NCBI GenBank assembly: GCA_016932695.1
Contig: JAFGCH010000019.1
Location: forward strand, 1 to 46,306
DNA: 46,306 nucleotides
Source of the DNA: Acidimicrobiia bacterium
GTDB taxonomy: Bacteria > Actinomycetota > Acidimicrobiia > Spongiisociales > UBA11373
Reading direction: 5' to 3'
The notes under the pieces were generated by a model. It worked only from the letters and a program-made list of their open reading frames with translations, was not told where the DNA came from and searched no databases. Position 1 is the stretch's first letter; the number at the start of each line of letters is the position of its first letter. Made by a program: the position numbers and the translations under genes. Below are positions 1 to 46,306 of the stretch, in pieces.

Positions 1-2
1 GC

Positions 3-194
3 TGGTGGAAAGCGGACGAGGCACTGGTCTCGTGCCTCGACCCCACATACGCCGCCACCGAGATCGCCGCCTGCTGGCCGGACACCGGCCGGGAGTTATG
101 GGCGGTGCCGATTGATGGGTCGACGCCCCGGTCGGTGGGGCCCCAGACCGGGCCCGGCCAGATCAGCTCTTCCGCTTCATCATCAGCCGCATAA
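3..194 (+). CDS. Partial C-terminus of an unknown protein, possibly beta-propeller
   Basis: The third plus-strand frame is open from the window edge to a TAA at 192-194, giving the last 63 residues of a protein whose start lies outside. A stretch reading ELWAVPIDGSTPR near the middle resembles a blade of TolB/WD40-like beta-propellers, where a Trp-x-Val/Leu-Pro-x-Asp-Gly motif recurs. The tail is Ser/Ala-rich and low complexity. Its end overlaps the convergent ester cyclase-like gene by 32 bp, which is unusual and could mean the true stop was shifted by a frameshift. It is too short to assign a family. Confidence 0.4.
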   Translation, partial: WWKADEALVSCLDPTYAATEIAACWPDTGRELWAVPIDGSTPRSVGPQTGPGQISSSASSSAA

Positions 195-636
195 GCCAGC
201 GAGGAGGCTGCGGCATCCCCACCTGCTCCATGATCCCCATCCGATCGGCGACACCCCAGTGTTCTGCGATCCGGCCATCGTGAAACCGGCAGACATCGAC
301 GACGTCCACCGTGACGCGCTTCCCCGACCCGGGGAGCGGCCCCAACGGGCCTTGATGGGTGCCTTCACCGACGAGACGGAAGCACACCTTATCCCCCTCG
401 ACGATGGTGTCCGCTATGCGGAGCCGTAGGTCGGGCAGCGCCCGCCGCAGCCCTTGGATCCCTCGCTTCAGTCCTGAGAGGTCCGGCGTTGGGAACCCCC
501 GCTGGTGCTCCTGGAAACCCGCTGTGAAGAGATCGTCGAGAGCGGTCACGTTGCCGAGGTTGAAGCCTTGCTCGACGACCTTCCGGAAGACCTCGATGTT
601 CTGTTCCTGGCCTGTGGTGCGGTTGGCTTGAGTCAC
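163..636 (-). CDS. SnoaL-like ester cyclase family protein
   Basis: A 157-aa protein of the size and style of SnoaL-like polyketide/ester cyclases (NTF2-like fold). It starts EVFRKVVEQGFNLGN, followed by the typical GLKRGIQGLRRALPDLRL segment, a central VEGDKVCFRLVGEGTHQG and a C-terminal DVCRFHDGRIAEHWGVAD, where the His/Glu/Trp pattern is characteristic of the family. The frame stays open much further upstream, but similarity begins only here. The GTG start at 636 has a TACCGT hexamer 6 nt upstream (643-648), consistent with a leaderless transcript. Members include environmental proteins of unknown substrate, so the reaction cannot be named. It is not linked to a biosynthetic cluster here. 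Confidence 0.75.
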   Translation of the reverse strand: MTQANRTTGQEQNIEVFRKVVEQGFNLGNVTALDDLFTAGFQEHQRGFPTPDLSGLKRGIQGLRRALPDLRLRIADTIVEGDKVCFRLVGEGTHQGPLGPLPGSGKRVTVDVVDVCRFHDGRIAEHWGVADRMGIMEQVGMPQPPRWLMRLMMKRKS

Positions 637-642
637 CTGCGA

Positions 643-648
643 ACGGTA
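643..648 (-). promoter_or_regulatory. Putative -10 (TACCGT) of the ester cyclase-like gene
   Basis: A TANNNT hexamer sits 6 nt before the GTG at 636. No convincing -35 is visible. It belongs to the leaderless pattern seen throughout the window. Confidence 0.4.
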
Positions 649-860
649 CGACGAACGGCTCCCAATGCCGCGTCGCGACCTCCACACCGAACACGAGGAA
701 CGACGCAAGCCCCTCGGGACCCCTATCAGGACCTTCCCGTGCTTGCTTTCAGGATCACGGTGGCCACCTGAGTGCCGGGCAGGCCCCGGGCCGGGCGGCC
801 GAACGAGGCCACACCGCACCCCAGGCTGAGGCACCACAGCAGGTTGGGCGGCCTGGCGGG

Positions 861-1691
861 TCATGGCTCGATTGGCGGCGGCTCTGCGGCCCGGACGCCA
901 TCCTCGCTGGGTGCCTTTCGAAGCCACCTCACTACGACCGGCGCGGCGAGTACCGCCCAGACGGCCAGGCGGACGGCTTGCTGGGTGGTGGTGAGGGTGA
1001 GGAGTTCGCCGGAGATGTTGGTGAGGGCGTGGAACACCACCGCAGGAAGGATGCTCGGTCGGGTGTGATCGAGGACCCACACCATCAGGATCGTCTGTGG
1101 CAGCAGCGCCGCCATGAAGATGCAGAACAGCGTGGTGGCGAAACCGACCTCGTCGTGCTGAAAAGTCCCCTCGATGGCATAGAGCGGGAGGTGCCAGCCC
1201 GCCCACGCTGCTGCGATCACGACCGAGGCCAGCAGCCGCCTTTGGCGGAGCTTGTCGAGGGCGTAGCCCCTCCATCCGGGTTCTTCGGCGAACGATGCCG
1301 CAAGGGCGAAGGCAGCGATTCCGAGTACCGCTGTGATCCCAGATGGCTCGAACTCCCTGGCTCCGGCCACCGCCCACACGACCACGGCAGGGCCACCGGC
1401 GCCGACTGCGGTAATGACCCACCATTTGCCCGGCACTGATCGCACGTCGATGACTCGGCCCCAGAACCGGCCCAGTCCCACCCGGCCGCGTTCCCATCGA
1501 AGAAGCAGTGAGGCAGCAACGGCCGGCCCAATTCCGGCAGCGAGTTGAAGCAGACGGGTGGCGGGCTCCGTCGCTGCTGCTCTGGGAGGCAAAGCAAGAC
1601 CGAGGAGCCCCCAAGTCCACATGTAGGTTGCCACGAAGAACCACGCAGCGCTTCGCCACACGGGACCCTGTCGCTGACCCATCACCGCCAT
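861..1691 (-). CDS. CPBP family intramembrane metalloprotease (CAAX/Abi)
   Basis: A 276-aa polytopic membrane protein with the three CPBP (CAAX protease/bacteriocin-processing) motifs. These are EEPGWRGYALDKL around residue 140 (the EExxxR motif), WAGWHLPLY about 25 residues later (the FxxxH-type motif), and HALTNISGE near residue 220 (HxxxN/B). These provide the glutamate and histidine metal ligands and are all intact. Hydrophobic segments surround them. In bacteria the family does CAAX-like or signal-peptide-like cleavage and is often linked to bacteriocin self-immunity. No substrate gene is nearby. The start is uncertain: ATG at 1691 lies inside a TAGCAT hexamer that would be well placed for a leaderless start at the ATG at 1682 (MGQRQG). 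Confidence 0.85.
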   Translation of the reverse strand: MAVMGQRQGPVWRSAAWFFVATYMWTWGLLGLALPPRAAATEPATRLLQLAAGIGPAVAASLLLRWERGRVGLGRFWGRVIDVRSVPGKWWVITAVGAGGPAVVVWAVAGAREFEPSGITAVLGIAAFALAASFAEEPGWRGYALDKLRQRRLLASVVIAAAWAGWHLPLYAIEGTFQHDEVGFATTLFCIFMAALLPQTILMVWVLDHTRPSILPAVVFHALTNISGELLTLTTTQQAVRLAVWAVLAAPVVVRWLRKAPSEDGVRAAEPPPIEP

Positions 1692-2257
1692 GCTATGCGG
1701 GCAACAGGCACATCCTTCCCCCAGGAAGGCGTGATGGACGGAGCCGACAGCCGGATCAGAGCGGATGTCCTGGAGACTGGGGGGCCTCGACGGGAGGTTG
1801 AGCCCGGAGGAGCAGTGCGCGGCCGATGGCGCTCCCGATAGAGCTCAACCCCACTGAGATCGCAGGAGGTATGACATTGCGCGTCGCTACCCCAGGCTTA
1901 AGGGACGTCAGTTGCCCCTCAGCACCCCTGCAGGCATCTTCCCCCGCCGGCTTTCAGGATCAGGATCGCCGCGTAGTCGACAGAGGGCTGCGCGCCGCCC
2001 CCGGCACGGCTGACATTGCCCCCTCAGGGGACGTTGACGTCAGCATCCCCTCCCCTCGGGGCTTCTGTCGAGAGTTGGCCGCCTCAGTCATGCGGTTCCG
2101 TCTCGGCCCGATCAGGTGAGCGCCCAGCTCCGCCCTGGCGAACGCCACCGGCTGCCGCCGGCTGGCGCAACAGGAGATTCCCCGGTAGAGAGAACGGACA
2201 GAAGACGCTAATGCGGTAGTTTCCAGACGCGTCCGGGTCGCAACCGGGAGGTGAGTC
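1692..2257. other. 566-bp region without a convincing gene
   Basis: No open frame here has family similarity or a good ribosome site. A strong imperfect hairpin lies at 2143-2167 (CGCCACCGGC / GCCGGCTGGCG around TGCC). A near-palindrome GACGTTGACGTC lies near 2030. The right end holds a TAGTTT hexamer near 2217 and a GGGAGG Shine-Dalgarno at 2246-2251 for the methyltransferase. The minus strand from about 2230 to 1960 is open but looks non-native. It may be the remnant of a lost gene or element. Confidence 0.4.
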
Positions 2258-3064
2258 GTGACCCAGGATCTGTGGGGAGGGAGGTACCGGGAGTCTGCGG
2301 TCTGGGTCGAAACGGCGCAGGCGCTTATCGCGACAACCGAGCTCCGCCCCGGGATGCGGGTCCTCGACATTGGGTCGGCCGGGGGAGGGACGCTGTTCCC
2401 GGCGTTCGATCGGATCGGCCCCACGGGGAGCATCGTCGGAATCGAGGTCGAAGAGGACTGGGTTGAGTGGCTCCGGAAGGAGATCTCAAGGCGCGCGATC
2501 GGAAGCGCCGAGATCCTCCTCATGGACGGCCGGTCGATGAGCTTCCCCGACGTTTCCTTCGACGCGGTGATCGTCGGGCTCGTCGGCCTCGACAACGACT
2601 ACGACTTCGACACGGACAGGATCCTCAACGACGCGCCGCTGATGCGCGAGACGTTTCGCGTCCTCAAACCGGGCTGCACCCTCTACACCAGCAACTGGCT
2701 CTGGCAGGAGGACAACGAGTGGATGGGCGAGCTCGTCCGCCGACGACTCCCCGACTGCACCAAACGCGGCTACTTCGCCGGAACCGGGGAAGGCTACGTC
2801 CGGCTCCTCGAGTTCGCCGGGTTCAAGGAGATTCGCCTCGCGCACTTCGAAGGGACGTACACCTACGAGAACCCGGCCGAGTGGGCGGCTTGCGTCGCCT
2901 ACATGTGGGAAGAGGAGATCGAGCGGATCAAGGCCGACCCTGAGACCCTCAGCTCGTTCGAGCGTGATGCATTCGAACTCCTCGCCGGCCACGTCGATTC
3001 CGAAGGCAAGGTCGCCTACACCCGTTCGGCGATCCTCGTCACGGCGCGCAGGCCTCTAGCGTGA
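2258..3064 (+). CDS. Class I SAM-dependent methyltransferase
   Basis: A 268-aa protein with a Rossmann-type methyltransferase core. Motif I is RVLDIGSAGGGTLFPAF at about residues 35-51, followed by an acidic strand end (IVGIEVEEDW) that would bind the ribose of SAM. SAEILLMDGRSMSFPDVSFDAVIVG corresponds to motifs II-III, and the FRVLKPGCTLYTSNW stretch is the usual post-motif III strand. The GTG start at 2258 is preceded by GGGAGG at 2246-2251. The C-terminal part, rich in Trp/Tyr/Glu, is probably the substrate-binding cap. The substrate is not predictable, and the gene is monocistronic with non-coding DNA on both sides. Confidence 0.85.
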   Translation: MTQDLWGGRYRESAVWVETAQALIATTELRPGMRVLDIGSAGGGTLFPAFDRIGPTGSIVGIEVEEDWVEWLRKEISRRAIGSAEILLMDGRSMSFPDVSFDAVIVGLVGLDNDYDFDTDRILNDAPLMRETFRVLKPGCTLYTSNWLWQEDNEWMGELVRRRLPDCTKRGYFAGTGEGYVRLLEFAGFKEIRLAHFEGTYTYENPAEWAACVAYMWEEEIERIKADPETLSSFERDAFELLAGHVDSEGKVAYTRSAILVTARRPLA

Positions 3065-3209
3065 CCAGGAGCGACCCGGGGAGGATCACCGAGCGGTAGA
3101 ACCGTGCGTCAGCTCTCAGCAGGAGTGCCTCGGGACCTCCTCGGAAACCTCACCAGGGTGGAATTCCTGCTCCGACTCCGTCCCAATTGACCCGCCGCGG
3201 CCGACCAGG

Positions 3210-3473
3210 TCAGCGGGATCGATAGGCGTCGCGGCGATGCTGCACACGGTGGACGATGACGACCTGGTCGGCCTCGACAATCTCGTAGATGATCCGGTAG
3301 TCGCCTCGCCGAGCGGACCAGAGACCCTCAAGTTCGCCGAGGAGCGGCTTGCCGAGCCGCTGCGGGTTGGCGGCGATCGGTCCCAGGATCGACTCGAGGG
3401 CGGCCGCCCGCACCTTCTCGGGCAGGCGTTCGAGATGCCGGAGGCCCTCTGGGGTGATCTCTACCTCGTACAA
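3210..3473 (-). CDS. RelE/ParE family toxin
   Basis: An 87-aa protein with the RelE/ParE fold signature. It begins YEVEITPEGLRHLERLP, has a conserved central Gly-Lys-Pro-Leu segment (GKPLLGELEGLWSARRGDYRIIYEI), and ends IVHRVQHRRDAYR, with the basic residues expected of an mRNA-cleaving RelE-like toxin. The RxGDYRIIYEI strand is the most diagnostic part. It follows the antitoxin gene after 9 nt, the normal order for this module. Inferred action: inhibition of translation by ribosome-dependent mRNA cleavage, neutralised by the adjacent antitoxin. A ParE-type gyrase poison is less likely given the HRRxAYR tail. Confidence 0.9.
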   Translation of the reverse strand: MYEVEITPEGLRHLERLPEKVRAAALESILGPIAANPQRLGKPLLGELEGLWSARRGDYRIIYEIVEADQVVIVHRVQHRRDAYRSR

Positions 3474-3482
3474 CCGGCTGCC

Positions 3483-3737
3483 TCAGATGTGGTCTCGCAG
3501 GCGCAAGCGCTTACCTTCAGCGGCCTCGACACGAGACCGGCGCAACGACTCCATGAGCTCGTCGTCACGGAGAATGTCGAGGCTCTCCTCAAGGGACTCG
3601 AGGTCGTCGGGGCTCATCAGCACGAAGGAAGGCCGGCCGTTTCGAGTCACGAGGATCCGATCGTGCTGCAGTTCCACCCGGTCGGCGAGGTCGGAGAGGT
3701 GCGCCTTCGCGTCGGAGAACGGCACCGTGTCGCTCAT
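3483..3737 (-). CDS. Phd/YefM family antitoxin
   Basis: An 84-aa antitoxin. The N-terminal Phd/YefM DNA-binding domain reads VPFSDAKAHLSDLADRV, then RILVTRNGRPSFVLMSPDDLESL, which is the family hallmark. The C-terminal acidic and Arg-rich part (about residues 55-84) would wrap around the toxin. The start ATG at 3737 is fixed by a promoter whose -10 lies 8 nt upstream and by a palindrome overlapping the start codon. It is the first gene of a two-gene operon with the RelE-like toxin, and autorepression is strongly suggested. Confidence 0.9.
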   Translation of the reverse strand: MSDTVPFSDAKAHLSDLADRVELQHDRILVTRNGRPSFVLMSPDDLESLEESLDILRDDELMESLRRSRVEAAEGKRLRLRDHI

Positions 3738-3757
3738 AGGTCAGAATTATGACCTAT
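3736..3757. promoter_or_regulatory. Operator palindrome of the toxin-antitoxin operon
   Basis: ATAGGTCA-gaatta-TGACCTAT is a perfect inverted repeat with 8-bp arms and a 6-bp centre. It covers the -10 hexamer and reaches into the antitoxin start codon, the position expected for binding by the Phd/YefM dimer to block its own promoter. Confidence 0.8.
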
Positions 3758-3774
3758 CCCAAGGCAAGACACAA
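3746..3774 (-). promoter_or_regulatory. Promoter of the toxin-antitoxin operon
   Basis: On the minus strand, TTGTGT (3774-3769), a 17-bp spacer and CATAAT (3751-3746) form a good sigma-70 promoter. The -10 ends 8 nt before the ATG, so the transcript should be nearly leaderless. Confidence 0.65.
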
Positions 3775-3915
3775 GACCCCCAGCCCCTCGGGATCCCTGA
3801 CCTCCCCGCCCGGGCCTCGCGAGCTAATCCGGCGCGCCCCTACCCCGAGAAGCCGCGCCCGACGCGCCCCCGGGTCTTGCCGGGCGGCGGGAGGTCTCAA
3901 ACGCGGGACGCCGGA

Positions 3916-3934
3916 CCGCCGGGGAAGCCGGCGG
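3916..3934 (-). terminator. GC-rich hairpin downstream of the 34-aa gene
   Basis: CCGCCGG-ggaag-CCGGCGG, with 7-bp arms, lies about 30 nt past the stop of the small minus-strand gene. No long U tract follows, so termination is only possible. Confidence 0.3.
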
Positions 3935-3964
3935 CCCGAACGCCCCCGAAGCGCCCGCAGGCGC

Positions 3965-4069
3965 CTAGCCCTTGCCCGCCTTCTTCGACTTCTTGGCGGC
4001 GCGTTTCTCCTTCAGGGTCTTGGATGCGGCCTTCCTGTCGTGGCCGCCACCCTTGTCCTTGTTGGCCAT
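3965..4069 (-). CDS. Small lysine-rich hypothetical protein (34 aa)
   Basis: A 34-codon reading frame from ATG at 4069 to TAG at 3965. The product begins MANKDKGGGHDRKAA and continues with a run dominated by Lys and Ala (TLKEKRAAKKSKKAGKG). It has a textbook ribosome site (GGAGG, then 5 nt, then ATG). The strong site and the non-random composition support a real gene. Tiny, very basic proteins of this style occur in actinobacteria without known function. Nucleic-acid or ribosome binding is a guess from charge alone. It lies alone between the toxin-antitoxin promoter and gapN. Confidence 0.65.
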   Translation of the reverse strand: MANKDKGGGHDRKAASKTLKEKRAAKKSKKAGKG

Positions 4070-4140
4070 GAGTACCTCCGAGGCTCTTGCCTGGCCCCAT
4101 GGTCGCACCATCTCGACCGTAGGGAAACCACCCACCGCCT

Positions 4141-5793
4141 TCAGAGGATGAAGTCGGTCGACAGGAACGCCGAGCGGCGCTCCTGCAAGATGGCCGAAAG
4201 GAGCTCCTTGTTGGCCTCACTCCCCTTGGCCGCCACCAGGGTGCGGATGCTGAACACCCGTAGGGCATCGCTGATGGACAGGGTGCCCTCGGCGGAGTCC
4301 TTGCGTCCGGTGAAGGGGAAAGCGTCGGGGCCCCGCTGGCACTGGCTGTTCAGGTTGACTCGGCAGACCTGGTTCACCAGAGGGTCGATGAGGCGCGCCA
4401 TGCCCGCGGCGTCGGAGCCGAAGAGGCTGATCTGCTGGCCGAAGGGCGAGTTCCTCACGTAGTCGAGAGGCTCGGAAACCTCGGCGAAAGGCACCACCGG
4501 GATCACCGGGCCGAACTGCTCCTCGTCCCACACCCGCATGCCGCCCGCCACCGGGTACAGCACCGCCGGGTGGAAGTAGGTCTCCAGCACCGTGCCGCCG
4601 GCGGCATTGCGCACCGCCGCCCCGCGAGACACGGCATCGTCGACCAGCTCCCTCAGGTAGGCCGGCTTGGCTTCCTCGGCCATCGGGGTGATCCAGACCC
4701 CCGGGTCCCAGGGCATGCCGACGGGCAGGGCATCGACCGCGGCGGCCAGGCGGGAGACGAACTCATCGGCCACCGCCCGGTGCACGAAGAGGATCTTCAG
4801 CGCCGTGCAGCGCTGCCCGTTGAAGGAGAGGGCCCCCAGCAAGCACTCCCCGACGGCGTTGCCCAGGTCGGCGTCGGGCAGGACGATGGCCGGATTCTTG
4901 GCATCGAGGCCGAGCACGCTGCGCAGCCGGTGGGGCTCAGGGTGCTGGTGTTTGAGGATATCGGCCACCCGGCTGGTGCCGATGAAAGCAAGCACGTCGA
5001 CGCCCCCGGACTCCATGAGCGGCCCCACCACCGTTGCCCCGTCGCCGTACACGGTGTTCACCACGCCACGCGGGAAGCAGTCCCGGAACGACTCCAGCAG
5101 CGGCTGCCAGAGCAGCACCCCCAGCTTGGGGGGCTTGAAGACGACGGTGTTGCCCATGATCAGCGCCGGGACAAGCGTGGTGAAGGTCTCATTCAGCGGG
5201 TAGTTGAAGGGGCCCATGCAGAGCGCCACCCCCAGCGGGGCCCGGCGGATCTGGGCGAACACTCCCTGCTCGATCACCAGGCGCGACGAAACCCGGTCGA
5301 GATCCTTCAGAGCATCGATCGTCCCCCGGATGTACTCCACCGTGCGGTCGAACTCCTTCGTGGCGTCGGCCAGCGACTTGCCCACCTCCCACATCAGCAG
5401 GCGCACCACCTCGCCTCGCCTGGCCACCATGGCAGCGGTGAAGGCCTCGACGTGGCGGATCCTCTCGCCGACCGGCAGGGTGGGCCAGGTCCCGCGGCCG
5501 TCGTCGTAGGCACGTCTCGCCGCCGCCAGGGCGGCCCGTGACTCCTTGGCACTCAGGGCGGGATAGGCCCCCAGCCGCACCCGCCGCAACGACGACCCCG
5601 ACCGCAGGCGCAGCGGGGAGTAGACCTCCCGCAAGGGCCCCTCCCAGGCACGCACGCGGCCCCCGATCAAGTAGGCACGCTGCTCGAGGGGACCGGGGAG
5701 GCGATGCTCCCCGGGCACCCGCCCGGGGGTGGGGAACACCGCCGCCACCCGGCCGGCCACCGCGCTCGGGCTACTGCGCCGCCGGTCCGGCAT
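4141..5793 (-). CDS. gapN: NADP-dependent glyceraldehyde-3-phosphate dehydrogenase (non-phosphorylating, GapN-like)
   Basis: An aldehyde dehydrogenase superfamily enzyme of the GapN type, oxidising glyceraldehyde-3-phosphate straight to 3-phosphoglycerate with NADP. Diagnostic stretches are QRAYLIGGRVRAWEGPL near residue 40, VALCMGPFNYPLNETFTTL, the NAD(P)-site FIGTS motif, the catalytic cysteine in LSFNGQRCTALK and the C-terminal QRGPDAFPFTGRKDSAEGT. The length fits the family. ATG at 5793 has AAGGG upstream and overlaps corA by 23 bp. A GTG at 5748 would give 535 aa and match the usual family N-terminus (VAAVFPTPG), so the first 15 residues are doubtful. It is probably co-transcribed with corA. 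Confidence 0.9.
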   Translation of the reverse strand: MPDRRRSSPSAVAGRVAAVFPTPGRVPGEHRLPGPLEQRAYLIGGRVRAWEGPLREVYSPLRLRSGSSLRRVRLGAYPALSAKESRAALAAARRAYDDGRGTWPTLPVGERIRHVEAFTAAMVARRGEVVRLLMWEVGKSLADATKEFDRTVEYIRGTIDALKDLDRVSSRLVIEQGVFAQIRRAPLGVALCMGPFNYPLNETFTTLVPALIMGNTVVFKPPKLGVLLWQPLLESFRDCFPRGVVNTVYGDGATVVGPLMESGGVDVLAFIGTSRVADILKHQHPEPHRLRSVLGLDAKNPAIVLPDADLGNAVGECLLGALSFNGQRCTALKILFVHRAVADEFVSRLAAAVDALPVGMPWDPGVWITPMAEEAKPAYLRELVDDAVSRGAAVRNAAGGTVLETYFHPAVLYPVAGGMRVWDEEQFGPVIPVVPFAEVSEPLDYVRNSPFGQQISLFGSDAAGMARLIDPLVNQVCRVNLNSQCQRGPDAFPFTGRKDSAEGTLSISDALRVFSIRTLVAAKGSEANKELLSAILQERRSAFLSTDFIL

Positions 5794-6892
5794 ATCCCTT
5801 GCCTGCCTTCTCCTCGTCCTTGCCCGGGCGACCCACCAGCAGGCCCGCCACCCCGGTGATCGGCTTCAGGGTCAAGCGCACCAGGTCGGCCAGGCCCTTG
5901 CCGACGACCCGGGGTGCCTGCCTCCACCGCGGGCCGCCGATGAACCCTCGCCGGGCGAAGTACACCCACAAGCCCAGGCCCAGGAGCGCCATGACCACCA
6001 GCGCCCACAGGTAGCCCAGCCGCCAGCCCAGTTCGGGCATCCGGGCGAAGTTCATGCCGTAGATCCCCGCCACCAGGGACATGGGCAGCAGCACTGCGGT
6101 GAACACGGTGAGCACCTTCATGGCTTCGTTGGTGCGCTCCGCCACAGTGCTGCGGTAGGTCTCCAGCACCGCTCCCAGCACCGCCTGGGCGGTGTCGAGC
6201 GACTCGGCGATGCGGAAGTAGTGGTCCCGCACGCTCTGGGAGCGCAGCCGGGCCCGCTCCCCTATCCCATGGAGTTCCTCGGTGCCGAGGCGGGTGAAAG
6301 TATCGCGCAACGGCCCGACGATCTTGCGCAGCAGCAGCGCATCGCGCCGCAGCGCCTGCACCTCACCGACCACGGTGTGGTCTCCGGCGAGGGCCCGGCT
6401 CTCGGTTTCGAGCACGCGCTCCTCGAGACCATCGACCAGCGGCTCGAAACGGGCGGCTCCCGTCTCGGCGATGCGGGCGAAGAGCTGATCGGGCCCGGAC
6501 CCGGCCAGCCAGCCGGGCTCCTGGACCCGCTCGCGCACCCAACCGAACTCCGGGAAATCCTCGCGGTGGAAGGTCACCAGGTACCCCGGCGCGACGAACG
6601 CGTCGTACTCGGAGGTGCGCAGCCGGGTCGGGTCGGCGGCCACCCCGTGAGCCACCACGAAGGCGTGCTCCTCGTACGCGTCGACCTTGGGGAACTCGCC
6701 GAGGTCGGTGACGTCCTCCATGGCGATCGGATCGAAGCCGAAAGCCCGCCCGATGCCGAGGGCCTCCTCGGCAGTGAAGTCGACGACGTCCAGCCAGAGC
6801 CAGCCGCCCGACGACCGCACCGCCTCCAGGGCCCCGGGAGCAGCGGACTCGGCCCGATGGGCCCCGGCGGCGACGTGGAAGAGGTGCTGCAT
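5771..6892 (-). CDS. corA: CorA family magnesium/divalent cation transporter
   Basis: A 373-aa CorA/ZntB-type channel. It has a large cytoplasmic N-terminal alpha/beta domain (about residues 1-245), a long helix, and two C-terminal membrane segments. The signature YGMNF follows the first segment in IYGMNFARMPELGW, and the second segment is LGYLWALVVMALLGLGLWVYF. The protein extends about 45 residues past the second helix, with a cytoplasmic basic tail. YGMNF is the selectivity filter of Mg channels. The ATG at 6892 has a CATAAT hexamer 6 nt upstream, so translation is probably leaderless. The downstream gapN start overlaps its end. Confidence 0.93.
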   Translation of the reverse strand: MQHLFHVAAGAHRAESAAPGALEAVRSSGGWLWLDVVDFTAEEALGIGRAFGFDPIAMEDVTDLGEFPKVDAYEEHAFVVAHGVAADPTRLRTSEYDAFVAPGYLVTFHREDFPEFGWVRERVQEPGWLAGSGPDQLFARIAETGAARFEPLVDGLEERVLETESRALAGDHTVVGEVQALRRDALLLRKIVGPLRDTFTRLGTEELHGIGERARLRSQSVRDHYFRIAESLDTAQAVLGAVLETYRSTVAERTNEAMKVLTVFTAVLLPMSLVAGIYGMNFARMPELGWRLGYLWALVVMALLGLGLWVYFARRGFIGGPRWRQAPRVVGKGLADLVRLTLKPITGVAGLLVGRPGKDEEKAGKGYAGPAAQ

Positions 6893-6898
6893 GGGGCG

Positions 6899-6904
6899 AT
6901 TATG
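6899..6904 (-). promoter_or_regulatory. Putative -10 (CATAAT) of corA
   Basis: CATAAT matches the TATAAT consensus at five of six positions and ends 6 nt before the corA ATG. The -35 region is poor. It fits a leaderless start. Confidence 0.5.
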
Positions 6905-6932
6905 GCCCTACCGGGTACGGTTGCGACGGCTC

Positions 6933-8894
6933 CTATCCCAACCAGTGGCGCAGACGCTCGGTTACCGCCTCCGGGGTGAGGCCGAACTCGGCGGCGAGGC
7001 GCCCGGCCGGCGCCGAGGCCCCGAAACGGTCGATGCCCAAGTTCAGGCCGCAGACGGCGGTGAGCCGCTCCCAGCCGAAGGTGGTGCCGGCCTCCAGCGA
7101 GGCCCGAGGGAGACCTTCACCCAGCACCGACCGCCGGTAGTCGTCGTCCTGGGCGAAGAAGGCCTCCCAACACGGCAGGCTCACCACCCGGAGACTCCTC
7201 CCCTCGGCGGCCAGGAGATCGGCGGCGGCCAGGGCCAGCGACACCTCGGACCCGGTGGCGATGAGCACCGCGTCGGTGCCGTCGCGCAGCACGTAGCCGC
7301 CCCGCTGCACCCCGCCCTCCTTGCCGGCGCGATCCAGCACCGGGAGGTTCTGGCGGGAAAGGATCAGAGCGGTGGGCCCGTCGGTGCGGTTGAGGGCTAC
7401 CTCCCAAGCCTCGACGGTCTCGCCGGCGTCGGCGGGGCGCACCACCCACAAGTTCGGGATGGCCCGCAGGGAAGCCAGGTGCTCGACGGGCTGGTGGGTG
7501 GGCCCGTCCTCCCCGAGCAGCACCGAGTCGTGGGTGAACACGAAGATGCTCGGGGACTCCATGAGAGCGGCCAGGCGCAGCGCCGGGCGCAGGTAGTCGC
7601 TGAACACCAGGAAGGTGGCGCCGTATGCCCGCAGGCCGCCGTGGAGGTTCAGGCCGTTGACCATGGCCGCCATCGCATGTTCCCGCACCCCGAAGCGGAA
7701 GTTGCGCCCCTCGGGGGTGGCCGCTTGGAAGTCGGGCGAGCCGGCGATGAGCGTGTTGTTCGAGGGGGCCAGGTCGGCCGAGCCGCCCACCAGGCCGGGC
7801 AGTCGCGGGGCCAGGGCGTTGATGACCTTGCCCGAGGCGGCCCGGGTGGCGAGGGATCGGCCGACCTCGAATCCCTCGACCGGGCCTACCTCGACCCGGC
7901 CCGGCGCCCAATACTGCCGCCAGAGCGCCGCCGCCTCGGGCTCCGCGGAGAAGCGGCGGTCCCGGCTCTCCTCCCAGGCCCGCCGGGCCGTCGTGCCCCG
8001 GGCCATGACGGAACCGAAGAACGCGTAGACCTCGGGGTCCACCTCGAAGCAGCGCTCCACCGGCCATGCCATCGCCTGCTTGGCCCCGGCGATCTCCTTC
8101 TCTCCCAGGGGAGAGCCGTGGGCCTCGGCCGAACCCTGCTTGGTGGGGGCGCCGTAGGCGATGTGGGTGCGGCAGGAGAGCAGGGTGGGACGCGTCTCGT
8201 CGGCCAGGGCCTCTCCCAGCGCCGCCGCCACCGCCTCCCGGTCGTGGCCGTCGGCGGCCAGGGTCTGCCAGCCGAAGGCGGCAAAGCGGGCGGGCACGTC
8301 CTCGGTGAAGGCCAGGCCGGTCGACCCCTCGATGGAGATGCGGTTGTCGTCGTAGAGCACGATGAGACGGCCCAGCCCCAAGTGGCCGGCGAGCGACGCC
8401 GCCTCCGACGAGATCCCTTCCATCAGGCAGCCGTCGCCGGCGAAGACGTAGGTGCGATGGTCCACCAAGTCGGGCCCGAAGACGGCCCGCAGGTGGGCTT
8501 CCGCCGCCGCCAAGCCGACGGCGGTCGCCAGGCCCTGGCCCAGGGGGCCGGTGGTGGTCTCGATTCCCAGGGCGGGGTGGCGCTCGGGGTGGCCGGCGGT
8601 GGGGGACCCCCACTGGCGGAAGTTCTTCAGGTCGTCCATGGAGAGCGGGAAGCCGGCCAGGTGCAGCAGGCTGTAGAGCAGCATCGACCCGTGCCCGTTG
8701 GAGACCACGAAGCGGTCGCGGTCGGGCCAGGTGGGGTCGGTGGGGTCGACCTTCAAGAACCGGGTCCACAGCACCACGCCCAGGTCGGCCATGCCCAGCG
8801 GCATCCCCGGATGCCCCGAGTTGGCCTGTTGCACGGCGTCCATGGAAAGCGCCCGAATGGTGTCGGCGGCCAATTGCTCCACGCTGCGCCTCAT
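6933..8894 (-). CDS. tkt: Transketolase
   Basis: A full-length 653-aa transketolase, moving two-carbon ketol units in the pentose phosphate pathway with thiamine diphosphate. The N-terminal QQANSGHPGMPLGMAD motif, the TPP/Mg motif GDGCLMEGISSEAASLAGHLGLG with a downstream DDNRIS, and the mid-protein REHAMAAMVNGL with catalytic Glu are intact, as is FVFTHDSVLLGEDGPTHQPVEH. An SD-like GGAGAAGAG precedes the ATG. Upstream genes on the same strand are an M24 peptidase and the 2-oxoacid dehydrogenase operon. Downstream come corA and gapN, so lower carbon metabolism is concentrated here. Confidence 0.96.
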   Translation of the reverse strand: MRRSVEQLAADTIRALSMDAVQQANSGHPGMPLGMADLGVVLWTRFLKVDPTDPTWPDRDRFVVSNGHGSMLLYSLLHLAGFPLSMDDLKNFRQWGSPTAGHPERHPALGIETTTGPLGQGLATAVGLAAAEAHLRAVFGPDLVDHRTYVFAGDGCLMEGISSEAASLAGHLGLGRLIVLYDDNRISIEGSTGLAFTEDVPARFAAFGWQTLAADGHDREAVAAALGEALADETRPTLLSCRTHIAYGAPTKQGSAEAHGSPLGEKEIAGAKQAMAWPVERCFEVDPEVYAFFGSVMARGTTARRAWEESRDRRFSAEPEAAALWRQYWAPGRVEVGPVEGFEVGRSLATRAASGKVINALAPRLPGLVGGSADLAPSNNTLIAGSPDFQAATPEGRNFRFGVREHAMAAMVNGLNLHGGLRAYGATFLVFSDYLRPALRLAALMESPSIFVFTHDSVLLGEDGPTHQPVEHLASLRAIPNLWVVRPADAGETVEAWEVALNRTDGPTALILSRQNLPVLDRAGKEGGVQRGGYVLRDGTDAVLIATGSEVSLALAAADLLAAEGRSLRVVSLPCWEAFFAQDDDYRRSVLGEGLPRASLEAGTTFGWERLTAVCGLNLGIDRFGASAPAGRLAAEFGLTPEAVTERLRHWLG

Positions 8895-8948
8895 CGCTCT
8901 TCTCCGCTCGCTGACGGCAGCCCAGGCTAACCGGCGCAGGGAGACGGT

Positions 8949-10043
8949 TCAGACGGCAAAGTGGATATCGCGGGGTGCCCGGTTGAAGCGCTCCGCTCCT
9001 TCCCCGGTCACCACCAGGCAGTCCTCGATCCGCACCCCGAACTCCCCCGGCAGGTAGATGCCCGGCTCCACCGAGAACGCCACACCCGGTTCCAGCAGAG
9101 CGGTGTTGCCCTCCACGATGTAGGGCGCCTCGTGCTCTTCGAGGCCGATGCCGTGCCCGGTGCGGTGCATGAAGAAGGGCCCGAACCCGGCAGCAGCGAT
9201 CACCCCGCGGGCGGCGCGATCCACCTCCTGGGCGGGCACGCCGGGCCCGGCGGCGGCTACCCCTGCCTCCTGGGCCGCCTGCACCGCGGCGAAGACCTCC
9301 CTGAAGCGAGGCGGCGGATCGCCCACGAAGAAGGTGCGGGTGATGTCGGAGTGGTAGCCCTGCAAGCGTCCGCCGAAGTCGAGCACCACGGCGTCGCCCG
9401 GGGAGATCACTCGGTCGCCCGACTCGTGGTGCGGAGAGGCCCCGTTGGGGCCGGAGGCGACGATGCTGAAGGCGGACGCCTCATGGCCCTCCTCCACCAC
9501 CATGGCGGCCACCTCCGCCGCAAGCTGTCGTTCGGTCTTCCCCGAGAAGCGGGCGCCGTCGAGGCGCGCCACCACCCGGTCCACCGCCGCCCCCGCCCGC
9601 CGCAGCAGATCGACCTCCGCCGCTTCCTTGCGCAGGCGCAACTCCCCGGTGACGGTGGAGGCGGGGGTGAAGGCCGCGTCGGGCAGCCGTTCCTGGAGAG
9701 CGAGCAGGAAGACGGCCCAGGTGGTGTCGCCCACTGCCAGGCGCCGGGCCGCCCCGCAGCGCGCCGCCACCAGGGCCACCGGGTCCTCGGTCTCCTCCCA
9801 GGCCTCCAGCACGAAGGCGTCCGGGCGAGGCGTCACCCGCGGCGCCTCCAGTGCAGGCACCACCAGCACCGCCGGGCCGTCCCCCGGCAGGACCAGCATG
9901 GTGAGACGCTCCAGGGGCATGGCCCGGTAGCCGGTGAGGTAGGGCAGGTCGGCGCCCACCGACAGCAAGAGCACGTCGATGCCGCGCTCTGCCATCAGAG
10001 CGCGGGCTCGACCCAATCGGGACGGGTAGTCGAAGGTAGTCAC
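8949..10043 (-). CDS. M24 family Xaa-Pro aminopeptidase
   Basis: A 364-aa creatinase/aminopeptidase P-like enzyme. The N-terminal creatinase domain (1-125) is followed by the pita-bread catalytic domain. Metal ligands are visible: the two Asp in VVLDFGGRLQGYHSDITR, His in HRTGHGIGLEEHE, and Glu in FSVEPGIYLPGEFGVRIED. The protein should release N-terminal residues preceding proline and act in the cytoplasm. GTG at 10043 has TAGCCT 8 nt upstream, again a leaderless arrangement, so it probably begins its own transcript despite following lipB-lipA on the same strand. Confidence 0.92.
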   Translation of the reverse strand: MTTFDYPSRLGRARALMAERGIDVLLLSVGADLPYLTGYRAMPLERLTMLVLPGDGPAVLVVPALEAPRVTPRPDAFVLEAWEETEDPVALVAARCGAARRLAVGDTTWAVFLLALQERLPDAAFTPASTVTGELRLRKEAAEVDLLRRAGAAVDRVVARLDGARFSGKTERQLAAEVAAMVVEEGHEASAFSIVASGPNGASPHHESGDRVISPGDAVVLDFGGRLQGYHSDITRTFFVGDPPPRFREVFAAVQAAQEAGVAAAGPGVPAQEVDRAARGVIAAAGFGPFFMHRTGHGIGLEEHEAPYIVEGNTALLEPGVAFSVEPGIYLPGEFGVRIEDCLVVTGEGAERFNRAPRDIHFAV

Positions 10044-10051
10044 GACGCTCG

Positions 10052-10057
10052 AGGCTA
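10052..10057 (-). promoter_or_regulatory. Putative -10 (TAGCCT) of the M24 peptidase gene
   Basis: TAGCCT lies 8 nt before the GTG at 10043. The same hexamer precedes the alpha/beta hydrolase at 16875. There is no clear -35. Confidence 0.45.
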
Positions 10058-10088
10058 GCGCCCGCTTGCCTGCCGGGACCGACCGCCG

Positions 10089-11726
10089 CTACCCCACCGC
10101 CCGGCGAGCTTCCCCGGCGTGATAGGAGGACCGCACCAGAGGCCCCGCTTCGACCCGGGGCAAGCCCAATGCCTCCCCGTGAGCCCGGTAAGCGGCGAAC
10201 TCCTCCGGCGTCACGTAGCGGTGGATGGGACGATGCCGAGCGGTGGGCCGCAGGTACTGCCCGATGGTCACCAAGTCCACGCCGATGGCCCGCAGGTCCG
10301 CCAACGCGCCGAGGACCTCCTCCTTGGTCTCCCCCAGGCCGACCATCAGGCCGGACTTGGTGAGCCCGGCCGGGTGCATCGCTTTGGCCCGGGCGAGCAG
10401 AGCCAGCGAACGGCCGTAGTGGGCTGCGGTGCGCACCTCCCGCTGCAGGCGGACCACCGTCTCGAGGTTGTGGTTCAGGACCTCGGGCTTCTCCGCCATC
10501 ACTATCCCGAGAGCGTCCCCGTCTCCCTTGAAGTCGGGGATCAGCACTTCGACGTCGCATCCCGGCACCCGCTGCCGGATGCGACGGATGGTCTCGGCGA
10601 AGACCGCCGCCCCGCCGTCGGCCAGATCGTCCCGGTCCACCGAGGTGAGCACCGCGTAGCGCAGCCCGAGGCGGGCGACCGCTTCGGCCACCCGCGCCGG
10701 TTCGCCGGGGTCCAACGGCCCGGGCCGCCCGGTGGTCACTTCGCAGAACGAGCAGGCCCGGGTGCACACGTCTCCCAGGAGCAGGAAGGTAGCCGTGCCC
10801 GCGGCCCAGCACTCGAAGATGTTGGGGCATCCCGCTTCTTGGCAGACGGTGTGCAGGCCGAGATCGCCCACCAGGGCGCTCAGGTCCCGATAGCCCGCCC
10901 CCAGGTCGGCCCGGACCCGCATCCAGTCGGGCCGCTCGGGCTCCCCGGGCAGCCGCCCCATCACCGTGACCGGTGTCGCCCGGCGCCCTTCGGGGGAGAA
11001 GACCCCGGCGGCGACCAGGCGGTCCACCTCGAAGGAGGCCTCCTTGCGCCCGGCGCCCCCGGTGTAGGCCGCCTCCTGAACCTCAGCGATGTCGTACCCG
11101 AAGACCTCCACGAAGCGCGGGAGGAGCGCCGCCGCCATCTCCTCGAGGGACACCCGGCGCCCCGCCACTCCGCTCACCGCGGCCACCGGCCGCTCGGCCA
11201 GGCCGCAGGGCACGATGTGGCGGAAGCCGCTCAGGTCGGCGGCAACGTTGACCGCGAAGCCGTGCATGGTGACCCGGCGCCCGGTGCGCACCCCGATGGC
11301 GGCCACCTTCCCTTGGGCCGTCCACACCCCGGTGTAACCCGCCTCCGCCCAGGCTTCTACCCCCAGGTCGGACAAAGCCAGGATCAATGCCCGCTCCAGG
11401 CGACGGACGTAAGCCACCACATCGGGCTGCTCCCCCAGGTGCACGATGGGGTAGCCGACCAGCTGCCCGGGACCGTGGTAGGTGACGTCCCCGCCGCGAT
11501 CCACCCGATGCACCTCCGCCCCCAGCCGGGCCAATTCTTCGGGAGTGGTGAGCACGTGAGCGGCATCCCCCCCCGTGCCGATGGTGTAGGTCGGGGGATG
11601 CTCCAGCAGCAGGAGGTAGTCGGCCCCGGCCCGCCCCGACGCCCGGCCATCGTGGAAGGCCCGCTGCAGGTCCCAGGCCTCCCGGTAGGGCACCCGGCCC
11701 AGCCAGCGGGCCCGGAGCATCGTCAC
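10089..11726 (-). CDS. lipB-lipA: Octanoyltransferase-lipoyl synthase fusion (LipB-LipA)
   Basis: One uninterrupted 545-codon frame encodes both lipoate-assembly enzymes. Residues 1-225 are Lip[19 protein letters not shown] at 77-94, active-site Lys140 in QGKVAAIGV and Cys174 in IVPCGL. Residues about 255-545 are LipA, a radical-SAM enzyme: auxiliary-cluster cysteines at 295, 300 and 306 ([12 protein letters not shown]), SAM-cluster CxxxCxxC at 321-328 (CTRACSFC), and the C-terminal RSSYH at 532-536 whose Ser ligates the auxiliary cluster. A 30-residue linker joins them. The GTG start overlaps the E2 stop by 4 nt, so it is coupled to its likely substrate, the E2 lipoyl domain. Separate lipB and lipA genes are the norm. 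Confidence 0.93.
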
Positions 11727-13465
11727 GCCAGTTCCTGCTCCCAGTCCCGGGTCTCGAGGATCTCCTTGATCCGCCGCAGGAAGAGCACAGCCGTCGCCCC
11801 ATCGAACGCCCGGTGATCCCAGGTCAGCCCCAGGTAGCCCACGTGGTGCACCGCTATGGCGTCGGCCCCGGTGGAATCGGTCACCACCACCGGCCGCTTC
11901 ACCACCGTGTCGGTGGAGAGGATCGCCACCTCGGGCACGTTGATGATGGGTGCCGACATCATCGACCCGTACGGTCCCGGATTGGTGATGGTGAAGGTGC
12001 TCCCCGCAGCATCGTCGGGCACCAGGTTGCCGGAGCGGGCCTTCTCGGCCACGCCGCGAATGCGCCGCGCCAACTCCCGCATCCGCATGCCGTCGGCGCT
12101 GGGGATGTTCATCACGATCAGGCCGCGCTGGTCCATGTCCACCGCGATCCCCAGGTTCACCACCCCGTGGAGCACCGACTTCTTCTCCTCCAGGTAGAAG
12201 GAGGAGTTCACCACCGGGAAGGCCCCCAGGGCGTCGATGGTGGCCCGGGCGATGAAGGGCAGATAGGTCAGCGAGAAACCCTCCCGCGCCTTGAACGACT
12301 CCTGGTGACGGCGACGCACCCGCTCCACCACCTCGAAGTCGGCCTCGACCGCGGTCCAGACGTGAGCCGCCGTCCGCCGGTTGGCCAGCATGTGCTCGGC
12401 GATGCGCAGGCGCAGCCGGCTCGGGTCTTCCATCCGATCGCCGGGCCGCAACGTGATGCGGGATGGCGGAGCCTCCTCGACGGCGGGCGCCGGCGGAGCC
12501 GCCGGGGCGGGCGGAGCCGGCGGAGCCGGAGCCGGCACAGGCGCCGCCGGAGCCGGCGGGGGGGCGGGCGGCGCGATCCCGGCCTCCGGGATCAGCGTGT
12601 CCAAGCCTCGTCCCAGGCCCACCCTCTTGGGCAGCGCCGCGACGGCCTCCTCTTCTTCTTCTTCCTCCTCTTCCTCTTCCGCTTCGGGCGCCGCAGGCAG
12701 GATCTCCACCACCGGCATGGCGGGCGGTGCCGGAGCCACCGGAGCCTCGGGGGCCTCCGGCGCCGCCGGTGCGGCGGGGACGGCCACGGCAGCAGCCGCC
12801 GGCGCCGGGGCTTCACCGCGCGTTCGGGCGTCGATCAGCGCCTGCACATCCTGCCGGGTGATGCGGCCATCGCGGCCCGTCCCCCGGATCTGTGAGAGTT
12901 CGAGCCCGTGCTCGGCGGCCAGCCGCCGCACCACAGGCGAGAGGAAGCCGAGGTCAGCAGGTGCGGACGGAGCAGGCGCCTCCGCGACCGCAGCCTCCCA
13001 CACGGCGGCCTCGGGGGCCGCAGGCTCGGAAACCTCCGCGACCGCAGCCTCCGGGACGGCGGCCTCGGGAGCCGCAGGCTCGGGAACCGCAGGCTCGGGA
13101 GCCTCCGCCACCGGAGCAGCGGGCGCGACGGCTTCCGGCACCGGCACCTGCGCGGCGGCCGGCGGCGCCTCCGCCACCGGAACCATGGTGGCGGCCGGGG
13201 CTGTCGAAGTCGCGGCAGGAGCCGCCGCCGCCTCTCCGATAACGGCCAACGGGGTCCCCACCGCGACGGTCTGGCCTGCCGGGACCAGGATCTCCAGCAC
13301 GACCCCGGCGGCGGGAGAGGGCACCTCGGTGTCCACCTTGTCGGTGGAGACCTCGAGAAGCACCTCATCCTCGGCGATGGGGTCACCGGGCTGCTTGGCC
13401 CAGCGGAGGATGGTCCCCTCCGTGACCGTCTCCCCCAACTGGGGCATGCGAACCGTGACCGACAT
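11723..13465 (-). CDS. Dihydrolipoamide acyltransferase (E2) of a 2-oxoacid dehydrogenase complex
   Basis: A 580-aa E2. The lipoyl domain occupies 1-80, with the lipoylated Lys43 in [10 protein letters not shown] long Ala/Pro/Glu/Val linker containing a duplicated 18-residue unit follows. The peripheral subunit-binding domain is [20 protein letters not shown] with [12 protein letters not shown] second linker has an acidic run of Glu and an odd [16 protein letters not shown] segment at about 277-292. The catalytic domain ends with the HxxxDG-type motif [14 protein letters not shown]. The ATG at 13465 is chosen because the lipoyl domain begins there and AGGAGG stands in front. The frame is open further upstream but without similarity. 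Acyl specificity is not predictable. Confidence 0.92.
12981..13088 (-). repeat. Two tandem 54-bp repeats in the E2 linker
   Basis: Units at 12981-13034 and 13035-13088 differ at only about five positions and encode an 18-residue Ala/Glu/Pro/Val unit. A third degenerate partial copy follows. They lengthen the flexible arm that swings the lipoyl domain. Confidence 0.85.
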
Positions 13466-13476
13466 GAGCGCTCCTC

Positions 13477-15405
13477 CTAGGTATTTGCCAACGCAAGGAC
13501 TACGGCGAGGATGTCCGCCGGCCGGGGCCCGGCGGCCTCCTCCCGGGACGAACCGAGGGTCCCCCAAACGGGCCCCACCCGCCGTATCGGGGCATCCAAA
13601 TGCCAGAAGCCATCCTGGGCGATCCGGGCGGCGACCTCGGCCCCCACTTCGCCGAGGGCACAGCCGTCGGAGGCCACTACCAGGCGGCCGGTGCGGGCCA
13701 CCGACTCCTGCACCATCTCCCCATCGATGGGATCGAGGCACTGCAGGTCCACCACCTCCACGCCGATCCCTGAGGCCGCCGCTTCGTCGGCGGCTTCCAG
13801 GGCGGCAGCCACGGCCGTTCCCCAGGCCACGACCGTCACGTCGGCGCCTTCCCGGGCAAGCCGCGCCCGGCCCGGGGCGACCGCCGGCGCCCCGTCCTGC
13901 CCGGAGGCGGCGCCGTAGAACCCCAGCGGCTCGAGCAGCACTACCGGCCCCGGGTCCCGCACCGCGGCCGCCAGCAGGTCCGGGGCGGCGCCCGGGGTGC
14001 CGGGCATCAGCACCTTGAGGCCCAGGCCGGTAGCCGCGCCGGGGCCGGAATCCCCGCCCCGGTCACAGGGCACGCGCAGCACCAGGGGAAGCGGGTGATC
14101 GCCGGAGCCGGCATGCCCCGCGAGCAGACCGAGTGAGGCGTGGAGATGACGCCCGGCCACCTCCGCCACCGGGCGCAGGCCGGCGAGGGCCGCCCCCAAG
14201 GCCGCTCCCACCAGGCCGGGCCCGGCGCTGGGGAAGTCGATGACCCGCCGGGGCCCGTAGCGTTCCAGTAGCCCTCGAGTGGCCTCGTACGGCCCGCCCA
14301 GGCGCCCGACGTCGGGCCCGAGGACCACCACCGCCTCATCGCGCGCCATCTCCTCGTCCAGGACCCCGGCCAGCGCCTCCGCCACGGTGACCTGGGGCCG
14401 GGGAAGACGACCGGGCCGTGCTTCTCCCTCCGGCCCAACGGGGCCAGCAGCCTCCGGGGGACCGGCGTCGGCCTGCCGGCGGGCCCAGTCCAGCGTCTGG
14501 GTGATCCGGGACCGCACCCGATCCTGCAGGTAGGAGCGGCGGGTCTCGTCGAGCAGGCCCCGGCTGCCCAGGTACTCCTCGTAGCGGGGCAGGGGGTCGC
14601 GGGCCAGCCAGGAGCGACGCGCCTCCGCATCGACGTAGACGGCGGGGTCGCCGACGTGATGGCCGTGGTGGCGGAAGGTCACCGCCTCGACCAGGCTGGG
14701 CCCCTCCCCGGCACGGGCCCGCTCCACCGCCTCACGGGCGGCGGCGTATACCTCCAGCACGTCGTTGCCGTCGACCACGATGCCGGGGATGCCGTACCCG
14801 TCGGCCCGGTGCGCGGTGTAGGCCAGGGGCGAGACGCTCTCGTTGGGCAGCGAGTAGGCGTACTGGTTGTTCTCCACCGCGAAGACCACCGGGAGCCGGT
14901 GGACGGCGGCGGCGTTCACCGCTTCGTGCCACACCCCGCAAGCCGTCGCCCCTTCCCCGCAGAGCGCCAGGGCGACCCGGGCTTCTGCCCGGCAGTGGAA
15001 GGCCAAGGCGGCTCCCACGGCCACCGCCACCCCATCGACGCTGGCGGCGGAGACCCCGATGATGCCCTTGCCCGGAGCGGGGGCGCCGAAGGGGCGCAGG
15101 CCCCGCGACGGCCCGGCTGCCTTCCCGAGGAGATCGAGGAGGGCTTCTTCCAGCGTGACCCCCCGCACCAGGGTCGCCAGCAGGTCGCGATGCCCCCCGG
15201 AGTAGAAATCGCCGGGGTCCAGCGCCGACGCGAAGCCCACCTGAGAGGCCTCCTGACCCGATCCCGGATGGCGGAAGCCACCCCGCCCGGCCTCATCCTC
15301 CTCGAGCAAGGCCGACTCGAGGAAGCGGCCGGTGAGCATCCATTCGTAGAGAGCGAGCAGTTGCGCCTCGCTCAACTCCACGGCGGCACCGCGCATCTCG
15401 CTCAA
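13477..15405 (-). CDS. Fused E1 alpha-beta subunit of a 2-oxoacid dehydrogenase complex, divergent
   Basis: A 642-aa fusion. Residues 1-300 match E1 alpha, with TPP/Mg motif GEGATACGVWHEAVN (150-164), NN at 179-180 and a GHHVGDPAVY loop. Residues about 338-642 match E1 beta. The beta half looks degenerate against Bacillus and human PDH beta. GEDVG is GPDVG (363-367). The catalytic Glu of D-T-P-x-x-E is Gly395 (DFPSAG). The conserved HS-D/Q-S loop before PGLKVV is deleted near 453-461. The alpha half also lacks the usual GxMH/MPEH histidine. TTG at 15405 is the start because GAGGAGG lies 5 nt upstream. Spacing to E2 is 11 nt. Oxoacid specificity and activity are both open. Confidence 0.85.
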   Translation of the reverse strand: MSEMRGAAVELSEAQLLALYEWMLTGRFLESALLEEDEAGRGGFRHPGSGQEASQVGFASALDPGDFYSGGHRDLLATLVRGVTLEEALLDLLGKAAGPSRGLRPFGAPAPGKGIIGVSAASVDGVAVAVGAALAFHCRAEARVALALCGEGATACGVWHEAVNAAAVHRLPVVFAVENNQYAYSLPNESVSPLAYTAHRADGYGIPGIVVDGNDVLEVYAAAREAVERARAGEGPSLVEAVTFRHHGHHVGDPAVYVDAEARRSWLARDPLPRYEEYLGSRGLLDETRRSYLQDRVRSRITQTLDWARRQADAGPPEAAGPVGPEGEARPGRLPRPQVTVAEALAGVLDEEMARDEAVVVLGPDVGRLGGPYEATRGLLERYGPRRVIDFPSAGPGLVGAALGAALAGLRPVAEVAGRHLHASLGLLAGHAGSGDHPLPLVLRVPCDRGGDSGPGAATGLGLKVLMPGTPGAAPDLLAAAVRDPGPVVLLEPLGFYGAASGQDGAPAVAPGRARLAREGADVTVVAWGTAVAAALEAADEAAASGIGVEVVDLQCLDPIDGEMVQESVARTGRLVVASDGCALGEVGAEVAARIAQDGFWHLDAPIRRVGPVWGTLGSSREEAAGPRPADILAVVLALANT

Positions 15406-15415
15406 CCCGTCCTCC

Positions 15416-16786
15416 TCAATGCAGGCTGCGCCCGGCGGAGGAGAGCAGGGTCTCCCCCACCACCTCGGCCAGGGTGGGATGGCCGTGGATGAAGGCCGCC
15501 GCCTCGGCGGGCAGCGCCTCCCAGCCCACCGCCAGGACCATCTCGTGGATCAACTCCCCGGCGGCGGGCCCGGCGATGGTGGCTCCCAGGATGGGCCCGC
15601 CCGCCTCGGTGACGATCTTCACCAGGCCGCGGTTCTCGCCGCGGATCATCGCCCGGGCCGCGGCCTGGAACCCATGGCTGTGGGTGACCACCTGGTAGCC
15701 GGCCTCCCGGGCCCGCTCCTCGGTGAGCCCGACCGCGGCCACCTCGGGCCGGGTGTAGACGATGCCCGGCACCGCCCGGTAGTCCACCGGGGCCGGCCGG
15801 CCCGTGGCGATGTGAGTGATGGCGGCGATGCCCTCGGCAAACCCGGCGTGGGCCAGCTGCGGGGTGCCGGCCACGATGTCGCCGACGGCGTAGACGCCGG
15901 GCTCGGCAGTCTGCTGAGTGAGGGAGTCCACCTCGACGAACCCGCGCTCTAGCTCGACCCGGGTCCCCTCGAGGTCGATACCGGCAGTCACCGGGGAGCG
16001 GCCCACGGCCACCAGGACCACATCCACCGCAGCCTCGCCGCCGTCGTAGGGCACCGTCACCCCCTCACCGGACAGCCGCGCCGGGCCCACCGCAGTCCCG
16101 GCATGGACCTCCACCTTGCGAGCGGACAGCTCCCGGTGCAGCACCCTGGCGGCCTCGGGTTCCATGCCGGGGAGGATCTGGGGCAGCACCTCGAACAGGT
16201 ACACCCTGCTACCCAGGTCGGAGAGGAAGGAGGCGAACTCGCAGCCGATGGCCCCGGCCCCGATGATGGCCACCCTCTCCGGGCGCTCCGTCCACTCCAG
16301 GGCGTGGTCGGAGGAGACGATGCGCTGCCCGTCGATCTCATAGCCGGGGATGCTCCGGGGCACGGACCCCGTGGCGATGATGACGGCACGGCCCTCGAGG
16401 CGTCGCTCCCCCTCGCTCGTCGCCACCCGCACTCCGCCGGGAAGGTCGAGCCGCCCCACTCCGGCGACCACCTCGACGCCCCGCTGGCGCAAGAGGCCGC
16501 CCAGGCCGCGATGCAGCCGGCCGACGATTGCGCCCTTGCGCTCCCGGGCACGGCTCCAGTCGAGGCCGGGAGGGCCCGCCACCACCCCGAACTCCCCCGC
16601 TGCCCCCACTGTGGCGAACACCTCCGCGGTCTCCAGCCACACCTTGGTAGGGACGCACCCGCGATGCAGGCAGGCACCCCCCACCAGGTCCTTCTCGACC
16701 ATGGCAACGGAGAGCCCGTAGTTGTGGGCGTACAGGGCGGCGGCATAGCCGCCCGGGCCCCCACCGATGATGACCGCGTCGTGCAA
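15416..16786 (-). CDS. lpdA: Dihydrolipoamide dehydrogenase (E3)
   Basis: A 456-aa flavoprotein that reoxidises the dihydrolipoyl arm of E2 and passes electrons to NAD. It has the FAD-binding GGGPGGYAAALYAHNYG start, redox-active CLHRGCVPTK at about 40, a second Rossmann GAGAIGCEFASFLSDLG for NAD, YAVGDIV for FAD, and the catalytic HGHPTLAEVVGE near the C-terminus. TTG at 16786 gives the usual family start (HDAVIIGGGPGG) with GGGGG upstream. A TTG 15 nt further out is the alternative. It heads the operon lpdA-E1-E2-lipB-lipA, with 10 nt to the E1 start. A TAACCT hexamer at 16819-16814 could be its -10. Confidence 0.95.
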   Translation of the reverse strand: MHDAVIIGGGPGGYAAALYAHNYGLSVAMVEKDLVGGACLHRGCVPTKVWLETAEVFATVGAAGEFGVVAGPPGLDWSRARERKGAIVGRLHRGLGGLLRQRGVEVVAGVGRLDLPGGVRVATSEGERRLEGRAVIIATGSVPRSIPGYEIDGQRIVSSDHALEWTERPERVAIIGAGAIGCEFASFLSDLGSRVYLFEVLPQILPGMEPEAARVLHRELSARKVEVHAGTAVGPARLSGEGVTVPYDGGEAAVDVVLVAVGRSPVTAGIDLEGTRVELERGFVEVDSLTQQTAEPGVYAVGDIVAGTPQLAHAGFAEGIAAITHIATGRPAPVDYRAVPGIVYTRPEVAAVGLTEERAREAGYQVVTHSHGFQAAARAMIRGENRGLVKIVTEAGGPILGATIAGPAAGELIHEMVLAVGWEALPAEAAAFIHGHPTLAEVVGETLLSSAGRSLH

Positions 16787-16840
16787 GGAACCCCCAAGCA
16801 ATCGCCTGGTTCGAGGTTAGCCGCCGGTTGGCCCCACACC

Positions 16841-16868
16841 TTGCCACTCAGCGTCACCGGGGTAGCCT
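16841..16868 (+). promoter_or_regulatory. Promoter of the alpha/beta hydrolase gene
   Basis: TTGCCA (16841-16846), a 16-bp spacer and TAGCCT (16863-16868) end 6 nt before the GTG at 16875. Transcription should start at or beside the start codon. The region is shared with the divergent lpdA promoter. Confidence 0.65.
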
Positions 16869-16874
16869 GGCCGG

Positions 16875-17555
16875 GTGGCCCACCCCCCTGCGTTGCCGGA
16901 CGGATCTCCTGCCCGCGGGCGGAGCCTGCCGGTGCGTATCCCCAGCGCAGACGGCACCCTGCTCGAGGGGCGCTGGGACCTCCCGCCCAACCCCGCCGGC
17001 CCGGCGGTGGTCCTCTGCCATCCCCACCCCCTCTACGGAGGAACGATGAACGTCCCCCTGCTGCGCACGGTGGCGGCGCGGCTGGCCCACCGCGGCCGCC
17101 CGGTCCTGCGCTTCAACTTCCGCGGCGTGGGAGCCTCGGGCGGAAGCTGGAGCGGGGGGCACGCCGAGGAGGGCGACGTGGCCGCCGCTGCAGCCGCAGC
17201 CCTGGCTGCCTTTCCCCAAGAGGCGCCGGCCCTGGCCGGATGGTCGTTCGGCGCCGTGGCCGCCCTGCGCTGGCAGGCAGCAGTCAACGGAACGGTCCCA
17301 TTGGCGGCCATCGCCCCACCGATCTCCCGTCGGCTCTCCCCCGGCCTACCCCCGCCGGAGGCGCTCTCCCCGGGGCGGCGCCTGTTCATCATCGGGGATC
17401 GCGACCAGTTCACCGCCACCGCCGACCTGCGGGCCTATGCGGCGGCCTGCGGGGCGGACCTGTTGGTGCTGCCCGGCAGCGACCACTTCTTCTTCGGCAG
17501 GGAGAGCCGCGTGGCCGACGCCGTCGCCGACCATCTAGCGCCGGCTTACGCCTAG
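16875..17555 (+). CDS. Alpha/beta hydrolase (COG2945-like)
   Basis: A 226-aa cytoplasmic alpha/beta hydrolase. It has the early VVLCHPHPLYGGTMN (oxyanion region, typical of COG2945-type hydrolases), RFNFRGVGASGG, the nucleophile elbow GWSFGAV with Ser, the acid in IIGDRDQF, and the catalytic His in LPGSDHFFF. The full triad is present, so it should be an active esterase-type enzyme. The substrate is unknown. The GTG start is fixed by a -35/-10 pair ending 6 nt upstream. It is divergent from lpdA and convergent with the small gene downstream. Confidence 0.85.
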   Translation: MAHPPALPDGSPARGRSLPVRIPSADGTLLEGRWDLPPNPAGPAVVLCHPHPLYGGTMNVPLLRTVAARLAHRGRPVLRFNFRGVGASGGSWSGGHAEEGDVAAAAAAALAAFPQEAPALAGWSFGAVAALRWQAAVNGTVPLAAIAPPISRRLSPGLPPPEALSPGRRLFIIGDRDQFTATADLRAYAAACGADLLVLPGSDHFFFGRESRVADAVADHLAPAYA

Positions 17556-17566
17556 CCCCGCTGCCC

Positions 17567-17779
17567 TTACCGGGCCTTGAAACCCCGGTTGCGCGCTTCG
17601 GCGAGGGTATCCGGGGAGAACGACGCCACCAGGGCGCGAGCCACCAGGTCTTCCTCCTCCACTCGCCGCCGCAGCGCCTCGAACTGGCCCTCGTCGTCGC
17701 AGTCGTAGATCCGCATCTCGTCGCGCAAGCCGACGAAGCGGCTCTCGGGAAACCGGCGCAAACGCCCCATACTCTCCAT
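17567..17779 (-). CDS. Small hypothetical protein (70 aa)
   Basis: A 70-aa soluble, charged protein of no recognised family. It starts MESMGRLRRFPESRFVGLRDE and has an Asp/Glu/Arg-rich helix around FEALRRRVEEEDLVARALV. There is no signal peptide or membrane segment. The ATG at 17779 directly follows AAGG. The ATG at 17770 has GGAG nearby and is an alternative start. It sits between the hydrolase (convergent, 11 bp) and the lipoprotein gene upstream on the same strand. Codon usage looks like its neighbours, so it is probably real. Confidence 0.6.
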   Translation of the reverse strand: MESMGRLRRFPESRFVGLRDEMRIYDCDDEGQFEALRRRVEEEDLVARALVASFSPDTLAEARNRGFKAR

Positions 17780-17815
17780 CCTTGGCCTGTGAGCCCGAAA
17801 CTAGCCGAGGCCGGG

Positions 17816-18220
17816 TCAGGAGGTGTTGAGGCTCACCACCACCGCGGCCAGCCCGGACCCACCCGGCTGGATCACCAGGTTGCCCCGCAACTCACCTCGG
17901 CTGAACTCGATGCGCCAGGAGAACAGGTCGCCTTCGGAGCGATCCACGACGAACCCGGCGCTGACCAGGTTCACTGTGTAGTACTGCACCACGGCGGTGG
18001 CTTCCTGAGCCATGGTGAGCGCGAACTCGGTGCGGTGATTCACCCGATCCACCATGGTTGAGCCCACCACCGCTCCCTGCGGCACCGGGAAATCTCCCGG
18101 CACCGAGGCGGGGATCTTCCCCTCCCCAAAGGTGAGCGGCTCGTCGTTGCCGCCGCAGCCCGTAGCGAGCACCGCGGAGGCGCCGAGAAGCAGGATGGCC
18201 GATACTCGTCGGAGGTTCAC
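17816..18220 (-). CDS. Putative lipoprotein (134 aa)
   Basis: A signal peptide with lipobox LATGC at about residues 18-22 (RRVSAILLLGASAVLATGC) predicts a lipid-anchored extracytoplasmic protein. The rest is a small beta-rich domain (PVPQGAVVGSTMVDRVNHRTEF, then an AVVQYYTVNLVSAGFVVD segment) resembling small uncharacterised actinobacterial lipoprotein domains. The GTG at 18220 is preceded 9 nt upstream by TAGGAT, consistent with leaderless expression. Function unknown. Confidence 0.8.
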   Translation of the reverse strand: MNLRRVSAILLLGASAVLATGCGGNDEPLTFGEGKIPASVPGDFPVPQGAVVGSTMVDRVNHRTEFALTMAQEATAVVQYYTVNLVSAGFVVDRSEGDLFSWRIEFSRGELRGNLVIQPGGSGLAAVVVSLNTS

Positions 18221-18229
18221 GGCAGGGAG

Positions 18230-18235
18230 ATCCTA
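18230..18235 (-). promoter_or_regulatory. Putative -10 (TAGGAT) of the 134-aa lipoprotein gene
   Basis: TAGGAT lies 9 nt before the GTG at 18220. No good -35 is seen. Confidence 0.45.
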
Positions 18236-18262
18236 CCGGGCGGCGCGGCTTGCGGGAGGCGC

Positions 18263-19903
18263 CTAGACCCGAGGGGGCTCGCGGTAAGCGCCGAAGACCG
18301 ACTGCAGGGCGGCGACGATCTCACCCTCCGTAGCCCGGGCCCGCGCCGCGGCGACCAGCGGTTCCATGAGGTTGGCCTCGGTGCGCGCCGCGGCGACGAG
18401 ATCCTCCAGAGCCCGGTCCACCTCCTCTTGCCGCCGAGACGACCGGCGCTCGTCCAGCCGCCGCCGCTGCTGCGTCTCCACTTCGCCGGGGATGCGCAGT
18501 ATCTCGAGATCTTCGCCCCCCTCCTGGACGAAGCGGTTCACCCCCACGATGACCCGCTCCCCCGACGACACCGCCTTCTCGAACTCGTAGGCCGAATCGC
18601 CCAGGGCCCGCTGGAACCAGCCTTCCTCGATGCCCCGCAGCACCCCGCGCAGCATCGAGCCGTCTCCCAGGCGGTCGACGTAGGCCAGGATCTCCTCGGC
18701 CCGACGTTCCATACGGTCGGTCATCTCCTCCACGAACCACGACCCGCCCAAGGGGTCGATGGCATCGGCCACTCCGGTCTCCTCGGCGATCACCTGCTGG
18801 GTGCGCAGGGCGATCTCGGCGGCCCGCTCGGTGGGCAGGGCGTAGACCTCGTCGAGGGCATTGGTGTGCAGGCTCTGGGTGCCGCCGAGGACCGCGGCCA
18901 GGGCTTCGATGGTGGTGCGCACCACGTTGTTGTCGGGTTGCTGGGCGGTGAGGGACACCCCGGCGGTCTGGGTGTGGAAGCGGAGCTTCAGCGATCGCTC
19001 GTCCTTAGCCCCGTACCGCTCTCGCATCCAGCGGGCCCATATGCGCCGCGCCGCCCGGAACTTGGCGATCTCCTCGAAGAAGTCGATGTGGGCGTCGAAG
19101 AAAAAGGAGAGCCGGGGGGCGAACTCGTCCACCTCCATCCCCCGATCCCGGCAGGCTTCGACGTAGGCGAACCCGTCGCCGAGGGTGAAGGCCAGCTCCT
19201 GGGCGGCGGTGGCCCCGGCTTCGCGGATGTGGTACCCAGACACCGAGATCGTGTTCCACTGCGGTACCCGGCGGGCGCAGAAGGCGATCATGTCGGTGAT
19301 CAGCCGCAGGTGCGGCTCGGGGGGGAACAGCCACTCCTTCTGGGCGATGTACTCCTTGAAAATGTCGTTCTGCAGCGTGCCCCGCACCCGCGACCAGTCC
19401 ACACCCTGCTCCTCGGCGGCCACCAGGAAGAAGGCGAAGATCACCTGGGCGGGGCCGTTGATGGTCATGGAGACCGAGATCTCGCCCAGGGGGATCCCCT
19501 CGAAGAGGCGCACCACGTCGTCGGCGGAGTCCACCGCCACTCCGCACACCCCCACCTCGCCGCGGGCCAGCGGGTGGTCGCTGTCGAGGCCCATCAGGGT
19601 GGGCATGTCGAAAGCCACCGAGACGCCGTGCTGGCCTTGCTCCAACAGGTGACGGAAGCGCCGATTGGTCTCCTCCACTCCGGCGAAGCCGGCGAACTGC
19701 CGAATAGTCCAAGGCTTCCCGCGGTAGCCGGTGGGGTGGATGCCCCGGGTGTAGGGGTACTGCCCGGGGAAGCCGATGGCCTCCGGCGGCTCGCCCTCGG
19801 CGGGTAGGCCCAGCGCCGGGACCTCCTCGAAAGACAAGGTGACAAAGCGCTCCCGCCGTTTGGGCGATTCCCGGTAGGCCTCCTCCCAGTCCCGGCGGCT
19901 CAC
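18263..19903 (-). CDS. icmA: Acyl-CoA mutase large subunit, probably isobutyryl-CoA mutase
   Basis: A 546-aa TIM-barrel large subunit of the methylmalonyl-CoA mutase family without a B12-binding domain, so a separate small subunit is needed and none is in the window. Substrate-contact residues decide the call. Phe70 in WTIRQFAGF and Gln188 in KEYIAQKEWLFPP replace the Tyr89/Arg207 pair of methylmalonyl-CoA mutase and match Phe80/Gln198 of isobutyryl-CoA mutase, with the same spacing of 118. HTQTAGVSLTAQQPDNNVVRT and ALPTERAAEIALRTQQVI are typical family blocks. The GTG start at 19903 overlaps the zinc-ribbon stop by 4 nt. It probably serves branched-chain acyl-CoA metabolism. Confidence 0.88.
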   Translation of the reverse strand: MSRRDWEEAYRESPKRRERFVTLSFEEVPALGLPAEGEPPEAIGFPGQYPYTRGIHPTGYRGKPWTIRQFAGFAGVEETNRRFRHLLEQGQHGVSVAFDMPTLMGLDSDHPLARGEVGVCGVAVDSADDVVRLFEGIPLGEISVSMTINGPAQVIFAFFLVAAEEQGVDWSRVRGTLQNDIFKEYIAQKEWLFPPEPHLRLITDMIAFCARRVPQWNTISVSGYHIREAGATAAQELAFTLGDGFAYVEACRDRGMEVDEFAPRLSFFFDAHIDFFEEIAKFRAARRIWARWMRERYGAKDERSLKLRFHTQTAGVSLTAQQPDNNVVRTTIEALAAVLGGTQSLHTNALDEVYALPTERAAEIALRTQQVIAEETGVADAIDPLGGSWFVEEMTDRMERRAEEILAYVDRLGDGSMLRGVLRGIEEGWFQRALGDSAYEFEKAVSSGERVIVGVNRFVQEGGEDLEILRIPGEVETQQRRRLDERRSSRRQEEVDRALEDLVAAARTEANLMEPLVAAARARATEGEIVAALQSVFGAYREPPRV

Positions 19904-20172
19904 CCGGCGCCCCTTTGCGGCACCGACACCAAGGCCCCGCAGTTGGGGCAAGGGGCCGAGGCCACCGCCCCAACGATGAAGCGCAACCCGCACTCGGGGC
20001 ACTGCACCCGCGGCGAGGGCGGCGGCTCGGGAGCGGGCGGCGGCGGGGTCACAAGCCCCGGGTCGGCCGCCCGGTCGCGTACCTCCATCACCGTGCCGCA
20101 GGCCGGGCAGGAGTAACGCCCCGGTCCCGGCACCTCCACCTGGGTGCGGCAGCGGCCGCAACGTACGATCAC
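19900..20172 (-). CDS. Double zinc-ribbon protein coupled to the mutase gene
   Basis: A 90-aa protein with two treble-cleft/zinc-ribbon units: CGRC with CPAC in the first 30 residues and CPEC with CPNC in the last 35. They are separated by a Pro-rich linker (PPPPAPEPPPSPRV). The GTG at 20172 is preferred over an in-frame ATG 24 nt upstream because GGAGG precedes it by 7 nt and zinc fingers then start at residue 5. Its TGA overlaps the GTG of the mutase gene (4 nt), indicating translational coupling. No function is known. A chaperone or assembly role for the mutase is speculation. Confidence 0.75.
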   Translation of the reverse strand: MIVRCGRCRTQVEVPGPGRYSCPACGTVMEVRDRAADPGLVTPPPPAPEPPPSPRVQCPECGLRFIVGAVASAPCPNCGALVSVPQRGAG

Positions 20173-20294
20173 TCCGCCACCTCCATCTCCGGGCATGGTA
20201 CCCGTCCCGCCGGCCGTGAACCCCGCCCCGGCCCGCCGGCAGGTAGGCCGGCGCATCCGGTAGGGTGCCGCCCCCCTAGGAGACCGGCGCCCTC

Positions 20295-20852
20295 ATGGTC
20301 GACACCATCACCACCCTGGCCGGGATCGCCACCCTGGCGGTGGCCGCGCTCATCGCGGGCATCGTCGTGCTCTGGGCCGCCGCCCGCTTCTCCCCCGGTG
20401 CGGCCGCCGCCCAGGGCCGCCTGATCGACTACCTGGGCGGCCAATCGCTGTGGCTGGCCTGGCTGGTGGCGGTGGCCGCCACCGTCGGGAGCCTCTACTA
20501 CTCCGACGTCGTCGGTTTCGAGCCGTGCTCGCTGTGCTGGTATCAGCGCATCGCCCTGTATCCCCTCGTGGTCATCCTGCCGGTGGGGGCGGTCACCAAG
20601 GACCGGTTCCTGGCCCGCTATGCCCTGCCCCTGACGGCCGCCGGGGCGGTGCTCGCCGTCTACAACTACCTGGTCGAACTGTTCCCCGGCATCGAAGTGG
20701 CCTGTTCCACCACAGTGTCGTGCAGCACCGCTTACGTCGAAGCCTTCGGCTGGCTGACCCTGCCGCTCATGTCGGCGGTCGCCTTCGCCGCCATCACCGC
20801 CGGGATCCTCTACGACCGGGCGGCCTACCGCCGGGCGGAAGCTCTCGATTAG
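20295..20852 (+). CDS. dsbB: Disulfide bond formation protein B (DsbB/BdbC-like)
   Basis: A 185-aa membrane protein with about five hydrophobic segments. The first is an extra N-terminal helix, then the four-helix DsbB core. The first redox pair is in the signature FEPCSLCWYQR and the second in ACSTTVSCS (CX5C). Both external cysteine pairs needed to pass electrons from a thiol oxidase to quinone are present. A TAGGGT hexamer at 20261-20266 and AGGAG at 20278-20282 precede the ATG. It is first in a run with two TlpA-like genes, its plausible redox partners. Confidence 0.92.
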   Translation: MVDTITTLAGIATLAVAALIAGIVVLWAAARFSPGAAAAQGRLIDYLGGQSLWLAWLVAVAATVGSLYYSDVVGFEPCSLCWYQRIALYPLVVILPVGAVTKDRFLARYALPLTAAGAVLAVYNYLVELFPGIEVACSTTVSCSTAYVEAFGWLTLPLMSAVAFAAITAGILYDRAAYRRAEALD

Positions 20853-20897
20853 CGGCCCCGCCCCGCATATGCTGCCCCGCTCAGGACAGGAGTGACA

Positions 20898-21572
20898 GTG
20901 AGCCCAACGACCACCGCCAAGCGCCCGGCCCGGCCGTCCCCCGCCGCCGGCCGCAAACCCGCCGCCCCGACTCCCCGGCGCCTGCCCATTGCGCTGATCG
21001 CCGGAGTGGTCCTCGCCGTCGGCCTGGTGGCCGTCATCGTGGTGACCATGGGGTCGGCCTCCGAGGCGGCGGAGGTCGGCTCGCCGATGGTCGCCGGGGA
21101 GGCGCTGCCTCCCTTCGAGAGCATCGAGAGCGAAACCGGCCTGGGCCTCACGATCCCCGAGGTCACCGGCGCCGACTTCGCCGGCACGCCGGTGAGCATC
21201 ACCCGCGACGGCCGGCCGAAGGTGATCGTGTTCTTCGCCCACTGGTGCAGCGTCTGCCGCCAGGAGATGCCGCTGATCGCCGACTGGCTCCCCGGGGCCG
21301 GCCTCCCCGCGGGGCTGGATCTCGTCGCGGTGAGCACCGGGGTCAACGAGAACCAGGTCAACTACCCGCCCTCGGAGTGGTTCGCCGCCGAGGGATGGCC
21401 GGCGCCCCTCATCATGGACGACGAAGCGGGCAGCGTCGCCCGCGCCTTCGGGCTGACCGCCTACCCCTACTTCGTCTTCGTAGATGCCGAAGGCAAGGTG
21501 GCTCTCCGCCTGATCGGCGGCCTATCGACCGCCACCCTCCAGTCGGTCATCGCCGAACTGGCCCGGACCTGA
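20898..21572 (+). CDS. Membrane-anchored TlpA-like thioredoxin, CSVC type
   Basis: A 224-aa protein with an N-terminal basic stretch, one membrane anchor (ALIAGVVLAVGLVAVIVVTM) and an external thioredoxin-fold domain. The redox motif is AHWCSVCRQEMP, and the presumed cis-proline lies in TAYPYFVFVD. GTG at 20898 is chosen because AGGAG ends 5 nt before it, whereas the GTG two codons earlier overlaps that site. It is similar along its whole domain to the next gene (GADFAG...DGRPK...AHWC), so the pair are tandem duplicates. Likely role: thiol-disulfide exchange outside the membrane with DsbB upstream. Confidence 0.88.
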   Translation: MSPTTTAKRPARPSPAAGRKPAAPTPRRLPIALIAGVVLAVGLVAVIVVTMGSASEAAEVGSPMVAGEALPPFESIESETGLGLTIPEVTGADFAGTPVSITRDGRPKVIVFFAHWCSVCRQEMPLIADWLPGAGLPAGLDLVAVSTGVNENQVNYPPSEWFAAEGWPAPLIMDDEAGSVARAFGLTAYPYFVFVDAEGKVALRLIGGLSTATLQSVIAELART

Positions 21573-21573
21573 C

Positions 21574-22335
21574 GTGGACCCGACCGCCTCTTCGGAAGGG
21601 GCCGCAGATACCCTGCGGGTGGGCCTGAAGGCACCCCGTGGGGGCTCGACCCCGGGGGCGCGTCTGCCGTCCTGGGTGGTCCCCACCCTGGTCCTGGCCC
21701 TGGTGGGCGGCTTCGGCGGCGGCCTGGCCGTAGGACTGCTGGTGGCCGGTGCCGGCGACTCCGGCCAGGCGGCGACCACCACCACGAGGCCGGCGACCGC
21801 TACCACCGTCCCCTGGGATCCCGCCGAGGCCTATGGAGCGACGGTGGCAGTCGACGGCTCCCCCCTGCCCATGCTGGGGAGCGCCGAGACCGACACCGCC
21901 ATCGGCCGGCCCCTCCCCGTCATCACCGGCACCGACTTCGCCGGCCGCCGGCTCACCATCGCCACCGACGGCCGGCCCAAGCTGATCGTGGCCCTGGCCC
22001 ACTGGTGCCCCTACTGCAATGCCGAGGTGCCCATCCTCCAGGAGTGGTACGGGGACGGCCCCGAGGGAATCGACCTCATCACCCTCAGCGTGTACACCGA
22101 CCCGAACCGGTCCAACTTCCCGCCCGCGGCCTGGCTGGCGGAGGCCCGGTGGGACATGCCGCTGCTCGCCGACGACTCGCAACGCACCCTGGTGACCACG
22201 CTGGGGATCCCGGCGGTCCCCTTCTGGCTACTCGTCTCCGCCGACGGCACGGTGCTGCAGCGCCTCACCGGCCAACTCCCCGCCGAGTCCCTCGACGGAA
22301 TTGCCGAGATGCTCCGCGGCACCGCCACCTCCTAG
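21574..22335 (+). CDS. Membrane-anchored TlpA-like thioredoxin, CPYC type
   Basis: A 253-aa paralogue of the preceding gene. An N-terminal cytoplasmic segment is followed by a membrane helix (VVPTLVLALVGGFGGGLAVG), a Thr-rich spacer and a thioredoxin-fold domain. The redox motif is AHWCPYCNAEVP, and the putative cis-proline is preceded by Val (GIPAVPFWL), as in DsbA-type oxidants. The GTG start lies 1 nt after the previous stop. The CPYC dipeptide differs from its neighbour's CSVC, suggesting a different redox potential. It is probably the more oxidising partner of DsbB, but this is inference. Confidence 0.87.
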   Translation: MDPTASSEGAADTLRVGLKAPRGGSTPGARLPSWVVPTLVLALVGGFGGGLAVGLLVAGAGDSGQAATTTTRPATATTVPWDPAEAYGATVAVDGSPLPMLGSAETDTAIGRPLPVITGTDFAGRRLTIATDGRPKLIVALAHWCPYCNAEVPILQEWYGDGPEGIDLITLSVYTDPNRSNFPPAAWLAEARWDMPLLADDSQRTLVTTLGIPAVPFWLLVSADGTVLQRLTGQLPAESLDGIAEMLRGTATS

Positions 22336-22368
22336 CCGCGACTACCCTCACCCGCCCGAGGAGGCGCG

Positions 22369-22977
22369 GTGCATCGAGAGCACGCCGGAGGAGACGGGCG
22401 GCTCCTGGTGAGGTCACTGGTCGCCGGGCCGCTGGAGAACAACGTCTACCTGGCCGGCTGCCGGACTACCGGGCGGGTGGTGCTGATCGACCCGGCCGCC
22501 GATGCGCCCCGCCTGGCCGAGGCCGCGACGGGCCTGGTGGTGGAGGCGGTGCTGCTCACCCACGGCCACCACGATCACCGGGGAGCGGCCCTCGAGATGA
22601 GCCGCCGCTGCGGCGCACCCCTGCGACTCCACCCCGGAGACGCCGTCCTCGCCGAGTTGCCGGAGGCGCTCCCCCTGGCCGATGGAGAGCAGATCCGCTG
22701 CGGCCGGGTGACCTTCGAGGTGCGGCACACCCCCGGCCACACGCCCGGTTCGGTGTGCTTCCTGGCGGAGGGCACCCTCTTCAGCGGGGACACACTGTTC
22801 CCCGGCGGGCCCGGTGCCACCGACGGCCCGGAGGCGTTCCGCCGGGTCATGGACTCACTGCGCCGCCGCCTCTTCACGCTGCCCGACACGACCCTGGTGC
22901 TGCCCGGCCACGGTCCGGCCACCACCATCGGCGCCGAGCGGCCCTCCCTGGACGATTGGGAGCGCCGCGGCTGGTAG
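22369..22977 (+). CDS. Metallo-beta-lactamase fold hydrolase
   Basis: A 202-aa MBL-fold protein with all metal motifs: THGHHDHRG (HxHxDH), His in RHTPGHTPGSVCFL, Asp in FSGDTLFPGGPG and the last His in LPGHGP. The pattern is that of glyoxalase II-like/YcbL hydrolases, suggesting thioester or related hydrolysis in the cytoplasm. GTG at 22369 follows GAGGAGG. A TACCCT at 22343-22348 could be a -10. The LLM oxidoreductase gene begins 8 nt after its stop, so the two share a transcript. Confidence 0.88.
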   Translation: MHREHAGGDGRLLVRSLVAGPLENNVYLAGCRTTGRVVLIDPAADAPRLAEAATGLVVEAVLLTHGHHDHRGAALEMSRRCGAPLRLHPGDAVLAELPEALPLADGEQIRCGRVTFEVRHTPGHTPGSVCFLAEGTLFSGDTLFPGGPGATDGPEAFRRVMDSLRRRLFTLPDTTLVLPGHGPATTIGAERPSLDDWERRGW

Positions 22978-22985
22978 GAGGGAAC

Positions 22986-23921
22986 ATGCAACTAGGGATC
23001 ATGACGGAGCCGCACGTCGGGATGACCTACGCCGAACTGCTGGCGGCCGCCCGGCTGGCCGAGGACCTGGGATTGGAGGTGTTCGGGCGCTCGGACCACC
23101 TCGCCTTCCCCCGCGTCGGCGAGCCGCACGCCACCGAGGCCTTCACCACCCTGGCCGGCCTAGCTCGGGAGACCGAGCGCATCCACCTCATGGTGCTGGT
23201 GAGTCCGGTGACCTTCCGCCACCCGGCCATCATCGCCAAAGCGGCGGCGACGCTCGATGAGATGTCCGGCGGGCGCTTCATCCTCGGCCTGGGCACCGGG
23301 TGGATGGAAGAGGAGCACGCTTCCTTCGGGCTGCCCTTCCCTCCTTGGGCGGAGCGCTACGCCCGGTTGGAGGAGGCCCTGCAGTACCTGCGCGCCGCAC
23401 TGGGCAAGGCGCCCGCCGGCTTCTCCGGGGAGCACTACCGCCTCGCCGCCGAGACGATCCGGCCCCTGCCCACCGGCTTTCTCCCCCTGGTGGTGGGGGG
23501 CACCGGGGCTCGCCGCACCCCCGAGTTGGCCGGGCGCTACGCCGAGGAGTACAACGCCACCTTCCTCTCCGCCGCCGACCTGCCCCCGCGGATCGCCGCC
23601 GCTCGTCGGGCAGCGGCCGCGGCCGGGCGCCGCCCCGAAGACCTGCTGATCTCGCTGATGGCGCCGGCGGTCACCGGCCCCGACGAAGCCTCCTACCGGC
23701 GCCACCTGCGGGCGGTGGCCGCCGCCGACCCCTTCGGGCGGGCCCCCGAGGCCATCGAGACGCGCCTGCGAGAGCGCGGGCTGCCGGTGGGCCCCGCCCC
23801 GGAGGCGCGCCGCGCTCTCGGGGCGCTGGAAGCCCTTGGGGTCTCCCGCTTCTACGTGCAGCACCTCGGGCCTTTCGACGAGGATCTGCTCGCCGCCACC
23901 TTCAGCGCGCTGCGCGACTAG
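22986..23921 (+). CDS. LLM class (F420-dependent type) oxidoreductase
   Basis: A 311-aa luciferase-like TIM-barrel protein. It has MQLGIMTEPH at the start, LEVFGRSDHLAFP, the highly typical HPAIIAKAAATLDEMSGGRFILGLGTGW block, and FLPLVVGGTGARRTPELAGRYA. This block pattern is that of F420-dependent members rather than bacterial luciferase, implying the host makes cofactor F420. The ATG at 22986 has AGGAGG ahead of it. The frame is open well upstream, but homology starts here. The substrate is unknown. Confidence 0.9.
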   Translation: MQLGIMTEPHVGMTYAELLAAARLAEDLGLEVFGRSDHLAFPRVGEPHATEAFTTLAGLARETERIHLMVLVSPVTFRHPAIIAKAAATLDEMSGGRFILGLGTGWMEEEHASFGLPFPPWAERYARLEEALQYLRAALGKAPAGFSGEHYRLAAETIRPLPTGFLPLVVGGTGARRTPELAGRYAEEYNATFLSAADLPPRIAAARRAAAAAGRRPEDLLISLMAPAVTGPDEASYRRHLRAVAAADPFGRAPEAIETRLRERGLPVGPAPEARRALGALEALGVSRFYVQHLGPFDEDLLAATFSALRD

Positions 23922-23981
23922 CCGATGACATCCCCGGGGAGCGCGGCTCCCCGGCCGAGCCGTCGTCGTACTGGAGGCACC

Positions 23982-24974
23982 ATGAGAACCCGCGGCCCCG
24001 CCGCCTGGCTGCTCCTCGTCCTGCTGGTTGCAGCCTGCGGCTCCGGGGGGCCCGAGGAGGGCACCGGAGCAGTGCTCCGCTACGCCTACGAGCCCGGCGA
24101 CAGCCTGGCCTACGACCTCGAGGCCTCCATGGACATGGACATGACGGCGTCGGGCAACGCGGCCGCTGCCGCCGGCATGGATGCCTCCCTGGTGATGTCG
24201 GTCACGGGGCGGCTCGATCTCAGATTCGCCGTCGGCCCCTCCCCCGACACCGTCGAGATCACCGTGGCCCAGGAGTTGCTGGAGGGCGGCGCCCGGATGA
24301 CGACCCTAGGCGGGGAGACCCTGATCCCCTTGAGCGACCTGGCAGACCAGATGGAACAGGAAGTGGTCGTAGTCGTCGACCCGCAGGGGCGACCGGTCTC
24401 GATGAGCGTGAACGGGACCGCCCTCTCTGCCCAGATGCTCGGCGTCCTCTCCGGCTTCGGAGGCGGCGAGACCCTCACGCCGCAGCAGTTCGGGCCCGAG
24501 TTCCCCATCACCGGCCTCTACGTCGGCGCCGAGTGGGAGACCGACAACTCCGGCGAGGTCCTCGGCCTGGCCTTCCGTCAGCACGGCCGGCACAAGGTGG
24601 TGGCGGAGGAACAGGTGTTGGGGCGCACGGCGTACCGCATCGACAGCAGGCTCACCACCGCCGAACTCCGCACCGACCTGACCGCCCTGATGGCGGCCCT
24701 GCGCGCCACCCCCGAGTTGCTGGGCGGCGCCGACCCGGCCGAGTTCGATGCCGCGATCGCCCAATTCGAGTCGATGGGGGTGGCGGTGGATGTCCTCATG
24801 GAGGAGTACACCGTCACCATGACGACCTGGTTCGACCCGGCGCAGGGGATCGTCCTGCGCAGCGTGACGGAGACCCCGATGGCCATGACCATGGTGATGC
24901 GTGGGTTCCCCGGAGGCGAGGTCGAGGTGCTCATGGAGACCACCACCGAGCAGCGCCTCACGCTGGCCGCCTGA
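23982..24974 (+). CDS. Secreted lipoprotein of unknown function (330 aa)
   Basis: A signal peptide with lipobox LVAAC (AAWLLLVLLVAACGSGG) gives a predicted lipid anchor on the outer face of the membrane. The mature part starts with GAVLRYAYEPGDSLAYDLEASMDMDMT and is beta-rich with alternating hydrophobic strands. Methionines are notably frequent (MDMDM, MAMTMVM). The overall organisation resembles DUF6263-like lipoproteins that begin with an L-R-Y-x-x-x-G-D motif, but I am not certain. ATG at 23982 is chosen for GGAGG just upstream and the signal peptide. The upstream extension lacks any feature. Confidence 0.8.
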   Translation: MRTRGPAAWLLLVLLVAACGSGGPEEGTGAVLRYAYEPGDSLAYDLEASMDMDMTASGNAAAAAGMDASLVMSVTGRLDLRFAVGPSPDTVEITVAQELLEGGARMTTLGGETLIPLSDLADQMEQEVVVVVDPQGRPVSMSVNGTALSAQMLGVLSGFGGGETLTPQQFGPEFPITGLYVGAEWETDNSGEVLGLAFRQHGRHKVVAEEQVLGRTAYRIDSRLTTAELRTDLTALMAALRATPELLGGADPAEFDAAIAQFESMGVAVDVLMEEYTVTMTTWFDPAQGIVLRSVTETPMAMTMVMRGFPGGEVEVLMETTTEQRLTLAA

Positions 24975-24990
24975 GACCCGGAGGTTCCGC

Positions 24991-25018
24991 GTGACTGGCG
25001 GCACGGCCCCGATATCCT
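24991..25018 (+). promoter_or_regulatory. Promoter of the sufC-sufS-sufU operon
   Basis: GTGACT (24991-24996), a 16-bp spacer and TATCCT (25013-25018) end 9 nt before the sufC ATG. GTGACT matches TTGACA at four positions. The expected transcript is almost leaderless. No operator repeat is obvious. Confidence 0.55.
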
Positions 25019-25027
25019 GGGTCGCCT

Positions 25028-25780
25028 ATGGCCGATGCACCGCTCCTCGTCGTCGAAGACCTCCACGCTTCGGTGGAGGGCACCGAGATCCTCAAAGGGG
25101 TCTCCCTCACCGTGGAACGGGGGGAGATCCATGCCCTGATGGGACCCAACGGATCGGGGAAGTCCACCCTGGCCAACGTGCTGCTGGGCCACCCGGCGTA
25201 CGAGGTCTCCGGCCGCATCCTGTACAAGGGTGAGGACATCACCGACTGGGCCCCCGATGAGCGGGGCCGAGCCGGGATGTTCCTCGCCTTCCAGTACCCG
25301 GAGGAGATCGCCGGGGTGTCGGTGGTGAACTTCCTGCGGGCCGCCCTCTCGGGGCGTACCGGGACCGCCTTCACCGTCCTCGAGCTGCGTCTGCGAGTGG
25401 CCGACGCCATGAAGGAGCTGGGGATGGACCCCTCCTTCGCCGACCGCTACCTGAACCAGGGGTTCTCGGGAGGGGAGCGCAAGCGCAACGAGGTGCTGCA
25501 ACTGGCGGTGCTGCGGCCCGACCTGGCGGTCATGGACGAGACCGATTCCGGGCTGGACATCGATGCCCTGCGCACCGTGGCCGAAGGGGTGCAGCGGGTG
25601 GCCGGCCCCGAGCGCGGCTTTCTGATCATCACCCATTACCAGCGCCTGCTGGACTACATCACCCCCGACGTCGTGCACATCTTCGTGGACGGGCGGGTGG
25701 TGGAGCGCGGCGGGCCCGACCTCGCCCGGCGCATCGAAGACGAAGGCTACGAGGCCTTCCGGCCGGGGCGGGCGGGGTGA
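25028..25780 (+). CDS. sufC: Fe-S cluster assembly ATPase SufC (copy 1)
   Basis: A 250-aa ABC ATPase of the SufC family, the motor of the SufBCD scaffold. It has Walker A GPNGSGKST, the SufC-typical MFLAFQYPEEIAGVSVVNFLR, signature FSGGERKR, Walker B LAVMDETDSGLDID and H-loop LIITHYQRLLDYI. Most SufC proteins read LDEIDSGLD at Walker B, so Thr in place of Ile here is a small deviation. It starts a plus-strand operon with sufS (4-nt overlap) and sufU. A second, different SufC lies 1.7 kb away on the opposite strand. Confidence 0.95.
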   Translation: MADAPLLVVEDLHASVEGTEILKGVSLTVERGEIHALMGPNGSGKSTLANVLLGHPAYEVSGRILYKGEDITDWAPDERGRAGMFLAFQYPEEIAGVSVVNFLRAALSGRTGTAFTVLELRLRVADAMKELGMDPSFADRYLNQGFSGGERKRNEVLQLAVLRPDLAVMDETDSGLDIDALRTVAEGVQRVAGPERGFLIITHYQRLLDYITPDVVHIFVDGRVVERGGPDLARRIEDEGYEAFRPGRAG

Positions 25781-27006
25781 CCGACCTCTCTCACCTGCGG
25801 GCCGACTTCCCCCTCCTGCAGCGCGAGATGAATGGGCGGCCCCTGGTCTACCTCGACTCCGCCGCCACCACCCAGAAGCCGCTCGCGGTCCTCGAGGCCA
25901 TGGACCGCTTCTACCGACGGCACAACGCCAACGTCCACCGGGGGGCCTACGCCCTGGCCCAGGAAGCCACCGAGTTGTACGAGGGGGCCCGCGCCAAGGT
26001 GGCGGCCTTCGTCCACGCCGCCTCCGCCAGGGAGATCGTGTTCACCCGCGGCACCACCTCGGCCATCAACACCGTCGCCTTCGGGTGGGGCCTGTACCAC
26101 CTTCGACCCGGCGACCGCATCCTGCTCACCACCATGGAGCATCACGCCAACGTGGTCCCCTGGCAGCTGGTCTGCCGCCACACCGGGGCGGAACTGATCT
26201 ATCTGCCGTTCACCGCCGACTACCAGATCGACCTCGAAGCCCTGCCCGGCTTGCTCGACGAACGGGTGAAGGTAGTGGGGCTATCGGGGATGTCGAACGT
26301 GCTGGGCACCATGCCCCCCGTGACCGCGGTGGCGGCGGCGGCCCGAGCCGTGGGGGCCCTGACCGTAGTGGATGCCGCCCAGATGACCCCGCACTCGCCG
26401 ACCGACGTGCAAGCCCTCGGGGCCGACTTCCTTGCCTTCGGGGCTCACAAGATGCTGGGGCCCACCGGCATCGGAGCCCTCTGGGGGCGCCTCGAACTGC
26501 TCGAGTCCATGGAGCCGGCTGAGGGAGGCGGTGAGATGATCCGCGACGTCGGCTGGAACGAATCCACCTGGGCCGATGCCCCCCATCGCTTCGAGGCCGG
26601 CACGCCGCCCATCGCCGAGGCGGTGGGCTTCGGAGCGGCGGTGGACTACTTGAGCGCCGTCGGGATGGACGAGGTCCACCGCCACGAAGCCGAACTCACC
26701 CGCTACGCCCTCGAGCGGCTCGGCGAGGTGCCCGGCCTGACCGTATACGGACCGGCCGACGTTGCCCAGCGGGGTGGGGCGGTTTCCTTCACCCTGGCCG
26801 ACATCCACCCTCACGACCTGGCCACCATCCTGGACCAGCAGGGCATCGCCATTCGCGCCGGGCATCACTGCGCCAAGCCGCTGCACCGCCTTCTCGGGGT
26901 ACCCGCCACCGCCCGGGCCTCTTTCTACGTCTACAACACCCGGGAGGATGTGGACGCCCTGCTCCCCGCTCTCGCCGAGGCGAGGAGGCTCTTCGGTGTC
27001 TCTTGA
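25777..27006 (+). CDS. sufS: Cysteine desulfurase SufS
   Basis: A 409-aa class V PLP enzyme that takes sulfur from cysteine for Fe-S assembly. The PLP lysine is in LAFGAHKMLGPTGIGALWG and the persulfide cysteine in RAGHHCAKPLH, the short-loop SufS (group II) arrangement that depends on SufU for activation. The N-terminal MNGRPLVYLDSAATTQKP and HRGAYALAQEATELYE are typical. GTGA overlaps the sufC stop by 4 nt and its 3' end overlaps sufU by 11 nt, so all three are coupled. Confidence 0.95.
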   Translation: MTDLSHLRADFPLLQREMNGRPLVYLDSAATTQKPLAVLEAMDRFYRRHNANVHRGAYALAQEATELYEGARAKVAAFVHAASAREIVFTRGTTSAINTVAFGWGLYHLRPGDRILLTTMEHHANVVPWQLVCRHTGAELIYLPFTADYQIDLEALPGLLDERVKVVGLSGMSNVLGTMPPVTAVAAAARAVGALTVVDAAQMTPHSPTDVQALGADFLAFGAHKMLGPTGIGALWGRLELLESMEPAEGGGEMIRDVGWNESTWADAPHRFEAGTPPIAEAVGFGAAVDYLSAVGMDEVHRHEAELTRYALERLGEVPGLTVYGPADVAQRGGAVSFTLADIHPHDLATILDQQGIAIRAGHHCAKPLHRLLGVPATARASFYVYNTREDVDALLPALAEARRLFGVS

Positions 27007-27448
27007 CGACCTCTACCGCGAGGTGATCCTCGACCACTACCGCCATCCCCGCCGGCGCGGCGCCCTGGAACACCCCGACGCCCACGCCGACGGCCAGAAT
27101 CCGCTCTGCGGGGACGAGATCGCCATCGACCTCGCTTTCGACGGCGACCGCATCGCCGACGTGCGCATCCGGGGACGGGGGTGCTCCATAAGCCAGGCCT
27201 CGGCCTCGATGATGGCCGAGGCCATCACCGGCAAGACGATTGCCGACGCCAAAGACCTAATGCATCGCTTCAAAGCGATGATGGACATCGAACCGGGCGA
27301 GGCGGGCCTCGATGCCGCCCGGCCGGGGGCCGCGCTGGGCGATCTGGAGGCACTGCAGGGGGTGCGGCGCTTCCCGGTGCGCATCAAGTGCGCCGACCTG
27401 CCGTGGGCCACCCTGGCCCAGGCCTTGGAGGGGCACCCCCCAGCTTGA
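26996..27448 (+). CDS. sufU: SufU zinc-dependent sulfurtransferase
   Basis: A 150-aa protein of the SufU/IscU-like family. The three zinc/sulfur-acceptor cysteines are in NPLCGDEI, RGRGCSISQAS and VRIKCADLPW, and the SufU-specific insertion lies between the second and third Cys (KDLMHRFKAMM). It accepts the persulfide from SufS and hands it to the SufBCD scaffold. GTG at 26996 lies inside the end of sufS. The stop is 7 bp from the stop of the convergent sufC2, and a palindrome AGCCGCGGCT (27448-27457) spans both. Confidence 0.93.
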   Translation: MSLDDLYREVILDHYRHPRRRGALEHPDAHADGQNPLCGDEIAIDLAFDGDRIADVRIRGRGCSISQASASMMAEAITGKTIADAKDLMHRFKAMMDIEPGEAGLDAARPGAALGDLEALQGVRRFPVRIKCADLPWATLAQALEGHPPA

Positions 27449-27455
27449 GCCGCGG

Positions 27456-28226
27456 CTACAGGCCCTGAAGGAAGTCGTCGGCAGCGGGCGGCGCCGCCGG
27501 CTCCGCCTCCCGCACCATGGCGTCGTACCCGCCGGCCTCCAGTGCCCCGGCCAGCTCCTTGCCTCCGGAGCGGATCACCCTGCCGGCGGCCATGACGTGC
27601 ACCCGATCCACGGCGATGTAGCGCAGGATGCGGCTGTAGTGGGTGATGAGGAGGACACCGAGGTCGGGGCTGCGCATGGCCTCCACCGCCGCCGCCACTT
27701 CTCGCACCGCGTCGATGTCGAGGCCCGAGTCGATCTCGTCGAGGACCGCCACCCGGGGGCGGAGAGCCAGCAGCTGCAGCATCTCGGAGCGCTTCTTCTC
27801 ACCTCCCGACAATCCCTCGTTGACCGGGCGCCCCAGGAAGGGGGCCAGCGCCATCCGTTCGGCCGCGGCCTCCACCGTCGACCAGTAGCCCGCTCCGGCG
27901 CCTGCCGCCTGCCCCATCTCCTCGAGCAGTTCCCGCAAGGTCACTCCGGGCACCTCGACGGGGTATTGGAAGCCCAGGAACAGCCCGGCTCGCGCCCGGG
28001 CGTCCACCGGAAGCCCGAGTACCTCGGTACCCCCCACCAGCGCCGATCCGGAGGCGGTGTACTCCGGCTGGCCCATGAGCACATGGCACAGGGTGGATTT
28101 GCCCGAACCATTGGGGCCCATGAGGGCATGGACCTCGCCGTAGGGGACTTCGAGGTCGACCCCCTTGAGGATGGCCAGGTCGCCGAGGCTCGCCTGCAGA
28201 CCCCGCACCACCAGGGCGGCGCTCAT
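27456..28226 (-). CDS. sufC: Fe-S cluster assembly ATPase SufC (copy 2)
   Basis: A 256-aa SufC-family ABC ATPase, clearly different from copy 1. It has Walker A GPNGSGKST, LFLGFQYPVEVPGVTLRELL, signature LSGGEKKR, Walker B VAVLDEIDSGLDID (the canonical SufC sequence) and LLITHYSRILRYI. It has an extra C-terminal tail (AAPPAADDFLQGL). It is last in the minus-strand set sufD-Rieske-sufC and overlaps the Rieske gene by 4 nt. Being with sufD, it may be the ancestral partner of SufB/SufD. All ATPase motifs are intact, so neither copy is a pseudogene. Confidence 0.94.
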   Translation of the reverse strand: MSAALVVRGLQASLGDLAILKGVDLEVPYGEVHALMGPNGSGKSTLCHVLMGQPEYTASGSALVGGTEVLGLPVDARARAGLFLGFQYPVEVPGVTLRELLEEMGQAAGAGAGYWSTVEAAAERMALAPFLGRPVNEGLSGGEKKRSEMLQLLALRPRVAVLDEIDSGLDIDAVREVAAAVEAMRSPDLGVLLITHYSRILRYIAVDRVHVMAAGRVIRSGGKELAGALEAGGYDAMVREAEPAAPPAADDFLQGL

Positions 28227-28543
28227 GGGCTCTCCTCTCCCACCTCGACGAACACCGCTTCCCCCTCCACCTCAGCCCGGTACACCGGCACCGGCCGGGT
28301 GGCGGGAAAGGAGAGGGCGGCCCCGGTGCGCAGGTCGAACATGGCGCCGTGCCGGGGGCATTCCACGGTTCCGCCGTCGAGGATTCCCTCGGCCAGCGAG
28401 GCTTCGGCATGGCTGCAGCGATCCCCCAGGGCGAAGACCTCGCCGCCGACGCGGAAGAGGGCCAGGCGATGCCCGCCGGCGTCGACCCGCACCCCCGCCC
28501 CGTCGCGCAGGGCACTGAAGGTGGCCACCCGCAGACGGGTCAT
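28223..28543 (-). CDS. Rieske-type [2Fe-2S] ferredoxin
   Basis: A 106-aa non-heme Rieske protein of the NirD/ferredoxin-component type. The cluster ligands are in CSHAEA (C-x-H) and CPRHGAMFD (C-x-x-H), about 18 residues apart. The TRPVPVYRAEVEGEAVFVEV end is the usual last strands. Such a gene between sufD and sufC recurs in actinobacterial suf operons. An electron-transfer or cluster-carrier role in Fe-S biogenesis is plausible but unproven. It overlaps both neighbours by 4 nt, giving tight coupling. Confidence 0.93.
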   Translation of the reverse strand: MTRLRVATFSALRDGAGVRVDAGGHRLALFRVGGEVFALGDRCSHAEASLAEGILDGGTVECPRHGAMFDLRTGAALSFPATRPVPVYRAEVEGEAVFVEVGEESP

Positions 28544-29823
28544 CGACTCTGCTCCCGTTGCAGGCCGTCGTAGCGGGCCACGAGAGAACGCCGCAGCAAC
28601 GGCTCCAGCGCGGCCTGGGGGAAACGGGCCAGGACATCCTCGAAGAAGCCCTTCACCTGCAGGCGGTCGGCGCGGGCGGAGTCGAGGCCGCGGCTCATCA
28701 GGTAGTAGCGCTGCTCGGGGTCGAGTGGGCTGACGGTGGAACCGTGGCCGCAGCGCACCTCGTTCGCCAGGATCTCCAGATTGGGCACCGAGTGCGCCTC
28801 TGCCCCTTCGGCCAGCACCAGGTTCTTGTTGGTCTGCATCGCATCGGAGTCCTGCCCCTCCGGCTCGATGCGGATGAGGCCGGTGAACACTGAGCGCGCC
28901 GTGTCCCCCACCGCCCCCTTCAAGTACATGTTGGAGGTGGTGTGGCGGGCGCGATGCAGCATGTAGTAGCGGTAGTCCAGGGTCTGGCGCCGATGGCCGA
29001 AATAGGCCCCGAGCACCTGGGCATCGGCACCGGGCCCCTCCAGGTCGAGGCGGAGGTGCAAGCGGGCGTTCACCCCGCCCAGGCCCGCCTCCGCCAACAC
29101 CAGGGCCCCGTCGCGGGCGGCCACCATCGTCTGGTGGGCATAGGCCCGGGTGGCATCACCCCACTCCTGGATCACGCTGACCTCCAGCCGGGCGTTCTGG
29201 CCGACCACGACCTCCACCTGGGGCACCGCCACGAGGGGCACCCCGGAGGGCGAGCGGTAGTGCAGCACCAGCGCGCCGGCGGCACCGTCTTCGACCAGCA
29301 CGGTGAGACGAGGCAGGGCCAGCGAGTTGGCCCGAGTCGCCTGGAACTCCACCAGTACCGGGGCGCTCAACCGCCGGCCCCGGGGCAGGTGGAAGAAGAC
29401 GCCGTCGGTGGCGAAAGCATGGTGCGCCGCGGCGAAGCGATCGAGGCGGGGACCGGGGCCGGAGCGGAACACGCCGCGCAGCGTCTCTCCGTCGGCCGCC
29501 AGGGCGGGGCCGAGCGCAGTCAGGCGCACGCCGTCGGCGGCCTCCACCGCCACCGTGTGCCCGTCGACGTTGATCGCATGCCCCGCCGGTTCTCCCAGCG
29601 CGCCGATCAGGGCGACGTCGGGGGGTAGCGGGGGCCCCGGCGACTCGGCCAACTGCAGCGAGTCGAGGTCCACCTCAACCTCCACGTAGCGCCACTCCTC
29701 CTGCCGCGGGTCGGGCGGGGGAAGCGCGCTAAACGCCTCGTAGCCTGCCGCGGCCGAGGGGCGGGCCCACTCGGGCAAGGTGGCGGCGACGCGGGCGAAG
29801 GTCTGCTCGGTCAGCGGTAACAA
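28540..29823 (-). CDS. sufD: Fe-S cluster assembly protein SufD
   Basis: A 427-aa SufD, the non-catalytic partner of SufB in the SufBC2D scaffold. The conserved C-terminal block is VRCGHGSTVSPLDPEQRYYLMSRGL, containing the histidine thought to contribute to cluster assembly together with a SufB cysteine. SNMYLKGAVGDTARSVFTGLI is the beta-helix core signature. The TTG at 29823 has GAGAGG 8-9 nt upstream and a TAGAGT hexamer further up. It leads the operon sufD-Rieske-sufC2. sufB lies separately at 33-34.4 kb on the same strand. Confidence 0.93.
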   Translation of the reverse strand: MLPLTEQTFARVAATLPEWARPSAAAGYEAFSALPPPDPRQEEWRYVEVEVDLDSLQLAESPGPPLPPDVALIGALGEPAGHAINVDGHTVAVEAADGVRLTALGPALAADGETLRGVFRSGPGPRLDRFAAAHHAFATDGVFFHLPRGRRLSAPVLVEFQATRANSLALPRLTVLVEDGAAGALVLHYRSPSGVPLVAVPQVEVVVGQNARLEVSVIQEWGDATRAYAHQTMVAARDGALVLAEAGLGGVNARLHLRLDLEGPGADAQVLGAYFGHRRQTLDYRYYMLHRARHTTSNMYLKGAVGDTARSVFTGLIRIEPEGQDSDAMQTNKNLVLAEGAEAHSVPNLEILANEVRCGHGSTVSPLDPEQRYYLMSRGLDSARADRLQVKGFFEDVLARFPQAALEPLLRRSLVARYDGLQREQSR

Positions 29824-29850
29824 GCCGGGCCTCTCGGGGACGGGGCCACT

Positions 29851-30558
29851 CTACGCACGACGCTTCCCGTAACCCAAGGCCCCGCCGAGGCGCGCCCGAG
29901 CGGCGGCGAAGGCCTCGTCGAGCATCTCCTCGGTGAGGCGGCCGGTGAACGTGTTCTGCTGGCTGGGGTGGAAGGAGCACAGCACGGTCGGCCCGCCCGT
30001 CTCCGCCACCAGGCCGTGGGCGAAGGCAGGCCGGGGGCGGGGCAACGCCGCGCCGGCCCAGGCCAGCAGGCGCCACACCTCCTCGTAAGCAACGCCACCC
30101 AGACAGACGATCAGCTCCACCCCGGCAAGCGTTCCGAACTCTTCCCGGAGCCACGGCCGACAGGCGGCCCTCTCTTCACCGGTAGGGCGGTTGCCCGGCG
30201 GCGCGCAGCGCACCGGGGCGGTGATGTAAGCGCCGCGCAGTTGCAGGCCGTCGTCGCGGTGGCGCGACTGGGGCCGGTCGGCGAACCCGGCCCGGTGCAG
30301 GGCGCGATAGAGCCAGTCGCCGGAGCGATCACCGGTGAACATGCGCCCGGTGCGATTGGCCCCATGCGCCGCCGGGGCCAGGCCCACTACCAGCAAGCCC
30401 GCCTCCCGGTCGCCGAAGCCGGGCACCGGGCGGCCCCAGTACTCCTCGGCGGCGAAGGCCGCCCGCCGCTGCACCGCGACCTGCTCTCTCCAGGCCACGA
30501 GGCGCGGGCAGCGTCGGCATCCCACGAGGCGGGCGTTGAGATCGGCGAGGGCGTCCAC
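29851..30558 (-). CDS. Uracil-DNA glycosylase, family 5 (UDGb)
   Basis: A 235-aa Fe-S uracil-DNA glycosylase that removes uracil and related lesions from DNA. The family 5 motif is GLAPAAHGANRTGRMFTGD, unlike family 4 (GExPG). The second motif is SFHPSQQNTFTGRLT. Cluster cysteines are visible in GCRRCPRL near the N-terminus, in VRCAPP and in ACRPWL. GTG at 30558 is chosen because TAGGGT lies 7 nt upstream. An earlier GTG at 30567 would fall inside that hexamer. It is divergent from the sigma factor gene. Confidence 0.9.
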   Translation of the reverse strand: MDALADLNARLVGCRRCPRLVAWREQVAVQRRAAFAAEEYWGRPVPGFGDREAGLLVVGLAPAAHGANRTGRMFTGDRSGDWLYRALHRAGFADRPQSRHRDDGLQLRGAYITAPVRCAPPGNRPTGEERAACRPWLREEFGTLAGVELIVCLGGVAYEEVWRLLAWAGAALPRPRPAFAHGLVAETGGPTVLCSFHPSQQNTFTGRLTEEMLDEAFAAARARLGGALGYGKRRA

Positions 30559-30565
30559 GACGGCC

Positions 30566-30571
30566 ACCCTA
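30566..30571 (-). promoter_or_regulatory. Putative -10 (TAGGGT) of the UDG gene
   Basis: TAGGGT lies 7 nt before the GTG at 30558 and overlaps the more distal GTG, which decides the start. The leaderless pattern is repeated. Confidence 0.5.
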
Positions 30572-30714
30572 CCCCGGGCCGAGGCCCCGCCACCCTCCGC
30601 GGTCGCCCTGCCTGCAAGGCGATCATGCCCGGCAGCGGCGTAAGCCCTTGCTGACCAGGCAGAACCGGCCGTCCGCGGTAAGCGCTTTCCCAACCGAGGT
30701 AGTCCCCGCGGCCT

Positions 30715-30744
30715 TTGCACCGTCACTGTACGTCGTGATACGGT
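30715..30744 (+). promoter_or_regulatory. Putative promoter of the sigma factor gene
   Basis: TTGCAC (30715-30720) and TACGGT (30739-30744) are separated by 18 bp. The leader would be about 22 nt and contains GGGAGG before the ATG, so this gene has a conventional ribosome site. Confidence 0.4.
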
Positions 30745-30773
30745 GGCACGGCCGAGCGGGCGGGAGGCCGCAG

Positions 30774-31702
<929 letters not shown>

Positions 31703-31706
<4 letters not shown>

Positions 31707-32362
31707 AAGAGGCGCAGGTTGTTCCCCTCCACCCCACGGAGGGCGTCGTAATCCACCTCCACGCAGGCGATGCCCCGCGAGGCCGCCAGGGTGCGCGCCT
31801 GGGGAGTCACCGCCTGGGCCACCAGGATGCCCCGCACCGGCGCCAGCCCGGGGTCGCGGTTCAGGCGCTCCAAGTAGCGGGTGAGCTGCTCCACCCCGTC
31901 GATCTCCCCTTTCCGCTTCACCTCGACGGCCACCACCTGCCCGCCGGGATCGCGGCACAGCAAATCGACCGGGCCCAGGTCGGTGGGGTACTCCCGGCGC
32001 AGCAGGCTCAGGCCGTCCTCGATCACCTGGGGGGCATCCGCCAGCAAGCGCTGCAGCTCGGCCTCCACCATGTCTTTGGTGAGACCGGGGGCCACCCCCA
32101 GCTCGTACTCGGAGTCGCTCAGCACCTCGTCTATCCGGATGACGAGCCGCTCCCCTGCCCGATTGGTGACCACCCACTCCCCCTCGGCTTCCTCCAGGTG
32201 ATTGGGGGCGTTCATCCAGTTCAGCGGCTTGTAGGCCCCCTCGTCGGAGTGCACCGCCACGCAGCCGTCGGCTTTCACCATGATCAGCCGCACCGCCATC
32301 GGGAGATGAGCGGAGAGGCGCCCGGTGTAGTCCACTTCGCACCGCGCCACCACTAGCCGCAT
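31703..32362 (-). CDS. nucS: Endonuclease NucS (EndoMS) of non-canonical mismatch repair
   Basis: A 219-aa NucS, which cuts mismatched DNA in actinobacteria and archaea lacking MutS/MutL. The N-terminal dimerisation domain includes [23 protein letters not shown]. The nuclease core has [10 protein letters not shown] and [20 protein letters not shown], where the D-ExK and Gln residues bind metal. The usual extreme C-terminal clamp-binding peptide is represented by NNLRLF. ATG at 32362 has TAGGCT 8 nt upstream, so it is probably leaderless. It overlaps the sigma factor stop. Confidence 0.95.
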
Positions 32363-32370
32363 GAACCGGC

Positions 32371-32376
32371 AGCCTA
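32371..32376 (-). promoter_or_regulatory. Putative -10 (TAGGCT) of nucS
   Basis: TAGGCT lies 8 nt before the nucS ATG. The -35 region is not recognisable. Confidence 0.45.
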
Positions 32377-32441
32377 GAGCGCCGGAGCGGGCCCGGGCCT
32401 TGCCCTCAGCCTGCGGACGCCGCCGACGATGAGGAGCTGCT

Positions 32442-32873
32442 TCACTCCCCGAGTGGCTCCACTGTTACCGCGGCGGCCACCCCGCGGCGTCGCGCCTCTT
32501 CAGCCGACACAACGGTGAGGCCGAAAGGCATGAGAGCGGCCCCGGCCAGCTTGAGGTGGGCCACGGCAAAGGGGATCCCGATGATGGTGATCGCGTTGAC
32601 CAGCGCGGCCACCAGATGGCCCAGGGCGAGCCAGATGCCCGCCAGGAAGAGCCAGATCACATTGCCGATCGCCGAAAGCCCCGCCGAGGCTCCCGGGCGG
32701 GGCACCATCACGCTGCCGAACGGCCACAGAGTGAAGCCGGCCAGTTTGAAAGCCTGGATGCCGAACGGAATGGTGATGATCAGGAAGAAGGCGGCCAGCC
32801 CGGCGACGGCGTAGCCCAGCGCCAGCCAGAGGCCCCCCAACAGCAGCCACAGGATGTTGCCGATCACCCGCAC
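32442..32873 (-). CDS. YccF domain membrane protein
   Basis: A 143-aa protein with two YccF (DUF307) units in tandem: [19 protein letters not shown] with [21 protein letters not shown], then [20 protein letters not shown] with [22 protein letters not shown]. Each unit contributes membrane helices. The duplicated pattern is normal for the family, whose function is unknown. GTG at 32873 is preferred over the upstream ATG at 32900 because GAGGGGAG lies about 5 nt upstream and the first domain then starts at residue 3. It lies between sufB and nucS. Confidence 0.85.
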
Positions 32874-33000
32874 CGCCGCTCCCCTCTGCCGGGCCACCAT
32901 CAGCCGGCGCCGCAGAGGGTAGCGGGGTACCCGCGGGGCTACCCCGGGGGGCCGGGCCGGCGCGACCCGGCGCGGCGGCTCGGCCGGTCGTTGCACTCGC

Positions 33001-34407
33001 CTACCCGACCGAACCCTCCATCTGCAGCTCGATGAGGCGGTTGAGCTCCACGGCGTACTCCATGGGCAGCTCCCGCACGATGGGCTCGATGAAGCCGGCC
33101 ACGATCATGGCGGTGGCCTCGGGCTCGGTGAGCCCCCGACTCATGAGGTAGAACAACTGGTCGTCGCCCACCTTGGATACGGTGGCCTCGTGGCCGATGG
33201 AGGCATCGGCCTCTTCGATCTCCATGTAGGGATAGGTGTCGGAGCGGCTCTCGGGGTCGAGGATCAGGGCGTCGCACCGCACGAACGACTTGACGTTGGC
33301 GGCTCCCTGTTCGACCCGGAGCAGGCCCCGGTAACCGGCCCGGCCCCCGTCTTTGGAGATGGACTTGGAGGTGATCAGGGAGGTGGTGTTCGGGGCAGCG
33401 TGGACGATCTTGGCGCCGGTGTCCTGATGCTGGCCCTCACCGGCGAAGGCGATCGACAGCACCTCCCCATGGGCCCCCTCCCCTACCAGCCATACCGCGG
33501 GGTACTTCATGCTCAGCCGAGACCCGATGTTCCCATCCACCCATTCCATCTTGGCGTTGCGGTGGGCCACCGCCCGCTTGGTGACCAAGTTGAAGACGTT
33601 GTTGGACCAGTTCTGGATGGTGGTGTACCGGCAGCGGCCCCCGTCCTTGATGATGATCTCCACCACCGCGGCATGCAGCGAGTCGGTGGAGTAGATGGGA
33701 GCCGAGCAGCCCTCCACGTAGTGGCAGAAGGCCCCCTCATCCACGATGATCAGGGTGCGCTCGAACTGGCCCATGTTCTCGGCGTTGATGCGGAAGTAGG
33801 CCTGCAACGGCTGGTCGAGGTGCACGCCGGGGGGCACGTAGATGAACGACCCACCCGACCACACCGCCGAGTTCAACGCGGCGTACTTGTTGTCGCCGGG
33901 GGGAATGATCGTGCCGAAGTACTGCCGCACCAGGTCGGGGTACTCCCGCACCGCAGTGTCCATATCGCAGAAGAGCACGCCGAGGCGTTCGAGGTCCTCC
34001 CGGTTGCGGTGGTACACCACCTCCGACTCATACTGCGCGGTGACTCCTGCCAGGTACTTCCTCTCGGCTTCCGGAATGCCCAGGCGCTCGTAGGTCTTCT
34101 TGATGCCCTCGGGCACCATGTCCCAATCCTTGGCCTGCCCCTCCATCGGCTTGATGTAGTAGTAGATGTCGTCCAAGTCGATGGTGTCGAGGAGCCCTCC
34201 GCCTCCCCATTGGGGCACCGGCTTGCGCAGGAAGCGCTCGTAAGCCTTGAGCCGGAAATCGAGCATCCAGGCGGGCTCACCCTTCATGGCCGACATGCGG
34301 CGGATGATGTCGGGGTTCAGTCCCTTCTCGGGCTTGAACACGTAGTCTTCGGCGTCGGACCACCCCAGGCGGTACTTGCCCAGGTCGATATCGACGGTGG
34401 TGCCCAT
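33001..34407 (-). CDS. sufB: Fe-S cluster assembly protein SufB
   Basis: A 468-aa SufB, scaffold subunit on which the nascent cluster forms. Conserved blocks are [20 protein letters not shown], the long beta-helix with [20 protein letters not shown], and the C-terminal [11 protein letters not shown] (the cysteine equivalent to the key E. coli Cys405) with [25 protein letters not shown]. Both the Cys and the following His are present. ATG at 34407 has GAGGAG 9 nt upstream. It stands apart from the other suf genes, with YccF, nucS, a sigma factor and UDG in between. Confidence 0.95.
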
Positions 34408-34716
34408 AGCCGGTTGCTCCTCAGTGCTTCTGGTCGATTGCCACTACACGCGTAGGGGATTGTGGCGCGGGCCTCCACCCTACTCAATGGCGGCGAGGGG
34501 AAAGCCGGAACGCCGGGGAGGCTGCGGGGGCGCCGGAGCGGAGTTGGGGGGAGTGGGGGGAAGACCGACCCGCGCCGGCGCCCTTCCGCATCACCTATTA
34601 CAACACCGTCCCGGGCTAATGCGTTCCCGCCGCCGACGCCCGCACCTGTAAGATGCTCGGGCCCGGGCCCGACATCCCGGCGCTCGTTCCACCCGAACAG
34701 GCAGCGAGGGCCTTCC
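34408..34716. other. Divergent intergenic region between sufB and infA
   Basis: The 309-bp region must hold both promoters. On the plus strand TGTAAGAT at 34647-34654 is an extended -10-like candidate for infA with no good -35. On the minus strand a TAGGGT lies about 70 nt before sufB. Most of the rest is G-rich low complexity. No RNA gene, Rrf2/SufR-type palindrome or repeat is recognisable. Confidence 0.35.
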
Positions 34717-34944
34717 TTGGCCAAACAGGAAGATGTCGTACGCGTACAGGGCACGGTCGTGGAGACCCTGCCGAACGCCATGTTCCGCGTGCAGGTCGAC
34801 GGTGGCCTCGAAGTTCTGGCTCGGGCCTCGGGCAAGATGCGTCGGGGCCGCTACATCCGCATCCTGCCTGGGGACCGCGTCGACCTGGACCTTTCGGTCT
34901 ACGACCCGTCGCGGGGCCGCATCGTCTGGCGCTACAAAGACTGA
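34717..34944 (+). CDS. infA: Translation initiation factor IF-1
   Basis: A 75-aa S1/OB-fold protein of normal IF-1 length. It contains [42 protein letters not shown] and [13 protein letters not shown], all canonical. It binds the ribosomal A site during initiation. The TTG start at 34717 follows GCGAGG 7 nt upstream. The frame is open further up but without similarity. In many bacteria infA stands before rpmJ-rpsM, but here it is a lone gene convergent with GAPDH, unless a second copy exists elsewhere. Confidence 0.95.
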
Positions 34945-34945
34945 C

Positions 34946-34961
34946 GCCGGGCGCGGCCGGC
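34946..34961. terminator. Hairpin between infA and the type II GAPDH gene
   Basis: GCCGG-gcgcgg-CCGGC fills the 18-bp gap between two convergent stop codons. There is no T tract, so it could act in both directions only as a weak or Rho-assisted terminator. Confidence 0.35.
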
Positions 34962-34962
34962 T

Positions 34963-36018
34963 TCACACCTCCCGGAACAGATAGGGCCGCAACACGTCCA
35001 TGCGGTCTTCGAACCCCTCCGGGTGCAGGTACCACAGGGTGGCCGCCACCGAGGACAGCAGGGCATTGCCATCCTGCGGGGTGAAACAGAACCCCACCAC
35101 GGTGCGCCCCTCGCGCACGGCGATGGTCTGCACGGGCACCACCGTCTGGCTCAGGATCCGGCCGAAGTAGCCGTGATCCCTGCCGAAGGAGAAGACCCGG
35201 TTGGCGGAGCGCTTGCGGGTGAGCGCCACCCGGGTGTTGGCCTCCAGGCGCCCCACCACCTCTTCGGCGGTCACCTCGTGGTCCAGGGTCAGGCTGAAGT
35301 GCAAGACGTGCATGTACTGGGTGTTCAACACGATGGCCGAGGACCACAGCGGGAGGTCGAGGCCCAGGGTGGCGAACACCCCGTGGGCATCCCGGGCGTG
35401 GTGGGTGCCGAAGCGAGAGTCGTCGTGCTTGCCCACCGTAGGGCTCGGGGCGAACGACCCGTCCTGGCTGATGTCGTTGGCCCGGCGCATGCACACGAAT
35501 CGCCCGTCGGCCAAATGGGAGGCCCCCCCAGCGAAGGCGATGGCCTTCACCAGCACCGAGATGTTATGGGTGTTGCAGGAGACCACATGCAGAAAGCGGT
35601 CCTCGCCGCGCACCAGTGCCTCGTCGTTGATCCCCCGGGCGTACATCTTGCCGAACCCGTACTCCGACCCCTGGGCCATGAACCCCAGGGGCCCCTCGAG
35701 GGCCGCGTAGAGCATCTCCTTGTTCTTGTTCCCCGCCGGGCTGCTGTCGATGACCACGGTGGCGCGCTCCAGGGCCTCGGCGCCTCCCAGGCGGGGGCTC
35801 AAGCCCAGCGCCACGAAGTCCTTGCGCCGCTCGTCGTCCACCGCCAGGGCCGCCCCGCGCCGCACCAGGTCGGCGATCTTGGCCCGCTCCTCCACGTTGG
35901 GGGTCCGCTTGTGGAAGGTGACCTCGTCGATGCCGAACGCCTCCCGGTGGTCCACCAGCAGTCCGATGAGCGGCTCACCTATGGTCCCGGTACCGACGAC
36001 GTGGACTACCTTCCGCAT
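34963..36018 (-). CDS. Type II (archaeal-type) glyceraldehyde-3-phosphate dehydrogenase-like protein
   Basis: A 351-aa protein with an NAD(P)-binding start (VVHVVGTGTIGEPLIGLL), a TVVIDSSPAGNKNKEMLYAA segment and the catalytic cysteine in HVVSCNTHN, followed by RRANDIS and TQYMHVLHFS. These blocks follow archaeal GAPDH (SCNTT, RRAADP, TTxMHVH) rather than the common bacterial GapA (SCTTN). It is likely to work on glyceraldehyde-3-phosphate or a related phosphorylated aldehyde. ATG at 36018 follows GGGAGG 9 nt upstream. Together with the GapN at 4-5.8 kb it makes two non-standard triose-phosphate dehydrogenases in one window. Confidence 0.78.
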   Translation of the reverse strand: MRKVVHVVGTGTIGEPLIGLLVDHREAFGIDEVTFHKRTPNVEERAKIADLVRRGAALAVDDERRKDFVALGLSPRLGGAEALERATVVIDSSPAGNKNKEMLYAALEGPLGFMAQGSEYGFGKMYARGINDEALVRGEDRFLHVVSCNTHNISVLVKAIAFAGGASHLADGRFVCMRRANDISQDGSFAPSPTVGKHDDSRFGTHHARDAHGVFATLGLDLPLWSSAIVLNTQYMHVLHFSLTLDHEVTAEEVVGRLEANTRVALTRKRSANRVFSFGRDHGYFGRILSQTVVPVQTIAVREGRTVVGFCFTPQDGNALLSSVAATLWYLHPEGFEDRMDVLRPYLFREV

Positions 36019-36078
36019 GGGCCCGCCTCCCGCTTGCTTTGCCCCCGATGCTAAGGCCCGGCCGGGAGGGATGCCCCC

Positions 36079-37536
36079 CTAGGCCATGCCGTAGTAGTGC
36101 ACCCAGTCCTCGGCAGCCACCCGGCGGCCGTCGGCATCCCAGGAGACCACCGTCACCAGGGAGGCATAGGGGCCGGCGACGGCCGGGCCCGAGGCAAGGC
36201 ACCGCAGCGACTCCCCGGCTTCCAGGATCCGGTCGCCGGTGCAGGAGATGGCGCCACCGGGCATGAACGGGTCCTGGATGGTCAGGTTGTAGACGATGTT
36301 GTTGCCCGTGTAGGTGATCACGTACTCGAAGGCCGCAGTGGCGCCGACCGGGATGGCAGGGGCAGAGGCGGCGGTATCGGCTTGCGCCCCGTTGACCGTC
36401 ACCTCTAGGTCGAGATGGTGAATGCGGGGTTGGTTGCGGACGTGGTAGTAGATGGGATCGAAGGCGCGCAACACCACCGTGCCGGCGCGGGCGCTCACCC
36501 GGGCCTCCGAAGCGAACTCGCCGAGACGGGCCGTCGTCTCGGCCCGGCAGGTCATGGAAGCGCCGGGCGCCAGACGGCGCTGCGGGCAGGTCACGCTGCC
36601 CAGGGCCATGTCACGCACTCGCACCCGGGTGAGCAGGGTGCCGCCGGTGTTGGCCACCACGTAGGTGAAGGGGATGGTTGCACCGGGGCGGCCCACCCGC
36701 GGGCCGGGAGGGGTATCACCCTCGAAGCCGTCGACGAAGCCCTCCAGGCTGATCCCCGGATCCGAAGCGGCACCGACATAGTGGAGCAGGTCCCGATCGG
36801 AGACTTCGCGACCGGAGGCATCCCAGGCGCGCGCCTCGGCGACGGCGGCGTGGGCCCCTGCCTCGGCGGGCCGCCGGGCGGCGCACACCACCCGCTCCCC
36901 CGGCGCCAGAGTGAGCGTCGGACAGGTGATGGCTCCCAGAGCCTCGTCGTGCACCCAAAGGCCGACCAGCGAGACATTGCCCGTGTTGCGGACGCGATAG
37001 CGGTACGCCAGAGGAGCCCCCGGAGCCACGATGACCCCGGGCGGGTCGTCGGCGTCCTCCCCTTTGACGAAGGCCTCCAAGTCCAGCGACGGGTCGGGCG
37101 CACCGCCGTCCCCGGTGCCGGCGTAGTGAGCCGCCCGGTCGGTGGGCACGACGCTGCCGGCGTCGTCCCAGGCCCAGGCCTGCACGGCGCGGTGGTGCTC
37201 CCCCGCCTCGGCGGTGGACGAGGCTGTACAGCGCACCGTCTCTCCCGGCCCCACCGACCGGTCGGGGCACTCGGCGGCCCCCACTCCGTCGTGCCACAGG
37301 TACAACGCCCACAGGTTGGCCGTGCCCGAGTTGGTCACCCGATAAGACCAGCTTATGGTCACCCCGGTCTCGAAGGTGGGCCCGGGAGCCGTACCGGCTG
37401 AGACGCCGTTGGCCACCACCCGCAGCACCAGGGGCCCGTCCGCACCGTCGAGGGCTGCCACCGGGCTCGTCGCCGGCAGGGCGGCCAGCAGCACCAGGAG
37501 TGCCAGCATCACCGCGCTGCGCCGAGCAGCGGCCAC
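36079..37536 (-). CDS. Secreted protein with four cysteine-paired repeats (485 aa)
   Basis: After a signal peptide (VAAARRSAVMLALL...SPVAA) come four immunoglobulin-like repeats of about 110 residues. Each contains a YxVxNTGxxxL strand, an LGxxxCP segment and a VxC strand, giving one conserved cysteine pair per repeat, then an SWDADGR-type end. The pattern recalls the DUF11/CARDB-like repeats of surface proteins. There is no LPXTG or membrane anchor, and the protein ends HYYGMA. GTG at 37536 is preferred because GGAGGG is just upstream and it begins the signal peptide. It is a paralogue of the upstream 692-aa protein, nearly identical over the last 60 residues. Confidence 0.78.
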   Translation of the reverse strand: MAAARRSAVMLALLVLLAALPATSPVAALDGADGPLVLRVVANGVSAGTAPGPTFETGVTISWSYRVTNSGTANLWALYLWHDGVGAAECPDRSVGPGETVRCTASSTAEAGEHHRAVQAWAWDDAGSVVPTDRAAHYAGTGDGGAPDPSLDLEAFVKGEDADDPPGVIVAPGAPLAYRYRVRNTGNVSLVGLWVHDEALGAITCPTLTLAPGERVVCAARRPAEAGAHAAVAEARAWDASGREVSDRDLLHYVGAASDPGISLEGFVDGFEGDTPPGPRVGRPGATIPFTYVVANTGGTLLTRVRVRDMALGSVTCPQRRLAPGASMTCRAETTARLGEFASEARVSARAGTVVLRAFDPIYYHVRNQPRIHHLDLEVTVNGAQADTAASAPAIPVGATAAFEYVITYTGNNIVYNLTIQDPFMPGGAISCTGDRILEAGESLRCLASGPAVAGPYASLVTVVSWDADGRRVAAEDWVHYYGMA

Positions 37537-37622
37537 GATCCCTCCAGTAGAGACGACCACTACGCGCATCAAGAATAACGCTCTACGTAGTTGCCACTCA
37601 AGGGCGATTGCAGCCCGTCACC

Positions 37623-37634
37623 GTGACTAGTCAC
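37623..37634. promoter_or_regulatory. Perfect 12-bp palindrome GTGACTAGTCAC
   Basis: It is located in the 125-bp gap between the two repeat-protein genes, 87 bp upstream of the 485-aa gene start. GTGACTAGTC recurs at 39825-39834, 85 bp upstream of the paralogue. It may be a regulator site shared by the pair. Confidence 0.5.
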
Positions 37635-37661
37635 CGTCGCGCAGCCTGGCGGCAGGAACGG

Positions 37662-39740
37662 CTAGGCCATGCCGTAGTAGTGGACCCAGTCCTCGGCGGT
37701 GACCCGGCGCCCGTCGGCATCCCAAGACACCACCGTCACCAGCGAAGCATACGGGCCTGCCGTCGCCGGCACGGTCGCGGTGCAGCGCAGCGTCTCCCCC
37801 ACGGTGAGCGTCCGATCCCCGCTGCAGGAGATCAGCGACGCGGGGATGAAGGGGTCCTGGATGGTCACGTTGAAGACCGTGTTGTTGCCGGTGTAGGTGA
37901 CGGCATAGGAGAACCGGGCGGAGTCACCCGCCGGGATGCTCGGAGCGGAGGCAGGGTCGTCGGCGTCGCGTCCGTTGACCGTCACCTCGAGGGCCAGGTT
38001 GTGGATGCGGGGCTCGGACCGGACGTGGTAGTAGATGGGATCCGAGTCGGTCACCGGGCCGTCGGTGGAGTCGGCGGCTACCCGCCCAGCAGAGGCGAAC
38101 TCACCCAGGCGGGCCACGGTGGTGGCATTACAGGTCATCGATTCGCCGAGCCCCAGCGTCGTCCCGGGACAGGCCACCTCACCGAGGGCGTCATCGGTGA
38201 CCCGGATCGAGGCTAAGGGCACCCCCCCGGTGTTGGTCACCAGGTAGGTGAACAGGATCTCCTCGCCGGGCCGGCGCACCCGCGGCCCGGGAGGGCGATC
38301 GCCGTCGAAGCCCTCGACCAGAGCCTCGATCTCCACCGCCGCCGTACCGCTCGCCCCAAGGTAGTAGTAGGGGTCCGTGTCGATCGCTTCGGCGCCGAAG
38401 GCATCCCAGCCGTGGGCCTCCACGGAGGCGGCGAACACTCCCGCCCCCACAGTTCGCGTAGTCGTGCAGGTCACGGTGTCTCCCGGCCGCAAGTAGCGGG
38501 TTGGGCAGGTGATCGTGCCCAGGGCACCGTCGCGGACCCAAAGGCCCCAGAGCTCGACGTTGCCGGTGTTGCGTGCCACGTAGCGGAACTCGACGTTGCT
38601 CCCCGGCGCCACCATGGGCCCCGGAGCGGCGTCGGCGTCCTCGCCGGCGACATAGGCCTCGAGGTCGATGGCCGGGACCGGTACGAAGGCGGAAGTGGCC
38701 CCCGTGTAGTAGGCATCGACCCGGGCCGCCGCCTCGGCGCCGGTATCGTCCCAGGCCCAGGCCTGCACGCTCTCCCGATAGTCGCCGGGAGCCGCGATGG
38801 CCGCCGCCGTGCAGCGCACCGTCTCTCCCGCAGCCAGGGAGCGGTCGGGGCAGTCCGCCCGGCCGAGGCCGTCGTGCCAGATGTACAACGCCCACAAGTT
38901 CGCCGACCCAGTGTTGGTGACGTCGTAGGCCCAGGCCACCGCCGCCCCGGCGTCGACGCTGGGACCCGGCGCCTGCCCGGCGAAAGCGCCGTTGGCCGAG
39001 ATCTCCATGACCAGAACGCCGGGGTCCGCGGGCGCTGGGCCGGGAGCGGCGGTGGTCGTGGTGGTCGTGGTGGTCGTCGACGTCGAGGAGGTGGCCGGCG
39101 GGGGCAACTCCACGCCGAGGACGATCTGATCCAGCGCACCCGCCCCCCGCAGGTCGAGGTTCATCTCCACGATCCCCGCCGCGTCCAGCCGGATCAGCCG
39201 CGACCTGCGATCGCCGGTGGCCGTCAGGCGGCTGGTGGCCGACGTGCCGGCCGTCGTCACCAGCGTCAGCGAGGGCCGACGGTTGTCGGTATCGGCGATT
39301 ACGAGCGAATCGATCGTCACCACGCCGGGCCCGAACCCGCGAAAGTCCAGAGTCAGGGTGCCGTCCTCGGCGTCGTCGGGATCGGTGGCGTCGCCGTCCT
39401 CCGACACGATCAGCAGGTTCCCCAGCGAGGGGAAGAACAGATCGGAATCCCCACCGGTGCATCCCCGACTGGTACCCAGCGGCAGGCAGGCGCCGTCGAA
39501 CACCATTGCCCGATTCACCCCAGGAAGGGCACGCCTCTCGCCTACCACCCTGATGCTGCCGTCGACCGCGGCGCCGGAGGCCCCGGAGCCCACCGCCACC
39601 GAATCCACCAGGGCACCCTCGACGAGGCCCTCGAAATCGATGGTGACCGTGGCGGTCTCGGCGCGCGCCGTAGCCACCACCAGCAGGGGCAGCGTCGCCA
39701 ACATCGCCACGACGGCCGTGACGGCTAGGCCTCTCCGCAT
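37662..39740 (-). CDS. Secreted multidomain repeat protein (692 aa)
   Basis: A signal peptide (MRRGLAVTAVVAMLATLPLL...ATARA) is followed by a roughly 190-residue N-terminal domain. There TIDFEGLVEG, a C-L-P...GC pair and GNLLIVSEDGDATDPDDAEDG suggest a jelly-roll, carbohydrate-binding-like fold. A Thr-rich linker (SSTSTTTTTTTTTAAP) leads into four repeats homologous to those of the 485-aa neighbour, each with a cysteine pair, ending in the same AEDWVHYYGMA. ATG at 39740 follows GGAGGG. There is no cell-wall anchor. It is likely an extracellular adhesin or matrix protein, but function is inferred only from architecture. Confidence 0.8.
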   Translation of the reverse strand: MRRGLAVTAVVAMLATLPLLVVATARAETATVTIDFEGLVEGALVDSVAVGSGASGAAVDGSIRVVGERRALPGVNRAMVFDGACLPLGTSRGCTGGDSDLFFPSLGNLLIVSEDGDATDPDDAEDGTLTLDFRGFGPGVVTIDSLVIADTDNRRPSLTLVTTAGTSATSRLTATGDRRSRLIRLDAAGIVEMNLDLRGAGALDQIVLGVELPPPATSSTSTTTTTTTTTAAPGPAPADPGVLVMEISANGAFAGQAPGPSVDAGAAVAWAYDVTNTGSANLWALYIWHDGLGRADCPDRSLAAGETVRCTAAAIAAPGDYRESVQAWAWDDTGAEAAARVDAYYTGATSAFVPVPAIDLEAYVAGEDADAAPGPMVAPGSNVEFRYVARNTGNVELWGLWVRDGALGTITCPTRYLRPGDTVTCTTTRTVGAGVFAASVEAHGWDAFGAEAIDTDPYYYLGASGTAAVEIEALVEGFDGDRPPGPRVRRPGEEILFTYLVTNTGGVPLASIRVTDDALGEVACPGTTLGLGESMTCNATTVARLGEFASAGRVAADSTDGPVTDSDPIYYHVRSEPRIHNLALEVTVNGRDADDPASAPSIPAGDSARFSYAVTYTGNNTVFNVTIQDPFIPASLISCSGDRTLTVGETLRCTATVPATAGPYASLVTVVSWDADGRRVTAEDWVHYYGMA

Positions 39741-39760
39741 GGGTCCCTCCACGATTCAAC

Positions 39761-39780
39761 TACTCTGAGTGGTCAGAGTA
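39761..39780. promoter_or_regulatory. Inverted repeat upstream of the 692-aa protein gene
   Basis: TACTCTGA-gtgg-TCAGAGTA is a perfect inverted repeat with 8-bp arms, ending 21 bp before the start codon. It overlaps a GCGTTACTCTGA block that is also conserved (as GCGTTATTCTTGA) upstream of the paralogue. It is probably an operator or promoter-proximal site. Confidence 0.55.
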
Positions 39781-39828
39781 ACGCCATGTGCGTTCAGAGA
39801 CGAGGGCCATTCCCGTCGAGTCGAGTGA

Positions 39829-40959
39829 CTAGTCCCTAGCCAGCTGGCCGCAGGCCTCCTCCAGCCGGGCGGCGGTCTCCAGGGGGGTGGAAGCATGCGG
39901 GGAAACGCGCACCCAACCGGAGCGGCGGGACACCACCAGGCCGGCTGCGGCCAGGCGGCCGGCCGTGGCGGCGGGATCCTCCCCCGGCAGGCGGAAGCAG
40001 ACGATGCCGGCCCGCTCTCCGGGCCGGCGCCAGGGTGCCAGCACCTCGGCCCCGACGCGGCGGACGGCTTCCTCCATCGCCGCCGCCCGCTCCAGCACGG
40101 CCCCCTCGATACCGGCCACGCCGGCCATCTCGATGACTTCGACGGCGGCACCCATCTGCAGGGCGCCGAGGTAGGGGGGAGATCCTTCCTGGAAGCGCCC
40201 GGCGTTCTCCCGAACCTCGTGGGGCGGCGGGGTCTCGAAGTCGAGGTAGTGCTCCACTCCACACCACCCGGTGAGAGTCGCCTCGAGGCGATCCAAGGCC
40301 CGCTCCCCCGCGGCCATCACCCCACTGCCCCATCCGGCCCGCAGCCACTTCTGCCCCCCGGCCAGCAGCACATCGGCGGGCTCCAGACCGGCGGCCACCG
40401 CCCCCAGGCCCTGGATGGCGTCCACCACCAGGAGGGGCTCCGGGAAGGCCCGGCGTAATCCCTCCAGGTCAACTCGGAAGCCGGTCACGAAGTCGACCAG
40501 GCTCACCGCCACCGCCCGGGTCTCCCCATCCACCGCCGGGGCAAGGCGCTCCGCGTTCACCCGGAAGTCGGGGCAGGCCACCAGGCGCACCGCCGGCCCG
40601 CCCACGGCTTCGGCCCGCAGCCAGGGGTAGATGTTGGCGGGGAACTCATGGGCGGGGACCACCACGTTGCCGCCGGCACGCAGCAGGCCGAAGGCCACCT
40701 GGAAGATGCCCGCCGAGGTGGAGGGGATGGTGGTGACCCGGTCGGGGGCCGCCCCCACCAGGCGGGCCATGGCAGCGGTGGCAGCTTGGTGGCGAGCGGC
40801 GATCGCCTGAGAGGCATTCCCGGGTGGAGCAGCCACCACATCCAGCACCGACGCCATGGCCTCCCGCACCCGGTGCGACACCGGGCCGGTGGAGGCGAAC
40901 TCCAAGTAGCCGGGGGATTCCTCGAACTGCTCCAGGTAGACGGCGGGAAGAGGGCTCAC
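39829..40959 (-). CDS. Class V aminotransferase-fold PLP enzyme
   Basis: A 376-aa PLP-dependent class V aminotransferase. It has an N-terminal GYLEFASTGPVS start, TTIPSTSAGIFQVAFGLL phosphate-cup region, Asp in LLVVDAIQGLGAVA and the PLP lysine in LLAGGQKWLRAGWGSGVM. The best fit is cysteine desulfurase/selenocysteine lyase-like or kynureninase-like enzymes. The group I/II desulfurase Cys loop is not recognisable near the C-terminus, so it is probably not a sulfur donor. GTG overlaps the DUF885-like gene stop by 4 nt, so they are co-translated. Substrate unknown. Confidence 0.82.
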   Translation of the reverse strand: MSPLPAVYLEQFEESPGYLEFASTGPVSHRVREAMASVLDVVAAPPGNASQAIAARHQAATAAMARLVGAAPDRVTTIPSTSAGIFQVAFGLLRAGGNVVVPAHEFPANIYPWLRAEAVGGPAVRLVACPDFRVNAERLAPAVDGETRAVAVSLVDFVTGFRVDLEGLRRAFPEPLLVVDAIQGLGAVAAGLEPADVLLAGGQKWLRAGWGSGVMAAGERALDRLEATLTGWCGVEHYLDFETPPPHEVRENAGRFQEGSPPYLGALQMGAAVEVIEMAGVAGIEGAVLERAAAMEEAVRRVGAEVLAPWRRPGERAGIVCFRLPGEDPAATAGRLAAAGLVVSRRSGWVRVSPHASTPLETAARLEEACGQLARD

Positions 40960-42494
40960 TGACCGGCCAGCCTATCGAGCAATCCGAGGGGCAGAGCCGC
41001 CGCAGAGAGGAGCCGGTCGTGAAACCGGGCGGACGGCACCTCGCCGGGAGGTCCCCCGTAGCGGCCGCGCAGTCGCCGGAGAACTGCCCGCCCCAGCCCG
41101 GCCGCCGCAGCTGCCGGGTCGCCGGTGCAGCGCAGAGCCTCCCGGCGTGCCGCCGCCTCATCCAGCCGGGCCTCCGTCACAAAGAGGCCCGCCGCCTCGT
41201 CGAGCGTCATGCACCCCGCATGCAGACCGGCGACGACGAGCATGCGGCAGTCCGTCAGCAGGGCGTTTCGCCGCCACTCGGGAAGCACCCCGACATCCCA
41301 GGCGTAGCCGGCCTCCAACAGGATGTCGGCGGCGTAGCCCTCCCAGCCGTCGCAGAAACCGGCCGAAGAGAACCTTCGCCGGGCCTCACCAAGCGCGCGG
41401 GCGGCATGGAGCGCCAGGAGGAGCCGCCCCGGGAAGCCTTCAGTTACGGCCAGCCACACCAAGACCCCGGGCCGGGATGCCGCTTCTGGAGCCAGGTACA
41501 GGACCGCCGGTGTCGCCGGGTCGTCGTAGGGCCCGGGCGCCTGCAGCCATCCGAGGCCCGCCGTTGCTCCCGGGTATCCCATCCCCGCTCGCCACGTGAA
41601 GGTGTCGGGCACGGTGGCCAGGCCCCGCTCCTCGACGAAGCGCCGGGTGCGGTTCACCGCCTCCAGCAACGCCCCCTCGAGGCCCGCCGACCGGGCTCCG
41701 GCGGCCGAGGCCGGGCCGCCCGAAGGCCCTCCACAAGACCCGCAGCGCTCCCGATCCTCGGCGAGTTGCGCCCGGGCGGTGGCCTCCAGGTCGGCTGCCA
41801 CCCAGTCGAGCCCTTCGGCGGCCCGCAGCCATTCCGCCAGTCCCGCCGCGCCGAGGGCGAACTCATCGGCGGCGCCGGGCAGTCGCTCGGCCTCCAGCCA
41901 GGAGGCGTAGGCCTCCAACTCGCCGGCGGCATGAGACGCGGCCTCCAGCAGCCAGGCGGCTTCCGCAGAGGCCGCTGAGCCCGCGGGGGCCCACTCGGCC
42001 TGCACCACCAGTCGCCGCGCCAGGCGACGCGCCTGCGCCGCTCCTCTCTCCACCCAGGGCCGCGGCGCCTCCCCCGCCAGGTTCTCCCGGCCCTGAGCGA
42101 GCAAGCCGCCGGCTTCTCCCAGCAGCGAGGCCGCCCGCTCCAGCCGCAGCCCTCCCGGGGCGTAGTCCCGCTCCAGGTAGACGGACACGTCCAGCGGTCG
42201 CAGGTACCAGGCGGGATCGCGCCGCCATCGGGCCAGCCGCTCCAGGTCGAAGTGCTCCCGAGCCACCACCCCGAGCAACACCTCCCGCTCCCACTGCTCA
42301 TAGACGGTGAGGCCCGCCAACCCTTCCAGTTGGGCCCGCAGCAGCCCGAGCCGCTCCAAGCCCGCGGCAATGGCTCCGGCCGACAGATCCGGCACCTGAC
42401 CGTCGTACTCGTGCCTGCCGACGGCAACCGCCCACCCGGGATGCAGGTTCCAGACCGCTGCGGAGATCCGGTCGGTCAGTTGGGGCAACAGCAT
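40956..42494 (-). CDS. DUF885-like protein with degenerate metal motif (512 aa)
   Basis: The overall architecture fits DUF885 (M3-like gluzincin fold): an early LHPGWAVAVGRHEYDGQ, then LTVYEQWEREVLLGVV, a long helical Ala/Glu-rich middle, and AVTEGFPGRLLLALHAARALGE followed by GFCDGWEGYAADILLEAGY. In active members the latter reads HExxPGH...EGWALY. Here the first His is Thr and the PGH His is Arg (about residues 350-358), so the zinc site appears lost. ATG at 42494 is chosen over the TTG two codons earlier because TAGTCT ends 9 nt upstream. It leads the aminotransferase. Confidence 0.7.
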   Translation of the reverse strand: MLLPQLTDRISAAVWNLHPGWAVAVGRHEYDGQVPDLSAGAIAAGLERLGLLRAQLEGLAGLTVYEQWEREVLLGVVAREHFDLERLARWRRDPAWYLRPLDVSVYLERDYAPGGLRLERAASLLGEAGGLLAQGRENLAGEAPRPWVERGAAQARRLARRLVVQAEWAPAGSAASAEAAWLLEAASHAAGELEAYASWLEAERLPGAADEFALGAAGLAEWLRAAEGLDWVAADLEATARAQLAEDRERCGSCGGPSGGPASAAGARSAGLEGALLEAVNRTRRFVEERGLATVPDTFTWRAGMGYPGATAGLGWLQAPGPYDDPATPAVLYLAPEAASRPGVLVWLAVTEGFPGRLLLALHAARALGEARRRFSSAGFCDGWEGYAADILLEAGYAWDVGVLPEWRRNALLTDCRMLVVAGLHAGCMTLDEAAGLFVTEARLDEAAARREALRCTGDPAAAAAGLGRAVLRRLRGRYGGPPGEVPSARFHDRLLSAAALPLGLLDRLAGQ

Positions 42495-42503
42495 CGGCAA
42501 TCG

Positions 42504-42509
42504 AGACTA
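42504..42509 (-). promoter_or_regulatory. Putative -10 (TAGTCT) of the DUF885-like gene
   Basis: TAGTCT lies 9 nt before the ATG at 42494. A divergent -10-like TAGACT lies at 42560-42565 on the other strand. Confidence 0.4.
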
Positions 42510-42559
42510 GCCCTGAGGCCTCCCCGGCATCGTGGTGCGACGTTCCGGAGGGGTGGGCA

Positions 42560-42565
42560 TAGACT
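42560..42565 (+). promoter_or_regulatory. Putative -10 (TAGACT) of the beta-propeller gene
   Basis: TAGACT lies 10 nt before the ATG at 42576, with no ribosome site between. No convincing -35 is seen. Confidence 0.4.
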
Positions 42566-42575
42566 CGGGCGCCGC

Positions 42576-44198
42576 ATGCCCGGCAAAGCCCGCCACCCGG
42601 CCCTGGTCGGCCTCCTCTTCGCCGTGGGCCTGGCCGCCCTCAGCCTGCTCGCCTTCGCCGTGCTCCACCGGGCCGACGGGGGCTCGCCCTCCACCATGGC
42701 GGGAAGCACCACCATCCTCCCTTCCACCACCACGGGCCCGGGCAGCAGCACCAGCGAATCGGTGGATACCACGAGCACCAGCACCACCGAGGCCCCCACC
42801 ACCACGAGCACCACCACGACTACCACCATCCCCCTCCACCTTTGGGTGGATCGGCGTACCGTGAGCCGGCCCTGGGGGAGCACCGTCACCGGCCTGCTGA
42901 CCTTCCGCGGCAACCCGACCAATTCCTGGTATGGGACCGGGCCCGTGCCCCAGACCCCCGAGGTGCTCTGGAAGTACCCGAACACCCCCATGGGGTCCAA
43001 CGACGAGCAAGGCGTCCCCTGGACGGGGATCACTTGGACCGGCCAGCCGGTGGTCTGGGAACGCCCCGACGGGGTGACCGAACTGATCTTCGGGGCCACC
43101 GACTCCCGCCTGCACTTCCTGGATGCCGTCACCGGGCAGGAAACCCGCGACCCCTTCTTCACCTCGCCCGGCGGCCACATCAAGGGAACCCCCACCCTCG
43201 ACCCCGACGGCTTCCCCCTGGTCTACTTCGGGGCGCGCGATCACCTGTTGCGCATCGTGGCTCTCGACCGGGCCGAGCCGGAGGAGCTCTGGAGCTTCAG
43301 TGCCGACGACGAGCCGGAGGGCCGCTGGTGGCACGACTGGGACGCCAGCCCGCGCGTGGTCAACGACCTGCTCTTCGAGGGCTGTGAGAACAGCTTCTAC
43401 TACGTGTGGCGCCTGAACCGCGGCTACGACCGTGAGGGGAACGTCACCGTGGACCCCGAGCTGATCTACAAGCTCAAGACCTACGACCAGGACCTCCTCG
43501 ATGCCATCAGCCCCTCCGGGTACATGGCCACCAGCGTGGAGAACTCCTCCGCCCTCTTCGAGGGGCGGGTCTACTTCGCCAACTCCGCCGGCCGGGTGTT
43601 CGGCCTCGACATCGAGAAACTCCTCGCCGGCGAGGATCCCGTGGTCTTCCGCTACTGGGTGGGCGACGACGTCGACGGGTCGATCGTGGTCGATGAGCAG
43701 GGCATGCTCTACGTGCCGGTGGAGTACGAGCGCTACAACGCCCGCGCCCAGGAACTGGGGCAGCTGGTCAAGCTGAACCCCTACGAGCCCGACGACCCCT
43801 ATGTCTGGGGCATGTTCTCCCTCACCAGCCCGCCGTACAAGGGCGGCATGTGGACCACTCCGGCGCTGGGAGACGGGGTGGTCTACGCGGTCACCAACCG
43901 CGGCTTCCTGGTGGCAGTGGACCGTGATGACGGCGAGGAACTCTGGTCGGCGGACATCGGGACCGGGGCCTTCAGCGGGCCGCACCACATGTCCTCCCCC
44001 ATCATCGTGGACGACCGCCTGGTGGTGGCCACCGCAGGGGGGACGCTGCGCTCCTACGACATCACCGACCCCCGGGCGCCGGTGCTCGACTGGGAACTGG
44101 TGGTGACCGCCGGCTCCATCGAGGCCACCCCGGCCGCCTGGGAGGGGATGGTCTACATCGGTTCTCGCGATGGCTTCCTCTACGCCGTGGGCGACTGA
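42576..44198 (+). CDS. Secreted/anchored PQQ-like beta-propeller protein (540 aa)
   Basis: An N-terminal membrane segment (LVGLLFAVGLAALSLLAFAVL) leads to a Ser/Thr-rich stretch up to residue about 85 and then a beta-propeller. Blade motifs of the PQQ/pyrrolo-quinoline type repeat: IFGATDSRLHFLDAVTGQE, VYFANSAGRVFGLDIEKL, VVYAVTNRGFLVAVDRDDGEELWSADI and VYIGSRDGFLYAVGD. These match the VYVGSxDGxLYALDAxTG pattern of outward-facing propellers of unknown ligand. The catalytic base of quinoprotein dehydrogenases is not evident, so a structural or binding role is likelier. ATG at 42576 opens the membrane segment. Confidence 0.82.
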   Translation: MPGKARHPALVGLLFAVGLAALSLLAFAVLHRADGGSPSTMAGSTTILPSTTTGPGSSTSESVDTTSTSTTEAPTTTSTTTTTTIPLHLWVDRRTVSRPWGSTVTGLLTFRGNPTNSWYGTGPVPQTPEVLWKYPNTPMGSNDEQGVPWTGITWTGQPVVWERPDGVTELIFGATDSRLHFLDAVTGQETRDPFFTSPGGHIKGTPTLDPDGFPLVYFGARDHLLRIVALDRAEPEELWSFSADDEPEGRWWHDWDASPRVVNDLLFEGCENSFYYVWRLNRGYDREGNVTVDPELIYKLKTYDQDLLDAISPSGYMATSVENSSALFEGRVYFANSAGRVFGLDIEKLLAGEDPVVFRYWVGDDVDGSIVVDEQGMLYVPVEYERYNARAQELGQLVKLNPYEPDDPYVWGMFSLTSPPYKGGMWTTPALGDGVVYAVTNRGFLVAVDRDDGEELWSADIGTGAFSGPHHMSSPIIVDDRLVVATAGGTLRSYDITDPRAPVLDWELVVTAGSIEATPAAWEGMVYIGSRDGFLYAVGD

Positions 44199-44208
44199 GG
44201 TCCTCGAC

Positions 44209-44214
44209 TAACCT
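44209..44214 (+). promoter_or_regulatory. Putative -10 (TAACCT) of the M3 peptidase gene
   Basis: TAACCT ends 8 nt before the GTG at 44223. No ribosome site lies between, so it is leaderless. Confidence 0.45.
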
Positions 44215-44222
44215 CAGCGCTC

Positions 44223-46160
44223 GTGCTCTACGACTACACCACCGTCACCGCCGCCTCGGTGCGCGCCGAGGTAGAAGATGCCATCGCCCGCTCCGAGGAG
44301 ATGCTGGCCGCCGTCGTCGCCTCTCAGGACAACCGCACCTGGGAATCGACCATGGCCCCCCTCGATCGCATCGCAGCCGCCGCCGTCATCGCCGGAGGCC
44401 GCGGCCCGTTCATGGCCCGGGTGCACCCCGACAAGGAGGTGCGCGACGCCGCCCAGGCCGCCGAGGAGCGGCTGAGCAAGTGGGTGTCGGACCTCGCCTT
44501 CCGCCGCGATCTCTACGAGGCCGTGGAGGCCTATGCCGCCACCCCCGAAGCGGCCGTCCTCACCGGGGAAGAGAAGCGGCTGCTGGAGTTCACCCGGCGC
44601 GACTTCCGCCGGGCGGGCCACAGCCTGCCTCCCGAGCAGCGGTCCGAGGTGCAGCGTCTTCGCACCCGTCTGGTGGAGCTGGGTGTCGCCTTCGCCCGCA
44701 ACATCGACGAGTACGAGGACTGGCTGGACCTCACCCGGGAGGACCTCGACGGCCTGCCCGAGGACTACATCTCGCGCCTCGGCCCCGGCGAGGAGGAGGG
44801 CACTTTCCGGGTGTCGCTCGACTACCCCGAGTACTACCCCTTCATGGACCAGGCCCGGCGCGCCGATCTGCGCCGGCAGATGCAGTTCAAGATGTTCAAC
44901 CAGGCCCGCGAGCAGAACCTCCCGATCCTGGAAGAGGCGGTCCGCCTCCGCCTCGAAATCGCCCGCATCTTCGGCCTCCCCTCCTGGGCCCACTACGGCA
45001 TGGAGGAGAAGATGGCCAAGGAGCCGGGGGCGGTGGAGGCCTTCTATGCCGCCCTGGTCCCGCCCCTGACCGAGAAGTCCCGAGCCGAACTGGCCGACCT
45101 GGCCGCGGCCAACGGCGGTGCCGTACCCGAGCCCTGGGACTTCCGCTACCTGCACACCGTGATCCGCCGGGAACGCTTCGGCATCGACCCCAGCGAGGTG
45201 GCCGCCTACTTCCCGCTGGAGCGGGTGGTGCAGGGCATGTTCGATCTCACCGGGGAGGTCTTCGGCCTCCACTACCGCCGCCTCGAGGGAGTGCCGGTGT
45301 GGCACCCCGACGTCACCGTGTACGAGATCGCCGACCGGGAGAGCGGGCGCCCGCTGGCTACCTTCTACGCCGATCTGTTCCCTCGCGAGGGCAAGTTCGG
45401 CCACGCCGCTGCGTTCGACCTGGTCCCCGCCCACCAGGGTGACGAGGGGTACGTGCTGCCGCGCACCGCCATCGCCGCCAACTTCACCAAGCCCACCGCC
45501 ACCCAGCCGTCCCTGCTGCAGCACGACGAGGTGGTGACCCTCTTCCACGAGTTCGGCCACGTGCTGCACAACAGCCTGGGCCACACCCGCCACCCTCGCT
45601 TCGCCGGGTACAACACCGAGTGGGACTTCGTCGAAGCGCCGTCGCAGATCATGGAGCACTGGTGCTGGACCCCGGCGGTGCTGCAGCGCTTCGCCCGCCA
45701 TCACCAGACCGGCGAGCCCATCCCCGCCGCCCTGGTGGAGCAACTGGCGGCGGCCCGCGACCTGCACGTCGCCTTGCTCACCCTGCGCCAGATCTCCTTC
45801 GGCCTGCTCGACATGGACTTCCACGGCCCGGCCGAGGAGAAGGACCTCATGGCCATCACCCGGGAGACCACCGCGGTGACCGGGTTCGCCCACCACGAAG
45901 GCACCTTCTACCCCGCGGGTTTCGGGCACCTCTTCGGCTACGACGCCGGCTACTACGGCTACTTGTGGGCCAAGGTGTTCGGCGACGACATGTTCTCCCG
46001 CTTCGAAGGCGAGGGGCTGACCAGCCCGGTCGTCGGGGGCGCCTACCGGCGCAAGGTGCTCGAGCGCGGCGGAGCGGTGGACGCGGGAGAGATGCTGCGC
46101 GACTTCCTCGGCCGCGAGCCCAACCAGGAGGCCTTCCTACGCCACCTGGGCATCGGCTGA
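44223..46160 (+). CDS. M3 family oligoendopeptidase (thimet-like)
   Basis: A 645-aa zinc metallopeptidase. The HExxH site is VVTLFHEFGHVLHNSL, followed by the third-ligand region EAPSQIMEHWCW, typical of Dcp/oligopeptidase A-type M3 enzymes. The C-terminal HHEGTFYPAGFGHLFGYDAGYYGYLWA block is also family-specific. It is cytoplasmic and should degrade short peptides such as signal-peptide fragments. The N-terminal helical domain is complete. GTG at 44223 has TAACCT 8 nt upstream. It is followed by a GC hairpin. Confidence 0.94.
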   Translation: MLYDYTTVTAASVRAEVEDAIARSEEMLAAVVASQDNRTWESTMAPLDRIAAAAVIAGGRGPFMARVHPDKEVRDAAQAAEERLSKWVSDLAFRRDLYEAVEAYAATPEAAVLTGEEKRLLEFTRRDFRRAGHSLPPEQRSEVQRLRTRLVELGVAFARNIDEYEDWLDLTREDLDGLPEDYISRLGPGEEEGTFRVSLDYPEYYPFMDQARRADLRRQMQFKMFNQAREQNLPILEEAVRLRLEIARIFGLPSWAHYGMEEKMAKEPGAVEAFYAALVPPLTEKSRAELADLAAANGGAVPEPWDFRYLHTVIRRERFGIDPSEVAAYFPLERVVQGMFDLTGEVFGLHYRRLEGVPVWHPDVTVYEIADRESGRPLATFYADLFPREGKFGHAAAFDLVPAHQGDEGYVLPRTAIAANFTKPTATQPSLLQHDEVVTLFHEFGHVLHNSLGHTRHPRFAGYNTEWDFVEAPSQIMEHWCWTPAVLQRFARHHQTGEPIPAALVEQLAAARDLHVALLTLRQISFGLLDMDFHGPAEEKDLMAITRETTAVTGFAHHEGTFYPAGFGHLFGYDAGYYGYLWAKVFGDDMFSRFEGEGLTSPVVGGAYRRKVLERGGAVDAGEMLRDFLGREPNQEAFLRHLGIG

Positions 46161-46177
46161 GCCCGGGCGCTATGCAT

Positions 46178-46200
46178 CGCCCCGCCCCTGGGGTGGGGCG
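46178..46200 (+). terminator. GC hairpin downstream of the M3 peptidase gene
   Basis: CGCCCC...GGGGCG, with an inner CCCC-t-GGGG, forms a long stem 18 nt after the stop. There is no following T run, so termination is only plausible. Confidence 0.35.
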
Positions 46201-46211
46201 CCCCACGCCGA

Positions 46212-46217
46212 TACACT
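46212..46217 (+). promoter_or_regulatory. Putative -10 (TACACT) of the 3'-end lipoprotein gene
   Basis: TACACT ends 7 nt before the ATG at 46225. It is another leaderless arrangement. Confidence 0.45.
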
Positions 46218-46224
46218 CGGCGCC

Positions 46225-46306
46225 ATGCGGCGTTTCCTCATCGTCATCAGCCTCCTCGCCCTCGTCGTAGCGGCCTGCACCTCCGACGACGGGGCCACCA
46301 CCACGA
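46225..46306 (+). CDS. N-terminus of a lipoprotein (cut by window end)
   Basis: Only the first 27 codons are present. They encode a clear lipoprotein signal peptide (MRRFLIVISLLALVVAAC) with lipobox VVAAC and then TSDDGATTT, the start of a low-complexity linker. The rest lies beyond the window, so no function can be given. Confidence 0.75.
   Translation, partial: MRRFLIVISLLALVVAACTSDDGATTT

Follow-up and report, generated by a model that had tools for sequence, protein, structure and literature searches.

A fused E1 protein without its catalytic residues is kept in an E2/E3 operon of uncultured Acidimicrobiia, probably as a pseudo-E1

Here, we describe a fused E1 alpha-beta protein, hereafter E1x, which is encoded between the genes for E3 and E2 in a 46,306-nucleotide stretch of acidimicrobial DNA (the window) and has lost its catalytic residues. 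Judging from sequence comparison, E1x is probably a catalytically dead pseudo-E1 that either keeps a non-catalytic role or is slowly eroding toward loss, a reading to which we give a probability of roughly two in three. Classical Glu-dependent E1 chemistry in this protein appears very unlikely.

Results

The E1x gene, defined by its open reading frame, Pfam matches, and alignment, occupies 13477..15405 on the minus strand, and the ORF listing gives a product of 642 aa with a TTG start. Read on the plus strand, the same interval contains stops, which places the gene on the minus strand, and the coding score also prefers the minus-strand frame. Pfam detected the domains expected of an alpha-beta-type E1, namely E1_dh, Transket_pyr, and Transketolase_C. 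Alignments delimit an alpha half (residues 1–310; 14476..15405, minus strand), alignments and a structure model delimit a beta pyrimidine (Pyr) domain (residues 338–505; 13891..14394, minus strand), and Pfam, alignment, and models delimit a beta C-terminal domain (residues 506–642; 13480..13890, minus strand). The E1 fold is preserved in the structure model (pLDDT 82.7, pTM 0.85; canonical control, pLDDT 87.6, pTM 0.89), with low-confidence stretches at residues 183–192, 319–335, 450–459, and 615–624. Its best solved structural relatives are the BCKDH E1s of T. thermophilus and human, with Z scores of about 41 to 38.

Catalytic positions were read from two alignments, the first comprising fifteen order-level orthologues and five paralogues and the second comprising 44 fused E1s. 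The canonical DTPIAE(S) has become DFPSAG in E1x, where Gly395 (codon at 14221..14223, minus strand) occupies the position of the N1′-activating glutamate; GEDVG has become GPDVG, with Pro364 at the Glu position; and QYTDF has become AGRH, with DF gone. The segment GPFHSISPE of canonical E1s falls inside a net 8-residue deletion in a loop at about residues 450–459, where pLDDT is below 50, and the remnant of the HS-x-S histidine loop lies at 14020..14052 on the minus strand; the beta′ His of an active E1 has gone with this loop. In the alpha half, the NSHF histidine is missing along with a short deletion, and the SPL wedge is replaced by A-A-S. Residues retained in E1x include Arg73 (HRD), Glu151 (GEGA), Asn179/180, and His249. 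The metal/diphosphate motif of active E1s (GDG or GEG followed by NN) is present via Glu151 and Asn179/180, GEGA being normal for E1s of this type and no deviation. The original prediction had named Gly395, GPDVG, the loop deletion, and the missing alpha-half histidine beside a kept GEGA...NN, and the alignments with canonical orthologues bear out all of these, with correct coordinates and the gene on the minus strand. Its doubt about classical chemistry, combined with a kept pyrophosphate side of the TPP site, also appears justified, since the Arg, Glu, and Asn-Asn are retained and the activating Glu is lost.

Catalysis of aminopyrimidine tautomerization is ascribed to the Glu near N1′ (PMC6270654). 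Neither the alignments nor the other reading frames yielded a substitute for it nearby in the E1x sequence, so that E1x lacks the Glu that hydrogen-bonds N1′ of the aminopyrimidine in an active E1, and its supply from another position, which would have overturned the original prediction, did not emerge. Glu415 belongs to the P-x-x-E-L strand and is present throughout the family. A hidden frameshift or reading error was rejected, as the other frames contain nothing canonical, and so was an assembly artefact, as the same losses recur in an independent congeneric MAG. The stops or frameshifts of a pseudogene were not found in E1x, which instead combines a homologous fold with missing catalytic residues in the alignments and structure model, as expected of a pseudoenzyme.

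Changes extend to other parts of the model. The helix following DF is shorter in E1x (residues 418–432) than in the canonical control (residues 422–443), and the loop at 615–624, ahead of the last helix of the C-terminal domain, is altered. With the C-terminal loop and the short helix altered near the presumed E2 contact, the model weakens the case for a role of E1x at E2.

The minus-strand gene order is E3, E1x, E2, LipB–LipA fusion, M24-type gene, and transketolase. E3, a dihydrolipoyl dehydrogenase (15416..16801, minus strand), scores over the TIGR01350 cut-off with CxxxxC and HGHPT..E intact. E2, a dihydrolipoyl acyltransferase (11723..13471, minus strand), has its lipoyl domain, E3/E1-binding domain, and DHRxFDG motif intact and keeps the lipoyl lysine; in its linker, about twelve glutamates follow one another and long Ala/Pro stretches occur. 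The fused octanoyltransferase and lipoyl synthase, LipB–LipA (10089..11726, minus strand), has Pfam and NCBIfam matches with its motifs kept. This fusion is present in 18 of the 20 order-level genomes searched, and while NCBIfam holds a model for an LplA–LipA fusion, the over-cut-off matches here come from the individual LipA and LipB models. The conserved order continues with an ORF at 8949..10043 (minus strand), which we take to belong to the M24 peptidase family, followed by a transketolase (6933..8894, minus strand; Transket_pyr match) that is syntenic in relatives and is not part of the complex. Further along, 20295–22335 encodes a DsbB-like membrane protein and then two thioredoxin-fold-like proteins, one of them fast-evolving (dN/dS 0.59 vs the congener).

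The relatives available for comparison are uncultured Acidimicrobiia (Actinomycetota) MAGs, and only two genomes are known for the E1x genus, the present one (G000) and its congener G001. E1x of G001 (L110) is 66% identical, is encoded in the same operon, and likewise lacks the beta Glu, beta′ His, DF, and alpha His. The HS loop region is deleted in G000 and present with unrelated sequence in G001. Being common to both species, the losses of residues for thiamine diphosphate activation and acyl transfer predate the G000/G001 split. In a third family member from another genus, G005 (L119), E1x shows parallel losses, with Asp for Glu, Ser for His, DD for DF, and Leu for the alpha His; this partly degenerate E1x corresponds to L103 8135–10060. 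All three degenerate proteins keep Arg73, Glu151, Asn179/180, and His249. Twelve other E1x orthologues of the order are canonical, and the remaining full-length-aligning proteins among the 44 fused E1s keep both Glu and His, a count that leaves out rows L172, L174, L177, and L178, in which the tblastn bounds or the frame are disturbed. The same operon occurs without an E1 in another genus of the family, g7 (G007 and G011); G034 retains the E3–E2–LipBA order with no E1 in between; and G035 and G041 carry their E1x orthologue elsewhere in the genome. Trees bearing on a possible single origin of the degeneration in g1, G005, and g7 give a poorly supported branching order: an E1 tree groups G005 with g1 (62), a six-gene tree places g1, G005, and g7 together (61), and a two-gene tree disagrees. 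Replacement of a pyruvate E1 by pyruvate:ferredoxin oxidoreductase was rejected, as the occurrence of NifJ does not track the state of E1x; NifJ is absent in G001, where E1x is degenerate, and present in several canonical genomes. Nor did the occurrence of NifJ hint at the substrate of the canonical orthologues. G005 also has a canonical-type fused E1 paralogue (C450:3711–5591), read with one in-frame TGA.

We then counted the E1 and E2 genes of this genome, a draft that is 95.5% complete and in which a second E2 could sit in a gap. The E2 catalytic domain (PF00198) has a single match genome-wide, the E2 of the E1x operon. A fused canonical E1 with its catalytic residues present is encoded on C142 after a leucine/phenylalanine-dehydrogenase-type gene and is probably a branched-chain 2-oxoacid E1. 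A split E1 pair with canonical catalytic residues lies at contig ends, with alpha on C69 and beta on C38. E1x shares about 39–42% identity with its paralogues. The split pair (L042 1–16385, L043 3829–7589) adjoins catabolic-cluster-like genes, among them isocitrate/tartrate-dehydrogenase-like, aldehyde dehydrogenase, xanthine-dehydrogenase-like subunit, and split transketolase genes; an E2 belonging to the pair was not seen. From these gene counts, the operon E2 most likely serves E1s encoded elsewhere. Because a single E2 coexists with canonical E1s elsewhere, and because operons lacking an E1 occur in g7 and G034, the operon would remain intact whether or not its resident E1 works. The original prediction had read the complete operon as a sign of altered chemistry. 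With one detected E2, two canonical E1s elsewhere, and E1-less operons in relatives, that step does not hold: sharing of E2 and E3 can explain the intact operon, whose integrity alone thus implies no new chemistry.

Selection on E1x was assessed by NG86 between G000 and G001. For the whole protein, dN/dS is 0.30 (bootstrap 0.25–0.37), to be read by comparison and by sign (<1), because synonymous sites approach saturation (NG86 dS 0.79, ML higher). By domain, the values are 0.21 for the alpha half, 0.40 for the Pyr domain, and 0.33 for the C-terminal domain, all below 1. Between the same two genomes, dN/dS is 0.12 across the active fused E1, 0.09 in its Pyr domain, 0.17 in E3, and 0.18 in LipBA. 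In the Pyr domain, dN is 0.34 for E1x vs 0.04 for the active fused E1, and the evolutionary rate of the E1x beta half reaches about nine times that of the active paralogue. Relative to neighboring genes, the E1x branches run at about 3×, stem and tips included, and those of canonical orthologues at about 1×. These comparisons indicate that the constraint on E1x is real yet relaxed, most of all in the beta half. Purifying selection after catalytic loss, with the frame open in both species, is the pattern expected of a pseudoenzyme; it argues against a simple relic and is silent on what E1x does.

The main rival reading is decay, in which the gene is being lost: with no further need for catalysis, the protein erodes toward the clean absence found in g7, where 69–82 bp separate E3 from E2. 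We regard this explanation as unlikely but worth serious consideration. About half of the canonical-invariant sites of the Pyr domain are lost in E1x, and among the sites lost in both species the residue is the same in 13 of 40 and different in most; the rates are raised on stem and tips alike, not in one burst. However, neither species has a stop or a hidden frameshift despite near-saturated synonymous sites, while simulated neutral evolution (0.4 changes per site) gives a mean of 3–7 stops per gene, which makes two open frames at this distance unlikely without selection. Moreover, dN/dS stays below 1 in every domain, and the alpha half is about as constrained as LipBA. The original prediction had allowed that it would fail if a second canonical E1 existed and this one were a clear pseudogene in relatives; other canonical E1s do exist, but in both species of the genus the E1x frame has stayed open under purifying selection.

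Discussion

We propose that E1x is a pseudo-E1 that no longer has to be catalytic. The E2/E3 core would now work with E1s from elsewhere, namely the fused E1 on C142 and the split alpha/beta pair, and this sharing would have relieved the resident E1 of its catalytic task. The E1x protein is probably still made and keeps some non-catalytic role, as an assembly partner, oligomer, or regulator, because constraint on its reading frame persists and is strongest in the alpha half. Slow erosion toward a g7-like absence would be an alternative outcome of the same process.

A further explanation, which we consider improbable, is that E1x still binds thiamine diphosphate and works by another mechanism or on another substrate. 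It would fit the intact operon and the retained Arg73, Glu151, Asn179/180, and His249, and it has a precedent in glyoxylate carboligase, which shows that a thiamine enzyme can function without this Glu (PMC3534367). Against it, the beta′ His loop, DF, alpha His, and alpha SPL wedge have gone as well as the Glu, the would-be new site lies in a fast-evolving part and differs in length and sequence between the two species, and the integrity of the operon is otherwise explained. A more specific form of this idea, in which E1x is the thiamine-diphosphate component of a lipoamide-linked complex and handles a substrate outside the usual 2-oxoacids by a mechanism involving neither the Glu nor the beta′ His, seems more doubtful still. 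Finally, a working hybrid site formed by the E1x alpha half and the intact beta domain of another E1 is highly improbable: the alpha half is better conserved than the beta half and the genome encodes a canonical split E1 beta, but the paralogues are only about 39–42% identical, the alpha half itself lacks the NSHF His and the SPL wedge, and there is no sign of co-assembly.

Across the family, one conserved operon holds a natural series of E1 states: canonical, partly eroded (G005), fully eroded but kept (the E1x genus), and absent (g7). Such a series would allow the fate of an E1 to be traced once the E2 core is shared. It also cautions that finding E1, E2, E3, and lipoylation genes together in an operon is no proof that this E1 forms a working complex.

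Several known systems resemble E1x in part. With the alpha2beta2-type 2-oxoacid dehydrogenase E1s (PDH or branched-chain) in their fused form, E1x shares the domain order, the fold, the operon with E2 and E3, and the alpha metal/diphosphate motif; unlike them, it has neither the activating Glu nor the alpha His, and the beta′ His loop and DF are missing too. A limited literature search found no inactive alpha-beta E1 retained in its own operon. Inactive E2 paralogues are already known in these complexes: E3BP of PDH complexes (PMC10156792) has lost catalysis and is nevertheless kept, as is E1x, although E3BP is of E2 origin and is known to act as a tether, whereas E1x derives from E1. Glyoxylate carboligase (PMC3534367), a member of the thiamine-diphosphate family, resembles E1x in having no canonical Glu. 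However, it carries Val at that position with the rest of its site working, whereas E1x has lost several catalytic elements, and the remainder of its active site is neither complete nor conserved between species, as a carboligase-like enzyme would require. The closest parallel for the proposed sharing is the actinobacterial PDH–ODH hybrid (PMC10581250), in which two E1s draw on a single lipoylated E2, a sharing that gene counts suggest here as well; the hybrid E1s, AceE and OdhA, are both active, whereas the E1s of the present genome are of the alpha-beta type.
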